Assembly (NCBI GenBank): GCA_028823485.1
Contig: JAPKBG010000004.1
Coordinates: 1-64,000, forward strand
Direction: 5' to 3'
From: Methylophilaceae bacterium
GTDB taxonomy: Bacteria; Pseudomonadota; Gammaproteobacteria; Burkholderiales; Methylophilaceae
DNA: 64,000 nucleotides
Of this stretch, positions 1 through 64,000 are shown piece after piece. Below the pieces are notes generated by a model. The model did no database searches and was not told the origin of the DNA. It saw nothing but the letters and a program-made list of their open reading frames with translations. Made by a program: the position numbers and the translations under genes. How positions within the stretch are numbered: position 1 is the first letter of the stretch; the number at the start of each line of letters is the position of its first letter.

Positions 1-25
1 CTGCCAAGCTATTTATTTATCTATT

Positions 26-48
26 AAAGCTCCGTTAGGAGCTTTTTT
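26..48 (+). terminator. Rho-independent terminator
   Basis: An 8-bp perfect stem (AAAGCTCC / GGAGCTTT) with a 4-base GTTA loop runs into a T tract. It ends whatever gene lies just left of the window and separates it from the rimP operon. Confidence 0.85.
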
Positions 49-155
49 AGTTTTTGCTGTTGTATTTCTGAGTGCTGTTAGTGTGTTCTGGCGCTATAAA
101 TGAGGTGGGTGCATTCCAATTCACTGAATTTATTGATATAATTACTTGATGATTA

Positions 156-176
156 GGGGCTGTATGCCCTTTTTTT
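156..176 (+). terminator. Attenuator-like hairpin before rimP
   Basis: GGGC, a 5-base TGTAT loop and GCCC are followed by seven Ts, giving a compact terminator-like element about 40 bases before the probable rimP start. It lies inside the 5' extension of the ORF-track reading frame, which argues against the start at 146. It could attenuate the rimP-nusA-infB transcript, a place where NusA-dependent termination is known in other bacteria. The stem is only 4-5 bp, so function is inferred. Confidence 0.5.
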
Positions 177-217
177 ATTTCCGCGGCATTCGTGTAGGTG
201 AACTTAAAGGATTGTTT

Positions 218-685
218 GTGCAAGATTTAGCAGGTTTGATTGATAAAACAGTAATGCAGCTTGGATTTGAGTTGGTAGACCTCGAGATGTCTAATCGAGG
301 AAAATTGTTACGTGTGTTTATTGATAAGCTTAATCCAAAAGATATTAAAGACAGTGTTGTTATTGAAGATTGTGTGTTGGTCAGCAATCAGCTAGGTAAC
401 GTATTAACTGTTGAGCACGAGATTGACTATGACAGGTTAGAGGTATCCTCGGCGGGTATGGATCGTGTTATTAAGAAAGAACAGGATTTTATTAGGTTTT
501 TAGGAGAGCGCGCGCAGGTTAAATTGCGAGCGCCAGTGATTGTTGAAGGCAAAGAGCCAAGAAAGAATTTTGTTGGCATTCTGCGTGGATTTGAAGATGG
601 GGTAATTCTGCTTGAGTGCGATGGTGTGGTCGAATCATTGCCGCTAAAGAGTATTGACAAAGCACGTTTAAGCCCACAGTTTTAA
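218..685 (+). CDS. rimP: Ribosome maturation factor RimP
   Basis: RimP helps assemble the 30S ribosomal subunit. The protein shows the family N-terminal pattern GFELVDLE and the SSAGMDR motif (the SSPGLDR equivalent of other RimPs), followed by the C-terminal SH3-like domain. The ORF track opens at 146, but the first 24 codons cross a terminator-like hairpin and have no family similarity. A GTG at 218 with AAAGG seven bases upstream gives about 155 residues, the normal RimP length, so I use it. It is the first gene of the rimP-nusA-infB-rbfA-truB cluster, an order conserved in proteobacteria. Product is confident; the exact start is less so. Confidence 0.9.
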   Translation: MQDLAGLIDKTVMQLGFELVDLEMSNRGKLLRVFIDKLNPKDIKDSVVIEDCVLVSNQLGNVLTVEHEIDYDRLEVSSAGMDRVIKKEQDFIRFLGERAQVKLRAPVIVEGKEPRKNFVGILRGFEDGVILLECDGVVESLPLKSIDKARLSPQF

Positions 686-751
686 TTTATTTAAGTTTTA
701 ATGGTTAGCATTTGGATCATTAAGTAATTATTTTCAGTTCGGAGAGAAGCG

Positions 752-2218
752 ATGAGTCGTGACATTTTATTATTAGTAGATGCTTTAGCACACGAGAAAA
801 ATGTGAGTGAAGAGATTGTGTTTACTGCCTTGGAATTGGCTTTAGCTTCAGCGACTAAGAAAAATCATGAAGATAATACTGATATTCGTGTTTCAATTGA
901 TCGTGAAACAGGTGAGTACGAAACATTTAGAAGATGGCAGTATGTTGAGTATGATTTATTAGAAAGTTCAGATTTTCAATTTGACGAAGAAGATGAGCGT
1001 GCAATGGGTCGTCAAATTGGCGACCACTATGAAGAGCCATTAGCGTCAATTGAGTTCGGACGTATTGGTGCACAAGCAGCGAAGCAAGTTATTTTGCAAA
1101 AGGTGCGTGAGGCTGAACGTGAGCAAATCTTAGAAGATTTCTTAGCTCGTGACGAAACCATGGTAACTGGCGTGATTAAACGCATGGAAAAAGGTAACGC
1201 GCTGATTGAAGTGGGTCGTCTTGAGTGTGTTATCCCGCGTGAGTCAATGATTCCAAAAGAGAATCTACGCGTTGGTGATCGTATTCGTGCTAATTTATCA
1301 CGTATTGAACGTGGTGCGCGTGGGCCTCAGTTGATTTTGTCGCGTATCGCGCCAGATTTTTTAACACGGTTGTTTGAATTAGAAGTGCCAGAAATCGAAG
1401 AAGGCTTATTAGAGATTCGTTCAGCAGCCCGTGACCCTGGCTTGCGTTCAAAAATTGCAGTTAAAACGAATGATCAGCGTTTAGACCCTGTTGGCACTTG
1501 TGTGGGTATGCGTGGTTCACGCGTACAAGCAGTGACTGGTGAGCTTGCTGGAGAGCGTGTTGACATCGTGTTGTGGAGCATGGAGCCAGCACAGTTTGTG
1601 ATAAATGCCATGGCGCCAGCTGAAGTGGCTAGTATTGTTGTGAATGAAGATACGCATAGTATGGATGTGGTGGTTGATGAAGATCAGTTAGCACTAGCTA
1701 TTGGTCGTAGTGGCCAAAATGTGCGCCTCGCTTCAGAGTTAACTGGTTGGACACTTAACATTCTGACAGTAGAAGAGGCTGAGAAGAAAACGCAAGATGA
1801 GTATGCCAACGTGAGTCAAATATTCATGGAGAAACTGGACGTTGATGAAGAAGTTGCAGAGATCTTGGCGCAAGAAGGCTTTAGCACTTTAGAAGAAATT
1901 GCTTATGTACCAATGGCTGAAATGGTTGAAATTGAAGCATTTGATGAAGATACGATTAATGAATTACGTTCACGTGCACGTGCGGCCTTATTAACGGAAG
2001 CGATTGCTAAAGAAGAAAAAGTCGACGATTCAGCTGAAGGTTTGATCAAAATGGAAGGCATGGACGATGAAACTGCTACGTTATTAGCTTCGAAAAAAGT
2101 GGTAACAATGAATGACTTGGCAGAACTGGCCGTTGATGAGTTAGTAGAGTTAAGCGGGATGGATGAAGAGCGAGCAAAAACACTCATTATGACAGCGCGC
2201 GCACCTTGGTTTGAATAA
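752..2218 (+). CDS. nusA: Transcription termination/antitermination protein NusA
   Basis: NusA binds RNA polymerase and nascent RNA and modulates pausing, termination and antitermination. The 488-residue length is normal for a proteobacterial NusA. The N-terminal polymerase-binding domain is followed by an S1 domain around residues 135-200, two KH domains (first GxxG-type loop at [11 protein letters not shown] near residue 250), and two acidic C-terminal helix-hairpin repeats. The ATG follows GGAGAGAAGCG, a good ribosome binding site. It lies 66 bases after rimP and 108 before infB in the same direction, so it is very likely co-transcribed with both. Confidence 0.97.
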
Positions 2219-2326
2219 GGCAGTGGTTTGAATAAAGCAGTGGTTTGAGTAAGTCATGAATTTGAATATATCATGACTTAAAACGATAATTTAAAGCAGT
2301 AAAAAGTAGAGAAACTGGAGCAGTAA

Positions 2327-5035
2327 ATGGCACAATCAACCGTTAAACAATTCGCCACAGAGCTGGGGTTACCCATCACTTTGCTATTAGAGCAATTGAA
2401 AAGCGCGGGCGTAGATAAATCTGCTGTCGACGATCAATTAGGTGAAGCTGATAAAACAGCCTTGCTCGACTACTTACGTAAAGAGCATGGTGCCGCGCAA
2501 GCGCCAAAAAATAAAATCACGCTGACACGTAAGCAAAGTACTGAGATTAAAAAAACTGATAGTGACGGTAGAGCCCGTACGATTCAGGTTGAAGTGCGTA
2601 AAAAACGCGTGTTGATGCGGGAAGAAGCAAAAGAAGAGTCTGCACCAGTTAAGGTGGAAGAAGCTGAGGTGACCGTTGGTGAAGCAACCCCAGATCTTGT
2701 TGTTGAAGCTGTGGTTGAAGCGCCTGTAGCAGAGGCTGCACCAGAGCCTGTCGCAGAAGAAGTAACGATGCCAGTTGAGGTTGAGTCAGCTAAAGAAGTA
2801 AAGCCAAAGCCTGTTGAGGTTGCACCAGAGCTGGTTGTTAAGCGTAGAAAACAAGTGCTGACACCAGAGCAGATTGCGATTCGTGAAAAAGAAGCAGAGC
2901 GTCATGCCAAGCTGGTTGCTTTTCAGCAAGATGATTTACGTAAAAAAGAAGCGTTAAAACAGCGTCGAATCGATGAAGAGCAAAAACGTAAAGAGGCTGA
3001 AGAAGCTGCTGCAAAAGAAAAATCAAAAAAACTAAGTGAAGGAACATTGCATAAGCCAGCTGCAAAAGCAGGCGCTACAGCTGCAAAGCCAGGCGCTAGC
3101 AAAGACGCTAAAAAAGACAAAAGCAGCAATAAAGATTGGAACGATAAAGAAAACCGTAAGCGTGGCTTTAAAACACGCGGTGCACCAACAGCTAATGGTT
3201 GGCGCTCTAAAAAAGGCAAGAATAAGTCATCGCAAAAACAAGAGGATGAAGAAAACGCATTTGTTGCACCTACTGAGGCAGTGGTGCATGAGGTCTTGGT
3301 GCCAGAAACCTTGTCTGTTTCAGATTTGGCGAAGAAAATGTTTGTAAAAGCCAATGAGGTCATTAAAACCCTGATGGGTATGGGTATGATGGTAACCATC
3401 AACCAAGTGCTTGATCAAGAAACGGCGATTATTATCGTTGAAGAAATGGGCCATACTGCCATTGCAGCTGCAGATAATGACCCTGAAACATTCTTGGAAG
3501 AAGTTGAGCATGAGGATGCGGTCTTAGAGAAACGACCACCAGTGGTGACAGTGATGGGTCATGTTGACCATGGTAAAACATCGTTACTCGATTACATTCG
3601 GACCAGTAAGATTGCTGGCGGAGAAGCCGGCGGAATTACGCAGCATATTGGTGCTTACCATGTAGAAACGCCAAATGGTATGGTGACGTTCCTAGATACA
3701 CCAGGTCACGAAGCCTTTACGGCGATGCGGGCACGTGGTGCAAAAGCGACTGACGTTGTTATTTTGGTGGTCTCTGCTGATGACGGTGTGATGCCGCAAA
3801 CAAGAGAAGCGATTCACCATGCTAAGGCAGGTAATGTGCCATTAGTTGTTGCAATTAATAAAATTGATAAGCCAGACTCTGATCCAGAGCGTGTAAAAAT
3901 GGAATTGGTGGCAGAAGAAGTAGTGCCAGAAGAGTTTGGTGGCGAAGTCATGTTCCGTGAGGTATCTGCGAAAACTGGTCAAGGCATTGATGAGTTGCTT
4001 GAAGCCCTATTACTGCAAGCTGAAGTGCTTGAATTGCAAGCGGCGAAAAACGTACCTGCTAAAGGTTTGGTTATTGAAGGTCGCTTAGATAAGGGTCGAG
4101 GCCCAGTTTCTACGATACTCGTACAATCAGGCACATTGAAGCGTGGCGATATGTTACTTGCTGGTAGCACTTATGGCCGTGTTCGAGCCATGTTAGATGA
4201 AACAGGTACGGAAATTAAAGAAGCAGGACCATCGATTCCTGTTGAGGTTTTAGGTTTGTCTGATGTCCCAGCTTCTGGTGAAGAAGTGATTGTCTTGAAT
4301 GATGAGCGTAAAGCGCGTGAAATCGCGATTTTCCGTCAAGGTAGGTTCCGTGATGTGAAGTTTGCGAAACAGCAGGCAGCGAAACTTGAAAATATGATGG
4401 GAAAAATGGCGGATGGCGAAGTGCAAACGCTAGGCTTGATTATTAAATCTGACGTACAAGGTTCAAATGAGGCGTTAGAAACAAGCCTACTCAAGCTAGC
4501 GACTGAAGAAGTCCGTGTGAATATTATTCACACTGGCGTTGGTGCTATTAGTGAGTCTGACGTTAACTTGGCCATGGCTTCAAATGCGGTATTGATTGGC
4601 TTTAATGTACGTGCCGATACTGGCGCGCGTAAGTTGGTTGAAGCGAACGGCGTCGATGTACGCTACTACAATATTATTTATGAAGCGGTTGATGAAATTA
4701 AAGCGGCACTGAGTGGAATGTTGGCACCAGAGAAACGTGAAAGTATTATCGGTAGTGTTGAAATTCGTGAAGTATTCCGTATTTCTAAAATCGGTGCAGT
4801 CGCTGGTTGTTATGTGCGAGATGGCCGTATTACAAGTGAATCAAAAATCCGCGTATTACGTGACAATCTAATTATTCACACAGGTGAATTAGATTCATTG
4901 AAACGCTTTAAAGATGACGTAAAAGAAGTAAAAAACAACTTTGAATGTGGTCTTTCATTGAAAGGTTATAACGACCTTGATGTGGGCGATTTATTAGAAG
5001 TCTATGAAGTATTAGAGATTGCTCGCTCACTATAA
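2327..5035 (+). CDS. infB: Translation initiation factor IF-2
   Basis: IF-2 is the GTPase that brings initiator tRNA to the 30S subunit and promotes 50S joining. The 902-residue protein has an IF2_N domain at the start, a long lysine/glutamate/alanine-rich linker (about residues 90-320), a second IF2_N module, then the G domain. GTP-binding motifs are GHVDHGKT near residue 411, DTPGHE and NKID. Domains II to IV follow. The start has GGAG upstream. The linker is low-complexity and produces several shadow ORFs on both strands. The stop codon overlaps the rbfA start by one base, which implies translational coupling. Confidence 0.98.
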
Positions 5036-5418
5036 TGGCAAAAGCCTTTTCAAGGTCTAGCCGAGTAGCTGAACAAATGCGCCGTGAATTAGCGGATTTG
5101 TTGCAGTTCGAAGTGAAAGACCCGCGTGTTGGCATGGTGACAGTAACTGAGGTGGAGGTCACTGGAGACATGGAGCATGCTAAGGTCTTTTATAGTGCAG
5201 CAGCAGGTACGCCAGAGTTGCAAGCTGGCTTAGAAAAGTCGTCTGGCTTTTTACGCTCACAAGTGGCTAAGCGGATGTTGTTACGCAAGGTGCCTCAGCT
5301 GCACTTTCAATATGATGCTTCTTCAGACTATAGTATGAAAATGACCAAATTGATTGATGAAGCATTAGCAAATAGTCCAAAAGACGACAACGACCGTAAA
5401 GATAGTTCAGAAGACTAA
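5035..5418 (+). CDS. rbfA: 30S ribosome-binding factor RbfA
   Basis: RbfA is a small KH-fold protein that binds the 30S subunit and supports 16S rRNA 5' maturation, especially in the cold. At 127 residues it has the usual length. The opening FSRSSRVAEQMRRELADLL and the segment VKDPRVGMVTVTEVEVTGD are typical of the family. The ATG uses the last base of the infB stop (TAATG), so the two are coupled. The C-terminal tail is short and charged. It sits between infB and truB as in most proteobacteria. Confidence 0.96.
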   Translation: MAKAFSRSSRVAEQMRRELADLLQFEVKDPRVGMVTVTEVEVTGDMEHAKVFYSAAAGTPELQAGLEKSSGFLRSQVAKRMLLRKVPQLHFQYDASSDYSMKMTKLIDEALANSPKDDNDRKDSSED

Positions 5419-5422
5419 GCTT

Positions 5423-6322
5423 TTGCAGTTCCGACGCACGAAAAGAAAAATTGATGGTATTTTATTGCTAGATAAGCCACTCGGCTATTCTTCCAACCAA
5501 GCATTACAAAAAATAAAATGGCTATTCCAAGCCACCAAAGCTGGCCATACTGGCACCTTAGATCCACTTGCGACAGGTTTGCTTCCGATTTGCTTGGGTG
5601 AAGCAACTAAGTTTGCGCAACATGTGACCGATGCCGGCAAAACCTATATTGCTAACATCAAGTTTGGTGTTCAAACCAGGACTGGCGATGCTGAAGGTGA
5701 AGTTGTTTCAACTAAGCCTGTCAATATAACCAAATCTGAGCTAGAGCAAGCTTGTCAGAAATTCTTGGGTGAAGTTAGCCAAGTGCCACCGATGTATTCT
5801 GCGTTAAAACATAAGGGCAAGCCTTTGTATGAGTATGCGAGAGCTGGCATTGAAATTGAACGTCCAGCAAGGCAAGTCACTATTACAAAAATCGCGGTAG
5901 ATTCGTTTATAAATGATGAAGCTATTATTACTGTTAGCTGCAGCAAAGGTACTTATATCCGCACGTTAGCAGAAGATATCGCCAATACCCTGGATAATCA
6001 CGCACATTTAATTGGTTTGCGACGAATTGAAACGGCTGGTTATGATATTGCTGATGCGATGACAATCGAAGCCGTTGAAGAGCTAGCAATGGAGTTACGC
6101 GATGCACAACTGCTGCCAGTAGACACGGCGATTAGTGTATTACCGAAAATTACGATCAGTGCTGACGCGGCTTTTTACTTTAAGCAAGGGCAGGCTTTTT
6201 GGGAAGCTGGCAGTATTCCAGATGGTGAGTTGCGCGTGTATGCCGAAGATGGTGTTTTTCTTGGCTTAGGAAAATTAATGGAAGACGGAAAAATCACCGC
6301 AAAGCGATTAGTCCATTTGTAA
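5423..6322 (+). CDS. truB: tRNA pseudouridine(55) synthase TruB
   Basis: TruB makes pseudouridine 55 in the T loop of tRNAs. The catalytic aspartate is in GTLDPLATGLLP, and the KxxGYSSNQAL and GTYIRTLAEDI segments match the family. The 299 residues include the C-terminal PUA-like part. The ORF begins with TTG at 5423, four bases after the rbfA stop, and I see no in-frame ATG that would keep the conserved N-terminus, so TTG is the likely start. It closes the rimP-truB operon; the next gene is about 150 bases away and unrelated. Confidence 0.95.
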   Translation: MQFRRTKRKIDGILLLDKPLGYSSNQALQKIKWLFQATKAGHTGTLDPLATGLLPICLGEATKFAQHVTDAGKTYIANIKFGVQTRTGDAEGEVVSTKPVNITKSELEQACQKFLGEVSQVPPMYSALKHKGKPLYEYARAGIEIERPARQVTITKIAVDSFINDEAIITVSCSKGTYIRTLAEDIANTLDNHAHLIGLRRIETAGYDIADAMTIEAVEELAMELRDAQLLPVDTAISVLPKITISADAAFYFKQGQAFWEAGSIPDGELRVYAEDGVFLGLGKLMEDGKITAKRLVHL

Positions 6323-6474
6323 CAGTACGACAAAACGCTCACACAGCCCTTTTAAAGCTTTAAAATTCTTGCGCTTTTACGATAACGCGCTACCCTGACA
6401 GTTAGTGTTTTGTCATTTATCTACCACACACAAGGGTAGTCGGCATTGCCTATTTCTATAAGTGAGGGTAACCC

Positions 6475-7137
6475 ATGACAACGCCAATCCGCGTCAAGTA
6501 TCAAACCATCGAAATCGGTAGCATCGATATTCATTTGTGTACATTACGAGATAAGCAACAATATAGTGATCCAGACGATATTGCAAAAAATCTCGGTATC
6601 AATGATACCTTGTGGCCACTATTTGGTGTGGTATGGCCTTCTAGCTTAGTGCTCGCACATTATATGAATGACTATGCAACGGATGGTAAGCGAATACTAG
6701 AAATTGGTTGTGGTATGGCATTAACCAGTTTAATGCTCAACAAGCAACACGCTGACATCACAGCAACCGATCATCACCCAGAGGTTGGCGACTTCTTGAA
6801 ACGCAACTCTGAGCTTAATCATGATGCGGATATTCAATACGAACGTGCTGATTGGTCAGAAGATACTGATTCTTTAGGTCGGTTTGATCTGATTATTGGT
6901 AGTGATATTTTGTATGAAGATGAACATATTCAGCAATTAGCCAATTTTGTTGAACAACATAGCCTGCCTAATTGTGAGGTGGTCTTAGTTGACCCAGGAA
7001 GAGGCAGAAAAAATAAACTAGGCTTGCAGATGGAAAAACACGGCTATCAAAGTGAGCAAATAAAACCAATAAATACCGATTACTTAGAAATGCCATTTAA
7101 AGGCTTTGTATTGAAATACTGGCGAACTGCTAAGTAA
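6475..7137 (+). CDS. Class I SAM-dependent methyltransferase (lysine methyltransferase-like)
   Basis: A 220-residue Rossmann-fold methyltransferase. SAM-binding motif I is ILEIGCGMALTSL near residues 75-87, the acidic motif II follows in the TATDHHPEV region, and DLIIGSDILYED matches the post-motif segment of the Methyltransf_16 group (METTL21/ETF-beta lysine methyltransferase-like). Substrate is unknown; protein lysine methylation is a guess from the family. It starts at an ATG after GTGAGGGTAACCC. It stands alone between truB and the rpsO promoter, and the 150-base gap before it holds no clear element. Confidence 0.8.
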   Translation: MTTPIRVKYQTIEIGSIDIHLCTLRDKQQYSDPDDIAKNLGINDTLWPLFGVVWPSSLVLAHYMNDYATDGKRILEIGCGMALTSLMLNKQHADITATDHHPEVGDFLKRNSELNHDADIQYERADWSEDTDSLGRFDLIIGSDILYEDEHIQQLANFVEQHSLPNCEVVLVDPGRGRKNKLGLQMEKHGYQSEQIKPINTDYLEMPFKGFVLKYWRTAK

Positions 7138-7201
7138 AAGGTGAAAAGAATCACAAAAAACGATAAATTGACTTAAAAACAGAAGCTTAAGCCCGAAAAG
7201 T

Positions 7202-7230
7202 TTGGTGTTTTGTGAGTTTATGTCTATAAT
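7202..7230 (+). promoter_or_regulatory. Sigma-70 promoter of rpsO
   Basis: TTGGTG at 7202-7207 and a perfect TATAAT at 7225-7230 are separated by 17 bases, a near-consensus promoter. It leaves a leader of about 95 bases before rpsO. In other proteobacteria this leader folds into a pseudoknot bound by S15; here complementary GTTAG/CTAAC segments occur in the leader, but I cannot fold it reliably. Confidence 0.7.
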
Positions 7231-7332
7231 GCTCGTCTCATGTGATTAAGCATGTAAATTGAATGCAAGCGCAGGTTAGGTAAATAGGTTACTTCGCTAT
7301 GTTTGTATTGACGCTAACTTAAGGATATAAAG

Positions 7333-7602
7333 ATGGCAGTTACAGCGCAAGACTCAGCAAAAATTATTAAAGAATATCAACGTGCCCCAAATGATACGGC
7401 TAGCCCAGAAGTGCAAGTGGCATTGTTAACAAACCGTATTACTTACTTAACAGAGCATTTTAAAGCAAACAAAAAAGACAATCACTCACGTCGTGGTTTG
7501 TTGGCTATGGTTAGCCAGCGACGTAAGTTATTAGATTATCTTAAAGGTAGAGACGCAAGCCGTTATCAAGCATTAATTAGTAAACTAGGCTTACGTAAAT
7601 AA
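7333..7602 (+). CDS. rpsO: 30S ribosomal protein S15
   Basis: S15 binds 16S rRNA and is an early assembly protein. The 89-residue length is exactly the family norm, and the segments [35 protein letters not shown] and [12 protein letters not shown] are diagnostic. AAGGATATAAAG precedes the ATG. A strong promoter lies about 100 bases upstream and a strong terminator downstream, followed by pnp. That rpsO-pnp arrangement is widespread, with pnp partly fed by read-through. Confidence 0.98.
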
Positions 7603-7640
7603 TTTCTGTAAATGCGTTATTCGCCTTTATAGATGTGTAG

Positions 7641-7677
7641 AAAGTCGATTGCATTTAACGATGCGTCGGCTTTTTTT
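7641..7677 (+). terminator. Rho-independent terminator after rpsO
   Basis: A stem of about 13 bp (AAAGTCGATTGCAT against ATGCGTCGGCTTT, with one G-U pair and one bulged base) runs into seven Ts. It lies between rpsO and pnp and should reduce transcription into pnp. Confidence 0.85.
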
Positions 7678-7730
7678 ATTGTTTGATTGCTATTGGGTAG
7701 TGAATAGCAATCTATTGAAAAGGAAAACAA

Positions 7731-9836
7731 ATGTTTAATAAAGTAACGAAAAGTATTCAATATGGCGATCACACGCTAACGCTAGAAACTGGTGAGATTG
7801 CTCGCCAAGCTGATGCGACCGTGATGGTGAGCTATGGTGATACAGTTGTAATGGTTGCGGTTACTAGCCGTAGCGAAGTTAAAGCGGGTCAAGATTTCTT
7901 CCCTTTAACTGTTGATTACATGGAAAAAACATACGCTGCAGGTAAGATTCCTGGTAGCTTCTTTAAGCGTGAAGGCCGACCTTCAGAAAAAGAAACACTG
8001 ACATCACGTTTAATCGATCGTCCGTTACGTCCACTGTTCCCAGAGTCGTTTTACAATGAAGTGCAAGTGGTGGCAACAGTGATATCGTCAGATCCTGAAA
8101 TTGATTCAGATATTCCTGCGATTATTGGTGCTTCTGCTGCGATGTCATTATCTGGCATTCCATTCTTTGGCCCGTTAGGTGCTGCGCGTGTTGGTTATAT
8201 TGATGGCGAGTACATCCTTAACCCAAGTAAAACACAAATGGAAACAACTGACCTAGATTTGGTTGTTGCAGCAACTGAAACAGCTGTCATGATGGTTGAG
8301 TCTGAGGCGAAAGAGCTTTCAGAAGCAGTAATGTTGGGTGCAGTAACATTCGGTCATGAAGCAATGCAACCAGTCATTAAAATGATTAATGAATTAGCTG
8401 CTGAAGCAGGTAAGGACGCATGGGATTGGAAAGCACTTGAGCCAGATGCTGCGTTAATCGAAAAAGTAAAAAACCTAATCGGTGCAGATGTTGATGCTGC
8501 TTTCAAAATTAAAGAAAAAGGCGAGCGTTCAGCGAAGTTAAGCGAAATCAAAAAACGTTTAACAGATGCGCTCATTACTGAAGAAACTTCAACAGAAGAA
8601 GCCAATAAAATTAAAGGTGAGTTCTTTAACTTAGAAGCACAGACAGTGCGTAGCCAAATTTTGAATGGTGATCCACGTATTGATGGCCGTGATACACGTA
8701 CAGTGAGGCCTATTAGCATTCGTACGGGTGTATTGCCACGTACCCATGGTTCTGCCTTGTTTACGCGTGGTGAGACGCAGGCATTGGTTGTAGCAACATT
8801 AGGTACTGGCCGCGATGAGCAAAAAGTTGACGCCTTGCAAGGTGAGTTTACTGACAACTTTATGTTGCATTACAACTTCCCTCCATACGCAACTGGTGAA
8901 ACCGGTCGCGTTGGCACACCTAAGCGTCGTGAAATTGGTCATGGCCGTTTAGCTAAACGTGCATTGATTGCTGCATTGCCTCCTAAAGAAGACTTTGATT
9001 ACACAATGCGTGTGGTTTCAGAGATTACTGAATCAAATGGTTCTAGCTCTATGGCCTCTGTTTGTGGTGGTACTTTAGCATTGATGGATGCTGGCGTACC
9101 AATGAAAGCACCAGTAGCAGGTATTGCAATGGGCTTAATTAAAGATGGTAACCGCGTTGCTGTGTTGACTGATATTTTGGGTGATGAAGATCACTTAGGC
9201 GATATGGATTTTAAAGTAGCTGGTTCATTAAATGGTATTACTGCTTTGCAAATGGATATTAAAATCACCGGTATTACAGCACAAATTATGGAGGCTGCTT
9301 TAGCACAAGCCAAAGAAGGTCGTCAGCATATCTTAGCCATCATGCAAGAAGCGCTAGAGGCTGCTGACACTGAGATGTCTGAATTTGCACCACGTATTAT
9401 CAGTGTAAAAATAAACCCTGATAAAATCCGTGACGTGATTGGTAAAGGCGGTGCTGTGATTCAAGCATTGACTAAAGAAACCAATACTAATATCGACATC
9501 GATGAAGACGGTACTGTGAAAATTGCATGTACGAGCGCTGAAGAAGGTGAAGAAGCGAAACGGCGTATTGAAGAGATTACTGCTGATGTTGAAGTAGGTC
9601 AAATCTACGAAGGCCCAGTTGTTAAAGTATTAGACTTCGGTGCTGTAGTTTCATTGATCCCAGGTAAAGATGGCTTGGTTCATATTTCACAAATCGCACA
9701 TCAACGTGTGAATGCAGTCAGCGACTTCGTTAAAGAAGGCGACACTGTTAAAGTGAAAGTAGTTGAGATCGACGGTAAAGGCAAAGTGCGCTTAAGCATG
9801 AAAGCTTTGATCGAAGAGCCTGCTAAAGACGCTTAG
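7731..9836 (+). CDS. pnp: Polyribonucleotide nucleotidyltransferase (PNPase)
   Basis: PNPase is a phosphorolytic 3'-to-5' exoribonuclease and degradosome component. The 701 residues carry two RNase PH domains (the first about 1-210, the second about 310-540), an intervening helical domain, a KH domain with [10 protein letters not shown] near residue 570, and an S1 domain with [19 protein letters not shown] near 640-670. The GRRE-type basic residues of the second core appear in [15 protein letters not shown]. The ATG follows AAAGGAAAAC. It is followed by a strong terminator. Confidence 0.98.
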
Positions 9837-9857
9837 TAATCAGTTAGTCTGAAGTAA

Positions 9858-9885
9858 TAAAAAAGCCCGCTTAGCGGGCTTTTTT
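9858..9885 (+). terminator. Bidirectional terminator between pnp and dksA
   Basis: AAAAAAGCCCGC, a TTA loop and GCGGGCTTTTTT form a perfect stem with A and T tracts on both sides, so it can end both pnp (plus) and dksA (minus), which converge here. Confidence 0.92.
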
Positions 9886-9936
9886 GTAGGCGTTGTTTTT
9901 AGATAAAGCGTGTAACGCCAAGTTGTTTAAGTCGCT

Positions 9937-10359
9937 TTATTTTGCAACTTGTCTTTCTCTTAACTCAGCAAGTGTTTTGCAATCAATGCATAAGGTTGCT
10001 GTTGGGCGAGCTTCAAGACGCTTCAGGCCAATTTCAATGCCACAGCTTTCGCAGTAGCCATATTCTGCAGCATCAATGTTGCGCAAAGTGCCATCAATTT
10101 TTTTAATTAATTTACGTTCGCGGTCACGGTTACGTAACTCAAGCGCCATATCCGATTCTTGGCTAGCACGGTCATTCGGGTCAGCAAACGTAGCGGAATC
10201 ATCCTGCATGTGATGTACCGTGCGGTCAATATCATTACTTAGTTCAGTTTTCCACTTGTCTAAAATCGCGCGAAAGTGCTTTAGCTGTTTTTTATTCATA
10301 TACACTTCATCAGGTTTTTCCTGATAAGGAATGAAACTAATATTCGGTTTTTTACCCAT
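9937..10359 (-). CDS. dksA: RNA polymerase-binding transcription factor DksA
   Basis: DksA binds in the secondary channel of RNA polymerase and acts with ppGpp in the stringent response. The coiled-coil body includes HMQDDSATFADPNDRASQESD, where DPNDR carries the tip aspartates. The zinc finger is CESCG...CIDC near the C-terminus, followed by KTLAELRERQ. The ORF track starts at 10443, but those 28 extra residues have no family similarity. ATG at 10359 gives about 140 residues and begins just before the conserved PYQEKPDEVYM, so I prefer it. The upstream signal is weak, so the start is moderately sure. Confidence 0.95.
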   Translation of the reverse strand: MGKKPNISFIPYQEKPDEVYMNKKQLKHFRAILDKWKTELSNDIDRTVHHMQDDSATFADPNDRASQESDMALELRNRDRERKLIKKIDGTLRNIDAAEYGYCESCGIEIGLKRLEARPTATLCIDCKTLAELRERQVAK

Positions 10360-10461
10360 TTTTATGCCCAAAAAACTACTTAATAAAACAAATTTTGTAA
10401 GAATTTTACCGCGTGATTCTACATGATTCTTTGCCAGATGCAAGAGGTTTGCACTGCCAAG

Positions 10462-11322
10462 CTAATTTTTAGCTTCGTTTAGCTCCAATGCTAACAATGT
10501 GTTTTCCATTAATATTGCCACTGTCATTGGGCCAACGCCGCCTGGTACGGGGGTGATGAAGCCTGCCCGTTCTTTTGCAGTAGCAAATTCAACATCCCCA
10601 CTCAGCGAGCCATCGTCTAAGCGATTAATACCAATATCGATAACAATTGCACCCGGTTTAATCCACTCGCCTTTGATTAAACCTGCCTTACCAGCAGCGG
10701 CAACCACTAAGTCTGCGTGTTTGACATTCTCTTCCAAATTTTTGGTGTGGCGATGACAGCTAGTAATCGTTGCGCCAGCTAACATCAGCTCCAATGCCAT
10801 CGGCCTACCAACATGGTTAGAAACGCCCACAATCACGGCATCTAAGCCCATAGGATCAATGTTGCTAGCCTCAAGCATCTTAATCACACCAAATGGTGTG
10901 CAAGAGCGTAGCGCAGGCTGTCGAATGGCTAGGCGACCAATATTGTAAGGGTGGAAGCCATCAACATCTTTATTAACGTCCATATGCTCAATTAACCTAT
11001 CTTCATCAATGTGAGTAGGTAATGGAGACTGGACTAAAATACCATCGACAGTTATATCTGCATTCAGTTGATCAATCAGCACCAATAATTCAGCTTCTGT
11101 TGTCGAAGCCGGCAAATCATGCGAGATAGAAGTAACCCCAACTTTTTCGCAAGCTAAACGCTTATTTCGTACATAGATGGCAGAGGCTGGGTCTACACCA
11201 ATTAAAACAACAGCGAGACAAGGTGCGCGCTTGCCTGCGGCAATGCGTTCTGAAATGCGAGATTTAATACTATCGAGTAATTTTACTGAGATGGCTTTGC
11301 CATCAATTATTTGCGCTGACAT
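10462..11322 (-). CDS. folD: Bifunctional methylenetetrahydrofolate dehydrogenase/cyclohydrolase FolD
   Basis: FolD interconverts methylene-, methenyl- and 10-formyl-THF, a core step of C1 metabolism that matters especially in methylotrophs. The 286 residues include the catalytic [14 protein letters not shown] segment, [14 protein letters not shown], the Rossmann-type [17 protein letters not shown] (usually VGRSxIVGxP in the family) and the C-terminal PGGVGPMT. Length is normal. It is transcribed away from the tRNA cluster. Downstream, dksA is on the same strand about 100 bases on. Confidence 0.97.
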
Positions 11323-11375
11323 GAATGTGTTTCAGTAGTATCTTAGAAATAATTGAGGATTTTATCATATTTGAT

Positions 11376-11404
11376 TTGACCAATCGATTATATTCGAGTA
11401 TATT
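11376..11404 (+). promoter_or_regulatory. Promoter of the tRNA-Pro/Arg/His cluster
   Basis: TTGACC at 11376-11381 and TATATT at 11399-11404 are 17 bases apart. Predicted initiation falls a few bases before the tRNA-Pro 5' end at 11415, as expected for a tRNA operon promoter. Confidence 0.65.
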
Positions 11405-11414
11405 TCTGCCTCTT

Positions 11415-11491
11415 CGGCGTGTAGCGTAGCCTGGTAGCGCGCCTGCTTTGGGAGCAGGATGTCGGGAGTTCGAATCTCTCCACGCCGACCA
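11415..11491 (+). tRNA. tRNA-Pro (anticodon TGG)
   Basis: A complete 77-base cloverleaf: acceptor CGGCGTG pairs with CACGCCG, the anticodon loop is TTTGGGA (TGG, proline), the T arm contains GTTCGAATC, and CCA is encoded. It is the first of three tRNAs in a row. Confidence 0.95.
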
Positions 11492-11544
11492 AATTTTCTT
11501 TGGTTTACCCGATGATAATGACATTGCGTCATTTAATTAACAAT

Positions 11545-11621
11545 CTGCCCGTAGCTCAACCGGATAGAGCACCAGCCTTCTAAGCTGGGGGTTATAGGTT
11601 CGATTCCTATCGGGCAGGCCA
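11545..11621 (+). tRNA. tRNA-Arg (anticodon TCT)
   Basis: Acceptor CTGCCCG pairs with CGGGCAG, the anticodon loop is CTTCTAA (TCT, arginine), the T loop is TTCGATT, and CCA is encoded. It is 77 bases long and lies 53 bases after tRNA-Pro. Confidence 0.95.
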
Positions 11622-11637
11622 GATTGATCGTTTTATG

Positions 11638-11713
11638 GTGGCTGTAGCTCAGTTGGTAGAGTCCCGGATTGTGATTCCGGTTGTCGTGGGTTCGAGCCCC
11701 ATCAGCCACCCCA
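11638..11713 (+). tRNA. tRNA-His (anticodon GTG)
   Basis: Acceptor GTGGCTG pairs with CAGCCAC, the anticodon loop is TTGTGAT (GTG, histidine), the T loop is TTCGAGC, and CCA is encoded. The extra 5' G typical of tRNA-His is present at 11637, opposite C73. Its 3' end is repeated in degraded form at 13909-13953, which marks it as the attachment site of an integrated element. Confidence 0.95.
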
Positions 11714-11812
11714 TTATCTTCGTTTAAGATTCAACCCTTTAGCAAGTCTCATAGTCTATCTATAGTCGCTAATAATGCTGTTTGTCGTTCTCTTGTCCTT
11801 TTGGAGAAGTGT

Positions 11813-11959
11813 CTGGCTAGTATTCGTAAGCGCTCTAACGCATGGCAAGTAAGAATTCAACGTAGTGGTATCCCTTCTCGGTTAAGGATGAATAGAAGAT
11901 TATTGCTATTGCTAGTAGGGCTTATTGTAAGTACCTCATCGTTCCCCCTTTTTTGCTAA
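11813..11959 (+). pseudogene. Tyrosine integrase N-terminal remnant
   Basis: Translation of this stretch gives LASIRKRSNAWQVRIQRSG, very close to the usual opening of phage-type tyrosine integrases (MASIRKR...WQ.RI.RKG). GGAG lies six bases before, exactly where a ribosome binding site should be, but the codon is CTG rather than ATG. Similarity fades after about 25 codons and the ORF ends at 11959, so only the N-terminal arm-binding part survives. Its place beside the tRNA-His 3' end is where an integrase gene would sit. Identification rests on a short motif. Confidence 0.55.
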
Positions 11960-11968
11960 CCCATCCCA

Positions 11969-12844
11969 TTAGCTTTTCTCATTAAGGAAGTAATCTGGAC
12001 GCCAAGACAAGCCTCCAAAGATGGTTTTAATTCTGTCTTGATTATTCCTACATTTCTTGAAATCGCCCCATAAATAGCCAAACTCAATAAATATAATTTT
12101 AATCGGATTGTTGGTGTTAATTTCGTTTACTAATCCATAACTAACCTTTTTATTCTCACGCTCAAAAGTTCCAAAGAGCTTGTCCCAAATCATCATAACC
12201 CCTCCATAATTCTTATCCAGATATTGTTTATTTGATCCGTGATGTACCCTGTGAACAGATGGCGTATTAAATACCTCGTCTAACCATCCCAGCTTTCCTA
12301 TGTATTCAGTATGAATCCAATGCTGATACTGAGCAATGAGTACCAATGCCACAAGTGCCTGAAATGGATTAAAACCTATCAAAATCATTGGGACTAGAAA
12401 AATCCACTCAAAGAAACCTTCGACTAAGCTTAGTCGGAATCCGACTGTCAGGTTGTAATCTACTGAACTGTGATGAACATTATGGCTCGCCCACAGAACT
12501 CGGTGTTTATGCTCAAATCGATGCATCCAGTAGTATGTAAAATCAGCTACCAGTATCGCCAAAACCCAAGTCCACCCAGTCATTTTAATATGTAAGGGCG
12601 TAATAATAAAAAAAGGCAATAAAGCAACAAATGCGATAGATGCGAATGCAGTTTTTTCTACTACTTGATGCGTAAGGAAAATTACACAATTTGCTACAGT
12701 GTCTTTCCACCTACGCTCTTTTTCCGTAAGTATATCAAGAATTATTTCACAACCAGTGATGCTTAGATTGGTGATAAACAGTGACGCTACTACCAACATA
12801 ATTGGATGAGTTTCGAAAAGGGATGCCAAGTATTCAATTAGCAT
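11969..12844 (-). CDS. Sterol desaturase / fatty acid hydroxylase family protein
   Basis: A membrane-bound di-iron oxygenase of the fatty acid hydroxylase superfamily. The three histidine boxes are visible: HRFEH, HNVHH and, further on, HRVHH. Several hydrophobic segments surround them. The substrate is not recognisable; sterol, carotenoid and lipid hydroxylases share this fold. The ORF track opens at 12901, but ATG at 12844 has CAGGG seven bases upstream and gives 291 residues, the family norm. It is divergent from the TetR gene at 13044 and probably controlled by it. It lies inside the tRNA-His islet and is AT-richer than flanking genes, in line with transfer. Confidence 0.85.
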   Translation of the reverse strand: MLIEYLASLFETHPIMLVVASLFITNLSITGCEIILDILTEKERRWKDTVANCVIFLTHQVVEKTAFASIAFVALLPFFIITPLHIKMTGWTWVLAILVADFTYYWMHRFEHKHRVLWASHNVHHSSVDYNLTVGFRLSLVEGFFEWIFLVPMILIGFNPFQALVALVLIAQYQHWIHTEYIGKLGWLDEVFNTPSVHRVHHGSNKQYLDKNYGGVMMIWDKLFGTFERENKKVSYGLVNEINTNNPIKIIFIEFGYLWGDFKKCRNNQDRIKTIFGGLSWRPDYFLNEKS

Positions 12845-12971
12845 AAGGAAACCCTGATTCATTAAAAGCCAGACACAACGTCGGTAATTTGTACATTCCA
12901 ACTAAACTAGGAAAGCTGAGATGCCAGCGTTTTTGTACTTGCATTGCCATAAAAGACCCTGTAAATAAATA

Positions 12972-13000
12972 TTGATGAGCGAACGATTGTTCATTATAAT
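12972..13000 (+). promoter_or_regulatory. tetR promoter with TetR-type operator in the spacer
   Basis: TTGATG at 12972-12977 and TATAAT at 12995-13000 are 17 bases apart. The spacer contains GAACGATTGTTC (12981-12992), a 12-bp palindrome with one mismatched pair, of the GAACGATCGTTC type bound by AcrR/TetR repressors. Bound repressor would block this promoter and could also affect the divergent hydroxylase gene. Confidence 0.65.
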
Positions 13001-13043
13001 ATAGGCTTCTTAATAATCACACAAGTTACAAAGTGAAACACTT

Positions 13044-13640
13044 ATGAATAAACGAGAAAAGGGTAAGGCGGAACGGCGTAACCTAATAGTAAACACGGCT
13101 ATTGAATGCTTTATTAGGAATGGTATTCATAAAACAGGTATACGTGAAATAGCAAAGGAGGCGAATGTTAGCTTAGGAAATATGTACAATCATTTTTCCA
13201 GCAAACATGAACTTATTGCTGAAATTGCAGCTGTTGACAAAAGGGACCTTGAACGTATCATCAAAGAGATTAATAGCAATGAAGACCCTGCCACTGCAAT
13301 AAGTAAACTCATTGATAACTACCTTGATTATGTATCTGTATTTGAGAATGCTGTTCTGACAATCGATATTATTGCGGAGTCAATAAGGAATCCCATTGTT
13401 GCAGAACAGTTTGAATCAAATCGACGAAACCTTTGTGATGCAGTTACTGCAACCATCAAAAAGGGTATATCGGAGGGTGTAATGAGAGATCAAATCAGTA
13501 TTGATGATACAGTCAAATTATTGTTAGATGCTATAGAAGGCCTGGGTCTGCGTAATGGTCTAGCTCAGATAAAACCATCAACAGTAGAAAGAAAAACACT
13601 TCAAGAAATGATATTCAGAATGATATTACTAGGCCCATAA
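13044..13640 (+). CDS. TetR family transcriptional regulator
   Basis: A 198-residue TetR/AcrR repressor. The N-terminal helix-turn-helix reads IREIAKEANVSLGNMYNHFSSKHELI, with the family hallmark (Y/M)NHF.SK. The C-terminal ligand-binding domain is helical and not assignable to a known ligand. It is divergent from the fatty acid hydroxylase gene, and a palindromic operator overlaps its own promoter, so autoregulation and control of the neighbour are likely. It lies inside the tRNA-His islet. Confidence 0.9.
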   Translation: MNKREKGKAERRNLIVNTAIECFIRNGIHKTGIREIAKEANVSLGNMYNHFSSKHELIAEIAAVDKRDLERIIKEINSNEDPATAISKLIDNYLDYVSVFENAVLTIDIIAESIRNPIVAEQFESNRRNLCDAVTATIKKGISEGVMRDQISIDDTVKLLLDAIEGLGLRNGLAQIKPSTVERKTLQEMIFRMILLGP

Positions 13641-13784
13641 TAGATACGCAACGTGACTACCTTCTGGCTTGAAACAAACATTTACTGAGAAATTTATAAG
13701 CCACATAGTTGATTCTTTATCTAAAATAGCAATCAATAATCACGATATTGATTGGCCGTTCCGTTATGGTGTTGCACAGTTTGT

Positions 13785-13855
13785 TGTCTAATAAAAAAAT
13801 AACAACAAGCCTAGGTAATGAGTGTGTAGGGCAGGCTCAACGAATTTATTAGACA
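13785..13855. repeat. 71-bp element bounded by 11-bp inverted repeats
   Basis: TGTCTAATAAA (13785-13795) and TTTATTAGACA (13845-13855) are perfect inverted repeats, and AGCCT/AGGCT pairs again inside. A 40-codon open stretch from 13669 ends with its TAA inside the left arm. The arrangement of a stop codon within GTCTAAT and a matching ATTAGAC on the far side recalls integron attC sites, but the core differs from the attC consensus (AAC/GTT) by one base. Otherwise 13641-14092 holds no intact gene that I can see. Confidence 0.45.
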
Positions 13856-13908
13856 GCCAGTTTTAATTTTTACATATAAATCATGATTTTATAATGTTTT
13901 AGCTGCAG

Positions 13909-13953
13909 GGTTGTGATTCCGGTTGTAGGGGGTTCGAGCCCTCAGCCACCCCA
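13909..13953 (+). pseudogene. Partial tRNA-His copy (attachment-site scar)
   Basis: TTGTGATTCCGGTTGT matches tRNA-His from its anticodon loop onward, and the T-loop GGGTTCGAGCCC and acceptor CAGCCACCCCA follow with a 2-base deletion and small changes. The 5' half is absent. It is not a functional tRNA and marks the far end of the integrated islet. Confidence 0.85.
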
Positions 13954-14092
13954 TTTTCTATTCTAAATAGTAGAATCGAAACATGAGCTTACAAATATCA
14001 AGCGAACTTAGTCATAAAATCAGACAAGCACCCCTCAACAGTTTTTTAATACGCTGCTTTAGTTAACTGGACTAACCCAGTCTTTTTGAACG

Positions 14093-14254
14093 TTAAACAA
14101 CCTCTAATAGCAGCTCTTCTGTATTGTAAGCTTCATTCGCTTCCCGTTCGATATAAGCCGTTGCATATGTTGCTTGGTGCGCTGAGAAATGGTCATCATC
14201 TGTTCCGATTGCATCATCTGGTGTTTGTAGATCTAAAGACTGCAAGTTCGTCAT
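14093..14254 (-). CDS. Small hypothetical protein (53 aa)
   Basis: An ORF too short for the track. It begins MTNLQSLDLQTPDDAIG and ends in an acidic, alanine-rich stretch (EREANEAYNTEELLLEVV). Composition is protein-like and acidic. It lies 17 bases after the stop of a similar small ORF on the same strand, so the two may have formed an operon. No family is recognised. The opposing plus-strand ORF at 14086-14286 looks like its shadow. Confidence 0.45.
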   Translation of the reverse strand: MTNLQSLDLQTPDDAIGTDDDHFSAHQATYATAYIEREANEAYNTEELLLEVV

Positions 14255-14271
14255 TATGTTTTCTCGTTTTG

Positions 14272-14451
14272 TCAGGTGCTTTCTAAACCCATCTCTAAAT
14301 CAAGTTGTAAATCTAGCTCTTCAGCTTGGTAAAAAAGTGAATCATCCCAGCTTGTAATATCTCGTGTTGCTAATAAACGATCATAGATATTCATGTATTC
14401 GCTATAAAGCTGATCTTATTCATCTAGTAATAGTTCGTTTGCTACTTCCAT
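14272..14451 (-). pseudogene. Small ORF with an in-frame stop
   Basis: Reading from ATG at 14451 gives MEVANELLLDE, a TAA stop, then DQLYSEYMNIYDRLLATRDI and a further acidic, leucine-rich stretch to a TGA at 14272. Apart from the single TAA at codon 12 it would be a 59-residue small acidic protein. It could restart at the internal ATG (MNIYDRLL). No known family. It is one of several small orphan genes between 14 and 16.2 kb. Confidence 0.4.
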
Positions 14452-14747
14452 CACACACCATCCAATTCACTTTGTTGTGTTAAGTATTACTTCGGCATGA
14501 ACAAAACAACCTTTAGATGAGGCACGTGAATTAACGTCTTATTCTTTACTTTGGACGAAATTGTGAGATATGCAAAAATTGTACGAAAAATGAAGCAGGC
14601 AGTGTAAGAACACTTCATTTTTTGCAGGGGCGTATTTGAGTTATTATTAACTTGATGATTTATCAAAGGATTTAGTTGGCGTGTGCTGTGGTATAAAACT
14701 TGCATCTTATAAGACCAACATAAATTATCCTAATGAGGAGTTCTTGC

Positions 14748-15211
14748 ATGCAAGTATTGTCATTTTTTTACGTGGTTTATCGTTAGCCCTTATTACCATT
14801 TTTTTGTTCACGGCGCAGTTGAGCCATGCGGCCTTTAAAAGCCCTGTTGGCTTATGGCAAACCATTGATGATAAGTCAGGAAAACCGCGCTCATTAATCC
14901 GTATTAGTCAGAAATATGGAAAGTTAAGTGCGGTGATTGAAAAAGGCTTGCTTGAGTCAGATACGTCAGATGCTGTTTGTGATCAGTGTAAAGATGAGAG
15001 AAAAGGACATAAAATTGTCGGGATGACCATTGCTGAAGGCCTTGAAAAGGATGGAGATGAATATAATGGCGATAAAATTTTAGCCCCCGAGAATGGTAAA
15101 ATCTATAAATGCTAAATGTCGCTAAATGTCGCCGGGTATGAATTAGAAGTGCGGGGTTATATTGGTTTTTCTTTACTTGGGCGCTCACAAATTTGGAAGA
15201 GAATTGAGTAG
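14748..15211 (+). pseudogene. DUF2147 protein with frameshift and stop
   Basis: A periplasmic DUF2147 protein in its ruins. GAGGAG lies seven bases before ATG at 14748, and the signal peptide MQVLSFF...AQLSHA reads correctly only if the T7 run at 14763-14769 had eight Ts. The body is clear: GLWQTIDDKSGKPRS, CDQCKDERKGHKIVGMTI, LAPENGKIYKC. A TAA at 15113 then interrupts the same frame, and the conserved C-terminus YELEVRGYIGFSLLGRSQ follows to 15211. Two independent lesions make it a pseudogene. Phase variation at a 7-T run is possible but does not explain the stop. Confidence 0.85.
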
Positions 15212-15257
15212 TTTTGCCCCAGAATGCAATAAATCACATTTAATGGTGATTTAATAC

Positions 15258-15286
15258 TTGGAATTTTTTTTAAAAAACGGTATCAT
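15258..15286 (+). promoter_or_regulatory. Promoter of tRNA-Val/tRNA-Asp
   Basis: TTGGAA at 15258-15263 and TATCAT at 15281-15286 have exactly 17 bases between them. A GCGCGGC discriminator-like GC stretch follows, and tRNA-Val begins 20 bases downstream. Confidence 0.6.
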
Positions 15287-15306
15287 GCGCGGCTTGTTAG
15301 TGATTT

Positions 15307-15382
15307 GGGTGCTTAGCTCAGTTGGTAGAGCGTCGCCCTTACAAGGCGAATGTCAGCGGTTCGACCCCGTTAGCACCCACCA
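15307..15382 (+). tRNA. tRNA-Val (anticodon TAC)
   Basis: Acceptor GGGTGCT pairs with AGCACCC, the D arm is TAGCTCAGTTGGTAGAGC, the anticodon loop is CTTACAA (TAC, valine), the T arm contains GGTTCGACC, and CCA is encoded. Length is 76. Confidence 0.96.
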
Positions 15383-15429
15383 TTTCAATAACGAGATAAA
15401 TCATGATTGTTTTCGAACAATGATGTTTA

Positions 15430-15506
15430 GGAGCGGTAGTTCAGTTGGTTAGAATACCGGCCTGTCACGCCGGGGGTCGCGGGTTCGAGTCCCGTCCGCT
15501 CCGCCA
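15430..15506 (+). tRNA. tRNA-Asp (anticodon GTC)
   Basis: Acceptor GGAGCGG pairs with CCGCTCC, the anticodon loop is CTGTCAC (GTC, aspartate), the T arm has GGGTTCGAGTCCC, and CCA is encoded. It lies 47 bases after tRNA-Val and just before a strong terminator, so the pair forms one operon. Confidence 0.96.
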
Positions 15507-15511
15507 GCATT

Positions 15512-15548
15512 AAAAAAGGGTTGTAGCTGAAAAGCTATAACCCTTTTT
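15512..15548 (+). terminator. Terminator of the tRNA-Val/Asp operon
   Basis: A stem of about 16 bp (AAAAAGGGTTGTAGCT against AGCTATAACCCTTTTT) closes on a GAAA tetraloop. With A and T tracts on both sides it can serve both strands, including the small minus-strand gene at 15612. Confidence 0.9.
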
Positions 15549-15611
15549 CATATCTCGATATGGATAGGCATTAAAGTCGCTATTGGTGACGGCCACTTTT
15601 CCGATTAGCTG

Positions 15612-15764
15612 CTAGTACGCTTGTTCAGCTGCCACAGTTTCGACAAAGAAATAATGGTCATCAAAAGAGTGATTAAGTAGCTCAGCTTCTTGCTGCGCTA
15701 ATACAAAACTTTCCGCTTCAAACACTGGGTCGTTTTGTTCATCTAATACTTGATAAATTGTCAT
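15612..15764 (-). CDS. Small conserved-looking protein, YxVLDEQN family
   Basis: This gene encodes MTIYQVLDEQNDPVFEAE... ending in a DDHYFFVETVAAEQ stretch. The core matches a second small ORF in this window (22588-22737): both have Y(Q/R)VLDEQN(D/N)P near the start and DHYxxxE.V near the end. That internal match is the main evidence that both are real. The track ORF opens at 15845, but the match begins at the ATG at 15764, with GAG six bases upstream, so I use that (50 residues). Function unknown. A bidirectional terminator lies just downstream. Confidence 0.6.
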   Translation of the reverse strand: MTIYQVLDEQNDPVFEAESFVLAQQEAELLNHSFDDHYFFVETVAAEQAY

Positions 15765-16000
15765 GTCGTACTCATTTAATGGTAAGTCGTTTAATACAGT
15801 CATTACATAATGATTGAGCAAGAGCTGCACCAAAAGTTTAATCAAATTAAGACCTTAAAATTTTTCTATTGTTCTTACTTTTTTAGGCTTTACACTTGAA
15901 GTAAAGCTTTAATCATTTTCCAAAAGTGTTGGCATCCGTGCTTTATACAATGCATTTATTTTGTGATAAGTTAATGACGGACTAGAGAAATATGGCCGGG

Positions 16001-16168
16001 CTACACCACCTCTATTACGGCGATGTTGTCACTTACCTCATCATTTTTTAAACGCAGAGCTCGTGTACTTAAATCAGCTCGGAGTTTGCTTTGATCGTTG
16101 ATTTGATCTAAGTCGAGAAAGTACCAAAAGCGCTGATTCTCTTCTTTAAGTAATTCGTAAATATCCAT
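16001..16168 (-). CDS. Small hypothetical protein (55 aa)
   Basis: An ORF below the track cut-off: MDIYELLKEENQRFWYF then LDLDQINDQSKLRADLSTR and a short acidic end. It looks like a small helical protein and its codon use resembles neighbours. I do not recognise the family. It sits among other small orphan ORFs between the tRNA-Asp terminator and the DUF3820 gene. Confidence 0.4.
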   Translation of the reverse strand: MDIYELLKEENQRFWYFLDLDQINDQSKLRADLSTRALRLKNDEVSDNIAVIEVV

Positions 16169-16244
16169 TAAACATCTGTTTTCATATAATCTATTTTTGT
16201 TTTAGTATTACATCGGCCGCCACAGTGAAAACTTGATGGGATAT

Positions 16245-16261
16245 GGCTATTTAAAATAGCC
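16245..16261. promoter_or_regulatory. Palindrome upstream of the DUF3820 gene
   Basis: GGCTATTTAAAATAGCC is a perfect inverted repeat about 40 bases before the ATG at 16299. It could be an operator or a short mRNA hairpin. No T tract follows, so it is not a terminator. Confidence 0.3.
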
Positions 16262-16298
16262 TTGAGCCAGGCAATGCGGGGCATGAAAGGTTGCGAAT

Positions 16299-16508
16299 AT
16301 GAAGCCAGAAGATTTACAAAAGCTAGTGACAATGGAAATGCCTTATGGGAAACATAAGGGCAGGGTACTGGCAGACCTGCCAGGTAATTATTTGAATTGG
16401 TTTTCCCGGGAAGGCTTTCCTAAGAGTGAGCTAGGTCGATTGTTACAGTTAATGCAAGAGATAGACCATAACGGCTTGTCTGATTTGTTGAAGCCGTTAC
16501 GGCAGTAA
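16299..16508 (+). CDS. DUF3820 family protein
   Basis: A 69-residue protein with the family pattern MPYGKHKGRVLADLPGNYLNWF followed by a helical end (SELGRLLQLMQEI). DUF3820 proteins were first noted as quorum-sensing-linked in Pseudomonas, but their molecular role is not established and I do not assign one. The start has GAAAGG upstream. It converges on the antiporter gene, with 17 bases between the stops. Confidence 0.8.
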   Translation: MKPEDLQKLVTMEMPYGKHKGRVLADLPGNYLNWFSREGFPKSELGRLLQLMQEIDHNGLSDLLKPLRQ

Positions 16509-16525
16509 AAATACTCTATGGTGAT

Positions 16526-17698
16526 TTAATGCACAGGCGGGTTGTCCACGTCTAAACTGAGTGGTTTTTTCAACACAAATGATGGCAAAATAGTCGTGAT
16601 TGCGGCATACACGAGTAAGCCGCCAAATAAGGTGTCACTAATGCCAAATTTTTCGTGCAAAATACTGGCAATCACCAGTGTGAAAATGAGTGTTGGCGCG
16701 AGGGCAACGGCAATATCAAGACTACTTTGATTAGTATCTTTATTGACGTAAATACGCTGTGCGGCAACGGCGCCGATTCTAAATGGCAGTAAAATAGCCG
16801 TAATCGCAAGACCTATCCAAAGAGACTCCCACTGTAATGCACCTTCAGGTACTTTCATTCCTCCATAAAAAAAGTAGAACGGTACAAAGAAGGACGCAAA
16901 CAATTGTACGGCATGTAGATTGTCATCAGATGCTAGTGTCGGCATTCTTTTGTGTAATTGTCTTGCGGCTAGGCCGGTAAAGAACGCGCCAACAAGATAG
17001 TAAACACCGAGTTGTTTGGTGAGGTAGGCAGCAATAAGCCCAACCATGATGAGTAGTGAGAATTCAGAGCCTGGTGCGAATGGAATGACAATCCGACCTA
17101 AAAATATAAATAATAATGGTAAGCCAAAGGCAATAGCCAGCAGTGCCGCTAAAGAAATGCCTAAATCACTAGGAGAATTAGATTTTAAAAATATAAAGAG
17201 TAGTAATAGCGCTAACAGCTCGCCTGCAATGGCCTTGCTTTTGACCCAAAACTCTTCGTTCTTGTCGAGGTCAATTCCGGATAGCGATTCAAGAATAAAC
17301 CCTGTTGATGGCGTGAGTAGTGCTAAGGCGATTAAGCCAGAAATTTGTAGAGAAAAATCAAAGTAACTCATGCCTGCCCATGTGAAGCAAGCAATGGCTA
17401 TGCAGCGAATAAGCAAATGATTTAATAGCGGCCAAAAACCTTTTTTGAGTTCTTGTATATCAACCTCTAAGCCTGCAAATAGAAATAAGGATGAGATACC
17501 CAGTGCGGCTAAAAAGCTTAAGGTGGTGTCGTGACTATAGTCTGCGATACCAAAAACCGTAATCATGCCCAAAGCAAAGCAGGTCAATGGTGCAGGTATG
17601 TTATATTTTTGTAATGCTCTAGGGAAGACAAGCAAAATAAAAACAATGGATAAGTAGAGCACTTGGTCAGATATTGATGCGAATGAAAATTCGTTCAT
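16526..17698 (-). CDS. Cation:proton antiporter (CPA2/NhaP-like)
   Basis: A 390-residue inner-membrane protein with about 12 hydrophobic segments and the Na/H exchanger pattern: FALGMITVFGIAD early, LFLFAGLEVDIQEL (the conserved FxxGLExD motif), and a long C-terminal membrane half. There is no TrkA-N or NAD-binding tail, unlike KefB/KefC. It should exchange Na+ or K+ for H+ and serve pH or ion homeostasis; the ion is not predictable. It is a single gene between convergent DUF3820 and a divergent DUF389 pseudogene. Confidence 0.88.
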   Translation of the reverse strand: MNEFSFASISDQVLYLSIVFILLVFPRALQKYNIPAPLTCFALGMITVFGIADYSHDTTLSFLAALGISSLFLFAGLEVDIQELKKGFWPLLNHLLIRCIAIACFTWAGMSYFDFSLQISGLIALALLTPSTGFILESLSGIDLDKNEEFWVKSKAIAGELLALLLLFIFLKSNSPSDLGISLAALLAIAFGLPLLFIFLGRIVIPFAPGSEFSLLIMVGLIAAYLTKQLGVYYLVGAFFTGLAARQLHKRMPTLASDDNLHAVQLFASFFVPFYFFYGGMKVPEGALQWESLWIGLAITAILLPFRIGAVAAQRIYVNKDTNQSSLDIAVALAPTLIFTLVIASILHEKFGISDTLFGGLLVYAAITTILPSFVLKKPLSLDVDNPPVH

Positions 17699-17830
17699 AT
17701 GCGCTTATTAAAAAAGATTTTCACTATTATTACACAAATCTAAACTTAACAATATTTAGCAATTTTTAGGTGATTTAGCTAAAAGATTAGGTGATAAAAT
17801 CAGCGAAATTTAATTCACAAATCACTCCAT

Positions 17831-19181
17831 ATGCAACGACTCACATTCGCCAGTGTTGCTAACACAATCCGTCATATATTCAGTCTTTCAGATGATAAAT
17901 CGAAAGCCGATGCGATTGATACGGAAATTCGCTCCAACGTCAGTTTGCGCGGTACTAACTTATGGGTGTTGATATTTGCGATTTTGATTGCTTCGGTCGG
18001 TTTAAATGTGAACTCGACTGCAGTGGTGATTGGTGCAATGTTGATTTCACCATTGATGGGTCCAATTATGGGCATCGGTTACAGCATTGGTGTTTATGAT
18101 TTTCCATTAATACGTAAGTCGGTGATGAGTTTGCTATTGGCGACTGTAATCGCTTTCTTAGCATCTACTTTGTATTTCTTGATTAGCCCATTATTAGAGG
18201 CGCACTCTGAATTGCTGGCAAGGACATCACTAACTATATGGTATGTATTGATCGCTTTTTTTGGCGGATTGGCAGGCATTATTGCGGCAACCAGAAAAAT
18301 TAAAACCAATGTGATTCCTGGTGTAGCGATTTCGACAGCATTAATGCCGCCGCTTTGTACGGCTGGTTACGGCCTTGCGAATGGGCAGTGGCATTTCTTT
18401 TTCGGGGCCTTTTACCTTTACATTATTAACTCTGTATTTATTGCTTTTGCAGCGTTTATTATTATTTCTGCAATGAAGTTGCCGCATCGCAATTATGTGG
18501 ATGCAAAAAACAGAAAGTCGTGTCAAAAAATACTTGTCTTTTCTGGTCTTTGTAACCGTCGTTCCCAGTTTATATTTGGCTTACAACTTAGTAAAAGAAG
18601 AGGTCTTTGCGCAACAAGCTAAATCATTTGTGATTAAAGAGTTTAAATTTGATGAAACGTACTATACCAATTTAGAGATTGATCCTAAATCTAAAAAAAT
18701 TGAGTTGTCGTTAATTGGTAAGTCTATTTCAAAAAGCACGTTAGAAGCCATATAAAATAAGTTAATCAAAAACGCTTTGGAAGCGACGTCATTAGTTGTT
18801 CATCAGGCGGGTGAGCGAAAGATTGATACACTCTCCTTAAAAATGAGCATCATGGCTGATCTGTATAAGGAAAGTAAGATTGCCGTTGATTCGAGAGACA
18901 AACAAATTGCAAAATTAAATGAGCAGTTGCATTCATATAAAACGGCAGAGGAACTGATGGAAAGCGTGACGCCGGAGTTGCATGTCTTGTTCCCTGAAAT
19001 CAATAGCATCGTGATTGCTAATGGCATTAGCTCTACGTCTCGCTATGATGTCTACCATCAAAAAGCAACACTCCTAGTAGTCGATGCAAAAAAGAAGCTA
19101 TCCGCTCAGGATGCAGAGCGCTTAACCACCTGGCTGGAAGAGCGCTTAAAAACACAAAAGATTAAATTAATTTACGGGTGA
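17831..19181 (+). pseudogene. DUF389 (TIGR00341) membrane protein, frameshifted
   Basis: The N-terminal half (17831-18500) is a clear DUF389 membrane domain with SAVVIGAMLISPLMGPIMGIG-like sequence and PLLCTAGYGLA-like motif near residue 175. At 18505-18510 an A6 run throws the frame off; five As would restore VDAKTESRVKKYLSFLVF. The second part then reads on to a TAA at 18753 (AI-stop-NKLIKN) and resumes in the same frame to 19181. Two lesions in 1.35 kb suggest a pseudogene of a protein of about 450 residues. The homopolymer change alone could be a sequencing error; the stop is harder to dismiss. Confidence 0.85.
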
Positions 19182-19193
19182 TCTTCATCCTAA

Positions 19194-19232
19194 CAACGTT
19201 AAGTTGCACCAAGCTGGTGCGACTTAACGTTG
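19194..19232. repeat. Long perfect-arm hairpin after the DUF389 pseudogene
   Basis: About 18 bp of inverted repeat (CAACGTTAAGTTGCACCA against TGGTGCGACTTAACGTTG, one G-U pair) closes on a 3-base loop. No T run follows on either strand, so it is not a classical terminator; it may be a Rho-assisted stop or a mobile hairpin repeat. The rest of 19182-19438 shows nothing else clear. Confidence 0.6.
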
Positions 19233-19438
19233 GCTTATCTTAAATCATTCCGCGCTACAAGCTACTTTTTATAGTGCGAAAAAATACCCAACCCATTGTT
19301 TTTAATTGATATATAGCCAGTGATGATATTCGTTATCACGGCTAATTGACGGCATAATAATCAGCCAACGGCCTTGGCATGCTGATTGCTTAATCTACAG
19401 TGAAGACAATATCTTTCCTATATAGATTGGCTGTTAGT

Positions 19439-20368
19439 ATGATTCGATTATTATTTACACTCTTGTATTCAATTGTGATGCATTTAAGCATTGTAACTTC
19501 AGCGTGGGCGGTACCAACTGATGCATTGTTGGTGCAAGCAGCCCAGCATGTCGTTAAAGTGCATGTGGCATTAAAAAATGGCAATAACGGCACGGGTTCT
19601 GGTGTCGTGGTTGCAAAAAATCGCATTGTGACCAACTGCCATGTGGTTGCGAATGCTTCAAGTATTCATGTGACTGTTGAGGGTGTGCCTTACATCGGGA
19701 GTGCGATTACACCAGATTGGTATCACGACGTTTGTCTTGTGACAGTTAAAGATTTGGATGCGCCAATTGCAACAATCGGGGCAAGTGAAAGTCTAGAGTA
19801 TGAGCAAGCAGTATTTGCGATTGGTTACCCTAATGTCTCATCAACACCTGTACGTACGTTTGGCCATGTTAAAGGGTTATTCCCATTGGATGATAGTGTG
19901 ATTATTCGCTCCAGTAGCACGTTTAAACGAGGTGAAAGTGGCGGCGGCGTGTTTGATGATACAGGGCACTTGGTCGGGATCATTACCTTAAAAAGCCCGG
20001 GTAAGCAAACCTACTATTACAATATGCCAGTTGAATGGGTGCAAGCGCTACTAGACCAGCCTGAGCAAGCCATTACAACGCATGCTAAACCTGCATTCTG
20101 GGCAACTTCAGCAGATCAATGGCCGTATTTTATGCAAGTTGTGCAGCCATATTTAACGGATGATTTTACATCATTAATGGCGGTGGCGACTCAATGGGCG
20201 GCACAAGAGCCCAATAATGCGGAAGCATGGTTTTATCTGGCAGTAGCAGAGTACGTAGCCCACGATGCAACGAATGCTGAAAAGCACATGAGAAAAGTCA
20301 TCGCGCACAATGCGCAACATAGCCAAGCCATTTATTATCTAGGCTTAATCACGGCAGAGCACGGTTAA
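19439..20368 (+). CDS. Secreted trypsin-like serine protease with TPR tail
   Basis: An S1-family protease with a signal peptide (MIRLLFTLL...SAWA). The catalytic triad is visible: His in VTNCHVV, Asp in WYHDVCLV, Ser in RGESGGGVF. After the protease domain a C-terminal segment has TPR-like helices (NNAEAWFYLAVAEYV.. and a second repeat). No PDZ domain follows, unlike DegP. It is paralogous to the minus-strand gene at 28077-29012: both share SPGKQ.YYYN.P..W..ALL.QP and F..VVQP. The track opens at GTG 19400; ATG 19439 gives a cleaner signal peptide. Substrate unknown. Confidence 0.82.
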   Translation: MIRLLFTLLYSIVMHLSIVTSAWAVPTDALLVQAAQHVVKVHVALKNGNNGTGSGVVVAKNRIVTNCHVVANASSIHVTVEGVPYIGSAITPDWYHDVCLVTVKDLDAPIATIGASESLEYEQAVFAIGYPNVSSTPVRTFGHVKGLFPLDDSVIIRSSSTFKRGESGGGVFDDTGHLVGIITLKSPGKQTYYYNMPVEWVQALLDQPEQAITTHAKPAFWATSADQWPYFMQVVQPYLTDDFTSLMAVATQWAAQEPNNAEAWFYLAVAEYVAHDATNAEKHMRKVIAHNAQHSQAIYYLGLITAEHG

Positions 20369-20459
20369 CTTTCAGTACGCGCTTCAGTTTGTTGGGTGTT
20401 CTGTAAAGTGATCAGGCCCAAAGGTAACTGACACTTAATTAAACCTAATGTTTGGTGTT

Positions 20460-21772
20460 TTACGAGTTGGTTCTGTGTGTTTTGACTAGGCGTTTTAATT
20501 CCGGCACACAAGTACCATATTTAGTGCCGCATTTAAGCTTCGCTTGTAGTGTTTGTAAGTCAGCACCTATTTCACACGTTTCAATAATTTCATTTTCAGA
20601 AACATCGTAACAGTTGCAAATGATCTTGCCTCTTGATTTTTGTCCATTCGGTGGTGTGCCTAGCGGAGCAAGGGCCCACTTATGTAAATCGTCACTAAAA
20701 TGAACTTCTAGCATGACTTGCTTAAGCTAATCTGCTGCCAAGGTTTCACCAATCAACCGCACAGCAGTCACTTGGCCATCTTCAACTAGAATGCGTTTGC
20801 TAACACTACGTTTAGCATCGTCATAGCTCAGCATCGGCGCACCTTCCACCATGTCAAGCAAGTCATCCAATTGTGCAATTGTGCAATTGTGCAATTACTT
20901 CTGTATTCGGCTGTTCAATATGTGATGCGCGCAGGACAACCACGCTCTGCTCTCTGCCGTATAAGCCGCAGATGGTATAGTCAAAGTGCTTAAGTAGTGC
21001 GCGAATTTGACTGATTAAGCTTAAGTCATGGCATGTGCTCATGACCGTCATTTGCCACGGCAGGTCGAGTTTCTCTACTCTAACTGCAGTATGTTTGAGC
21101 TCTGGCTGCTTGGAGGTTTTGTCTACATCTGCTGGCATTGGTGCATTCGCACCTAAACCATTCATAAATTGACGGCCCCAATGCATGGGTAAGAATGTTT
21201 GCGCAGTTTTGACTTCATCATATTTTTGAATACGAATATTCAATTCTCCACGCTTATTGCTGAGCTTAACAATGTCACCACCTTTGAGTTGGCGGCGTTG
21301 CATGTCATCCTCGTTCATGGAGAGCAGTGGCTCTTCTACATGGTCATATAGCTGCGCGATGGTGCCTGTATGTACGGCTCATGCCGTGCCATTGGTTGCG
21401 TAAGCGGCCAGTTAACAGGTGTAGCGGCTGCCTGACGTTAGTCACATCTGCTGTTGGTTGGTAAGTGGCATTGGTAAACTTGGCTTTGCCATTGCCTGTT
21501 TGGAATTCCCCATCTGTATACAAGCGCTTTTGGCCTTCTAAATGACCGTCTCTAAATGGCCATTGTTGTGGGCCTTTTTTTTCGGGCAGCTTGTAACTTA
21601 ATCCGGTAATATCTAAATCACGACCACGTGTGGCTTCGCGGTGCTCGTTGAAAATCCTTTCAGTGGTCGGATAATCAAATAGCGCTTTATCACGCGCTAG
21701 CTTTTTATGAATTTTTAACACTTTCAACCCCGCTATTGGAGTCTTTAAAGCTGGATTAATTAAATCAATGTA
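20460..21772 (-). pseudogene. nasA: Assimilatory nitrate reductase remnant (C-terminal half)
   Basis: Three consecutive ORFs give the C-terminal part of a NasA/NarB-type molybdopterin nitrate reductase. The first has FNEHREATRGRDLDITGLSY and LHLLTGRLRNQWHGMSRT, the second the molybdopterin-dinucleotide-binding segment, the third a BFD-like [2Fe-2S] domain with CNCYDVSE...CGTKYGTCVPEL. The N-terminal half is gone. Lesions are a 4-base tandem duplication (TGTATGTA at 21367), an 8-base unit repeated three times (20869-20896, +16 bases), and a TAG at the AAD-stop-LKQ junction, probably a lost Trp. nasT, also broken, lies just upstream. Confidence 0.88.
20869..20896. repeat. 8-bp tandem repeat (AATTGTGC, 3.5 copies)
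   Basis: AATTGTGC occurs three times plus AATT, inside the nasA remnant. Removing two units restores the expected reading frame IAQLDDLLD, so the expansion itself shifts the frame by 16 bases. Confidence 0.85.
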
Positions 21773-21776
21773 TTAA

Positions 21777-22353
21777 CTAAATCGTTAACATCTTAGCTGC
21801 ATTAGTCAGTTGGTTGGATAAATCAGCTAATTTCATATTGCGTTTCATGGCCATCGTGCGTAGCATTTTGTAAGCCTCATCTTCACCAAGGCCACGCTGC
21901 CGCATTAAAATACCTTTTGCACGTTCAACGACCTTACGTTCATCCAACTTCAGGTTCGCTTGCTGAAGCTCCTCGCGTAAGTGTTTTGTTTCTTCAAATT
22001 TTGCAATCGCTGCCTCTATCACTGGGGTTAACCTTTCACTCGGTGTTGTTCCAGCTATATAAGCACTCACCCCCGCGCTAGTGGCCGCTTTAACGACTTT
22101 TTTCGCTATCTTGTGAAAACATTACAACTGGTCTTGTTTTATTTTTAGTAATCATACAAACGTTATCAAGCACGTCGCGACTAGCCGACTCCGTATCAAT
22201 AATCACCACATCTGGCTCTAGCTCACAACATTTTGCTTGCAAGTGCACGTCATATTCGACATATGCAATCACATCAAATCCATTTTTGATTAGTGATTGC
22301 TTTAGTACTTTTACACACGACAAATTATTGTCAACAATCATCACTTTTAACAT
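21777..22353 (-). pseudogene. nasT: NasT-like ANTAR response regulator, frameshifted
   Basis: NasT is an RNA-binding antiterminator that turns on nitrate assimilation genes when nitrate is present. The receiver part (KVMIVDNNLSCVKVL, VVIIDTES, RPVVMFSQDSEK) and the ANTAR part (ERKVVERAKGILMRQRGLGEDEAYKMLRTMAM) are both clear but sit in different frames. The shift is at the T6 run on the plus strand (22098-22103): one A fewer on the coding strand gives DSEKVVKAATSAGVSAYIAG. A single homopolymer indel could be an assembly error, but its target gene nasA is badly decayed, so loss of function is plausible. Confidence 0.85.
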
Positions 22354-22567
22354 AAGGTGCACTTCAGTTACTATTAAACAGATATTGAGCAATTACTATG
22401 CCAATGGTTGGTATTATTTTGTAACTGTTTGAATATTAATTAAATATTGAGTATTTTTAAGTGTGGGGTTGATTGCTGTGCGGAAAGCTACCTGCACGAT
22501 TTGAGTGCGCATGCACCAATCACTATTGGCACACGTATTGTTTATAGAGATAATGGGAGTGATTAAA

Positions 22568-22588
22568 ATGGCATCAAGTTGATGCCAT
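22568..22588 (-). terminator. Hairpin at the end of the small 22.6-kb gene
   Basis: ATGGCATCA and TGATGCCAT pair with a 3-base loop, overlapping the stop codon region of the minus-strand small gene and followed on that strand by TTTT. The weak T run makes it a modest terminator, but it supports the small ORF being a real transcription unit. Confidence 0.5.
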
Positions 22589-22737
22589 CAATGGCGATTG
22601 ATGCTGACTTCCTCTGCATGGTAGTAGTGATCAGCATGCTGGGATGTCATTGTCTCTGTATTATGCTGCGCATCGGTTGGTTTGCTGTGTTCAGCAATCG
22701 GATTATTTTGCTCGTCTAACACTCGATAAACCATCAT
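22588..22737 (-). CDS. Small protein, YxVLDEQN family (49 aa)
   Basis: An ORF too short for the track. It starts MMVYRVLDEQNNPIAEHS and ends with ADHYYHAEEVSINRH. It matches the small gene at 15612-15764 at both ends (YxVLDEQNxP and DHYxxxEEV), with a variable middle. The internal paralogy, a terminator-like hairpin at its end and protein-like composition support it. Function unknown; acidic and histidine-rich near the end. Confidence 0.55.
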   Translation of the reverse strand: MMVYRVLDEQNNPIAEHSKPTDAQHNTETMTSQHADHYYHAEEVSINRH

Positions 22738-22882
22738 TATTGGCCCCTTAATAAACATGACGTGTATTCAGTATTGCACCTGACTTTAATAAATAATTAT
22801 GTAAATAGAGGGGTATTTTGACCTTATATTTAAACTTAAATAGAAGCATGGTAAAGCCTGAAGTAAAATACTGTCCATTAGC

Positions 22883-23803
22883 ATGAAACAACTATTACTT
22901 AACCCTACTAATGATGTTTTGATATTGCCCGCGCGTTCCGACCGGGTATTTACGTTGCGTGTTAATCGCAACATTGTCATTACCTTACTTGTATCAGTGC
23001 TGCTCCATTTGTCTTTAATATGGATTTTTGCACCTAAGTTGTTTTCTATGGGAGCACCAGTTGAAGATGCGCCGCCATTAGAAATCACACTGGGGCCACC
23101 ACAAAAAGAAGAGACTGCTCCAAGTGAAGCAGAGTTACTAAGCACCAAGGTGGCTGAGAAAACACCAAACAAGCCAAAGCGTAAGCTAGTCAAGGCGAGG
23201 CCACCCAAACAAAGAAAATCTCCTGTAGCCGTAGCAAAAAGCTCAACATTAACAGTGCCAAAAAAGGAGGAGCTTAATAAAGCCCAGCCACAACCCAAGC
23301 CGAAAGGAACGTCTGCTGAGCCTTTGCCAGGTGAGGATATGCAAGCTTATGTAAGAAGGCAGCAGCGCGCTAAACTGGCGAAGCAAGGGCTTTCTGAACA
23401 AGATGTGGAAGCAGTGATTGCCAGCAGTAACCCACAAAGTGAGGGTGACAAGCGCGATGCGAAAATTAAATCCAACCTGAATCTAGGTGACACCAATGGC
23501 ATTTTTGAGATTAGACTAAAAACTGCAAACAAAGCGCAATTTAGTTTCAAAGGCTGGAAGAGTAATATTAATACAGCACGTTTAGAAATTATTGATGTTT
23601 TTGCCGATGATGGCGAAGATATTAACCTGGCTATCGTTCGAAGCATGATCCGCATTATTCGCCGTGATTATGATGGCGACTTCAAATGGGAGTCACGTCG
23701 ACTTGGCAACGTGCTGACGCTCTCTGCCAGAGTGGAAGATACAGCTGGACTAGAATCCTTTTTAATGCAGGAGTTTTTTAGCACTGGTGGTCGTTTTCGC
23801 TAG
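22883..23803 (+). CDS. TonB-like membrane-anchored hypothetical protein
   Basis: A 306-residue protein with a short cytoplasmic N-terminus, one membrane helix (about residues 31-50, IVITLLVSVLLHLSLIWIF) and a proline/lysine-rich periplasmic linker (residues 60-150), the layout of TonB and TolA proteins. The C-terminal 110 residues (TARLEIIDVFADDGEDINLAIVRSMIRIIRR...) do not look like a TonB domain, and I do not recognise them. There is no ExbB/ExbD nearby. It is a single gene converging on the DUF1993 gene. Confidence 0.7.
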   Translation: MKQLLLNPTNDVLILPARSDRVFTLRVNRNIVITLLVSVLLHLSLIWIFAPKLFSMGAPVEDAPPLEITLGPPQKEETAPSEAELLSTKVAEKTPNKPKRKLVKARPPKQRKSPVAVAKSSTLTVPKKEELNKAQPQPKPKGTSAEPLPGEDMQAYVRRQQRAKLAKQGLSEQDVEAVIASSNPQSEGDKRDAKIKSNLNLGDTNGIFEIRLKTANKAQFSFKGWKSNINTARLEIIDVFADDGEDINLAIVRSMIRIIRRDYDGDFKWESRRLGNVLTLSARVEDTAGLESFLMQEFFSTGGRFR

Positions 23804-23839
23804 TGTAGAGCACCCTGTGTGAGTTTATTTTGGCGCCCT

Positions 23840-24343
23840 TTATCTAGGGCCTAAAAAATCACGTTTACCCAGCTCTACACCATTGTTACGTAACAAACTA
23901 TAAGTAGTAGTCACGTGAAAATACACGTTTGGTTGTACCCAGCGCAATAGATAGTCTAGTCCAACAAATTCTCTTCTTGAATCATGCACCATCATTTCAA
24001 TATGGCGTGTTTCTGCACCTTCTAATTGCACAGGCTTGATGCTATTTAAAAAGGCGACGGTTTTTAAAAGGCGCTCTTCAAGTGCTTCAAATGTGGTTTC
24101 ATCGTCTTCATACTTAGGTACTTCTAAACCAGCTAAACGTGCACCAGCACCTTTGCTCATATCCGTTGCAATTTGTACTTGTCTTCTGAGTGGGTACATG
24201 TCGGGTGACAATCGAGCATTTAACAATACGGACTGTTCGATGTTGCGCGCCTCTGTAAAGCGCCGACCTTTTTTGATGATATGTAAACAGTTGTTTAAGG
24301 CTAGGATGAGTGGTGATATGCTGATGTCATAGATGTTAACCAT
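23840..24343 (-). CDS. DUF1993 family protein
   Basis: A 167-residue protein of the DUF1993 family, a DinB-like four-helix bundle of unknown activity. Recognisable features are the opening ISPLILALNNCLHIIKKG, the LSPDMYPLRRQVQIATDMSKGAGARLAG segment and the C-terminal DYLLRWVQPNVYFHVTTTYSLLRNNGVELGKRDFLG. AGGAG lies seven bases before the ATG. It is followed by an MFS gene on the same strand but in the upstream direction, with about 75 bases between them. Confidence 0.85.
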   Translation of the reverse strand: MVNIYDISISPLILALNNCLHIIKKGRRFTEARNIEQSVLLNARLSPDMYPLRRQVQIATDMSKGAGARLAGLEVPKYEDDETTFEALEERLLKTVAFLNSIKPVQLEGAETRHIEMMVHDSRREFVGLDYLLRWVQPNVYFHVTTTYSLLRNNGVELGKRDFLGPR

Positions 24344-24417
24344 TTGGAGGCTCCTAAAAGATTGAGGCTTGTTTTAGTCAAATTTTCGTTGATGTAAAGA
24401 AAATGATTCTAGCTTAT

Positions 24418-25653
24418 TTAATGCAGCTGCTCCAATTCAAGTTCGCGTAGCTTTGGTGCTCTATTTGCAGTAATGCCCACTACACTTAAGGTCATGAGCC
24501 CACCAAATACGACTGAGGGAATCAAACCCATTAAGCGAGCCATCACGCCAGATTCAAATGCACCAATTTCATTGGATGAGCCAATGAATATACCGTTGAT
24601 AGCAGAGACTCGGCCGCGCATTTCATCTGGTGTTGCCAGTTGCATGATGGTTGATCTAAGGATAACGGAAACGCCATCAAATGCACCTGCGGCCATTAAA
24701 ATAATGGCAGAAAGCCAGAAAGAAGTACTTAACGCAAACGCGATAATACAAACACCAAAGCCAGCGACTGACGATAATAACCATCGGCCAGCATGCAAAT
24801 TAATCGGATGTCTAGTAATCCATAAGCCTGTCAAAATCGCGCCTAGTGCAGGCGTTGCACGCAGTATGCCCAGTCCTTCAGGCCCGACTTGGTAGACGTC
24901 TTGTACAAAAGCAGGGAGCAAGGCAATGGCACCACCAAAAAGCACGGCAAACATATCTAACATCTGCGCACTCAAGACGATTTGGTTGCTCCATACAAAG
25001 CGCAAGCCTTCGGCAATGCTTTTAAATACGGGCGCTCTTTCTTTTGCTGGCGGCTCTTTGATTGTTAGCCGTAAAATCGCGAAAGCAGCACCTGCACATA
25101 AGAGGCTAGCTAGAGCATAAGCGGCTGCTTTACTCGAAAAGCCAACTAAGAGACCGCCAATCGCGGGGCCAACAACGGAGCCGACTTGAAAGCAGGAGTT
25201 ACCAATGCTGGCACCACGCGCAAATGTCGCGCGTGGCACAATAATGGCGAATAAGGTGTTGTAGCTGGGAGAAATAAACGCGCGTGCAAATCCAGTCAGT
25301 GTGATAGCCGCATAAATCCAAAGTACTGTATTACCCACGACCATGCCCATGACGATCGCGGTGAGAGCCAAAGCACCAAGGCATAAAACACTAGAAGACA
25401 ATATGGCAAAAAATCGTCTTGAGCAATAGTGATCGACAGCGTGGCCCGCAAATAATGCACTAGAGAAATAGGGAATCACTTCAGCCAAGCCGATTAAACC
25501 CAGTGCAAGTGGGTCATGCGTTAATTCGTAGATATGCCAACCTGCCACTACCGCCATGATTTGGTAGGCCAATAGCATTTGGACACGAAAGGCCAATAGC
25601 TTGGAGAACGCAAATTGTTGACTAGTAAATAGCTGGTTAATGGATAGGTGCAT
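24418..25653 (-). CDS. MFS transporter (EntS-like exporter)
   Basis: A 411-residue major facilitator with about 12 membrane helices. The cytoplasmic loop AGHAVDHYCSRRF between helices 2 and 3 is the MFS signature equivalent, and LATPDEMRGRVSAI near residue 350 is typical of the MFS_3 group that includes EntS-like exporters. The substrate is not predictable. It stands alone, divergent from the deacetylase gene, with a 200-base intergenic region between them. Confidence 0.85.
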   Translation of the reverse strand: MHLSINQLFTSQQFAFSKLLAFRVQMLLAYQIMAVVAGWHIYELTHDPLALGLIGLAEVIPYFSSALFAGHAVDHYCSRRFFAILSSSVLCLGALALTAIVMGMVVGNTVLWIYAAITLTGFARAFISPSYNTLFAIIVPRATFARGASIGNSCFQVGSVVGPAIGGLLVGFSSKAAAYALASLLCAGAAFAILRLTIKEPPAKERAPVFKSIAEGLRFVWSNQIVLSAQMLDMFAVLFGGAIALLPAFVQDVYQVGPEGLGILRATPALGAILTGLWITRHPINLHAGRWLLSSVAGFGVCIIAFALSTSFWLSAIILMAAGAFDGVSVILRSTIMQLATPDEMRGRVSAINGIFIGSSNEIGAFESGVMARLMGLIPSVVFGGLMTLSVVGITANRAPKLRELELEQLH

Positions 25654-25851
25654 GCGCGCATTATAGGTTTAAATGGTACAAACTTAAACAACACTTAAAA
25701 CTGTCACTATTTATGTTTGTGTACAATAGGCATCGTTAGCACAGTGAATAAGGTAGTAAGTGTGTGAGAACACATGGATGAGCCGTCGTTGACCTAGTGT
25801 GACTCTGCCGATATAGATTAGGCGTGCTAACCCTTTTGGCCATTAAACTGG

Positions 25852-26793
25852 ATGATATTGCGATTTTTTAACTACAGTGTTGTTTTGGGATTAGTGGTAC
25901 TCATTGGCATCATTGGTTTAAAGCAAGATGAAAAACCTCAATCCATTGAGGTTTATGTGACCGTTGACTGGGAAGGTCGATCTTTAGATGATGAAGACAT
26001 TGAGGCTATGCAATCTTTTCGGCAGCAGTTTCCATACATTCCCATGTTACAGCTACTCAATCCAGCTTATTTTGTACGTAATCATGCTTACCCAGCACGG
26101 TTAGCGCAGACGGTTCAGTCGACCTTTCTCCCTATAGATACACAAGGTTTGCATGTGCATGCATGGAAGTCACTAACGGAATATTGCGGTGTGGCGTACC
26201 AATACAGTCATTCGTTTGCTGACATGGATGAAAACTGTCAAAAAGGTGATTGTGGTTATACCGTCAGCTTGGAGTTTGCTTATACAGAACAAGCATTAAC
26301 TAAACTTATTGCCTGCAGTAATCAAATTTTAATCGATAACGGATTTAACAAGTCGGTGCATTTTCGTGCGGGTGGTTGGCAGTTAGGCCCTAAATTGATT
26401 GCAGCATTGGAAGCGAATGATTTTACTTGGGACAGCTCTAGAATTGATGCTGACTTGCTCACAACTCGATGGCATGAAGACAGTGGTATGGTGACGATGC
26501 TGCGCCAGCTACACCCAAACAGCACACCGTTAGACCAGCCTTACTTGCTGGGGAAAAAGCTAATGGAAGTCCCCAATAATGCAGCATTGGCAGATTACAC
26601 TAGTACTAAGCAAATAGTGACCTTATTTAAAAGCTTGATTGCTGAAAAGAAACAAGTGATGGTGCTCGGTTTTCATCAAGAGACCGCAGCAGATTTTTTA
26701 GTCAATTTAGAAAAAGCCATTCCAGAAATGGAGGCCATTGCTGCGGCTGGAAATATTCGATTAGTATGGGTTGTCCAACGACAGCCGACTTAA
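25852..26793 (+). CDS. Polysaccharide deacetylase-like protein
   Basis: A 313-residue protein with an N-terminal membrane anchor or uncleaved signal (residues 5-23). Motifs resemble the NodB deacetylase fold: VTVDWEGRSL near residue 38, HVHAWKSL near 105, HFRAGGWQ near 170, and GFHQET near the end. The metal-binding HxxxH box is not obvious, so whether it is an active deacetylase is uncertain. It may act on cell-surface polysaccharide. It is followed 50 bases on by the TsaC/Sua5 gene. Confidence 0.65.
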   Translation: MILRFFNYSVVLGLVVLIGIIGLKQDEKPQSIEVYVTVDWEGRSLDDEDIEAMQSFRQQFPYIPMLQLLNPAYFVRNHAYPARLAQTVQSTFLPIDTQGLHVHAWKSLTEYCGVAYQYSHSFADMDENCQKGDCGYTVSLEFAYTEQALTKLIACSNQILIDNGFNKSVHFRAGGWQLGPKLIAALEANDFTWDSSRIDADLLTTRWHEDSGMVTMLRQLHPNSTPLDQPYLLGKKLMEVPNNAALADYTSTKQIVTLFKSLIAEKKQVMVLGFHQETAADFLVNLEKAIPEMEAIAAAGNIRLVWVVQRQPT

Positions 26794-26843
26794 TTTTTTG
26801 TAAAGCAGGTAAAATGTGATTTTATTTTTTAGTTGTTACGCCC

Positions 26844-27794
26844 ATGCAAGTTGATTTAGCGCAGGCCATTGCTTTAATTAAGCGTGGCGAAGTAGTGGCC
26901 ATCCCGACCGAGACGGTTTATGGGCTGGCTGCAGATGCACGTAATGAAGGTGCGCTGAAGCAAATCTTTGCCATTAAACAGCGGCCTACGAATAACCCAT
27001 TAATTGTCCATTTGGCGAGTAGTGAGCAGGTGTTGGATTGGGCGAAAGTCTTTCCACCATTGGCACAAAAGTTAGCCGCTGCTTTCTGGCCGGGGCCATT
27101 GACCATCGTATTGCCAGCAAAAGAGTCGGTTTCCAGTATTCTGCGAGCAGGCGAGCCGACGGTTGCTTTACGCGTACCGGCACACCAAATCGCACAACAA
27201 GTATTGCAACAAACAGGCCTGGGCTTGGCTGCACCATCTGCCAATAAATACACACAACTAAGCCCGACAACGGCGCAACATGTAGCTAATGGCCTAGGAA
27301 ATTCAGTGCCTGTATTAGATGGCGGAGCGTGCCAAGTGGGCATAGAGTCGACTATTGTTGCCATTGATGGGGACCAATGGCAATTGTTACGTTTGGGAAT
27401 GATCTCTGAAGCGCAGGTCGCTTCAGTGGTTGGCGTTCAGTCTAAACTACCAACTTTACAAGACGATAAACCTTTACCTAAAGCACCAGGCCAGCACTTG
27501 CTGCATTACTCACCGAAAACACCTGTGGAACTGTTTGCGTCGAGAGCGGCCTTATTGCAGGCGGCAGAAAATGCAGATTGTGCCGCTTTGTTATTAGGTG
27601 AAGGAAAGATCGCTAGCGGCAAGACGTTTAATTTGCCTAATGAGCCAGTTAGTTTTGCGGAACAGTTGTATGACACTTTGCACCAGATGGATGCGCTAGC
27701 AGTGGCTATATTGCTGATTGAGGCGCCACCCCGGCAGCCAGAGTGGTTGGCGATTCATGATCGATTAACGCGCGCATCACGTAAACTTAACTAA
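26844..27794 (+). CDS. Threonylcarbamoyl-AMP synthase (Sua5/YwlC type)
   Basis: This enzyme makes threonylcarbamoyl-AMP from threonine, bicarbonate and ATP for the t6A modification of ANN-decoding tRNAs. The YrdC-like domain reads AIPTETVYGLAADA, IKQRPTNNPLIVHL and LAAPSANKYTQLSPT. At 316 residues it carries the C-terminal Sua5 domain (PGQHLLHYSPKTPVELF), unlike the short TsaC form. The start ATG lies after a TTACGCCC stretch with no strong ribosome site. Neighbours look unrelated. Confidence 0.94.
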   Translation: MQVDLAQAIALIKRGEVVAIPTETVYGLAADARNEGALKQIFAIKQRPTNNPLIVHLASSEQVLDWAKVFPPLAQKLAAAFWPGPLTIVLPAKESVSSILRAGEPTVALRVPAHQIAQQVLQQTGLGLAAPSANKYTQLSPTTAQHVANGLGNSVPVLDGGACQVGIESTIVAIDGDQWQLLRLGMISEAQVASVVGVQSKLPTLQDDKPLPKAPGQHLLHYSPKTPVELFASRAALLQAAENADCAALLLGEGKIASGKTFNLPNEPVSFAEQLYDTLHQMDALAVAILLIEAPPRQPEWLAIHDRLTRASRKLN

Positions 27795-27864
27795 AAACTA
27801 CTTGTCATCAACGATAAAAGCGAGTAATTTTGACACTACTAGGTAGTGATATTTGGAGTTCGTT

Positions 27865-28083
27865 ATGGATAATAAATATGGTTTAGGTAGTGCCAAAGTA
27901 GCACAGGTTAAGCATGATGAAAATCATGAGGATGTTGTGGTACACCCCACGGAATGCAAGTCCTGTGGCAGTAATGAGTTGTCATTAAGCCCGACAATGC
28001 AGGATCACCTCTGCAGCGCATGTGGTGAATGGCAGAATGATGTCCCACAAGGGTACTCTACAGGCCGTAGTAGTGATTACTGA
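27865..28083 (+). CDS. Small zinc-ribbon protein
   Basis: A 72-residue protein with two CxxC pairs (CKSCG and CSACG) spaced like a rubredoxin or zinc-ribbon knuckle. The rest is hydrophilic. The track opens with TTG at 27853; ATG at 27865 has GGAG six bases upstream, so I use it. Function unknown; such small ribbons often bind RNA polymerase, ribosomes or partner enzymes. The stop overlaps the end of the convergent protease gene by seven bases. Confidence 0.65.
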   Translation: MDNKYGLGSAKVAQVKHDENHEDVVVHPTECKSCGSNELSLSPTMQDHLCSACGEWQNDVPQGYSTGRSSDY

Positions 28084-29012
28084 AAACTGTCGTTGCAGGC
28101 TAATGTGTTTTTTTCGGCGCATCCAAGCCCTGCTGTAGCAGCAGGATGTTCAGGGTGTAATGATAAAGTTTGCTCAAAATACTGTTTGGCCTTGTTAAAA
28201 TTCCCTTTTTTTTCTTCAGCAATGCCAGCGTAATAATAGGCTTCGGCAGACTTCGGTTCTGCTTGCATCCATAACTGAGCAATACGATTTAGCTCACTCC
28301 ATTGTTCATTTTTAAATGGCTGTACGACGCGCATGAAAAAAGGGCGCTTCTCTTCTGGGGCATCCCAAAATGGTAAAACATCAGTTTCCATTGATGTGAT
28401 GTCAGGTTGTTTTAATAACGCTTTAATCCACTTCGCTGGGACGTTGTAATAATAAGCTTGTTTGCCAGGGCTTTTAAAAGTGCTAATAGCCAACAATTTC
28501 CCATCAACATCAAAGACAGGGCTACCGCTAGCACCCATCACAAAAGATGCACTTGTTCTAATAATGGAGCTGTCATCATGTGGGTACAGCGCTTTGATTT
28601 TACCTTCTGTGTACTGTGGTTTTGGCGGGCCGCCAGGGAAGCCAATTGAAAAAATGTTTTGCTCGTAGCGTAAGTTTTCATAGTCACCAAACTCCACAGG
28701 TGTTAAGCCCGCATACTGAAACCGTAAAATACAGAGGTCATGTTTCCAGTCGGCCTTCAGAGCAATGGGGGTGTAATTATCTCCGTATTTGGTAATGCTG
28801 ACACCTGTGCTATTGGCTAATACATGACAGTTGGTGACAACTAAATCCTTGCTAATAGCGATGCCAGTGCCGACGCCATGACCACCTTTTTTAGTGCCAA
28901 CATGCACTTTGACCACGGAAGCTTTAAGTCTAAAGCTGAGTTCGTCGCGTGTTTCAGCTAATAGACTGCTGTGCATGAAGGTTAATACTAAAAAAACAGT
29001 TAATAGGGGCAT
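28077..29012 (-). CDS. Secreted trypsin-like serine protease with TPR tail (paralogue)
   Basis: A 311-residue paralogue of the gene at 19439-20368, with a signal peptide (MPLLTVFLVL...SSLLAE). The triad is His in VTNCHVLA, Asp in WKHDLCIL and Ser in MGASGSPVF. The C-terminal TPR-like helices (SAEAYYYAGIAEEKKGNFNKA and a second repeat) follow. Shared runs with the other copy, such as SPGKQAYYYN and MRVVQP, show common descent. Like its paralogue it lacks PDZ domains. The two are on opposite strands 8 kb apart. Confidence 0.83.
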   Translation of the reverse strand: MPLLTVFLVLTFMHSSLLAETRDELSFRLKASVVKVHVGTKKGGHGVGTGIAISKDLVVTNCHVLANSTGVSITKYGDNYTPIALKADWKHDLCILRFQYAGLTPVEFGDYENLRYEQNIFSIGFPGGPPKPQYTEGKIKALYPHDDSSIIRTSASFVMGASGSPVFDVDGKLLAISTFKSPGKQAYYYNVPAKWIKALLKQPDITSMETDVLPFWDAPEEKRPFFMRVVQPFKNEQWSELNRIAQLWMQAEPKSAEAYYYAGIAEEKKGNFNKAKQYFEQTLSLHPEHPAATAGLGCAEKNTLACNDSFQ

Positions 29013-29211
29013 CGTGATTATCTCGTATTAAATAGAATGTAATGCAATAGACCTCAAGGTAAAGCAAGTGGTTCGAACTGTAAAGTGACTTGTGTTAAAG
29101 AAATATTGCAAATTAATGAAAATAATTTTATTTTTTAACCATATAGGGGTGAAACAGACATTAAAGCCTTGTAGAATAGAGAGTTGAACAAACAGCAAAG
29201 ATAGTGAATTT

Positions 29212-29949
29212 ATGATTATCAAATCAGAAGTTGTTGATTTAAACACCCCAACTGGGGTGATGCGCACTTATATCCACCGCCCAGCGCATGATAAAAAAGC
29301 ACCTGCGATTTTGTTTTATTCAGAAATTTTTCATCAAACAGGCCCTATTGAGCGCGCTGCAAAATTGATGGCAGGCCAAGGCTATGCAGTGTTGGTGTCT
29401 GAAGTGTTTCATGAATTAAATCCGGTTGGCACGGTATTGGGTTATGACGATGCCGGTCGTGACAAAGGCAATGCAGATAAAGCCGCTAAAGATGTGCAAG
29501 GCTACGATGCCGATAACCGAGCGATGATTGACTATGTGAAAACACAAGACTGGTATGATGGCAACTTAGGCGCAATGGGGTTTTGCATCGGCGGTCATTT
29601 GGCTTTCCGTGCGGCGTTACAGCCAGAGGTGCAAGCAACCGCTTGTTTTTATGCGACTGACTTGCATACGAATACGATTCCGAATCAACCTGGGCAACAT
29701 AGCATGGAAAAGCTGGCTGATATTCAAGGCGAATTGATGATGCTATGGGGCAGACAAGATAACCATGTCGATACGGCTGGACGTATGCTGGTGTATCAGA
29801 AATTAACGGATGCAGATATTACGTTCTCATGGCATGAATTTAATGCCCAACATGCATTTATGCGTGATGAAGGTGATCGTTATGATCCGCAAGCAGCAAT
29901 GACAGGTTACCAATTAGCCATACAAATGTTTAGTAACACCTTGAAGTAA
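29212..29949 (+). CDS. Dienelactone hydrolase family protein
   Basis: A 245-residue alpha/beta hydrolase of the DLH type. The nucleophile is the cysteine in GFCIGGHLA, the acid is in LWGRQDNHVD, and the histidine is in FNAQHAFMRDEG, the usual Cys-Asp-His triad. A cytoplasmic esterase or lactonase on small substrates is likely; the real substrate is unknown. The ATG follows AAAGATAGTGAATTT, a weak site. It precedes gnd by about 95 bases in the same direction. Confidence 0.9.
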   Translation: MIIKSEVVDLNTPTGVMRTYIHRPAHDKKAPAILFYSEIFHQTGPIERAAKLMAGQGYAVLVSEVFHELNPVGTVLGYDDAGRDKGNADKAAKDVQGYDADNRAMIDYVKTQDWYDGNLGAMGFCIGGHLAFRAALQPEVQATACFYATDLHTNTIPNQPGQHSMEKLADIQGELMMLWGRQDNHVDTAGRMLVYQKLTDADITFSWHEFNAQHAFMRDEGDRYDPQAAMTGYQLAIQMFSNTLK

Positions 29950-30042
29950 AACTGAAAAAGTAGTAACAATCGAGTGCTTGAGCCAAAAGCGATAGCGCAT
30001 TAATCATTTAAATTACCCATTTAAAGAAAGAGTATTGAGAAA

Positions 30043-31566
30043 ATGAACGCAAAAAATTCTGATATTGGTCTAATCGGACTAGCAGTGATGGGGCAAAACC
30101 TTGTCCTTAATATGGCTGACCACGGCTATACCGTTTCTGTCTATAACAGAAGCCCTTCAAAAACACGCGACTTTTTAGCTGAGTGTAAAGAGAATGAGCC
30201 TTCACACGAGCGTGTGATTGGTCATGAAGACTTAGCTGCATTTGTATTAAGCATTAAACGCCCACGTAAAATCGTTTTATTGGTTAAAGCGGGTAGCGCA
30301 ACAGATTTAACCATTAATGCAATCCTTCCTTTCTTAGAAAAAGGCGATATCATCATTGATGGCGGCAATGCATTGTGGACAGACACCATTCGCCGCGAAA
30401 AAGAATTAAAAGCAAAAGACATCGAGTTTATCGGCTCTGGTGTTTCTGGTGGCGAAACAGGTGCACGTTTTGGCCCTTCACTCATGCCATCAGGCACACG
30501 TCAAGCTTGGGCATCTCTTGAGCCAATTTGGACAGCAATTGCAGCGAAAGTTGACCCTGAAACAGGTCAGCCATTAGAAGGCGGCGAGCCAGGCAAGCCT
30601 ATCAAAGGCGGTTTTTCATGTGCTGAATATATCGGCCCTGACGGTTCTGGACACTATGTAAAAATGGTGCATAACGGTATTGAATATATCGACATGCAAT
30701 TGATTTGTGAAGCTTACTGGTTAATGAAGCACTTGCTCGGTATGAAATCTGATGAGATTGGTAAAATATTTGAAGATTGGAACAAAGGCGAATTATCTAG
30801 CTTCTTAATCGAGATTACAGCGGATATGTTGCAACAAAAAGATCCAATGTCTAAAGAGTTCTTAGTCGAAATGATTCTAGATGCGGCAGAACAAAAAGGA
30901 ACAGGTCAATGGACTGCAGCGAATGCGCTAGAGCTTGGTGCGCCAGCGAATGCGATTGCTGCTGCGGTTTATGCGCGTGGACTTTCTAGTGTTAAAGAGG
31001 AGCGTGTGGCAGCAAGTAAAATTCTTAAAGGCCCAACAATCACGCCAATTACGGACCCTAAAGCAAGAGTTGATGCGATTAACGCGATTAAAAATGCGCT
31101 TTATTGCTCAAAAATCTGTGCTTATGCACAAGGTTTCCAGCTGATTGATAAAGCACAAGTGGCTTACAACTGGAAATTGAACTTTTGTGAGATTTCTCAA
31201 ATTTGGCGCGGTGGTTGTATCATTCGCGCACGCTTCTTACAGAAGATTACAGATGCATACCAATTAAACTCACGTTTGAAAAACTTAATGTTAGATCCAT
31301 ACTTCACTGAAGAAATCAGTAAGGGGCAAGAAGGCTGGCGTAAAGTGATTGCTTTGGCTGTGACGAATGGCGTGCCAGTACAAGGTTTTGCTGCTGCCTT
31401 AGCTTACTATGATGGTTATAGAAGTGCTGACTTACCAGCTAACTTGCTACAAGGTCAACGTGATTACTTTGGCGCACATACTTATGAACGTAAAGATAAA
31501 CCACGTGGTGAGTACTTTCACCTAGACTGGCCAGAGCCAGGGCGTCCTCAAATCGCTATTGACTAA
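30043..31566 (+). CDS. gnd: 6-phosphogluconate dehydrogenase, decarboxylating
   Basis: This enzyme oxidises 6-phosphogluconate to ribulose 5-phosphate and CO2 with NAD(P)+. In RuMP-cycle methylotrophs it is the last step of the cyclic oxidation of formaldehyde, so it is central here. [20 protein letters not shown] is the nucleotide-binding opening, [20 protein letters not shown] the substrate motif, and the catalytic lysine is in [11 protein letters not shown]. At 507 residues it is the long form rather than the short 300-residue GndA. A good terminator follows. Confidence 0.96.
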
Positions 31567-31596
31567 TTAATGGCTTTTTGAAAGTGAAGAAGGTAG

Positions 31597-31626
31597 AGAG
31601 GGTGACGATTGTCATCCTCTTTTTTT
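31597..31626 (+). terminator. Terminator after gnd
   Basis: A 10-bp stem (AGAGGGTGAC against GTCATCCTCT, one G-U pair) with a GATT loop runs into six Ts. Confidence 0.88.
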
Positions 31627-31638
31627 GACTATTGAGTG

Positions 31639-31806
31639 CTAAATGCAGTCGCAGTTTGCTTCTAAAAACCGATTGAATAGATTGGTCTCTTTCAGCTTTA
31701 GTAAGCGACTTGTTTCTGTTTTGTTTGTTTGTTGTACTTTTGTTTTAGCAGCTACTTCATCTGAGGGTGTTTTGACTGGTTCTGCTTTATTAACAGCTTT
31801 TTTCAT
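31639..31806 (-). CDS. Small basic hypothetical protein (55 aa)
   Basis: On the minus strand ATG at 31806 follows AAAAGGAAAAGCC, a good ribosome site, and the product is lysine/threonine-rich (MKKAVNKAEPVKTPSDEV...) with a C-terminal NRFLEANCDCI. The plus-strand track ORF at 31643-31828 is its complement and has no ribosome site. No family is recognised. Confidence 0.45.
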   Translation of the reverse strand: MKKAVNKAEPVKTPSDEVAAKTKVQQTNKTETSRLLKLKETNLFNRFLEANCDCI

Positions 31807-32119
31807 GGCTTTTCCTTTTGGGAGTTAAATGCGCTGAAATTTTGTTTCAGTGATGTACCTTCATACTTGAGTGAAATTTAACAAGATAGTTCATGGGTGT
31901 GAACAAAAACTTTAGGTAAGTCAGTAAAGTGGTTAGATTTGATGGCTTTGTATATAAATCTGTTGTGAAATAGGTACAAGAAACCATCAATCATTGGTTA
32001 CTTGCTTTCTTTAATGTTTGTAAAGAAGTGTGGCTGAATGCGGTTATGATAGTTAAAGCGTATGAATGATTGATGACTTAGAATAGAATATTTTAAATTA
32101 AAAATGGGTAGATAATAGA
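31807..32119. other. Intergenic region, no feature seen
   Basis: This 313-base AT-rich stretch before apaG has no ORF with a usable start, no tRNA and no convincing promoter at standard spacing. I see nothing in it. Confidence 0.5.
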
Positions 32120-32497
32120 ATGACTGAAACGTATTTGTTTTCCATACATGTGGAAACGGCATATTTAGCAGACCAATCTAGCGTAGAAGATGAGCGTTAT
32201 GTATTTTCTTACACGGTCACTATTACGAATGCCGGTAGCGTTGCGGCGCAGTTGATTAGCCGGCACTGGCTGATAACCGATGCAGATAATCAAGTGAACG
32301 AGGTGAAAGGGCTGGGCGTCATTGGCGAACAGCCTTTGCTAGAACCTAATGAGCACTTTACCTATACTAGTGGCACAGCGCTAAATACTGCTGTTGGCAA
32401 GATGCATGGGCGTTATCATATTGTTGCAATCGATGGCACTGTATTCGAAGCTGAAATCCCGTCATTTACCCTTGCCGCACCACGAGTGCTTCATTAA
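32120..32497 (+). CDS. apaG: Co2+/Mg2+ efflux protein ApaG
   Basis: A 125-residue single-domain immunoglobulin-like protein. YVFSYTVTITNAGSVAAQLISRHWLITDADN and the glycine-rich GLGVIGEQPLLEPNEHFTYTSG are family hallmarks. ApaG in enterobacteria is linked to cobalt and magnesium phenotypes; its biochemical role is unclear. The start is the only ATG consistent with family length. It sits 15 bases before mltA, likely one transcript. Confidence 0.93.
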   Translation: MTETYLFSIHVETAYLADQSSVEDERYVFSYTVTITNAGSVAAQLISRHWLITDADNQVNEVKGLGVIGEQPLLEPNEHFTYTSGTALNTAVGKMHGRYHIVAIDGTVFEAEIPSFTLAAPRVLH

Positions 32498-32512
32498 GAA
32501 TGCCCTTAAATC

Positions 32513-33721
32513 ATGATAAAAATTATATTACTGATCAGCATTACTTTAATGACAGCGGCATGCTCAAAGTCCGTTGTCAAACCAGAAAATGGCGCATGTA
32601 ATTGCCCTCCAGCCGTTAAGCAACCAACAGAGACGCCACCTGTTAAAAAGCCGACAGCAGATATTTCACCCTATTCATTATTAAAGCCTGCAAGCTGGCA
32701 AGATCTGGATGGTTTATTAGAGGATGATGTTGTAGCGGCATGGCCTGCGTGGCTGCAAAGCTGTACGCGATTAGGTAAAAAGGATGCATGGAAAGCCGCT
32801 TGTGATGCTGCCAGTGCAATGAAGCAACCCAATAATGCGCAGATTATTGATTATTTATCCAACCATTTTGATGTGTTCCGTGCTCAGAATGAAGATGGCA
32901 CGACAACGGGGATGGTGACTGGTTATTACCAGCCCTTACTTAATGGTAGTCGAAAGCAATCAAGACAGTATTCACACCCTTTGTATCGAGTGCCTGATGA
33001 CCTCATTACTGTTCAGTTAGCAGATGCTTACCCGCAACTGAAATATAAGCGGGTAAGAGGACGGCTGTCTGGTAAAAAGCTTATTCCTTATCGTACGCGC
33101 GCAGAGATTGATGCAAATCCATCACCGCTAACTGGTAACGAGATTTTTTGGATAGATGACCATATTGATGTCTTCTTTTTGCAGATACAAGGCTCAGGCG
33201 TGGTGCAATTAGAAAACGGTGAGCAAGTGCAAGTTGGCTATGCTAATCAAAATGGTCATCCTTATCGTTCGATAGGTCGTTTGCTTGTTGAGCAGGGCGA
33301 GCTTACTTTGGATAAAGCATCGATGAATGGGATTAAAAATTGGGCTCGGAATAATTCAGATAAACTACAGGCATTACTCAACAGCAATCCTAGCTATGTT
33401 TTTTTTAGAGAGTTGCCCGCAGGCTTGTCTGGCCCAATTGGTGCGCTAGGTGTGCCGATTAAAGCAGAGCGTAGTGTTGCAGTTGACCGAAAATTTATTC
33501 CACTAGGCGCACCTATTTTCTTATCAACAACAGAACCCAATAGCACTAAGCCGCTCAGGCGCTTAATGTTGGCACAAGATACGGGTGGTGCTATTAATGG
33601 TGGTGTAAGGGCAGATTTCTTTTGGGGAGCTGGTGACAGGGCTGGGGCAAGAGCTGGGTCGATGAAGCAGCAAGGTGCGGTTTGGGTTTTGTTGCCGAAA
33701 GGGTTTGAACTACCTCAATAG
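32513..33721 (+). CDS. mltA: Membrane-bound lytic murein transglycosylase A
   Basis: MltA cleaves the glycan strand of peptidoglycan to 1,6-anhydro products at the outer membrane. A lipoprotein signal ends with MTAACSKS. The MltA domain is recognisable from TGYYQPLLNGS, and the catalytic aspartate lies in LAQDTGGAINGGVRADFFWG at the 3D domain. At 402 residues it matches family length. It lies 15 bases after apaG. A broken DUF4124 gene begins three bases after the stop. Confidence 0.94.
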   Translation: MIKIILLISITLMTAACSKSVVKPENGACNCPPAVKQPTETPPVKKPTADISPYSLLKPASWQDLDGLLEDDVVAAWPAWLQSCTRLGKKDAWKAACDAASAMKQPNNAQIIDYLSNHFDVFRAQNEDGTTTGMVTGYYQPLLNGSRKQSRQYSHPLYRVPDDLITVQLADAYPQLKYKRVRGRLSGKKLIPYRTRAEIDANPSPLTGNEIFWIDDHIDVFFLQIQGSGVVQLENGEQVQVGYANQNGHPYRSIGRLLVEQGELTLDKASMNGIKNWARNNSDKLQALLNSNPSYVFFRELPAGLSGPIGALGVPIKAERSVAVDRKFIPLGAPIFLSTTEPNSTKPLRRLMLAQDTGGAINGGVRADFFWGAGDRAGARAGSMKQQGAVWVLLPKGFELPQ

Positions 33722-33724
33722 CTT

Positions 33725-34172
33725 ATGAGTGTGAAAAAATCAAAATAACCTGTGCAGTATTAAGTTTGTGGATTGCTCCAATGATTGGGCATGCTGTGAT
33801 TTGTAAATGGGTGGATGATAATGGGACTGCGCACTACTCGGAGAAAAGCCAGCTAGAGGTAAAGTAATAAAATTGAAATTACCCCCGCAACCAACTTCAT
33901 TGAAAGCGGCAGAAGAGTTGTTTCAAGAAAGAGAGAAGGCAAGGGAGCAGGAAGTGGACAAAGCAAATACACTTCAAAAGGCATCAACAAATCAGGCTGA
34001 GACGAGAAGGTCCGAATCTGTTTCAGGTGGTAGACAAGGTGGAGCAGATGTTTCGAGATGTGCGTTATCAAAAGATGTTTTAAATGGCTCACTAAAACAT
34101 TCAAATGGTGCGCCACTCGATGCGAGTGATATCAAAACGGCAAGTAAAGATATTCGAAAGTTTTGTCACTAA
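33725..34172 (+). pseudogene. DUF4124 secreted protein, frameshifted twice
   Basis: The start ATG is 3 bases after the mltA stop. An A6 run then breaks the frame; seven As would give a signal peptide ending in MIGHA followed by the DUF4124 motif CKWVDDNGTAHYSEKSQLEVK. A second shift near 33865 is needed to continue into the 33873 ORF (KLPPQPTSLKAAEELF...). The C-terminus CALSKDVLNGSLKHSNGAP is typical of these small periplasmic proteins. Either both shifts are real or there are two homopolymer errors. Confidence 0.75.
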
Positions 34173-34181
34173 TCTAAAAAC

Positions 34182-34208
34182 AAAAAAGGCGCATTAAGCG
34201 CCTTTTTT
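34182..34208 (+). terminator. Bidirectional terminator between the DUF4124 remnant and pqqA
   Basis: AAAAAAGGCGC, an ATTAA loop and GCGCCTTTTTT form a clean 11-bp stem with A and T tracts. It can end both convergent units, including pqqA on the minus strand. Confidence 0.88.
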
Positions 34209-34226
34209 ATAACACAAGAACAAAAA

Positions 34227-34298
34227 TTACTTGTTCATTACGTACATTGTAACTTCAAAACCGAAACGCATTTCAGTAGCTGCTGGTGTTGTCCACAT
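34227..34298 (-). CDS. pqqA: PQQ precursor peptide PqqA
   Basis: A 23-codon gene below the track cut-off. It starts MWTTPAATEMRFGFEVTMY and ends VMNK. PqqA is the ribosomal peptide from which pyrroloquinoline quinone is made by cross-linking a Glu and a Tyr, here the E and Y of EVTMY. AGGAG sits seven bases before the ATG. PQQ is the cofactor of methanol dehydrogenase, so this fits a methylotroph. No pqqB, C, D or E gene is beside it, and a terminator follows at once, so it is an orphan copy. Single-gene, strongly expressed pqqA copies are known in methylotrophs. Confidence 0.9.
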   Translation of the reverse strand: MWTTPAATEMRFGFEVTMYVMNK

Positions 34299-34430
34299 AG
34301 TAATTCTCCTTTTGTTTAAATTCGTAAGCTATTGCGTTACGTGTTAAACAGTCTACTGGGGCTTCAAAGAAAATCAGTGGACAATCTACTTAAAACAGAC
34401 TCATGATTTTCATTAGATTATTGCTTGAGC

Positions 34431-36671
34431 CTAACGGATACCTTTGACACGCTTAATCAACTTCTTTATACCTTTTCGGCCGATGGTGCGTTTTAGCTTT
34501 ACTTTCCCATCATATAGACAAAACCTAAGCTTAATGGGAAGGTTAAATTGTCGTCCACTTAGCGCTAAATACATTTGCATAAAGCGTTGGCGTCCTTCGC
34601 CATGTAATTTATGGCAAGCGCGGGTTAAGTCGGCGATTCTCAGCTTGAATGGGATGGCATGGTTGAAATTGTGAATGCGAGCCGTATCAATCAAAGAAAA
34701 TTCAAGCACATTATTTGCGTGAATATTGATCAAAATATTACCGCCAGAGTAGTCTCTGAAGTAAATGCCGCGTTTATGCATATTGTGAGAAAACTGTGCG
34801 AACTGTCGATAAACCTCTTTAGCTGTCAGCCCTTTATAAGTTGAATGACCTCGAGTAAAAGCAGAAAATAGTTCACCAATCGTACAGTCAGCTGCCACAC
34901 GCTCACAAATATAAAAGTTTTGCTTTAAGGATCTGTCGCCCATTTTTTCAAAGTAAGCAACTGGTTGTGCTGTACCTACACCGCGTCGTAGTAGCTCCAT
35001 CGCCCCATTCCAACTACGTTTTGCTTTGCTCGGCTTGAAGCGATCTAAAAAGGCTTTGTGCGGGTACATTTTGACAGGCTGTTTAATCGTGAGCTGAGCT
35101 GTTGTATCTCTTGGATCTGGCATCGCCCAAATGACATTTCTTGCGTGTCGCAATGATTCGTCTTTTTGTGGAGCTATCAAAGTTTCAGGGTTAAGTGTGA
35201 GCATTAGTTGATTAGCCTCAGCTTCATCTTTGGCTAATACCAGACCTGACCAACCATTTTGATTAAATCTAAAATATTCTGCATTTTCAACATGCGCATG
35301 AATCGCCAGGTTTTTTGCTAGGGCAGGTGTTGGCAATAGTTCGATGTTCCAGTCTTTATCCCAACATATATAAATAGGTGCTTCACACACTAGCTCAGTA
35401 TTTTTCTCTAACATGGCACCATCACGATTGGTTATTTTGGCATTATTGAGTGTGTTTTCTGTGTATATATCAGAAAGGTAAGCGACTTTTCCGTTAATTG
35501 TCCAGGCGACATGTATTTGCCACTGCTGATTGTTAAAGTGATGTACTTCTAGTCCCACTGCACTGAAAACTGCCTTAATGTACTGTGCGTTGCTTAAGTG
35601 GTTGAGCAAAGATTGCATGGCATAAAAGCTTGGATAGCGCTGATATTCATGTAGTACACCATCAGCTGATTGATAGTGTGCGACACGTTCTAGCGCGGGA
35701 TATTCTGCATCTGTTAGGCCGTCGTCAATAAGGCCTCCTCGGTTGCAGATAAGAGCGCCCCAATTGGCTTGGTGTAAAGCGCCAGACGCAGCTAATAAGG
35801 CGAAGTAGCGTGTTAAGTAATCCGCTTGTTTCTGTTTACCATTGGCTAATATACGCTCTATACGGTAGATGGCCCAAAATGCAGTAGAAGAGCTGGTTTG
35901 GTTGACACCGAAATCTAGTCCAATTTTTTGTAAGATGCGCGCTTTTTTGACAAGATTATATTTAAGTAATGTTGACCATTTGTACTTGAGTATTCTGTAA
36001 TCAAAGCGCTCTGGCTCACTGACTCTTTCAACAAAAAGGTTATCAGTCTGTGTGTCTGGCAACAAACCATCAGGTGCTAATATCTTGAAAATGCCAATGT
36101 TATAAATCGGTTCAAAGTCTTGTATGTTTGGACCAAGTAACTTAATGCCACGAGACTTTACTTCTTCATGCGCAATTCTCCATGCAATCAGGAAGCTGTG
36201 TAAGGTATAACCAGCCCAACGTTTACGGTTGATGGTGTTGCCAATTTCAACTTGTACGACTTCCGCACCATAACGGTTGAGTGTTGTTGCTAAAAAGGAG
36301 CGCCAATCAGCTTGTTCAGCTGTGCCGCCCATATGTGCAGCTATATGCGCAGGCGGGAATAGATGTAAAGTGACGTTAAATCCTTTTGTAATGAGCGTTT
36401 GTAAAAAGCGCGCATTGAAGTTGTCAACATCATTGTAAGTAAAGTCGATCCGGACATTATTGATACCAAGTGTTTCTAGTTGCCTAATAATGTAGTGATC
36501 TACTTCAATATTTTCATTAGAAGCAACGCATACTCCAAAAAAATCTTCAGATAGCGTATGGTTTTGTGTGGGTAGGTGCCCGTTTTTAATACGTAAGCCA
36601 CCGCTTAAGATGTACTTTAGGCTGTTGGTTGCCAGTTGTTTAGCGGATGTAGAATAGAGTTGTTTGTTCAT
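34431..36671 (-). CDS. Two-domain protein: glycosidase-like TIM barrel plus LPS-kinase (Kdo/WaaP) domain
   Basis: A 746-residue protein. Residues about 40-330 look like a TIM-barrel glycoside hydrolase: FFGVCVASNE, GINNVRIDFTYNDVDNF, FNVTLHLFPP and VEIGNTINRKRWAGYT (usual catalytic acid motif is (E)NE; here GNT, so the Glu seems missing). The C-terminal 200 residues are a Kdo/heptose-type kinase: catalytic loop HKRGIYFRDYSGGNIL near residue 632 and metal-binding SLIDTARI near 660. Joining these is unusual. A role in modifying surface polysaccharide or LPS core is inferred. No signal peptide is evident. It is a single gene. Confidence 0.75.
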   Translation of the reverse strand: MNKQLYSTSAKQLATNSLKYILSGGLRIKNGHLPTQNHTLSEDFFGVCVASNENIEVDHYIIRQLETLGINNVRIDFTYNDVDNFNARFLQTLITKGFNVTLHLFPPAHIAAHMGGTAEQADWRSFLATTLNRYGAEVVQVEIGNTINRKRWAGYTLHSFLIAWRIAHEEVKSRGIKLLGPNIQDFEPIYNIGIFKILAPDGLLPDTQTDNLFVERVSEPERFDYRILKYKWSTLLKYNLVKKARILQKIGLDFGVNQTSSSTAFWAIYRIERILANGKQKQADYLTRYFALLAASGALHQANWGALICNRGGLIDDGLTDAEYPALERVAHYQSADGVLHEYQRYPSFYAMQSLLNHLSNAQYIKAVFSAVGLEVHHFNNQQWQIHVAWTINGKVAYLSDIYTENTLNNAKITNRDGAMLEKNTELVCEAPIYICWDKDWNIELLPTPALAKNLAIHAHVENAEYFRFNQNGWSGLVLAKDEAEANQLMLTLNPETLIAPQKDESLRHARNVIWAMPDPRDTTAQLTIKQPVKMYPHKAFLDRFKPSKAKRSWNGAMELLRRGVGTAQPVAYFEKMGDRSLKQNFYICERVAADCTIGELFSAFTRGHSTYKGLTAKEVYRQFAQFSHNMHKRGIYFRDYSGGNILINIHANNVLEFSLIDTARIHNFNHAIPFKLRIADLTRACHKLHGEGRQRFMQMYLALSGRQFNLPIKLRFCLYDGKVKLKRTIGRKGIKKLIKRVKGIR

Positions 36672-36799
36672 TAAGGCTGGGTTTTAATTGGGTGCTAGCC
36701 ATGTTGAAAGCGTAAGTCATGATTATAAAGCTTATTTGCTATTCGTTTGTTTTCTACATTGTTTTTCTTAAGGATGTATTGCTAATCAAGGCCAAGAAA

Positions 36800-38119
36800 T
36801 TAGCCTTTTACCCATTTCACAAAAGCTTTGTAGTATTCAGGCTGACGAACACATAAGTACATCATGACTATTACGTTGAGCATGGCAGTGATTAAAAAGA
36901 GCTGAGGAACATCAAAACCTAAGCTAAATATCCAGAGAGAGAGAGCGGTAGATATCACCATGAAAAGTGCGTTCATGATGTTGTTACCTGCAATAACCCG
37001 TGATTGGTGGCTTTTAGTGGTATTGCTTTGGATGAAGGCATATAAAGGGACGATATAAAAGCCACCAAAAAGGCCAATGAGCAATACATCAGTTAATAAG
37101 TGAAGGTGAGAGAAGCTACCGTAAAAGTCGGTATAACCTCTCACCGCGAGAGCTGGAGAAAGTGCGGCATGAATACTACTGCTGGTCACATATAAGTCAG
37201 CTGAAAATAGTGTTAAACCAATACCACCTAGCATCACTAAACCAAGATCCACCTTATGCTTTGAAAGCTTTTCACATAACAAGGAACCTATGCCGATGCC
37301 TAGTGAAAAAATAGATAACAATAAGATAAAGACACTTTCATCACCAAAAAGTGTTGTTTTAGCAAAGTTGGGAAACTGGGCCAGCAAGGTGGCGCCAACA
37401 AACCAGAACCAAGAAATACCAATGACAGCAAGCCATAAAGATTGGTGTTGCCAAATAAAGGTAAGGTTGCGCAAGGTTTCGGTGATTGGGTTCCAATTGA
37501 TTGTTAAGTCTGGCGCACCAGCTGGGGTGTGTGGCACACCATGGCTTGTCCAGTAACCCATTACAGCGAGTGCAATGACGGAGGTGCTGATCATTATTGC
37601 GCTACTGTTTTGAATGGCCAGCCAGGTGCCCAATATTTGTCCTAGTAGTATGGCAACAAAACTACCCATTTCTAACATCCCGTTACCGCCAATTAACTCT
37701 GCTTTACTTAAGTTCTGCGGTAGGTAGGAGTATTTAACTGGACCAAAGATTGTTGAGTGCGTACCCATCATAAATAGAGCCGTCGATAATAGGATAATGT
37801 TATGCAGTAAAAATCCAGCACTGGCAAACAGCATGATCAAGATCTCAAATGCTTTAATCACACGAATGAGTTTCGATTTTTCAAACTTATCAGCAATTTG
37901 CCCAGCCGTGGCGGAGAATAGAAAGAATGGCAGGATAAATAAGCCAGGCAGTAAGGTTGCCATGGTGACGCCATCAATGTTTGTGAGTTGGCTCGTGCGG
38001 AAAGCAACCAAAGTGATGAGTGCTGTTTTAAACACGTTATCGTTAAAGGCACCTAAAAACTGTGTAAAAAATAGTGGGCGAAAACGCTGTTCTTTTAATA
38101 ATTGAAATTGATTACTCAT
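36800..38119 (-). CDS. lplT: MFS transporter, lysophospholipid transporter LplT-like
   Basis: A 439-residue MFS protein with about 12 helices. QFLGAFNDNVFKTALITLVAF at the N-terminus is the LplT pattern, and GGNGMLEMGSFVAILLGQILG in helix 5 matches too. LplT flips lysophospholipids across the inner membrane so that Aas can reacylate them. The upstream minus-strand stump (38227-38442) is what remains of an aas-type acyltransferase, which supports the LplT identity but leaves its partner missing here. Confidence 0.85.
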   Translation of the reverse strand: MSNQFQLLKEQRFRPLFFTQFLGAFNDNVFKTALITLVAFRTSQLTNIDGVTMATLLPGLFILPFFLFSATAGQIADKFEKSKLIRVIKAFEILIMLFASAGFLLHNIILLSTALFMMGTHSTIFGPVKYSYLPQNLSKAELIGGNGMLEMGSFVAILLGQILGTWLAIQNSSAIMISTSVIALAVMGYWTSHGVPHTPAGAPDLTINWNPITETLRNLTFIWQHQSLWLAVIGISWFWFVGATLLAQFPNFAKTTLFGDESVFILLLSIFSLGIGIGSLLCEKLSKHKVDLGLVMLGGIGLTLFSADLYVTSSSIHAALSPALAVRGYTDFYGSFSHLHLLTDVLLIGLFGGFYIVPLYAFIQSNTTKSHQSRVIAGNNIMNALFMVISTALSLWIFSLGFDVPQLFLITAMLNVIVMMYLCVRQPEYYKAFVKWVKG

Positions 38120-38226
38120 GAATGATCGCCAATGGTTTTAATGTAAGGGGCCTTAATTTAATGAGTAGGAAGATCAAAAATACGCCTTGTTTCAAAAATA
38201 TGCTGATTGAAGCTGACACCGTTATA

Positions 38227-38442
38227 TTATATTAAACGTTTCACTGCAAAATCAAACATGAGTGGATTGACTGTTTTTAAAGCTTGCAAAAAGGGTAAGT
38301 GCTCACTCTTTAGCAAGACATCTAAGAAGAACTCGTGATTAGCGATGATTAATAGGCCATCTTCTTTTGGTACATTTTCTAAGCCATACACTTCGACTCT
38401 GAAGAATATTTTGCATATGAAGCGTAATACACTAGCAAGCAT
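38227..38442 (-). pseudogene. Aas-type acyltransferase, N-terminal stump
   Basis: The first 71 codons of a PlsC-type acyltransferase: RFICKIFFRVEVYGLENVPKEDGLLIIANHEFFLD, with the NHxxxxD catalytic box. It then runs into LKTVNPLMFDFAVKRLI and a stop. The remaining acyltransferase and acyl-ACP synthetase parts of aas are gone, although KQGVFLIF-like residues continue out of frame to about 38150. It lies directly upstream of lplT, as in the aas-lplT pair of other bacteria. This is a deletion remnant. Confidence 0.75.
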
Positions 38443-38776
38443 TGGCTTCTCCCATTCGACCTTCTTTGACTATTTTTAATTATATTTTTTATGTAGCTTA
38501 ATACATTTTCAATCGGTATGCGTCATATACGGTTTGTTGGCCAAAAAAACTTCTTTACCCACTTTTCACTTTGTAAAGCATGACATTGGTGCAATAGTTT
38601 TAAATAGTGGGTGACTATGAAACGGCTTAGTTGAGAACTAGCGACGATATTGTAAAGTATTCAATCGCTAATTTTCACCAAAGCTCAACAAAACACGTGT
38701 GCGCTGCACACCGCCGATAGCGACAAACAGGTCGGAAATATTTTTCTACTTATCTGGAATATCGTTAACTACATTC

Positions 38777-38796
38777 ATAACTACATATGTAGTTAT
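38777..38796. promoter_or_regulatory. BlaI/CopY-type operator palindrome
   Basis: ATAACTACATATGTAGTTAT is a perfect 20-base palindrome containing TACAnnTGTA, the known core recognised by the BlaI/MecI/CopY repressor family. A direct half-repeat AACTACAT lies 12 bases upstream. No BlaI-type gene is in the window and no gene starts nearby on either strand, so it is probably the leftover operator of a lost or distant gene. Confidence 0.45.
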
Positions 38797-38842
38797 TTAG
38801 TTATATTTGTCAAGTACAGCCTAATGGCTGAGTTGTTAGATG

Positions 38843-38876
38843 TAAAAAAACAGTTTGAATAACAAACCGTTTTTTT
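38843..38876 (-). terminator. Terminator of the exporter operon
   Basis: On the minus strand AACGGTTTG and CAAACTGTT pair (one G-U) around a TTATT loop and run into a T tract. It lies just after the end of the tolC-like gene. On the plus strand the same stem has a mismatch, so the minus direction is favoured. Confidence 0.75.
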
Positions 38877-38890
38877 ATGCCACATTATTA

Positions 38891-40657
38891 CTACTCAATA
38901 AAATTTAGCTTACTATAACCGAGTAAAGTACCTGTCGCATAGGCGGTATCCACTAATGCAACTTGGTAATCTCCGATGGCTTTAATCTCTTTAATTTGCG
39001 CCTCACCTAGTCTGGTCAGTGTTTCCAATACCTCGGTCATTGTTCTAAGCCCCTCATTAAATTGTTTTAACTCCGCCTCGTAATTAATGCCAGCAATTAA
39101 CACCTGCTGTCTTGCCGCTAAAATACGTTGCCAGTTTTGTTCTACTTGATCTACCGCATCATATATCTCTCTTTTAACGGTTAATGTTTGTAATGTTTTT
39201 GTGGTGAGTCGTTGGCCTCGTTGTTGTACTGCACGTGCCAATTTTGCTTTGTTCGCCTCATTGCTGATAGGTAATTCAAACTTAAAACCAACAGACCAGT
39301 CGTTAAAGTCACCATCTAATACATGTTGATAGCTATCGCCTAAATTATTAAATGTATTGGATAAAGTGCCATATTGATAATCGATACTGAATAAAGGTAA
39401 AGTTTGATTTTCTAAATAATCAATCTTAGTAAGATCGGCAGCCAGTTTCAATTCTTGCGTTAATAATTCTATACGGCCTTCTTGTGCATCTTTTAATAGC
39501 TTTTGTCGATTAATATCGTACTTTACTAAATTAGGTGGTGTGCTTGGTAGATAAATAGCATCCAAAGAAGTGACATCTGCAATGTCGTTCATCAAGAACT
39601 GCAATTGACGATTAGCCAGTTTTAAACTGGTTTCTGCAACGATTAGAGCTTCTAATCGATCCGCAACGCCTATCTCAGAACGACTAATTTCTACACGTGC
39701 TGTTAAGCCCTCGGCGACTCTTATTTTAACCATTTGTAAATTTTGCTGTGCATATTCATACTGCTGTCTTCTGACATCTAATTGGCCCCATCTTTCGTAT
39801 AGTTTCCAGTACGCTTTATCAACCATCGCGATAATGCGAATAATTTGCAAACGGGTATTTAGGGTAGCCGCTTGTTGCTCATAACCAGCAATACGAATGC
39901 TGGCTTCAGTAACGTCTCGACCTGCATTTCTTAGCAGTGGCTGACTAATTGAAAATCGCAATGCACTTTGATACTGCTTGCTATCAAATTGACCACCGCG
40001 ACGAGAAGTTTTTTTATTCATTAGCGGCGTACTTAGCGTAACCGTGCCGCCCGTTCGTAAAGGCACCTTAATGCCAGTTTCTACATCAAAGCCTTTACTC
40101 TGTTGCGCTAATTGATCCAGCTTTACTGTTTGTTTATCTAAGGTTGGATTTGTGGACTTAAAGCCAACATAGTCACTAGACAGTTTTGGTGGGTCACTTT
40201 CTCTGTATTGAGCGTACACATAAAAAATCTGATCAAATTTTGCTTCTTCTATTTTTAACTCACTCGAAGCAATATCAGGATTAACTTTCACAACTTGAAT
40301 ATTTAAATTATTTTTTAAGGCCTTTACTCTTAAATCAGTCAGCGTGAATTGATATGCTTTATCACCGCTTTCTAAATCTAAAAGGTTTGAATCTTCAGGG
40401 TGGTCATAAGGTTGTAAGGCCTTTTTAATATCAATATTCAAGGTTGGGTTAGCTTGATGTTTGAGCGCTTTGTTTTCATCAATAGCTTGCTTAAGTGTTT
40501 TAGCAGGCTTGTCTGAGTATTGCTCTAATTGCAATGACTCATCTCGTTTTAAAAGATTGTCAAACACCAATGTTTCATCTGCGATAGATGGCATTGTTCC
40601 GATGCTGAATAGACACAACAGTACCTGAAAACTAAGTTGTTTTCTTGATGAGCGCAT
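38891..40657 (-). CDS. TolC family outer membrane efflux protein
   Basis: A 588-residue outer membrane channel subunit with a signal peptide (LCLFSIGTMPSIADE) and two TolC-type helical repeats (LRVKALKNNLNIQVVKV; later RGQRLTTKTLQTLTVKREIYDAVDQVEQ). It is longer than E. coli TolC because of an N-terminal extension of about 100 residues. It forms a tripartite exporter with the HlyD and ABC genes upstream; its ATG overlaps the hlyD stop by one base. A terminator follows. Confidence 0.88.
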   Translation of the reverse strand: MRSSRKQLSFQVLLCLFSIGTMPSIADETLVFDNLLKRDESLQLEQYSDKPAKTLKQAIDENKALKHQANPTLNIDIKKALQPYDHPEDSNLLDLESGDKAYQFTLTDLRVKALKNNLNIQVVKVNPDIASSELKIEEAKFDQIFYVYAQYRESDPPKLSSDYVGFKSTNPTLDKQTVKLDQLAQQSKGFDVETGIKVPLRTGGTVTLSTPLMNKKTSRRGGQFDSKQYQSALRFSISQPLLRNAGRDVTEASIRIAGYEQQAATLNTRLQIIRIIAMVDKAYWKLYERWGQLDVRRQQYEYAQQNLQMVKIRVAEGLTARVEISRSEIGVADRLEALIVAETSLKLANRQLQFLMNDIADVTSLDAIYLPSTPPNLVKYDINRQKLLKDAQEGRIELLTQELKLAADLTKIDYLENQTLPLFSIDYQYGTLSNTFNNLGDSYQHVLDGDFNDWSVGFKFELPISNEANKAKLARAVQQRGQRLTTKTLQTLTVKREIYDAVDQVEQNWQRILAARQQVLIAGINYEAELKQFNEGLRTMTEVLETLTRLGEAQIKEIKAIGDYQVALVDTAYATGTLLGYSKLNFIE

Positions 40658-41970
40658 TATTGACTAGCTTTAAATTTTTGCATGCTGCTTGGGGGTTGTT
40701 GCGGTAACCGAGCCGGAAAGCCATTGACTTGGCGCCACAACTCATAACCAATCGAGACTTTTTGTAAAAGTATCCAAGCACGAGCACTCACACCTTGTCG
40801 CAAGAGTCTAGATGATGGCCAGTCTCTACTGTCTGTTGCTGGGATGACCATCACTCTAAAACTTCCGGATCCATTATCAGTAGGGTCAACAAAGGCAACT
40901 TTACCTCTAAATGTACCGACACTTGCTTGCGGCCATCCAGACACTTGAATCGCTGGCCATCCTTCAAACTCCAATCTTGCTTCACTATCCTTAAGCAGTA
41001 GTGGTGCATCTCGCCCATCAACCCATAACTCTACAGCGCGTGAAACAGTATCAGGGACAATGATGAGCATCTGTTCACCTTGAGAAATCACCTGTGATTG
41101 TGAGTTAATTGGCAGTCGGTGAATCACACCATCTCTAGGCGCAACCACCCTCTGCATGTTTTGGCGTGAGAGGTTGATTTCAGAGCTAGTTAAACTATTT
41201 TCACTATCCGCAAGCTCACCTTTTATTTTACTAATCAATGCTTTACTAGAATCAAGTGAGGCTTGTGTTTCAGCTTTTATTTGTAAAATTTCAGCAGAAG
41301 CTGTTTTTGCCACTGCTTTTGCAGCGTTAAGATTAGCTTGAGCACTATTTAAGCTACGTTTAGCAAGAATAAAATCACGTTCAGCCACTTCAACATCGCG
41401 TTTAGAAACCAAGCCGTCTGTGAATAAGCGTTGTAGGCGATTGGCTTGAAACTCAGCCGTATCTAAAGTAGCTTGCGTTGCACTATAGGATTCTAACGAG
41501 GATAATATCGTTTGTTTAGCCACATCTAATTTGAATTGTGCAGCTGCTATTTTTGCATCTCTAGATGAAGTCAAATTTTCTTGTTGAATTTGATAGGCTT
41601 TTAACTCATCATTTTTTGCACCCAGTTTGGTTTGTTGGTTATTGCGTTGTGACGTTAATCGATCTATAAAAAGTGGATCAATATCACTAATTTCAAGCAA
41701 CACATCTCCTTTTTTAACCATTGAGCCTTCCTGTACATACCATTTGCTAATCACACCACTGACAGGCGCATCAATACTTTGGATGCGCTCAGAGGCGGAA
41801 AATGCGGTGACTTGACCGCTAGCAATAACATTTTGCCGCCATGGCAGAAACATCGCAAAAATGGGTAGTACAAAAAATACAATCACTAAAAACTGGGCAT
41901 AACGGCGAACGAACGCTGGCGTTTGCGCTACTGTTAAAGCTTGTCGATCCATACGCTTAGCTTCGTTCAT
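40657..41970 (-). CDS. HlyD family secretion adaptor (membrane fusion protein)
   Basis: A 437-residue periplasmic adaptor. A short cytoplasmic N-terminus is followed by one membrane helix (FLVIVFFVLPIFAMFLPW), a lipoyl half-motif (IDAPVSGVISKWYVQEGSMVKKGDVLLEI), a long coiled-coil hairpin (about residues 110-260), the second lipoyl half (RVVAPRDGVIHRL) and a beta-barrel. Start and stop overlap the neighbours (ATGA with the ABC gene, one base with tolC), so translation is coupled. It connects the ABC protein to the TolC-like channel. Confidence 0.9.
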   Translation of the reverse strand: MNEAKRMDRQALTVAQTPAFVRRYAQFLVIVFFVLPIFAMFLPWRQNVIASGQVTAFSASERIQSIDAPVSGVISKWYVQEGSMVKKGDVLLEISDIDPLFIDRLTSQRNNQQTKLGAKNDELKAYQIQQENLTSSRDAKIAAAQFKLDVAKQTILSSLESYSATQATLDTAEFQANRLQRLFTDGLVSKRDVEVAERDFILAKRSLNSAQANLNAAKAVAKTASAEILQIKAETQASLDSSKALISKIKGELADSENSLTSSEINLSRQNMQRVVAPRDGVIHRLPINSQSQVISQGEQMLIIVPDTVSRAVELWVDGRDAPLLLKDSEARLEFEGWPAIQVSGWPQASVGTFRGKVAFVDPTDNGSGSFRVMVIPATDSRDWPSSRLLRQGVSARAWILLQKVSIGYELWRQVNGFPARLPQQPPSSMQKFKASQ

Positions 41971-43628
41971 TTGTTGGCCTGTTCCATTAAGTCCACCAGT
42001 TTCAATTGATGATCAAATTGTTTAGCAATGTGGTCGGATCGTGTTGTCATTAGTAGCATCCAATCTTGTTTTCGTTCAATTAAATAATGAATCACAATCT
42101 CAATTTGTTGTGGATTTAAATTATCAATGATGCCGTCAATGATGAGTAAATCTGGCTTTGTGACTATTGCCCTGACTACCATTAGCCGTTGTAATTGCGT
42201 CGTTGATAACGGCGCACCAAAACTAGTTAGCTGAGTATTAAGACCATGTTCTAATTTAGAGAAATCATCGATTAATCCTAACGCCCCTAACACTGCATTG
42301 ATTTCATGCATAGATATGTTTGTGTTGTCGAGTAGTATATTCTCTAAAATAGTGCCTTCAAAGATTTCTACTTTAGTAGCAATCCCAATACAATTTCTCA
42401 ATGCCAAGCGATTGATTTGACGTAAGTCAACATTGTTATATTCGATTTGACCTTTATCAGGGGTTCTTAGGCCAGTCACTAAATCAATAATTGTTGACTT
42501 TCCAGTGCCGGAGATCCCCATAATGGCAAGGCTGCTGCCTTTGGATAGGGTGAAGTTAATATCTTTAATTGGATGTATACGATGAGAGTAGGCAAAGTTT
42601 AAAGCGGTTACGGATAGTGTACTCAATGCATCAAACGATGTTTGGTTATCTTTGATTTCTTCTTGAGGCAAATCATCTAAAACCCCAAGTTTATCGATCG
42701 CCGCTAAAATATCGTAATAGTCGCCGAACTTACTGACTAGTCGTACAAGAGCAGCTAGCACACTAAAAAATATTAATTCAGATGCAACAAACTGACCTAA
42801 GTTCATTTGACCATTAACGACTAAGATGCCACCAATGACCAGCATTGCGGTGCCAATAAAGGCATAAAACATGACCGCGCCAAAGGTTTGCCAAAGCAAA
42901 CAAGAGAAGTGGGAAGCTCGCTTGTTTAAGTACTTATCCGCTAGCTTGTTGGTGAATACTGTCGCACGGTATAAACCGTTGTAGAACTTGAATAGATAAA
43001 AGTTACCCGCTATCGTTTCTAGCCATGCAGCCATGGCATATTTTGCTTTTGACTCTTCAATCGCAGTTTGTGTCGCATTTTTGCCTAATACGCTGAGCGT
43101 AAACCAAAAGAATAGAAAGATTAGTGCAACGACAAGGGCAAAGTAAATACTATAAAAAATTAAAATGATGCTACCGATAACGACTTGAATAATCGCAATT
43201 AAACCAACAGTTAATAGTGTGGCGGCTGACTTTTGTATCGTGGCAATGTCAAAAAAACGATTTACTAATTCAACAGGGTTTGTTTTGTCGTAAATGTTAA
43301 TCATTGCACCTTGGACCTTATTGGTTACTTGCATAGCAGTTTCAACAAATAATCGGCGTTGAATATACTCAACGACATAAGCTTCTAATACATATAAAAA
43401 GCCAGATAATACCAATAATGCAAACAAGATAATTGAAATGACGACGAGTGGCTCGATGACACCACCCATGGTGACATTGTTGACGAGCGCTTGGACGGCA
43501 ACAGGCGTTGCAATGCTGAGAAGGCCGTAACCTAATGTTAAATACAATAATAAAAGAATATCATCACGCTCACTATGGATTAGCTTAGTGAGTCTTACTA
43601 ATGGAGAGGAATTTTTATCATTTTTCAT
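41967..43628 (-). CDS. ABC transporter permease/ATPase with degenerate catalytic motifs
   Basis: A fused membrane and nucleotide-binding protein like type I secretion ABC proteins, but with no peptidase domain. Six membrane helices precede the NBD. Walker A is intact (GISGTGKST). The signature LSGGQ is STTQL, Walker B is LLIIDG (Gly in place of the catalytic Glu), and the switch region reads LLMTTRSDH without the usual histidine. It may bind but hardly hydrolyse ATP. The track start at 43721 overlaps a terminator; ATG at 43628 is likelier. The gene is first of an overlapping ABC-HlyD-TolC operon. Confidence 0.85.
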   Translation of the reverse strand: MKNDKNSSPLVRLTKLIHSERDDILLLLYLTLGYGLLSIATPVAVQALVNNVTMGGVIEPLVVISIILFALLVLSGFLYVLEAYVVEYIQRRLFVETAMQVTNKVQGAMINIYDKTNPVELVNRFFDIATIQKSAATLLTVGLIAIIQVVIGSIILIFYSIYFALVVALIFLFFWFTLSVLGKNATQTAIEESKAKYAMAAWLETIAGNFYLFKFYNGLYRATVFTNKLADKYLNKRASHFSCLLWQTFGAVMFYAFIGTAMLVIGGILVVNGQMNLGQFVASELIFFSVLAALVRLVSKFGDYYDILAAIDKLGVLDDLPQEEIKDNQTSFDALSTLSVTALNFAYSHRIHPIKDINFTLSKGSSLAIMGISGTGKSTIIDLVTGLRTPDKGQIEYNNVDLRQINRLALRNCIGIATKVEIFEGTILENILLDNTNISMHEINAVLGALGLIDDFSKLEHGLNTQLTSFGAPLSTTQLQRLMVVRAIVTKPDLLIIDGIIDNLNPQQIEIVIHYLIERKQDWMLLMTTRSDHIAKQFDHQLKLVDLMEQANK

Positions 43629-43710
43629 AATTTGACATTCTACTAACTTTTGAACTATTTGGCGGTATATATCTGATTTAATTAAACATTTATTAGGGGT
43701 AGATATAAAG

Positions 43711-43731
43711 ACGGCCCGCAAAGCGAGCCGT
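43711..43731 (-). terminator. Probable amtB terminator
   Basis: ACGGCTCGC and GCGGGCCGT pair on the minus strand around a TTT loop, about 30 bases after the amtB stop. The T tract is weak (CTTTATAT), so efficiency is uncertain. Confidence 0.5.
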
Positions 43732-43760
43732 TTTAAATGAAGTGTTACTTAACTAACGCA

Positions 43761-45218
43761 TTAGTTAACGTATGCACGTTCACCGTGGTAAGCCGTATCA
43801 AGACCTTCACGCTCTTCATCTTCTGAAACGCGTAGACCGATCATGATATCAACCAGTTTGTATGCGATGAATGCAACCACACCAGACCATACAATGGTGA
43901 TTAATATACCTTCACCTTGAATCATGACTTGTTCAGCGATACTAGTGTCCATGCCGATGCCGCCTAAGCTAGCATCAGTAAACACACCTGTTAGTAAAGC
44001 ACCAACAATACCGCCAACACCGTGAACACCAAATACGTCTAGTGAGTCATCAGCACCAAGCATTTTCTTAAGGCCAGTAACACCCCATAAGCATAATGCA
44101 CCACCAGCTAAACCGATGATGATAGCGCCCATAGGACCAACTGAACCACAGGCAGGTGTAATGGCAACTAAACCAGCAACCGCACCAGATGCAGCACCAA
44201 GCATAGATGCCTTACCACGAGTGAGTGCTTCAACTGATGTCCATGCTAATACTGCAGCAGCAGTAGCTAATAGTGTGTTGATGAATGCTAAGCCAGCACC
44301 ACCAGTTGCTTCTAAGTTAGAACCAGCGTTGAAACCGAACCAGCCAACCCATAGTAATGACGCACCAACCATTGTCATTGTTAATGAGTGTGGTGTGAAT
44401 GCTTCTTTGCCGTAGCCGATACGTTTGCCAACCATGTAAGCACCAACTAAACCTGCAACAGCAGCGTTGATATGCACAACAGTACCACCGGCAAAGTCTA
44501 ATGCACCAGCGTCTAATAGATAGCCACCTGTACCCCAAACCATATGCGCGATAGGGATGTAACTGAATGTGAACCAGATTAATGAGAACAACAACACAGC
44601 GCTGAATTTCATACGCTCTGCAAATGAACCCACAATCAGTGCACAAGTAATACCAGCAAATGTACATTGGAAAGCGATGAAAATCATTTCTGGAATCATC
44701 ACGCCATCAGTAAATGTTGCTGCTAACGAATCCATTGTTACGCCTGATAAGAACAACTTACCAAGGTCACCAACGATTAAGCCTTCACCACTACCGAATG
44801 CCAAGCTATAGCCATAAACTGCCCAAGCCACTGAAATCAGTGAGAAGACAACCAATACTTGCATCAAGATAGAAAGCATATTTTTACTGCGCACTAGGCC
44901 GCCGTAGAACAATGCTAAGCCAGGTACTGTCATCAAAATAACCAGTAGCGTAGCTACCATCATCCAAGCAGTATCGCCTTTGTCTACTGTTGGTGCAGCA
45001 GCTTCTTCTGTAACCGCTTCAACTGGAGCGGCTTCTTCAATAGCAGCTACTTCGATGACTTCAGCTGGCGCTTCGATCGCTGCATCAACTGTTTCTACTA
45101 CTTCTGTCATTACATCAGCAGCTTCAGCGACACCTTCTTCAGCATAGCTAATACTGCTTGTTAATGCACCTGTACCCATTAAGGCAACAAGTGATAATAT
45201 TGATAATAATTTTTTCAT
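43761..45218 (-). CDS. amtB: Ammonium transporter AmtB
   Basis: A 485-residue ammonium channel with an N-terminal signal and acidic alanine-rich spacer (residues 25-75), then 11 membrane helices. DFAGGTVVHINAAVAGLVGA is the Amt signature, and DSLDVFGVHGVGGIVGALLTG carries the second pore histidine. It sits 11 bases after glnK and the pair is conserved because GlnK docks onto AmtB to close the pore. The whole cluster is downstream of a sigma-54 promoter, so it should be induced by nitrogen limitation through NtrC. Confidence 0.97.
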   Translation of the reverse strand: MKKLLSILSLVALMGTGALTSSISYAEEGVAEAADVMTEVVETVDAAIEAPAEVIEVAAIEEAAPVEAVTEEAAAPTVDKGDTAWMMVATLLVILMTVPGLALFYGGLVRSKNMLSILMQVLVVFSLISVAWAVYGYSLAFGSGEGLIVGDLGKLFLSGVTMDSLAATFTDGVMIPEMIFIAFQCTFAGITCALIVGSFAERMKFSAVLLFSLIWFTFSYIPIAHMVWGTGGYLLDAGALDFAGGTVVHINAAVAGLVGAYMVGKRIGYGKEAFTPHSLTMTMVGASLLWVGWFGFNAGSNLEATGGAGLAFINTLLATAAAVLAWTSVEALTRGKASMLGAASGAVAGLVAITPACGSVGPMGAIIIGLAGGALCLWGVTGLKKMLGADDSLDVFGVHGVGGIVGALLTGVFTDASLGGIGMDTSIAEQVMIQGEGILITIVWSGVVAFIAYKLVDIMIGLRVSEDEEREGLDTAYHGERAYVN

Positions 45219-45229
45219 TTGATTACCCC

Positions 45230-45625
<396 letters not shown>

Positions 45626-45649
45626 ATTGGATTGCACTTAAATGATTAT

Positions 45650-46537
45650 TTAGAATGAACGGCTGACTGAAACTGTTACACGGTCATCAGATAAATCTGC
45701 TGTTTGACTTCTACCGTTAAAGCTAGAACCGCCCCAGCCTTTATCAGACCAGTAACCGGTATCGTTTGCACCAACATAAGCCACTTCAGCAGCCCAACCT
45801 TCAGAGCCAGCTAGTGAAAAAGATTTAGCGACAGCAATTTTGTAATCAGTGTAGTCAGGGCTTTTTTCGCCATCGTAAGCCAAGTAACCAGCATTAGTAG
45901 CCGCGATATCAGCAGTCACGTTTAAGTGACCAACGTGGCCAATTAGGCTCCAACCATCACCAAATGGATATTCAGCATTTAATTCAACGTAAGTTGTGAA
46001 TTTAGAATCATCGTCATAGCCAGTACCTTTATCAAGACCGAACCAGTTACCTAATGTTGTTGAAACTTGTGCGCTGAAATAGCTATATGAAAGACCGAAG
46101 TTAGCTTCATAGGTATTCCAAGATTTGTCTGAAGCTGGTGTTACGCCATCCGCTTTAGTACAGCCGATACAATCACCCCAGCTACCGCCTGGATATGTAT
46201 AGCCAATAACACCAACAGAGTAGCCAACACCTGAATCACCAAACTGACCACCGTAACCAGCATAGATATCTAGCTCTAATGAAGCATCTGGGAAAGTATT
46301 TGGTGAAACGTTTGAAGCCCAAACACCAGCAGAAAAACCGCTACTATGTTCTACATCAAAACCACCCTGTAAAGCTGGTTTGTGGAAGTTTTGTGAAAGA
46401 CCACGTACATAGTAGTCAGATGTGTAAGCGACATTTGAGCTAAATGCCCAATCAGAAGCTGCTTCTTCTGCAGCAAAAGCCGCAGCAGGTAAAGTAAGTG
46501 CGCCGAAAACGACAGCAGATAATAGTGATTTACGCAT
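45650..46537 (-). CDS. TorF family putative porin (TIGR02001)
   Basis: An outer membrane beta-barrel with signal peptide MRKSLLSAVVFGALTLPAAAFA. The start of the mature part, WAFSSNVAYTSDYYVRGLSQNFHKPALQGGFDVEHSSGF, is the TIGR02001 hallmark, and it ends RVTVSVSRSF with the terminal Phe for barrel assembly. The track starts at 46573; ATG at 46537 has a good AAGGA upstream. A sigma-54 promoter lies just upstream, and glnK-amtB follow, so the porin likely helps nitrogen compounds cross the outer membrane. Substrate is inferred. Confidence 0.88.
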   Translation of the reverse strand: MRKSLLSAVVFGALTLPAAAFAAEEAASDWAFSSNVAYTSDYYVRGLSQNFHKPALQGGFDVEHSSGFSAGVWASNVSPNTFPDASLELDIYAGYGGQFGDSGVGYSVGVIGYTYPGGSWGDCIGCTKADGVTPASDKSWNTYEANFGLSYSYFSAQVSTTLGNWFGLDKGTGYDDDSKFTTYVELNAEYPFGDGWSLIGHVGHLNVTADIAATNAGYLAYDGEKSPDYTDYKIAVAKSFSLAGSEGWAAEVAYVGANDTGYWSDKGWGGSSFNGRSQTADLSDDRVTVSVSRSF

Positions 46538-46600
46538 TGTAATTCCTTTGTTTAGATATGAAATTGTTTTCAATTATGTTTAAAAACACACTAAACTTGT

Positions 46601-46617
46601 AAGCAATTGCCATGCCA
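46601..46617 (-). promoter_or_regulatory. Sigma-54 promoter of the porin-glnK-amtB operon
   Basis: On the minus strand TGGCATGGCAATTGCTT has GG and GC at exactly the -24/-12 spacing and matches TGGCAC-N5-TTGC at all but one base. It lies about 65 bases before the porin ATG. An NtrC-type activator would be needed; no clear NtrC enhancer palindrome was found upstream. Confidence 0.85.
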
Positions 46618-46726
46618 CAAAAAAAACATTTTAAAAACAATGTGATAGGATTTTTTTAGAAATACACTGTTATGATTGATCAGCTGAAATACTGGTAAAA
46701 TGAGGATAAATAAAAGGAGAAATACT

Positions 46727-46966
46727 ATGCTAAATTCACAGGTATTAAATGATTTATCTATAAAAATCAAGAGTATGGCTGCATCATCCCCGTTGGGCGA
46801 TGCAGAAAAAAACATTTACGCACTACTTCAGGGCGCATTCACCAAGATGGAGCTTGTTTCGCGTGAAGAGTTTGATGTGCAATCAGAAGTGCTGCGGAAT
46901 ACCCGTGAGCAGTTAACACTGTGTGAAGAAAGGTTGGCTGAGTTAGAGTTAGTATTAAAAAAGTAA
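46727..46966 (+). CDS. ubiK: Ubiquinone biosynthesis accessory factor UbiK
   Basis: A 79-residue coiled-coil protein (YqiC family, DUF526) that joins the ubiquinone synthesis complex. The sequence MLNSQVLNDLSIKIKSMAA, SPLGDAEKNIYALLQGAFTKMELVSREEFDVQSEVL and the trimeric coiled-coil C-terminus are typical. The track begins at 46700; ATG at 46727 follows AAAAGGAGAAATACT. It precedes comM, a classic ubiK-comM arrangement. Confidence 0.92.
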   Translation: MLNSQVLNDLSIKIKSMAASSPLGDAEKNIYALLQGAFTKMELVSREEFDVQSEVLRNTREQLTLCEERLAELELVLKK

Positions 46967-47043
46967 GTAGTATTAACTACAGTAGTTAAATAAGTTAGCG
47001 TAACTGGCTTAATAAAAAATAATAATTAAGAAGAAGAATAATA

Positions 47044-48532
47044 ATAAATCTAGCTGTTTTATATAGCCGTGCCTTAAGTGGTATGGACGCACCTGAGGTC
47101 GTTGTCGAGGTGCATTTAGCCAATGGGCTGCCCTCTTTTACTATTGTTGGCTTACCTGAAGCCGAGGTCAAAGAAAGCAAAGACCGTGTCCGTGCCGCTA
47201 TTTAAACTTCCCTGTTTGATTTTCCTGCCAGACAGATTACCGTTAATTTAGCCCCTGCTGATTTACCCAAAGAAAGCGGCCGTTACGATTTGCCAATTGC
47301 GTTAGGTATTTTGGCGGCTAGCGGGCAAATTTCAACAGAAGCGTTGGCGAAGTATGAGATTGCTGGTTAACTTGCTCTGACAGGTGAGTTGCGGCCGGTA
47401 CGCGGCACTTTAGCGATGACCTATCATATGACAACAGCCACGCCCTTTATATTACCCCAACAAAGTGCAGAAGAGGCCGGCTTGGTTAACGATGCGATTG
47501 TTTATCCAGCTAAAAGCTTATTAGTTGTTTGTGCGCATTCGAACGGCCATACACTATTAACACCTTTTCAAAGTAATGCCACACCACAACCAATCGCGTA
47601 TCCAGACTTCAACGAAGTAAAAGGGCAAAGCCAAGCCAAGAGAGCATTAGAAATTGCGGCAGCAGGTGTACACAGTATCCTGATCAGCAGGCCGCCTGGT
47701 AGAGGAAAAAGCATGCTGGCTTCACGGGTTGTTGGCATCTTGCCTGCCATGGCTGAGACCAAAGCATTGGAAAGTGCAGCGATATAATCATTGAATGGTA
47801 GCTATAAACTAAGTGATTGGAAGCGTAGAAATTTCCGGAGCCCACACAACGCTGCATCAGGTGTGGCTTTGGTCGGTGGAGGCAGTGTGCCACGTCCCGG
47901 TGAAATCTCACTTGCGCATCATGGTGTTTTATTTCTGGATGAGTTGCCAGAATTTGATCGCAAAGTATTAGAGGTGTTACGAGAGCCATTAGAAAGTGGG
48001 CATATAACGATTTCTCGCGCGGCACGACAGGCTGACTTTCCTGCCAAGTTTCAATTAATTACTGGGATGAGCCCATGTCCCTGCGGCTATTTTGGACACT
48101 TTAATAATAAGTGTCGTTGCACGCCAGATCAAATTGCACGATATAAAGCCAAAATTTCTGGGCCGTTGTTAGACCGTATTGATATGCATATTCAGGTGCC
48201 TGCCTTAAAAGAGGATGAGTTGACGGCAGCAGCCGTTTCTGAAGATAGCGCAGCAATACGTAAACGTGTAGAGCAAGCAAGAGCTAGATAGCTTAAGCGT
48301 CAAAACAAAGCCAACTTTGCACTCGGAACTAGGGAGATTGAAATGGTTTGTCAGCCAGATGAAGCAGGGCTGGCATTATTAAAAACAGCGATTACACGCT
48401 TAAACTTATCAGCAAGAGCCTATCACCGTATTCTGAAGTTGGCACGTACGATTGCGGATGTGGGCGGGTGATGTGGATATTCAAGCTACCCATATTGCCG
48501 AAGCGGTTCAGTATCGGCGAGTAGACAGTTAA
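47044..48532 (+). pseudogene. comM: ComM (YifB) Mg chelatase-like ATPase, heavily decayed
   Basis: ComM is a branch-migration helicase in natural transformation. All parts are recognisable from [28 protein letters not shown] to the C-terminal IADV...IAEAVQYRRVDS, but the gene is broken many times. The start is ATA (47044). Stops are TAA at 47203, 47368 and 47785 and TAG at 48289. One extra G near 48461 shifts the end. The Walker A motif is RPPGRGKS instead of GPPGxGKT. Removal of these changes gives an otherwise collinear protein of about 495 codons. It is downstream of ubiK and upstream of metH. Confidence 0.93.
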
Positions 48533-48584
48533 GAGATAAGGCTTTGCATGATAAAATGACGGATTATTCAATTCAGCACTTGTT

Positions 48585-51500
48585 ATGAGCCAAAACGACA
48601 ATTCAGCATTAAACGCAATATCGCCAATAGAAACCCAATTACGTCACATACTCAAAGAACGTATCCTGATTTTAGATGGTGCGATGGGTACGATGATTCA
48701 GCAATATAAATTGACTGAGGCGGACTACCGTGGAGAGCGATTTAAAGACTTTGCAGCGCCTGCTGGTGAGCGTGCGCTGTTTGTTAAAGGTAACAATGAA
48801 TTGCTGTCATTAACGCAGCCACATATCATCCAAGAAGTGCATGAGAAATATCTTGAAGCTGGTTCTGATGTGATTGAAACCAACACCTTTGGTGCAACCA
48901 CCGTGGCACAAGATGATTATCATATGGCTGAGCTGGTGTATGAAATGAATGTGGCGTCAGCTAAGTTGGCTAAAGCGGCATGTGAAAAATATAGCACACC
49001 AGAAAAACCACGTTTTGTGGCAGGGACATTAGGCCCAACGCCAAAAACAGCGAGCATCTCTCCAGATGTGAATGACCCTGCCGCACGTAATGTGACGTTT
49101 GATCAGTTGGTTGCCACCTATTTAGACCAGGCACGCGCATTGGTAGAAGGTGGCGCGGACATTTTAATGGTAGAAACCATTTTTGATACCTTGAATTGTA
49201 AAGCTGCTTTATTTGCGATTGATACCTTCTTTGAAGAAGTCGGTTATAAAATGCCATTGATGATTTCTGGTACGGTCACCGATGCATCAGGGCGTATTTT
49301 GTCAGGTCAAACCGTGACTGCATTCTGGCATTCAGTTCGTCATGCAAAACCACTGACCATTGGGTTAAACTGTGCATTAGGTGCAACGTTGATGCGTCCT
49401 TATGTAGAAGAGATTTCTAACATTGCTGACACCTTTATTTGTATTTACCCAAATGCGGGCTTGCCTAATCCAATGAGTGATACTGGGTTTGATGAAACGC
49501 CCGATGTCACCTCAAGCTTAGTCAAAGAATTTGCTGATAGTGGCTTTATTAATATGGCTGGGGGTTGTTGTGGTACGACGCCACCGCATATTAATGCGAT
49601 TTATAACGCCATTAAAGACTGTCCCCCACGAACCGTGCCTGAGTTAGCGCCAGTGACTAAGCTTTCAGGCTTAGAGCCATTTATCATTAATGAAGAATCT
49701 CTCTATGTGAACGTAGGTGAGCGAACCAATGTGACGGGTTCCAAAGCTTTTGCTCGCATGATTATTAATGAGCAGTTTGAGGAAGCCTTGAGTGTTGCTC
49801 GTCAACAGGTGGAAAATGGTGCTCAAATAATCGATATTAATATGGATGAAGGCATGTTGGATGCGGTCAAAGCGATGACGCATTTTTTAAACCTCATTGC
49901 ATCAGAGCCTGATATTTCACGTGTGCCTATCATGCTGGATTCATCTAAATGGAGTGTGATTGAAGCCGGTCTTAAATGTGTGCAAGGTAAAGCGATTGTA
50001 AACTCAATCTCGATGAAAGAAGGCGAAGCAGAGTTCTTACGCCAAGCAAAATTATGTCGCCGCTACGGTGCGGCAGTGATTGTGATGGCGTTTGATGAGC
50101 AAGGCCAAGCGGACACCTATGAGCGCAAGATAAAAATCTGTAAACGGGCTTATGATTTATTAGTTAGTACTGGCTTCCCACCAGAAGACATTATCTTTGA
50201 TCCAAATATTTTTGCTATTGCTACAGGTATTGAGGAGCACAATAACTATGCAGTCGATTTTATTGAAGCCACTCGCTGGATTAAACAAAATCTACCCCAT
50301 GCCAAAATTTCTGGCGGTGTTTCTAATGTCAGTTTTAGCTTCCGTGGTAATAATCCTGCACGTGAAGCGATTCACACGGCATTCCTCTATCATGCTATTC
50401 AAGCGGGCATGACCATGGGCATTGTGAACGCTGGCATGATGGGGGTTTATGATGACTTAGCGCCTGAGCTGCGCGAATGTGTAGAGGACGTTGTGCTGAA
50501 TCGCGTGACGGATCCTGACAACCTATTAGCACCAACAGAGCGCATGATTGAAATCGCTGGTACGCTAGTGGCAAGTGATAAAAAAGAAAGCACTATTTTA
50601 GAATGGCGGGGTACGGAAGAAAATCCAGTGCCTGTCGAGAAACGCCTGAGCCATGCCATGGTGAATGGTATTACTGAGTTTATTGTCGAGGACACGGAAG
50701 AAGCGCGCGCAGCCGTTGCCGAAAAAGGTGGTCGTCCAATTCATGTGATTGAAGGCCCACTGATGGATGGCATGAATATCGTTGGTGATTTATTTGGTCA
50801 AGGCAAAATGTTTTTACCACAAGTAGTGAAATCTGCACGTGTGATGAAATCTGCTGTTGCGCATTTGATTCCGTTTATTGAGGCTGAAAAAGCAGCGGAA
50901 GAAGTGCGAACTGGTGTGGTCGCTAAACCAAAAGGAAAAGTGGTGATTGCGACAGTAAAAGGCGATGTACACGATATTGGTAAAAATATTGTGAGCGTGG
51001 TGTTGCAATGCAATAACTTTGAAGTGGTGAATATGGGCGTGATGGTGCCAGCGGCAGAGATTATTGCCATGGCAAAAGCAGAAAACGCAGATATTATTGG
51101 CTTAAGTGGTTTGATTACACCATCACTGGAAGAAATGACATATTTTGCCAAAGAAATGCAGCGCGATAAATATTTTAGTGAACAAAAAACACCATTATTA
51201 ATAGGTGGTGCAACAACTTCACGTGCGCATACCGCGGTGAAAATCGCGCCACATTATGAAGGCCCAGTAATTTACGTGCCAGATGCTTCGCGCTCGGTCT
51301 CGGTCATGCAGAACCTACTCACAGCCGAGAAACGCGGTGCGTACTTGGCGGAGATTCAAGCGGATTATGAAAAAGCGCGACAACAACATGCTAATAAAAA
51401 GGGTGTGCCAATGTTAACGCTTGCAGATGCGCGGGCGAATAAAGCGAAGTTAAGTTTCACCAATAAACATGCACCAGTGAAGCCAAAATTCATTGGCCGT

Positions 51501-52394
51501 CGTGTTTTTAAAAACATTGATTTAACCTTAATCGCACAATATATCGACTGGGGACCATTCTTTCAAACGTGGGATTTGGCAGGTCCATACCCAGCCATTT
51601 TAGAAGATAAAGTGGTGGGTGACGCAGCAACTAAAGTCTTTGCTGAAGCCAAAGACATGTTAAAAAAACTGATTGATGGCCGTTGGTTAACTGCGAATGG
51701 TGTGATTGCGCTGATGCCTGCCAATACCGTGAATGACGATGACATTGAAATCTATACTGACGAAAGTCGTAATGAGATTGCCTTTACTTATTACGGTATG
51801 CGTCAACAAACACAGAAGCCTGTGATTGATGGCGTGCCGCGCCCAAATCAATGTTTGGCTGACTTTATCGCACCAAAAGATGTAGCTGAAGATTACATCG
51901 GGTTATTTGCTGTCACGGGTGGATTAGGCACAGCAAAAATCATTAAACGCTTTGCGGACGCCAATGATGATTACAGCGGCATTATGTTCCAGTCATTAGC
52001 CGACCGACTAGCGGAAGCTTTTGCTGAATATATGCATGAACGTATTCGTACTGATTTATGGGGCTATGTACCAGATGAAAAACTGAATCCTGATGCTTTA
52101 ATTAAAGAGCAATACCAAGGTATCCGCCCTGCACCGGGTTATCCAGCTTGCCCAGATCATACGGTTAAAACTGATATGTTTAATTTGTTGCAGTGTGATG
52201 AAATTGATATGCAGCTAACAGAAAGCTTCGCCATGATGCCAGCTGCAGCTGTGAGTGGCTTTTATTTTGCGCATACAGAAAGTAAATATTTTAGTGTGGA
52301 TAAAATAGGCGCTGATCAGCTAGAAGACATGGCTAAGCGTAGAGACTTGCCGAAAGAGTACCTAGAGCGTTGGTTGGCACCTAACTTGGGTTAA
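48585..52394 (+). CDS. metH: Cobalamin-dependent methionine synthase
   Basis: MetH transfers a methyl group from methyl-THF to homocysteine through methylcobalamin. The 1269-residue protein has four modules in order: homocysteine-binding ([11 protein letters not shown] with zinc cysteines near residue 325), pterin-binding ([18 protein letters not shown]), cobalamin-binding ([10 protein letters not shown] with the axial His near residue 797), and SAM reactivation (C-terminal 330 residues). The start lies 52 bases after the comM remnant. No cobalamin riboswitch is evident in that short leader. It is complete and normal in length. Confidence 0.97.
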
Positions 52395-52490
52395 AAAGTT
52401 CAGCTTAAAACATTGAGGCTAAAACGATTGATTGCCAAGTTGATTAGTCCGTTCAATACATTCAACTTGGATATGTAATAGATCTTCTCC

Positions 52491-53686
52491 TCAAATATTT
52501 AATGCATTGATTTCATATTGGGTTGCATCGAAATTGCAAAGTTCTATGTCTTTTGCTAGCTTGAGTAGTTGGCCATGCACTTCCGTTTGTCTAAGAATCG
52601 CTTGTTTGATATTGTCTGATAAACCAATATCATTCAAAATTTGTTCCATCGGCGACGCAACAACGGTATTTGCCAGCGATAACATGCCGACCATAAAGGC
52701 TTGGTCCCTAAAGTGCTGTTGATAGCTTTCGACTTTCTTTGCAATTAACTCCATCAGGCGTGCGCGACCAGCCACTTGCCTCATGATGGCATCGCTGGCT
52801 CCGCTACTCGGTGTTGCATACATCAATAGCTGTACCCATCTCAGCATTTGTTTTTGCCCCAGCATCATAATGACTTGTCGAATAGATTCGATGGGTTCGC
52901 TACCACCATTAACCCCAACAGAGTTAACCAGCTTCAGTAGGCCTAGCGTTAAGCCCGGGCTGTTTTTGAATAGTGCTTCCAGCTCAGATAAGTCTGCGTC
53001 TCCTAATAGCAGACCAATCATACGCATCAAACACATTTGATTTGGTTGTGCTTGTTCACCGGTTAGTATGTATGGTTGTGCAAAAAAGCAGCCTTGATAG
53101 GCATCAAATTTTAGCTCCTGACAAGCTAAAAATAGCGCTTCTTCTTCTACTCTTTCGGCAACAATTTTTGCTGGCGATTGTTTACGAACAAGCGTGACAA
53201 GGTCAGAGGTTTCCTCAATTAAGGTTGTCGATAAACCAATTTCCACATAATTAACATGGGGCAGTAACACCATGTGTTCAGGGCGGTTAGCATAATCGAC
53301 AATGGCCAGCTTAAAGCCTAAGTCTTTTAATGCTTTGCACCGTGTGATGATTTGCGCGTTAATCGGTATATCTTCTAAGATTTCTAATACCATGCCCTCG
53401 GCAGGTAATAGCTCTATGATGTCGCTCATTAATGAGCTGGCGGCAATGCTAAGAAAACCGAGTTTATTACCGAGAATCTGTTGAATGCCAAATTGGCTTA
53501 ACAAATTAACAATGACTCCAGAGGGTGCAGATAAATCACCTAAATTGGTGTTGCTATTTTCATCTCCTTTGCACTGAGTAACAACTCATAACCAATGGCT
53601 TTTTGCTTGCCATTTAATATTGGGTGGCGGCCTAGAAAGACTTCATTGGTCTTTGTTTCTGTCGTTGGCATGCTAGGCCGGTTCAT
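52491..53686 (-). pseudogene. EAL-HDOD (YuxH) signalling protein with frameshift
   Basis: The main ORF (52491-53504) has the middle of a YuxH-type EAL domain (LEILEDIPIN, LGFKLAIVDYA, AERVEEEALF, YQGCFFAQPYI) and an HDOD domain (GLLKLVNSVGVNGG..IESIRQVIMMLG). Just upstream in another frame is the N-terminus, MNRPSMPTTETKTNEVFLGRHPILNGKQKAIGYELLLSAKE. A one-base gap near 53560-53570 separates the parts. The EAL core catalytic residues are not obvious, as is usual for YuxH. Either a true pseudogene or a sequencing slip. Confidence 0.75.
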
Positions 53687-53741
53687 ATCAATATCATCTC
53701 TATATTAATCACATTAAATTTGTCTGCTTTGGGGTGCTTTG

Positions 53742-53762
53742 GCTTATTATTATGTAATAAGC
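53742..53762. promoter_or_regulatory. Inverted repeat upstream of mpl
   Basis: GCTTATTA and TAATAAGC pair around a 5-base loop, about 145 bases before the mpl start. No T tract follows. It may be a regulator site; nothing else stands out in 53687-53907. Confidence 0.3.
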
Positions 53763-53907
53763 GCTCATCTATATAACGACAAGTTTTCAGTGAGCTTTAA
53801 TCATTTGTATTAATCCCTGAGAGATAACGCTTGAGCAGCAAAGGAAATGCCTAGTTGCTGTTATTTTTCAGATTAATTTCTGTAGTGAATTAAAGATAAA
53901 ACATTAA

Positions 53908-55275
53908 ATGCATATTCATATATTAGGTATCTGCGGCACATTCATGGGTGGTATCGCTGCGCTTGCTAAACAGGCTGGTTTTAAGGTGACGGGGTGTGAT
54001 GCAAACGTTTATCCACCAATGAGCACGCAGCTAGAGGCACAAGGGATAGCGCTAATTGAAGGGTATGCACATGAACAAACTGAACTTAATCCAGATGTTT
54101 ATGTGATTGGAAATGCAGTTAGTCGAGGCAACCCATTGATGGAAGCCATATTGAATCAAGCCTTACCTTATATATCTGGGCCGCAATGGCTGGCTGAAAA
54201 TGTGTTGCAAGACAAGTGGGTATTGGCTGTTGCTGGTACACATGGTAAGACCACTACAGCATCCATGCTAGCTTGGATATTAGAAGATGCAGGTTTAGCA
54301 CCTGGCTTCTTAATTGGTGGCGTGCCAGAAAACTTTTCTGTTTCAGCAAGGCTGCCAGGTACGCCGAAACAAGACGGAAAAAGTACCTCCCCATTTTTTG
54401 TTATCGAGGCAGATGAATACGATACCGCTTTTTTTGATAAGCGATCTAAGTTCGTGCACTATCACCCACGTACTGCGGTGCTCAATAATTTAGAGTTTGA
54501 CCATGCAGATATTTTTGAAGACTTAGCCGCCATTGAAAAACAATTTCATCACCTTGTCAGAACCATCCCACAAAATGGACTGGTTATCCGCAACGTAGAA
54601 GAAAGTCTGCAACGCGTGATTGATAAAGGGTGCTGGACACCAGTAGAAACTTTTGGCAGTGAAGATAAATGGCATGCAAAAAATGCGCAAGGCGACGGTA
54701 GTTTTGATGTGATGTTTGGTGCTGAGCACCATGGCCATATGGCATGGGACATTATTGGGCAGCACAATCAAATGAATGCGTTAGCCAGCATTGCCGCTGC
54801 TCGACATGTAGGAGTACCCGTTACTCAAAGTATTGAGGCATTGAATACATTTAAGAATGTGAAACGCCGCATGGAACTCCGAGGCGTGGTTAACAGTATT
54901 AGCGTTTATGATGATTTTGCTCATCACCCTACTGCGATTGCTACAACGGTTGCAGGGCTACGCGCAAACGTTAACCAAGCGCGCATTATTGCGGTGTTAG
55001 AGCCACGTTCTAATACCATGAAGTTAGGCACCATGAAGGCCGCATTGCCCGCTAGTTTGGTCGATGCTGATTTTGTATTTTGTTACGGTGGCAATGTGGA
55101 TTGGGGTATTGAAGAGGCATTGCTTCCTATACAAGAAAAATCACAGGTATTCATGGATTTGGATGCGTTGATTGCAGCGGTAGTGAAATTAGCCCAGCCT
55201 AATGATTATATATTAGTCATGAGTAACGGTGGTTTTGGTGGCATTCATCAAAAATTACTTGATACATTAGCGTGA
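53908..55275 (+). CDS. mpl: UDP-N-acetylmuramate:tripeptide ligase Mpl
   Basis: Mpl recycles peptidoglycan tripeptide by joining it to UDP-MurNAc. HILGICGTFMGGIAALAKQAGFKVTGCD is the nucleotide-substrate domain and GTHGKTTTASML the ATP P-loop. The NLEFDHADIFEDLAAIEKQFHHLVR segment is typical. The 455-residue length is normal. Its stop is four bases before the TonB gene. AAAACATTAA precedes the ATG with no strong ribosome site. Confidence 0.95.
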   Translation: MHIHILGICGTFMGGIAALAKQAGFKVTGCDANVYPPMSTQLEAQGIALIEGYAHEQTELNPDVYVIGNAVSRGNPLMEAILNQALPYISGPQWLAENVLQDKWVLAVAGTHGKTTTASMLAWILEDAGLAPGFLIGGVPENFSVSARLPGTPKQDGKSTSPFFVIEADEYDTAFFDKRSKFVHYHPRTAVLNNLEFDHADIFEDLAAIEKQFHHLVRTIPQNGLVIRNVEESLQRVIDKGCWTPVETFGSEDKWHAKNAQGDGSFDVMFGAEHHGHMAWDIIGQHNQMNALASIAAARHVGVPVTQSIEALNTFKNVKRRMELRGVVNSISVYDDFAHHPTAIATTVAGLRANVNQARIIAVLEPRSNTMKLGTMKAALPASLVDADFVFCYGGNVDWGIEEALLPIQEKSQVFMDLDALIAAVVKLAQPNDYILVMSNGGFGGIHQKLLDTLA

Positions 55276-55279
55276 GTAC

Positions 55280-56239
55280 ATGAGCCAAGTGGAAAAGTAT
55301 TTTAACAATCTAACGCCTTTTGCAATTGCCATCTGGTTTTCTGTTGCAGTGCATGCTGTGATGTTGGCTATTCAGTTTGAGCCTGAGCTGAGAGATATAG
55401 GAAAACGCTTGCCTTCGCTTGATGTTGTATTAGTTAATGCGAAAACAGAAAAAGCACCTGATAATGCAGAGTTGATTGCACAAGCCAACCTTGATCGTGG
55501 CGGTAACACGAATGAAGAGCGGAAGATGAAAACTGTTTTACCTACGCCACTAAAGCAAGCAGCAGAGGTGCAATTACAAGAAAAAAAGGAGGTAAGTACC
55601 GCAGCTAAGTCGGTGGAAGAGCGGTCTAAAAAAGAACAAGAAGAAAAAAAGGTTGCTGAATTAGAAAAGCAAGCTGATGCCTTAATGACGCAATTGAAAG
55701 CCGATAGCAAAGTGGCCGCTGACCCCGTCCAAAAAGCAACCACGAGAGTGGTGGAAGAAGATGCGGCAAAAGAAAATGTCATTTCGAGAAAGCTAAATCG
55801 TGAAGCGTTGCTTGCAGCAAGTTTGGAAATTGATCGTTTAGAAGCACAAATTGCAAAGCAGCAAGAAGAGTATCAAAAGCGGCCTAAACGCCGCTTTTTG
55901 GGTGCGCGTGCTAAGGCTACAGATGATGCGCTTTATTTAGAAGCTTGGCGGCAAAAAGTGGAACGTATTGGTAATATGAATTACCCCTCCGCAGCCAGAA
56001 ATAAAAAGCTTTACGGCAGATTGCAATTGACAGTATCCATTCGTTCGGACGGCTCAATAGAAGGCATTGCGATCGATAAAAGCTCAGGGTCTAAAGTCTT
56101 AGATAATGCGGCTATTAATATTGTGAAGCTCGCTGCACCTTATTCGAAGTTTTCAGCAAAAATGAAAAAGACAACGGATATTTTAGGAATTACGAGGACG
56201 TGGACCTTTACCAACGAGGATGCCCTCTACACTAAGTAA
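55280..56239 (+). CDS. TonB family energy transducer
   Basis: A 319-residue protein: one N-terminal membrane helix (FAIAIWFSVAVHAVMLAI), a long charged coiled-coil periplasmic region (about residues 60-200, rich in Lys, Glu, Ala and Gln), and a C-terminal TonB domain (NMNYPSAARNKKLYGRLQLTVSIRSDGSIEGIAIDKSSGSKVLDNAA). It lies four bases after mpl, so probably coupled. No ExbB/ExbD genes are near. Confidence 0.88.
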   Translation: MSQVEKYFNNLTPFAIAIWFSVAVHAVMLAIQFEPELRDIGKRLPSLDVVLVNAKTEKAPDNAELIAQANLDRGGNTNEERKMKTVLPTPLKQAAEVQLQEKKEVSTAAKSVEERSKKEQEEKKVAELEKQADALMTQLKADSKVAADPVQKATTRVVEEDAAKENVISRKLNREALLAASLEIDRLEAQIAKQQEEYQKRPKRRFLGARAKATDDALYLEAWRQKVERIGNMNYPSAARNKKLYGRLQLTVSIRSDGSIEGIAIDKSSGSKVLDNAAINIVKLAAPYSKFSAKMKKTTDILGITRTWTFTNEDALYTK

Positions 56240-56337
56240 CCATTACCTTTCACTTTTATGCGGCGTTATGTTTGCTTACCGTTCTAAAGCACTGTCTGCG
56301 CAAACATGCCCTGCCTAAAAGTGAAATCTTAATGGTT
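56238..56337. repeat. 100-base long imperfect inverted repeat
   Basis: Both arms of about 38 bases share AACCATTA, TTTCACTTTTA and ATGTTTGC in order, inverted on the far side (GCAAACAT, TAAAAGTGAAA, TAATGGTT), with a 22-base loop. It fills the gap between the TonB gene and the ferredoxin gene. It is a strong hairpin but has no T tract, and it resembles a MITE or large REP-like element. Confidence 0.65.
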
Positions 56338-56363
56338 AACAATTAATTGTATAGATGATAAAA

Positions 56364-56681
56364 ATGACAACTAACCACTTTAAACACCACGTATTTTTCT
56401 GCTTAAATAAACGTCCAGATGGTGAATCTTGCTGCATGGATAAAGGCGCGGAAGCGGCTTATGATCATATGAAAGCGCAAGTCAAAAAGCTAGGTTTAAG
56501 AGGGAAAGGCAAAGTGCGGATTAATCGCGCGGGTTGTTTAGATCGGTGTGGTGAAGGACCTTTGATGGTGGTTTACCCTGAGGCAGTTTGGTATACCTTT
56601 GTCGATAGCGAAGATATTGATGAAATAATTGAGAGTCACATCATCAATGACAAAGTCGTCGAGCGGTTATTAGTCGACTAA
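56364..56681 (+). CDS. Thioredoxin-like [2Fe-2S] ferredoxin
   Basis: A small protein of the (2Fe-2S) thioredoxin-like ferredoxin group. The four cluster cysteines lie in FFCLNKRPDGESCC and GCLDRCGEGPLMVVYP, the family pattern. It is cytoplasmic. Start choice is ATG at 56364 or 56355; neither has a good ribosome site. It may serve as a redox carrier; no partner is adjacent except the convergent HIT gene. Confidence 0.85.
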   Translation: MTTNHFKHHVFFCLNKRPDGESCCMDKGAEAAYDHMKAQVKKLGLRGKGKVRINRAGCLDRCGEGPLMVVYPEAVWYTFVDSEDIDEIIESHIINDKVVERLLVD

Positions 56682-56687
56682 CTTGCT

Positions 56688-57134
56688 TTAATCAGATTCG
56701 CCAGCTAAGGCACAAGTAATACGTTCTTCCATTTGTGTTTTCAGAGGTGCTAATACAGCCAGTGAAAGTGGTGAAGGGCTGCCAGCTTGTGTGGCTTCAC
56801 CCCAATGGCTATTTGGAAAGTGTCTGTCATTTTCAAAGCGTGGGATGATATGCCAATGTACGTGTGGTGTTTTATTGCCTAAGCTAGCCAGATTGATTTT
56901 ATCTGGCTCGATCACTTCACGTAGCGCGGTTTCTGCGGCAAATACAACCTTCATTGTACGAGCGCGGTCAGTTGGTGCTAAATCTGTCATTTCTTTGACG
57001 TGTGCTTTTAGTTCTACGCGGCAATAAGCTGGGTAGTCTGCATCATTCAATAATACAACGCGACAAAATTCATCTTGCCATAAAATCAGGTTGGTGCTGG
57101 ACTGACACAGTGCGCAGTTTGATGAGTCGGTCAT
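56688..57134 (-). CDS. HIT family protein
   Basis: A 148-residue HIT protein. The motif HVHWHIIPR has the three catalytic-site histidines, with GNKTPHVHWH before it. The N-terminus has CALCQSS, a possible zinc or redox pair. Such proteins hydrolyse nucleoside phosphoramidates or dinucleoside polyphosphates; the true substrate is unknown. It starts four bases after the nadA stop on the same strand, so the two form an operon. Confidence 0.9.
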   Translation of the reverse strand: MTDSSNCALCQSSTNLILWQDEFCRVVLLNDADYPAYCRVELKAHVKEMTDLAPTDRARTMKVVFAAETALREVIEPDKINLASLGNKTPHVHWHIIPRFENDRHFPNSHWGEATQAGSPSPLSLAVLAPLKTQMEERITCALAGESD

Positions 57135-57138
57135 TTGT

Positions 57139-58242
57139 TTATGACGCCGCTAACATGCGGTCTAAAGTGAGTTTCGCTAGTGCAGCCTCTTCAGCAGGGA
57201 CAGTAATTTTATTCACAATATTACCCTCGACTAAGTTCTCTAAACACCAAGCCAAATGCTGAGGATCAATCCTTGCCATGGTTGAGCATTCACAGACAAC
57301 ATGACTCATAAATTGCACGTGTTTATTTTCTGCTTTCATTTCTTCAGCCAAGCGAGTGACTAAGTTCAGTTCTGTGCCCACTAACCATTTAGTGCCAGGT
57401 TCAGCCGCTTTAATGGTGTTGAGAATGTATTCAGTCGAGCCAACAAAGTCTGAGTTTAAGCACACGTCAAATGGTGATTCTGGGTGGGAAATGACTTGTC
57501 CACCTGGATGCTCTTTTCTAAACTGTTCTATGCTTTGTGGACGGAACATTTGATGTACAGCACAATGGCCTTTCCACAGTAGTACCTTGGCATTTTTAAT
57601 TTCCTCTTCAGTTAAGCCCCCCATTGGTAAGTCTGGATCCCAAATCGGCATTTCTTCTAATGGAATACCCATTTTATGACCTGTCCAACGACCTAAGTTT
57701 TGATCTGGGAAGAACAACACTTTTTCGCGTTGTTTAAAACCCCAGTCTAAGATTTTTGGCGCGTTTGTACTGGTGCAGACAATCCCACCATGCTCACCAC
57801 AAAAGGCTTTTAAATCAGCAGCAGAATTAATGTAAGTGATTGGGATAATGGTTTCGTCAAAGTCGAGCACCTTGTTGAGTTCGCGATAGCTACGCTCTAC
57901 TTTGGCTAAGTTCGCCATATCAGCCATTGAGCAGCCAGCCGCTAAATCAGGCAGGATAACGGTTTGTTCTGGACGGCTTAAAATATCTGCCACTTCTGCC
58001 ATAAAGTGCACACCTAAGAACACAATAAATTCAGCGTCTAAATTGTCACAATATTTAGCGAGCTTTAATGAATCACCTGCGAAATCGGCATGGCGATACA
58101 CATTTTCATGCTGATAATGATGGCCTAGAATGACCAAGCGCTTGCCGAGTTTTTCACGGGCAGCAAGAATGCGAGCTTGGCAGTCATCATCTTTTTTAGA
58201 TTGAAAACTATCGAATTTAATTGGGACGGCTTGTGCTTGCAT
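57139..58242 (-). CDS. nadA: Quinolinate synthase A
   Basis: NadA condenses iminoaspartate and dihydroxyacetone phosphate to quinolinate in NAD synthesis, using a [4Fe-4S] cluster. Cluster cysteines lie in AAGCSMADM, IVCTSTNAPKI and VVCECSTMARIDP. LVILGHHYQHENVYRHADFAGDSLKLA is the conserved opening. It is 367 residues, normal for proteobacterial NadA. HIT gene follows in the same operon. Confidence 0.97.
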   Translation of the reverse strand: MQAQAVPIKFDSFQSKKDDDCQARILAAREKLGKRLVILGHHYQHENVYRHADFAGDSLKLAKYCDNLDAEFIVFLGVHFMAEVADILSRPEQTVILPDLAAGCSMADMANLAKVERSYRELNKVLDFDETIIPITYINSAADLKAFCGEHGGIVCTSTNAPKILDWGFKQREKVLFFPDQNLGRWTGHKMGIPLEEMPIWDPDLPMGGLTEEEIKNAKVLLWKGHCAVHQMFRPQSIEQFRKEHPGGQVISHPESPFDVCLNSDFVGSTEYILNTIKAAEPGTKWLVGTELNLVTRLAEEMKAENKHVQFMSHVVCECSTMARIDPQHLAWCLENLVEGNIVNKITVPAEEAALAKLTLDRMLAAS

Positions 58243-58308
58243 AATGTATTTAAGGCTTCACTTTCCTAAAGATTGATTTTATAACGATGTGATTGATAAT
58301 GGAAATGG

Positions 58309-58764
58309 CTAAAGCGTCAATTGATGCTTTTCACCGAGTCTTTTCAGGGCATCCACATTGGTCCACGAAAAAACACGTTGCGCCGCTTCACGCCAATCCA
58401 CCCATTCGAAGCGTACATGTTCATCAGGCGCTAGTGTGACATCTAAAGACGCTGGTAATGTTAGCCCAAATAAATGCTCTACATTTTCAGTGACACCATC
58501 TGCATAGCGGTGGCGCCAATGCGGATAGATTTCATAAGTATTGGCTACTTGCCAATCTTGAAAGTCGTAATCTAGCGCCTTCAGCCCCGTCTCCTCAGCC
58601 ACTTCTCGAATGGCCGCATCATAAGCTGTTTCATCGCCTTCAATGCTCCCCGTGACAGATTGCCAAAAGCCGACTTTGTCTGCGCGCTCCATTAGCAGCA
58701 CTTGTAAATCAGCTGTGTGAATCAGGATGAGCGCAGAAATTGGTGTTTTATTTTTTTTTGGCAG
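58309..58764 (-). CDS. nudB: Dihydroneopterin triphosphate diphosphatase NudB, CTG start
   Basis: A Nudix hydrolase in folate synthesis that removes pyrophosphate from dihydroneopterin triphosphate. The Nudix box reads [22 protein letters not shown] (one residue shifts allowed). The track begins at GTG 58701, but the sequence upstream in frame, [20 protein letters not shown], matches the NudB N-terminus, and no ATG, GTG or TTG lies between it and the upstream stop. CTG at 58764 with AAGGA eight bases before gives 151 residues, the E. coli length. It overlaps the ispH stop by 17 bases. Confidence 0.85.
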
Positions 58765-59710
58765 AAGTTAAATCCTTGGGTAATTTGAAGAGCACACTTT
58801 CGATAACACCTTCTAGTTCACTGACATTTTGCGCACCTAATTGTTGCAGCGCAATAATGACTTCCTTTACTAGCACCTCAGGTGCAGATGCCCCTGCAGA
58901 AACGCCGACTTTCTTTTTGTTAGTTAACCATTTTGGCTTCAGAAAGCTAGCATTATCGACCATATAAGCTTCTACGCCCTGATTTTCAGCGACTTCACGT
59001 AAGCGATTAGAGTTAGAGCTATTGGGTGAGCCGACAATAATCACTAAGTCGCAATCTTTCGCCATGATTTTTACGGCATCTTGACGGTTTTGAGTGGCAT
59101 AACAAATATCATCACTTTTTGGACCTTGGATGGCAGGAAATTTATGCTTGAGTGCTTGAATTACTTGCGCGGCATCATCCATGGAAAGCGTTGTCTGCGT
59201 AACATAAGCGAGTTTATTGACGTCTTTCACTTCAAGTTTCTCAGCATCTTCAGGTGTTTCAACTAAATACATGCCCTCCTCCGATTGCCCCATTGTTCCT
59301 TCTACTTCGGGGTGTCCTTTATGCCCTATCATGACGATTTCCATTTCATTTTTTCGCATTTTAGAGACTTCAATATGGACTTTGGTGACGAGTGGGCAGG
59401 TCGCATCAAATGCGGTAAGTCCACGTGCTTCGGCTTCGGCGCGAATGGCTTTAGAAACACCATGAGCACTAAAGATGACTGTACTGCCTTTAGGGATGAC
59501 ATCTAAATCTTTAATAAAAATAGCGCCTTTTTCACGTAATTCATCGACAACAAATTTGTTATGAACCACTTCGTTGCGCACGTAAATGGGTGCGCCAAAT
59601 TTTTCTAAAGCTTGTTCGACGATAATGATGGCGCGATCCACGCCAGCACAGAAGCCACGTGGGTTAGCAAGGACAATATCAGCCTCAGTATTTTTTTCTA
59701 ATTGTGCCAT
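58748..59710 (-). CDS. ispH: 4-hydroxy-3-methylbut-2-enyl diphosphate reductase IspH
   Basis: The last enzyme of the MEP isoprenoid pathway, with a [4Fe-4S] cluster. Cysteines are in [23 protein letters not shown] and [10 protein letters not shown]. The catalytic Glu region [18 protein letters not shown] is present. 320 residues is normal. ispH and nudB overlap, so they are co-transcribed. The end is lysine-rich with an A9 run that a frameshift could affect, but the frame here is open. Confidence 0.97.
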
Positions 59711-59825
59711 AGTGCATATAATACATGATTAAAAGCGGGATTATCACTACAGTTTTGTAGTGTAGTGCAGCAACTAAAACGGCTTCAGGTATAATTATGT
59801 TAGTTTAAACGATTAAAAAGATAGC

Positions 59826-60680
59826 ATGAAAAACACCGCCACATTACTCATTACTTGTCCCGATGCAAAAGGCGTTGTTGCCACGGTTGCCAATTTTTTG
59901 CATCAACACAATGCGAATATTTTACACGCAGACCAACACCAAGATGCGGAAAATAGTTTGTTTTTAATGCGTGTTGAGTGGGATTTGGAGCAGTTTAGTC
60001 TAGACGAGGCTGCTTTTGGAAAGCAGTTTGAAGCGATAGCGACGCAATTTAACATGCAGTGGCAGCTCAAACGCTCTGCGCATACACCGCGCTTGGCACT
60101 CATGGTTTCACAATATGATCATTGTTTAGCTGATTTGTTACACCGCCATCAACAAGGTGAGCTGGCTTGCGACATACCGTTGATTATTAGTAATCATTTG
60201 GATACAAAAGCATTGGCCGATTTTTATGGTGTTGCCTTTCATCATATCCCCGTGACTAAAGATTCCAAGGTGGAAGCAGAAAATGCACAGTTCGCTCTGT
60301 TTGATGAATACAACATTGATTTGATCGTGTTAGCACGTTATATGCAGATACTGTCATCTAATTTTGTCGCTCGGTACCCGAAAATAATTATTAATATTCA
60401 TCACTCATTTCTGCCAGCATTTATTGGTGCTAAACCTTATCATCGCGCATTTGAGCGTGGCGTTAAGTTGATCGGAGCAACCGCACATTATGTGACGGAG
60501 GACCTGGATGAGGGGCCGATTATTGAGCAAGACATTGCGAGAATATCGCATAGAGACCAAGTGGAAGATTTACTACAAAAAGGGCGAGATTTAGAGCGCA
60601 TTGTACTTTCAAGAGCGGTCCGTTGGCATATTGATCATCGTGTACTAATCTATGCGAACAAAACGGTAGTATTTGATTAG
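59826..60680 (+). CDS. purU: Formyltetrahydrofolate deformylase
   Basis: PurU hydrolyses 10-formyl-THF to formate and THF, balancing C1 pools, which fits a methylotroph. The N-terminal ACT domain (residues 5-80, TCPDAKGVVATVANFL) is followed by a formyltransferase domain with IINIHHSFLPAFIGAKPYHRA and GATAHYVTEDLDEGPIIEQD, the catalytic Asn-His-Asp set. 284 residues is normal. It is followed by a bidirectional terminator. Confidence 0.96.
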   Translation: MKNTATLLITCPDAKGVVATVANFLHQHNANILHADQHQDAENSLFLMRVEWDLEQFSLDEAAFGKQFEAIATQFNMQWQLKRSAHTPRLALMVSQYDHCLADLLHRHQQGELACDIPLIISNHLDTKALADFYGVAFHHIPVTKDSKVEAENAQFALFDEYNIDLIVLARYMQILSSNFVARYPKIIINIHHSFLPAFIGAKPYHRAFERGVKLIGATAHYVTEDLDEGPIIEQDIARISHRDQVEDLLQKGRDLERIVLSRAVRWHIDHRVLIYANKTVVFD

Positions 60681-60698
60681 TAGCAGTTAAAGCAGAAT

Positions 60699-60729
60699 TA
60701 AAAAAAGCGAAGTTTAACTTCGCTTTTTT
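60699..60729 (+). terminator. Bidirectional terminator after purU
   Basis: AAGCGAAGTT and AACTTCGCTT form a 9-10 bp stem around a very small loop, with A and T runs on either side. It serves purU (plus) and the small lipoprotein gene (minus). Confidence 0.85.
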
Positions 60730-60748
60730 TATATGTTCTAGCTATTCA

Positions 60749-60928
60749 TTATGATGGTAGCGGTTTATATGTTGATTCATCATAAGGAGCAATTTCTGGC
60801 AATGGCTGCCATAGAGCCGGATATGTTGGTTCATCATATGGTGCAATTTAAGGTAAAAGACCACCACCTGTAGAGGCACAACCAATTAAAAATAATGCTG
60901 TCATTAAAGCAAGTGCAAATTTATTCAT
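60749..60928 (-). pseudogene. Small repeat lipoprotein with in-frame stop
   Basis: Below the track cut-off. GGGAG precedes ATG at 60928, and the lipoprotein signal ALMTALFLIGCAST has a clear lipobox. A TAA at codon 27 interrupts it. Beyond it, in the same frame, IAPYDEPTYPALWQPLP and EIAPYDESTYKPLPS are two copies of the same motif, so the stop replaces the Glu of LPEIAPYDE. It would encode a 59-residue outer membrane lipoprotein. With the stop only a 26-residue peptide is made. Confidence 0.7.
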
Positions 60929-61049
60929 GTAAATCTCCCTGAGCTTTCTAATTATATTAATCGTATTTTAAGAGTAAATACTCCTAAACGTTAATTTAAC
61001 GGTTGGGAGCCAATGATACAACCAATAAGGCGCCACTTATGGAGGTTGG

Positions 61050-62294
61050 TTAAGGCATTTTACGTTCCAATGCAAATAAATCAGTGATTTGCTCACGTTC
61101 TCTTACGATATGGCATTGGTTATTATCAACCATAATTTCTGGCGCTCTAGCACGAGTATTGTAGTTGCTAGCCATACTCATGGCATAGGCACCTGCTGAT
61201 TTAACCACCAATATGTCATTTTCTCGCAAGTTCAAGGCTCTATCATGGCCTAAAAAGTCGCCTGTTTCACATACAGGGCCAACAATTTCATACACGGTTT
61301 TTTCACCGCCACGAGTTTGCGCGGGCACAATGTCGTGATAGGCATCATATAAAGCAGGGCGCATTAAATCATTCATGGCGGCATCAACAATCGCAAAGTT
61401 TTTGCTCTCAGCTAGTTTTAGGTATTCCACTTTGGTTAATAGTACGCCTGCATTACCAACGAGTGCGCGACCTGGCTCAAACAATAGTTTGACTTGTTTT
61501 TTATTCAGTTTTTCTAAAATAGCTTGTGTATATTGCTTGAATTCAGGCGGGGTCTCATTATCATAAGTAATGCCAATACCGCCACCTACATCAATATGTG
61601 AAATATGAATCTTATGGTCTTCTAATACCTCGACTAAGCCCAGCACGCGATCTAATGCATCGATAAAGGGCGCGATTTCGGTGATCTGTGAACCAATATG
61701 ACAATCGACACCATGAACTGCAATATTAGGCATTGCCGCAGCTTTTTGATAAACGGGGACTGCGTCATCAATCGCTACGCCAAACTTATTGTTTTTCAAG
61801 CCTGTGGAGATATAAGGGTGTGTTTTAGCATCCACATTTGGATTCACACGTAAAGAAACGGGTGCTACTTTACCCATTCCCTCAGCTACTTGGTTTAAAC
61901 GAACCAACTCGCTAGCTGATTCTACGTTAAAGCAAAGAATACCAGCACCTAATGCAGCGCGCATTTCGTCTGCTGTTTTACCGACACCAGAAAACACGAC
62001 TTTTTTAGGATCGCCACCAGCGGCTAATACGCGCGCAAGTTCGCCACCAGAAACAATGTCGAAACCAGCGCCTAATTGAGCAAAGACATTCAGCACGGCA
62101 ATGTTCGGATTCGCTTTAACCGCGAAGCAGATTAAGTGGTCAGTAGTGGACAGACCAGCTTGAAAATCATTAAAAGCCTGTGTAAGCGCTTGCTTTGAAT
62201 ACACATAGCATGGCGTTCCATATTGTTCGGCAATGTCAGTTAGGGCGACATTTTCAGCGTGTAATACGCCACTTTTCAATTCAAAAAAATTCAC
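61050..62294 (-). CDS. lysA: Diaminopimelate decarboxylase
   Basis: LysA decarboxylates meso-DAP to lysine with PLP. FAVKANPN carries the PLP lysine, HIGSQIT and GGGIGITY bind phosphate, and GPVCETGDFL holds the C-terminal active-site cysteine. It is 414 residues, normal. lptM is 20 bases upstream on the same strand; the lptM-lysA order is widespread. Confidence 0.97.
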   Translation of the reverse strand: MNFFELKSGVLHAENVALTDIAEQYGTPCYVYSKQALTQAFNDFQAGLSTTDHLICFAVKANPNIAVLNVFAQLGAGFDIVSGGELARVLAAGGDPKKVVFSGVGKTADEMRAALGAGILCFNVESASELVRLNQVAEGMGKVAPVSLRVNPNVDAKTHPYISTGLKNNKFGVAIDDAVPVYQKAAAMPNIAVHGVDCHIGSQITEIAPFIDALDRVLGLVEVLEDHKIHISHIDVGGGIGITYDNETPPEFKQYTQAILEKLNKKQVKLLFEPGRALVGNAGVLLTKVEYLKLAESKNFAIVDAAMNDLMRPALYDAYHDIVPAQTRGGEKTVYEIVGPVCETGDFLGHDRALNLRENDILVVKSAGAYAMSMASNYNTRARAPEIMVDNNQCHIVREREQITDLFALERKMP

Positions 62295-62315
62295 GGAGGT
62301 ATCTTTAGACTTTCT

Positions 62316-62558
62316 TTATTCTTTGGTTGCTTGATTGTCAGGTGTTATTTCTGGAGTCATCTTCAGCGACACTCTTGGTGTCACTTTCGATGTTGCTTCA
62401 GGCGTCACTCCCAGCGTCTCAGCTGGTGCTTCTTGTACTTTATCTTGCGTTGGTAGCGGATAGCGTTGCTCAGGAATATACAAAGGTCCGAGCGTGCCGC
62501 AGCCGATAAGGGATGTGTAAATAGCGAGCATTAGGATGGTCGAGCATGTTTTAAACAT
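62316..62558 (-). CDS. lptM: LPS assembly lipoprotein LptM (YifL-like)
   Basis: A small lipoprotein with lipobox LIGCGTLGPLYIPEQ; the GxxGPLYxPE motif is the LptM hallmark. LptM stabilises the LptD/LptE translocon in E. coli. The C-terminal part is an irregular threonine/proline repeat (VTPEATSKVTPRVSLKMTPEITP) that looks like recent repeat expansion. It is 80 residues, with lysA following 20 bases on. Confidence 0.85.
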   Translation of the reverse strand: MFKTCSTILMLAIYTSLIGCGTLGPLYIPEQRYPLPTQDKVQEAPAETLGVTPEATSKVTPRVSLKMTPEITPDNQATKE

Positions 62559-62730
62559 AATGATCTGACAAACTTAAAAAGTTAAGCACACATTTTATCA
62601 CCTTCTGTTTCATCAAGCACTGCCTCATCAAGCAAAAGCGAAGTGCTTTTAGCCGCTCATTCTGCGGTTAAGGCCGATTGTCGGATGACGCTGGACAATG
62701 CACAATAGACTTTGGCATGATTAACTCACC

Positions 62731-63657
62731 ATAAAAGGGTATTGGAATGGAGATGGTAAATGGGTGGTGGTGTTTACATCAGGTTATAACAATATCCCTG
62801 ATAACAATGCTTTTTACTCCAGCCCGGCAAATAGTGTATTTAAGCCTAACCTAACGCTGCAGTATAATACGGGTAATGGACAAGGTTACTTATATGTAGT
62901 CGATGCTAAAGCAGGCAACAGTTTGGCCACTATTGCCACAGGAGTTGGCTCACACGCCTCACCTAGTGGGTTAGGTAAGATGAGTGCTTATGCAGACTTT
63001 GCGGAAACAAATAATACTGCTACTTATCATTATGGTGGTGATTTGAATGGGGATGTATGCCGGTTTAATATTGAGGCCGGCGTCAACTCAGTCTTACACT
63101 TTGCAACATTAAAAGATGCTTCAAATGTGGGTCAGCCGATTATGACGCCAGTTGGATTAGGTGAGATTAACAATAAAAAAGTTATTATTGTTGGTACTGG
63201 CAAGTACTTAGAAGCATCAGCGTTTAGACGCTACTTCATTTAGTACACAAAGTTTATATGCGCTTAAAGATGTTGCAAATGATGGCGATCCTGAGCCTAT
63301 GTATAATAATCCACATTCGGTAGCCGGCATCGCAAATCAAACAGTCGTGCCAAACTCAGACCCTAGCAAATCTGATGAGCGAGTCAGTGGGACATCAAAT
63401 GGGGTTAATTTTGTTAGCGGTCCTGGCTGGTATCTTTATTTCCCCGATTCTGATGAACGTCAAAATGTTGCATCTCAATTAGTGTCGGGTTGCTAGTGCC
63501 AAAAACAGTGCCTACGGCGAGCGAATGTCAACCAGAAGGTTACGGTTGGTTTAATTTCTTTGATTATAGAACGGGCTTGGCTGTTCTTAATAGTTCAGGT
63601 GCTGTTTCTCAACGGACAGCCGCACCCAGCGTAGGCTTTAGCCACCCTTTTTGTTAA
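62731..63657 (+). pseudogene. PilY1-type tip adhesin, C-terminal remnant
   Basis: PilY1 is a large type IV pilus tip adhesin with a beta-propeller. Only its C-terminal portion is here. The first ORF has GKWVVVFTSGYNN and DLNGDVCRFNIEAG (propeller), a frameshift near 63220 must occur for the second, SFSTQSLYALKDVANDGDPEP, and a further frameshift near 63490 leads to LLVPKTVPTASECQPEGYGWFNFFDY to a stop at 63657. No upstream part or other pilus genes lie in the window. 62559-62730 shows nothing I recognise. Confidence 0.8.
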
Positions 63658-63670
63658 CTAAAGCTCAACT

Positions 63671-64000
63671 TTACTTTTTCAGCGATCTCGTTAGTAAGTG
63701 TTTAGTGACGAAGCCATTAACTAAACCAAAAAATAAGCTTGCTAGCCCAAAAATAGGGATAAGGTAGGCAACGCCAGCGTGCGGGATGAGCCAGAGTCTA
63801 ACCAAAATAAGCTGTCCCGCAACGTGGGCAAAGGCTGCTAAAATACTGAGTGTAATGACACTAAAGTGTTTTTTTGGCAGATGTTGTGCAAAAAATAATA
63901 TGCCTAAGCTTAATAGCGCACCAGATAAACTTAAGATAAAAGTCGGCGATAAAAATTGACCAAGTAAGAGACTGCTGGCAAAAACACGTAATAAACTCAC
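63671..64000 (-). CDS. Gx transporter family / HepS-I-like membrane protein (partial)
   Basis: A partial gene whose N-terminus lies beyond the window edge (the track simply opens at a GTG at 64000). The fragment LLRVFASSLLLGQFLSPTFILSLSGALLSL is characteristic of the Gx transporter family (annotated heptaprenyl diphosphate synthase component I), with three or four membrane helices visible. The role of this family is uncertain; it often lies with ApbE- and FMN-binding genes, which cannot be seen here. Confidence 0.7.
   Translation of the reverse strand: MSLLRVFASSLLLGQFLSPTFILSLSGALLSLGILFFAQHLPKKHFSVITLSILAAFAHVAGQLILVRLWLIPHAGVAYLIPIFGLASLFFGLVNGFVTKHLLTRSLKK

Follow-up and report, generated by a model that had tools for sequence, protein, structure and literature searches.

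The stretch of DNA analysed here (the window, 64 kb) is the start of contig C3 of a Methylophilaceae genome assembled into 30 contigs (1.64 Mb, 86% complete). Within it, the third gene of a Pro-Arg-His tRNA cluster found with ARAGORN, tRNA-His, borders a 2.2-kb islet (Table 1). The 3' half of the tRNA gene recurs at the far end, and between the two copies lie the 5' stump of a tyrosine integrase gene, an intact gene for a membrane protein of the fatty acid hydroxylase superfamily and, divergent from it, a gene for a TetR-family repressor. The original prediction had described a degraded repeat of the tRNA-His 3' end 2.2 kb downstream, enclosing an integrase-like start, a histidine-box hydroxylase and the hydroxylase's own TetR. 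Its coordinates and its account of the contents are correct; the copy lies 2.24 kb away.

Table 1. Features of the islet and its borders, in window coordinates
Feature	Position	Strand	Basis
tRNA-His(GTG), intact	11638..11713	+	ARAGORN; attachment core (attL side) formed by the 3' half, 11666-11713
Arm-type-like direct repeat TTTGTCGTTCTCTTGTCCTTTT, left (type-2) element	11781..11802	+	TTGTC copies
5' stump of tyrosine integrase, LASIRKRSNAWQVRIQRSGIP	11813..11875	+	tblastn with the intact G019 integrase and the G004 stump
Fatty-acid-hydroxylase-superfamily membrane protein, 291 aa, intact	11969..12844	-	PF04116, E 1.4e-29
Remnant of small ORF, MAMQVQKRWHLSFPSLVGMYKLPTL...	12852..12950	-	Similarity to the L126 61-aa ORF
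Putative tetR promoter TTGATG-17-TATAAT	12972..13000	+	Sequence; TTGATG at 12972, TATAAT at 12995
Putative TetR operator TGAGCGAACGATTGTTCA, 18 bp	12976..12993	+	Matches TGARCG-N6-YGTTCA
TetR-family repressor, 198 aa, divergent from hydroxylase	13044..13640	+	PF00440, E 3.4e-14
Right-end arm-type-like pair TGTCTAATA ... TATTAGACA	13785..13855	+	Signature of type-1 (333-aa integrase) elements
Decayed tRNA-His 3' copy (attR side)	13908..13959	+	Repeat of 11666-11719
Rearrangement breakpoint interval (islet on the left, DUF2147/tRNA-Val/tRNA-Asp block on the right)	13960..14092	.	Synteny with G003, G004, G005 and G000 C1

The two copies differ by four substitutions and one 2-nt deletion in 54 aligned columns, with a longest identical block of 16 nt and a spacing of 2242, then 2240. 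Their local score is 70, whereas 200 dinucleotide shuffles averaged 18 and never exceeded 24; the E value in the whole genome is 7e-11. The repeated part runs from the anticodon stem to 6 nt past the end of the gene, and the 5' half is not repeated. Because only the half from the anticodon arm to the 3' end is present, the distal copy is not a second tRNA gene; the attachment (att) copies of other Methylophilaceae islands begin at about the same anticodon-stem position.

The TetR-hydroxylase cargo

How might the cargo be controlled? The palindrome TGAACG-N6-CGTTCA is found upstream of tetR, in its strict form, in only three of 215 loci (L126, L206 and L067), which belong to unrelated genomes, and the relaxed form has a single match in the 1.64-Mb genome of the window. 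There it occupies the spacer between TTGATG and TATAAT of the putative tetR promoter. TetR control is implied, since distant tetR genes share the palindrome, the genome has a single copy and that copy fills a promoter spacer. Together with the TetR_N domain, the divergent target and the intergenic position of the predicted operator, all as in a TetR-family local repressor, this is good sequence evidence for an autoregulated local repressor and agrees with the prediction that the hydroxylase came with a TetR of its own. We envision that TetR binds the 18-bp operator within its own promoter, between the divergent genes, and that a ligand would release it, so that the cargo most likely acts as an inducible enzyme.

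The hydroxylase matches PF04116 with 103.6 bits against a cutoff of 31. Its best start is ATG 12844, in agreement with a homologue that is 77% identical, and all nine conserved histidines, the eight-histidine motif and a ninth, are present in invariant alignment columns. Members of the fatty acid hydroxylase superfamily act on lipids, and the protein presumably resembles in sequence alkylglycerol monooxygenase (AGMO), the enzyme of tetrahydrobiopterin-dependent ether-lipid cleavage. In AGMO the nine histidines are needed for activity, and one bacterial AGMO relative cyclises prodigiosin (PMC7911779). A lipid-modifying role is the likeliest guess for the islet protein: as a membrane di-iron hydroxylase it would oxidise a membrane-embedded substrate, probably a lipid. 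The ornithine lipid hydroxylase OlsE was considered and rejected (66.7 bits against an NCBIfam equivalog cutoff of 475). Sequence search returned no homologue with a solved structure, and PADLOC gave no match that would point to a defence function.

Where did this cargo come from? The closest hydroxylase, the homologue mentioned above, belongs to the alphaproteobacterial MAG OFTM70 (locus L126); among full-length proteins, those of Flavobacteriaceae and a Saprospiraceae MAG come next, at 59-63% identity. Elsewhere in the 187 family genomes there is no homologue above 40% identity (E 1e-20), and no close relative was found in viral contigs, phages or plasmids. Against the L126 gene, dN is 0.17 and dS is saturated, so that this comparison says nothing about selection since integration; in GC content at third codon positions the cargo genes come close to the host. 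Selection for the enzyme, as had been suggested, is a plausible idea; what the sequence shows is an unbroken ORF that keeps all nine histidines, and an undamaged operator that occurs once in the genome.

In L126, TetR is likewise divergent from the hydroxylase, with a 61-aa ORF before the hydroxylase and a DUF418 protein after it, and the contig holds no tRNA gene within the 8.9 kb examined. The resemblance of the islet to this locus comprises the divergent TetR (41% identical to that at the same position in L126), the conserved 18-bp operator, the hydroxylase and the small ORF, whose remnant in the window is 48% identical to the L126 ORF over 31 aa, a score reached in 0 of 5000 shuffles. The two differ in that the window lacks DUF418, which was not found anywhere in its genome (1.64 Mb, 86% complete), and in that its small ORF is broken. 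With the small ORF broken and DUF418 gone, the cargo is a trimmed copy of a transferable module, acquired horizontally from outside the Methylophilaceae. It had been proposed to search for the hydroxylase-TetR pair elsewhere, and the pair does recur: L126 is the only one of 80 hydroxylase loci in which a clear orthologous TetR adjoins the hydroxylase. The predicted operator and the TetR-hydroxylase-DUF418 module, now named, are directly testable.

A partial version of the module was also seen on pDSM107133_j (NZ_CP085164.1, L206, 1684-3681), a 7.2-kb mobilizable plasmid. It shares with the islet a TetR with the conserved 18-bp operator and the small ORF (61 aa), and differs in carrying DUF418 and no hydroxylase.

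Islet ends and the history of the islet

In the Methylophilaceae, elements have integrated at tRNA-His repeatedly. At least two same-strand copies of its 3' half lie on one contig in 14 of 187 family genomes, and integrase-bearing islands occupy the interval between copies in G006, G167, G190, G197, G203, G204 and G210. Reading these loci distinguishes two island types. In type 1 the integrase, of 333 aa, is encoded on the minus strand; a palindrome of the TATTAGACA or TAGTAGACA kind follows the left core at 93-104 nt, and the right core is preceded, at 127-131 and 62-64 nt, by a TGTCTA.../...TAGACA pair, which is degenerate in G210. In type 2 the integrase is a different one, encoded on the plus strand just 3' of the tRNA; a TTGTCC-like repeat doublet precedes it in G004, G012 and G192, and at the right end TTGTCC repeats stand 79-94 nt before attR (G019, G133, G192).

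The ends of the window islet do not match one another in these terms. On the left, the core and the two TTGTC copies are 113 and 124 nt apart (G192: 112 and 123 nt); 0 such doublets are expected by chance in the window. The doublet is followed by the integrase stump, which has lost its start codon (CTG), is cut after about 21 codons and, over 21 aa, shows 67% identity with the N-terminus of an intact tRNA-His integrase (PF00589) of another Methylophilaceae genome. On the right, the TGTCTAATA/TATTAGACA pair stands 125 and 61 nt before the core, close to the type-1 distances given above, which hold in eight other tRNA-His islets, and no TTGTCC repeat is present. Again 0 are expected by chance in the window, and the exact pair is confined to tRNA-His islets in the 1.49 Mb of loci examined. 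Judging from position and conservation, both sets of end repeats are probably integrase arm sites. The 21-codon stump aside, the islet has no intact integrase, no functional integrase or transfer gene and no detectable trace of the type-1 integrase or of other ORFs and mobility genes of the compared islands; nor was any feature recognised in the 90 bp 3' of the stump or in the 0.14 kb that separate tetR from the right-end sites.

How might such an islet have arisen? We envision a scenario, to which we give a probability of about 0.65, whereby the islet is the collapsed remnant of at least two tRNA-His integrative elements that were fused by deletion, together with the foreign TetR-hydroxylase module. 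A type-2 element, with its integrase gene beside the tRNA, and a type-1 element, with the 333-aa integrase and TATTAGACA arms, would have stood in tandem, and a deletion would then have removed the middle att copy along with both integrases, so that the type-2 left end, the type-1 right end and the TetR-regulated hydroxylase module remained. Tandem accretion followed by deletion is the simplest history because the left and right ends come from different integrase types, and tandem accretion at tRNA-His has a precedent in G195, where three 3' copies follow one another 1067 and 3517 bp apart. No genome examined has the expected predecessor, a tandem array of both elements that includes the hydroxylase module, so accretion and deletion are read from the ends alone. 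The attL and attR copies do not look like the ends of one recombinogenic element, given that the end types differ and the attR core is mutated; as an integrase is lacking too, the islet would no longer be able to excise. If so, the locus displays at the base level a route by which tandem elements fuse by deletion and a regulated foreign enzyme stays behind without mobility genes.

The original prediction had seen here a foreign, site-specifically integrated remnant, and this view is borne out by the tRNA-His att copies, the want of a working integrase and a cargo absent from five congeners. It had also seen one element that shrank, which is probably not the case, as the ends carry the signatures of two integrase types. 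The att copies, the integrase stump and the foreign cargo would all be compatible with a single element at tRNA-His that eroded to 2.2 kb, and G192 offers a comparable islet in which one end type is found throughout, with TTGTCC repeats at both ends. However, the type-2 islets G019, G133 and G192 all keep TTGTCC at the right end, where the window has the type-1 pair instead. Erosion of a single element is therefore already disfavoured, and we regard it as unlikely.

Conceivably, the tRNA-His scar is older and was empty of cargo until the hydroxylase-TetR module came in by illegitimate or homologous recombination, independently of an integrase. G004 keeps just such a bare integrase scar at tRNA-His, the L126 module lies on a contig whose 8.9 kb examined hold no tRNA gene, and the L206 version (TetR, 61-aa ORF and DUF418) travels on a mobilizable plasmid. 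However, G119 and G192 likewise hold a regulator with an effector between their tRNA-His copies, as would be expected if tRNA-His elements carried such cargo, and a later entry seems improbable to us.

The fused-element reading places the islet among known kinds of remnant. A cis-mobilizable element (CIME) is a decayed ICE/IME remnant with attL and attR, and accretion and decay are the accepted origin of CIME tandems (PMC5704250). The islet resembles a CIME in having no integration or transfer genes, att copies at a tRNA 3' end and an accretion-prone site. It differs in that its ends derive from different element types and its attR is mutated, which makes site-specific mobilisation unlikely, and in that no transfer genes of an ICE/IME ancestor are left. 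From its sequence the islet thus appears decayed and CIME-like rather than a working CIME. In the same family, fGI-2 of Ca. Methylopumilus is an additive flexible genomic island with repeats of the last 20 nt of tRNA-Lys and units of 330 bp to 42 kb (PMC10872708). Both share tRNA 3'-end repeats and very small cargo units, whereas the islet lies at tRNA-His, not tRNA-Lys, and has an integrase stump; the word "histidine" is absent from the main text of that paper. Tycheposons, described in Prochlorococcus and also in Methylophilaceae, measure 4-200 kb, and those of Methylophilaceae are linked to tRNA-Met and XerD (PMC10872708). They too are tRNA-linked cargo islands with tyrosine recombinases, but the islet, at 2.2 kb, beside tRNA-His and with its recombinase reduced to a stump, falls outside their definition. 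Decayed tRNA islets are a known kind of remnant; this one is well preserved, and its composite ends, unique operator and intact enzyme make it instructive.

Several other small islets were seen between tRNA-His copies. Contig C33 of G195 (L218) holds two that lack an integrase (1.07 and 3.52 kb) and conserve the type-1 right-end sites, and G202 has one of 3.5 kb, also without an integrase and with the right-end sites conserved. In G119 (L212, G119:C1:66500-70500, 638-2160), a 1.42-kb islet extends from tRNA-His to a clean 3' copy, after which the ancestral moeB-like gene follows; it has no integrase, and its only content is a divergent pair of genes, for a TetR and for a DUF2269 membrane protein. 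The islet of G192 (L217, G192:C11) is built like that of the window, with an integrase 5' stump and a TetR gene divergent from an alpha/beta hydrolase gene, then a TonB-receptor-like gene and the tRNA-His 3' copy. In G133 (L213, G133:C20, 342-5416), a 5.1-kb islet without an integrase carries a single gene, for a 1446-aa RTX/cadherin-like protein.

It is a tentative idea, with G195, G202 and G119 as examples, that the Methylophilaceae harbour a family of integrase-less tRNA-His mini-islets of about 1-5 kb, often with one regulator and one or two effector genes. These would keep their att core and arm sites and depend for mobility on integrases supplied in trans by resident islands, the window locus being a dead hybrid of two such systems. 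The two end signatures mark Methylophilaceae tRNA-His islands, and with them islets that hold cargo alone can be recognised even where no integrase gene is present.

The rearranged right flank

To the left of tRNA-His, the FolD-side gene order is conserved in the congeners G003, G004 and G005 (partly via G001), as far as contigs reach. To its right, these three carry a moeB-like (ThiF-type) gene, genes for an SPFH and an NfeD-like protein, and valS; only 0.5 kb separates tRNA-His from the moeB-like gene in G005, and in G017, of another genus, that gene begins 60 nt past tRNA-His. The family-level empty site is tRNA-His followed by the moeB-like gene. The hydroxylase is absent from all five congeners, with the tRNA-His locus itself read in the three named first. 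As no congener has it and none of the other family genomes carries one above 40% identity, the insertion is, within the set of genomes searched, peculiar to this lineage.

Relatives had been expected to show a single tRNA-His followed directly by the flank at 13956. This was not found in the congeners, where the moeB-like gene follows instead; the expectation fails because the right flank was replaced by a rearrangement, not for want of an insertion. The flank in the window is a block of DUF2147, tRNA-Val and tRNA-Asp, whose homology starts at 14093 (against G002) or 14281 (against G004). This block adjoins an aminotransferase-egtD-egtB block in G004; in G005 it is found next to egtB/egtD genes, some 250 kb away from tRNA-His. 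In the genome of the window (G000), the moeB-to-valS block is found on contig C1, joined to aminotransferase-egtD-egtB via IS3-like remnants. The presence of both novel junctions in the genome argues that the rearrangement is genuine. No IS remnant was found at the islet's own right junction. On C1, IS3-like remnants flank the aminotransferase-egtD-egtB block (L117, G000:C1, 5890-6150 and 9950-10400), the IS3 assignment being by eye.

Because the right flank is unlike the tRNA-His neighbourhood of relatives, one might suspect a misjoin of the islet or the flank in a fragmented assembly. The complementary junction on C1, from the moeB-like gene to aminotransferase-egtD-egtB with the IS3-like remnants between, and the host-like third-position GC of the cargo genes make such a chimera very unlikely. 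That the two similar same-strand sequences stem from a tandem duplication of tRNA-His with decay and no insertion is refuted for practical purposes, as the distal copy has no 5' half and starts, as att copies in other islands do, at the anticodon stem, a type-1 end signature precedes it, and the hydroxylase between the copies is foreign and absent from congeners.

Two minor observations concern the surroundings. In the closest congener, G003, the interval from tRNA-His to the moeB-like gene (L074, G003:C1, 5672-6780) spans 1.1 kb and contains no tRNA-His copy and a rhodanese-like gene. Further along the window, 25734-25832 is a Methylophilales-1 small RNA (RF03011), which supports the assignment to the Methylophilales.

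Follow-up and report, generated by a model that had tools for sequence, protein, structure and literature searches.

The 64,000-nt stretch of Methylophilaceae DNA analysed here (the window) belongs to a genome of 1.64 Mb, whose close relatives are also Methylophilaceae. At positions 38891–43628, ORF calling finds three overlapping minus-strand genes in the order ABC–HlyD–TolC. The first encodes a pseudo-ATPase ABC exporter subunit (41967..43628, minus strand), 553 aa long from its ATG and assigned by Pfam, motif alignment, an AlphaFold2 model and a PDB fold match; it comprises a transmembrane domain (TMD, approximately residues 1–320) and a degenerate nucleotide-binding domain (NBD, approximately residues 336–545), with Pfam matches to PF00664 (ABC_membrane) and PF00005 (ABC_tran). 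A 4-nt overlap joins it to the gene for an HlyD-type periplasmic adaptor (40657..41970, minus strand; 437 aa; Pfam HlyD_3 and lipoyl domains), the orthologue of which immediately follows the ABC gene in almost all related loci. This gene overlaps in turn by 1 nt with that for a TolC-type outer-membrane factor (38891..40657, minus strand; 588 aa, N-terminally extended; Pfam OEP), which follows HlyD in the conserved cassette. ORF coordinates and Pfam matches confirm the first-pass annotation of the three overlapping genes as one operon, and the presence of both an HlyD-type adaptor and a TolC-type outer-membrane factor is that of a type 1 secretion operon. N-terminal extension of the TolC ORF is common to the Methylophilaceae, where most have 585–625 aa versus approximately 470–540 aa elsewhere in the family.

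A terminator-like GC hairpin is located at approximately 43640–43740 on the minus strand, between an ammonium-transporter-like gene (43761–45218) and the ABC gene, and an alternative TTG start of the latter at 43721 would read through it. Because the hairpin separates the two genes, the ABC operon is probably served by a promoter of its own, with the ATG at 43628 rather than this TTG as its start. Elsewhere in the window, the minus strand at 34431–36671 encodes a protein of 746 aa whose C-terminal domain is WaaP/Kdo-kinase-like and whose N-terminal part received no domain assignment, and a Methylophilales-1 sRNA (Rfam RF03011) is found above the gathering score at 25734–25832 on the plus strand. 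At approximately 47060–48440, immediately ahead of a 1269-aa ORF, the plus strand bears a gene of the Mg chelatase family that resembles YifB/ComM (identity assigned by eye from the translation). Several stops interrupt its frame and its Walker A is modified (SRPPGRGKS), giving it the appearance of a pseudogene in this genome.

The AlphaFold2 model of the ABC protein (pLDDT 93, from an alignment without five rows that stem from plasmid records) has a normal six-helix TMD fused to an NBD fold, i.e., the type IV ABC exporter fold (ABCB/HlyB-like), and its closest PDB folds are the PCAT1 core and HlyB (TM-score approximately 0.9, E approximately 1e-28). A misread frame is rejected, as the fold is confident and the NBD well formed; for the same reason, the motif changes described below are taken as substitutions in a well-formed domain. 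The nearest NCBIfam models are those of NHLM/HlyB/LssB exporters, none of which was passed at its curated cut-off (HlyB, 149 bits vs. 726; LssB, 131 vs. 693; PrtD, 123 vs. 510). Among Pfam-type models only ABC_membrane, ABC_tran and P-loop models matched, with no match to the SbmA_BacA family, and no curated NCBIfam model describes the exporter family to which the protein belongs.

Catalytic motifs in the ABC subunit and its homologues

ABC exporters are defined by ATP hydrolysis. When motifs are assigned by alignment with canonical exporters, all that remains of them in the window protein is Walker A, the Asp of Walker B, and the Ser and Gln of the signature. Walker A (GISGTGKST, residues 371–379; 42492..42518, minus strand) is intact. 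In the signature, LSTTQ replaces LSGGQ (LSTTQL, residues 474–479; 42192..42209, minus strand), the Walker B motif LLIIDG (residues 494–499; 42132..42149, minus strand) has Gly instead of the catalytic Glu, and the switch position of the H-loop (TTR) is occupied by Arg530 instead of His (42039..42041, minus strand). The alignment thus bears out what had been read from the sequence at first pass, namely the intact Walker A, STTQL for LSGGQ, LLIIDG without the Walker B Glu, and the absent switch histidine. A further defect, additional to those listed at that stage, lies in the Q-loop (GIATKVEIF, residues 415–423; 42360..42386, minus strand), where the Gln is gone by a one-residue deletion.

Homologues were sought in about 1,100 genomes in total, with a profile built from both phyla for the cross-phylum search; few candidates per genome were scored, so that all carrier counts are lower bounds. 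The family is carried by at least 39 of 187 Methylophilaceae genomes (in 8 of 24 genera; matches near E 1e-50, judged canonical by score, are left out of this count) and, in the profile search, by at least 11 of 274 from the class to which the window belongs and by at least 76 of 297 sampled genomes of Bacteroidota, the phylum of a Winogradskyella MAG (72 full-length and 4 TMD-only). Among the loci read, all those scoring at least 267 bits are degenerate and all those at or below 207 bits are canonical, with intact motifs. Searches of plasmids returned members in Novosphingobium, Sphingobium, Riemerella, Persicobacter, and Aureibacter, mostly with generic or missing annotation. The cassette order ABC–HlyD–TolC is common to the annotated Novosphingobium and Riemerella records and to most of the other loci; in three loci (L182, L183, and L185) no TolC profile match was found within the stretch examined, and in L185 no HlyD match either.

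The nearest homologues, 72–73% identical to the window protein, display the same pattern of losses, as do other Methylophilaceae orthologues. Of nine catalytic residues, 0–5 remain in the window protein and in the 88 full-length members (median 2; a single exception keeps 7), versus 8–9 in 38 canonical exporters. No intact ATPase was found among the 88: the Walker A Lys is retained in 68, the catalytic Glu in 11, the switch His in 3, the Q-loop Gln in 2, and the first signature Gly in none. As the losses recur throughout the family while the canonical exporters keep 8–9 of 9 residues, they are far beyond chance. Their distribution differs between lineages. Lys377 of Walker A is kept in 29 of 30 Methylophilaceae rows and in 37 of 37 from Bacteroidota, yet in only 2 of 21 from other Pseudomonadota, where one clade is devoid of Walker A as well. 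The catalytic Glu position is Gly in 26 of the 30 Methylophilaceae rows, and the Walker B motif of Bacteroidota often reads ED instead of DE.

The least degenerate member, L174 (genome G660; approximately 6274–8046, minus strand), is the one with 7 of 9 residues. It has Walker A, LSTGQ, DE, His, and the TM6 Glu discussed below, its sole losses being the Gln of the Q-loop and one Gly of the signature; it is a candidate transitional form and may still be a weak ATPase.

In a tree based on the TMD only, the family is split from canonical exporters with an SH-aLRT of 100, the Methylophilaceae members constitute one clade (99), and the proteins without an NBD constitute another (97), nested in Bacteroidota; the rows of the canonical exporters are long, and their inner order is unreliable. 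As judged from these sequences, the family is old and monophyletic.

Selection, conserved TMD residues, and members without an NBD

Between closely related Methylophilaceae pairs, dN/dS amounts to 0.035–0.067 in the NBD and 0.023–0.053 in the TMD. The low value for the NBD argues that it is still selected as a domain. The first-pass annotation had proposed a conserved pseudo-ATPase exporter, to be abandoned in favor of simple decay should homologues in other species have canonical motifs. The alignment of homologues upholds the proposal: the substitutions recur family-wide, each of the 88 full-length homologues shows some degeneration, and strong purifying selection acts on the NBD. Simple decay is rejected for the family by dN/dS, the breadth of its distribution, and the open frames.

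The pattern of conservation in the sequences indicates that constraint has shifted to the TMD. When proteins are compared in pairs, the NBD exceeds the TMD in conservation in 2% of cases within the family, as opposed to 90% among canonical exporters. Of 45 alignment columns that reach at least 85% conservation, 39 fall in the TMD part, up to and including residue 323. One such residue is Glu284 (LGQFVASELIFF; 42777..42779, minus strand), placed in TM6 by alignment and by the helix boundaries of the AlphaFold2 model. The position is Glu in 92 of 93 family rows, including four members without an NBD, and Asp in the remaining one; in 38 canonical exporters it is Asn, Gln, Thr, Ile, Met, Tyr, Phe, Ser, or Val, with an acid in none. 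A profile search of the PDB gave printed alignments with P-glycoprotein only. Since L174 also has the Glu, the acid seems to predate the loss of the ATPase, as suggested by this single sequence on a long branch. By analogy with the transporters considered below, Glu284 is proposed as a candidate ion-coupling residue.

In four Bacteroidota genomes (L166–L169), the protein has 334–349 aa and stops at the boundary between TMD and NBD. HlyD begins immediately after it, leaving no space for an overlooked NBD, and the genes still constitute a TMD–HlyD–TolC operon. All four proteins retain N123, R124, D127, Q132, K133, Q148, S193, K196, H240, and E284. The AlphaFold2 model of L167 (pLDDT 92) folds as a TMD but is devoid of a helix where the window protein has coupling helix 2. 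In all four, changes affect the FK core of this helix. Coupling helix 2 is the usual docking site of the NBD.

Possible mechanism and its alternatives

In type 1 secretion, the protein substrate is often encoded nearby. When gene neighbors were clustered at 25 loci, only the three cassette genes recurred generally; neither a conserved substrate or accessory gene nor a conserved adjacent ABC gene was found among them. The involvement of a second NBD, raised at first pass, was further considered in one operon carrier (G057), a single contig of 1.3 Mb that is 99% complete. Besides the operon protein, it encodes two ABC exporters, of 582 and 616 aa, and the same number is encoded by two genomes without the operon (two each in G035 and in G048, which is of the same genus as G057). 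There are 13 NBDs in G057 and 13 in each of three operon-less sisters; every G057 NBD has a counterpart in G048 by reciprocal best hit, and none is specific to the operon relative to that genome. As the same 13 NBDs occur in the operon-less sister, the comparison makes a dedicated trans NBD in G057 unlikely. The operon copy in G057 is itself also without Walker A.

These results bear on the possibility that the protein is the degenerate partner in a heterodimer of the kind seen in TM287/288, TmrAB, and TAP, the other partner being an intact ABC half-transporter or an individual NBD from another locus. Heterodimers in which a single site is degenerate have ample precedent (PMC8277102), Walker A is retained in two clades of the family, and one of the two other exporters of G057, or a shared housekeeping half-transporter such as MsbA, may be a conceivable partner. 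Nevertheless, a heterodimer appears rather unlikely: a cognate intact partner was rejected for want of either a conserved gene in the compared neighborhoods or an operon-specific NBD in G057, and the earlier suggestion fits poorly with NBD-less members whose coupling helix 2 is degraded. The chances are slightly lower still that residual hydrolysis by a slow or unconventional ATPase, with the lost residues replaced by others, powers transport. Presence of Walker A, the ED found for DE at Walker B in many Bacteroidota, and the seven residues of L174 would agree with such activity; on the other hand, the signature is altered in all members, the Q-loop Gln and the His are gone in nearly all, and members devoid of Walker A or of the whole NBD have their operon and TMD residues in common with the others. 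Taken together, the sequences make ATP hydrolysis by family members improbable.

The regulated channel mentioned in the first-pass annotation would be a nucleotide-gated conduit, in which ATP at Walker A opens a TMD pore and the substrate exits down its own gradient through HlyD–TolC. It accounts for the 68 of 88 members in which the Walker A Lys persists in the absence of the catalytic residues, and there is a parallel in LmrA, the ion current of which is started by ATP binding and not by hydrolysis (PMC6155054). However, the clade without Walker A and the NBD-less members would need a second mechanism, and both the strictly kept TM6 acid and the inverted conservation of the TMD better match a transporter; ion-coupled transport is therefore ranked above this conduit, which is considered unlikely, though worth keeping in mind. 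That the gene is a pseudogene or a relaxed remnant in the course of being lost would be suggested by the graded loss of motifs, from L174 to absence of the NBD, but is hardly credible given the low dN/dS of the NBD, the open frames found in many genera of two phyla, TMD residues that hardly vary, and a retained three-gene order.

The preferred reading, with chances that are about even, is that the protein would be a homodimeric exporter with an ABC fold but without ATP hydrolysis, probably driven by ion-motive force and feeding HlyD–TolC. This ion-coupled homodimer is proposed by analogy. LmrA-MD and MsbA-MD, from which the NBD was removed artificially, use proton gradients for transport, and the TM6 Glu E314 is required in LmrA (PMC2704374, PMC6155054, PMC4979069); SbmA-type transporters are ABC-derived and proton-driven, have lost the NBD and the coupling helices, and use a protonatable Glu (PMC13316013). 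In the window protein, ion-motive force might drive the switch of access, the putative key coupling step being the protonation of the TM6 residue Glu284, and the substrate would be passed to the HlyD–TolC conduit, the presumed direction being export. In members bearing Walker A, including the window protein, the NBD probably binds nucleotide and might serve as a dimerization or gating module without turnover, nucleotide binding being an optional regulator. As Walker A is retained almost throughout, this binding probably still matters in Methylophilaceae and Bacteroidota.

For the family as a whole, it is somewhat less probable, at a little below even chances, that these are natural and widespread ABC-derived tripartite exporters which switched from ATP to ion-motive force. 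The stages would then lead from L174 through NBDs with only Walker A and motif-less NBDs to NBD-free proteins, with the same kind of HlyD–TolC conduit and one fixed TM6 Glu. If true, the family would parallel the engineered LmrA and MsbA truncations and SbmA as an independent case that arose in nature, and the preserved intermediates make the switch from primary to secondary transporter testable residue by residue. Considering that the family occurs in about a quarter of the sampled Bacteroidota, the label "ABC transporter ATP-binding protein" has probably been given to many proteins that are not ATPases.

Relation to known transport systems

A search of the literature found no description of the family, which does not prove its absence elsewhere, and existing records annotate its members generically. 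The family is a derivative of ABC exporters with a known type of conduit and known functional precedents.

HlyB/PCAT-type exporters resemble it in fold, in gene order with HlyD and TolC, and as the nearest NCBIfam models, whereas the window protein contains no C39 or C39-like domain and scores far below the curated cut-offs; the catalytic loss, the TM6 Glu, and the deletion of the NBD in some members also set the family apart. A degenerate NBD with a kept Walker A is shared with TM287/288 and TmrAB; in the present case, however, no partner was found, and both halves of the putative homodimer would be degenerate. The SbmA/BacA proteins (SLiPT) are likewise characterized by an ABC-derived TMD thought to be ATP-independent, a conserved membrane Glu, and loss of the NBD and coupling helix 2, the latter as in the NBD-less members (PMC13316013). 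They differ in lineage, the present family matching Pfam ABC_membrane and residing in an exporter-type operon with HlyD and TolC. Moreover, SbmA needs a ladder of several Glu residues, while the present family has one clear Glu in TM6 and NBD-bearing intermediates that are still extant. LmrA-MD and MsbA-MD demonstrate that a TMD alone can couple to a proton gradient, and LmrA relies on a Glu in TM6, the parallel between E284 and E314 being their location in this helix. Both are laboratory truncations of working ATPases, whereas the loss of the NBD in the present family is natural, old, and conserved.
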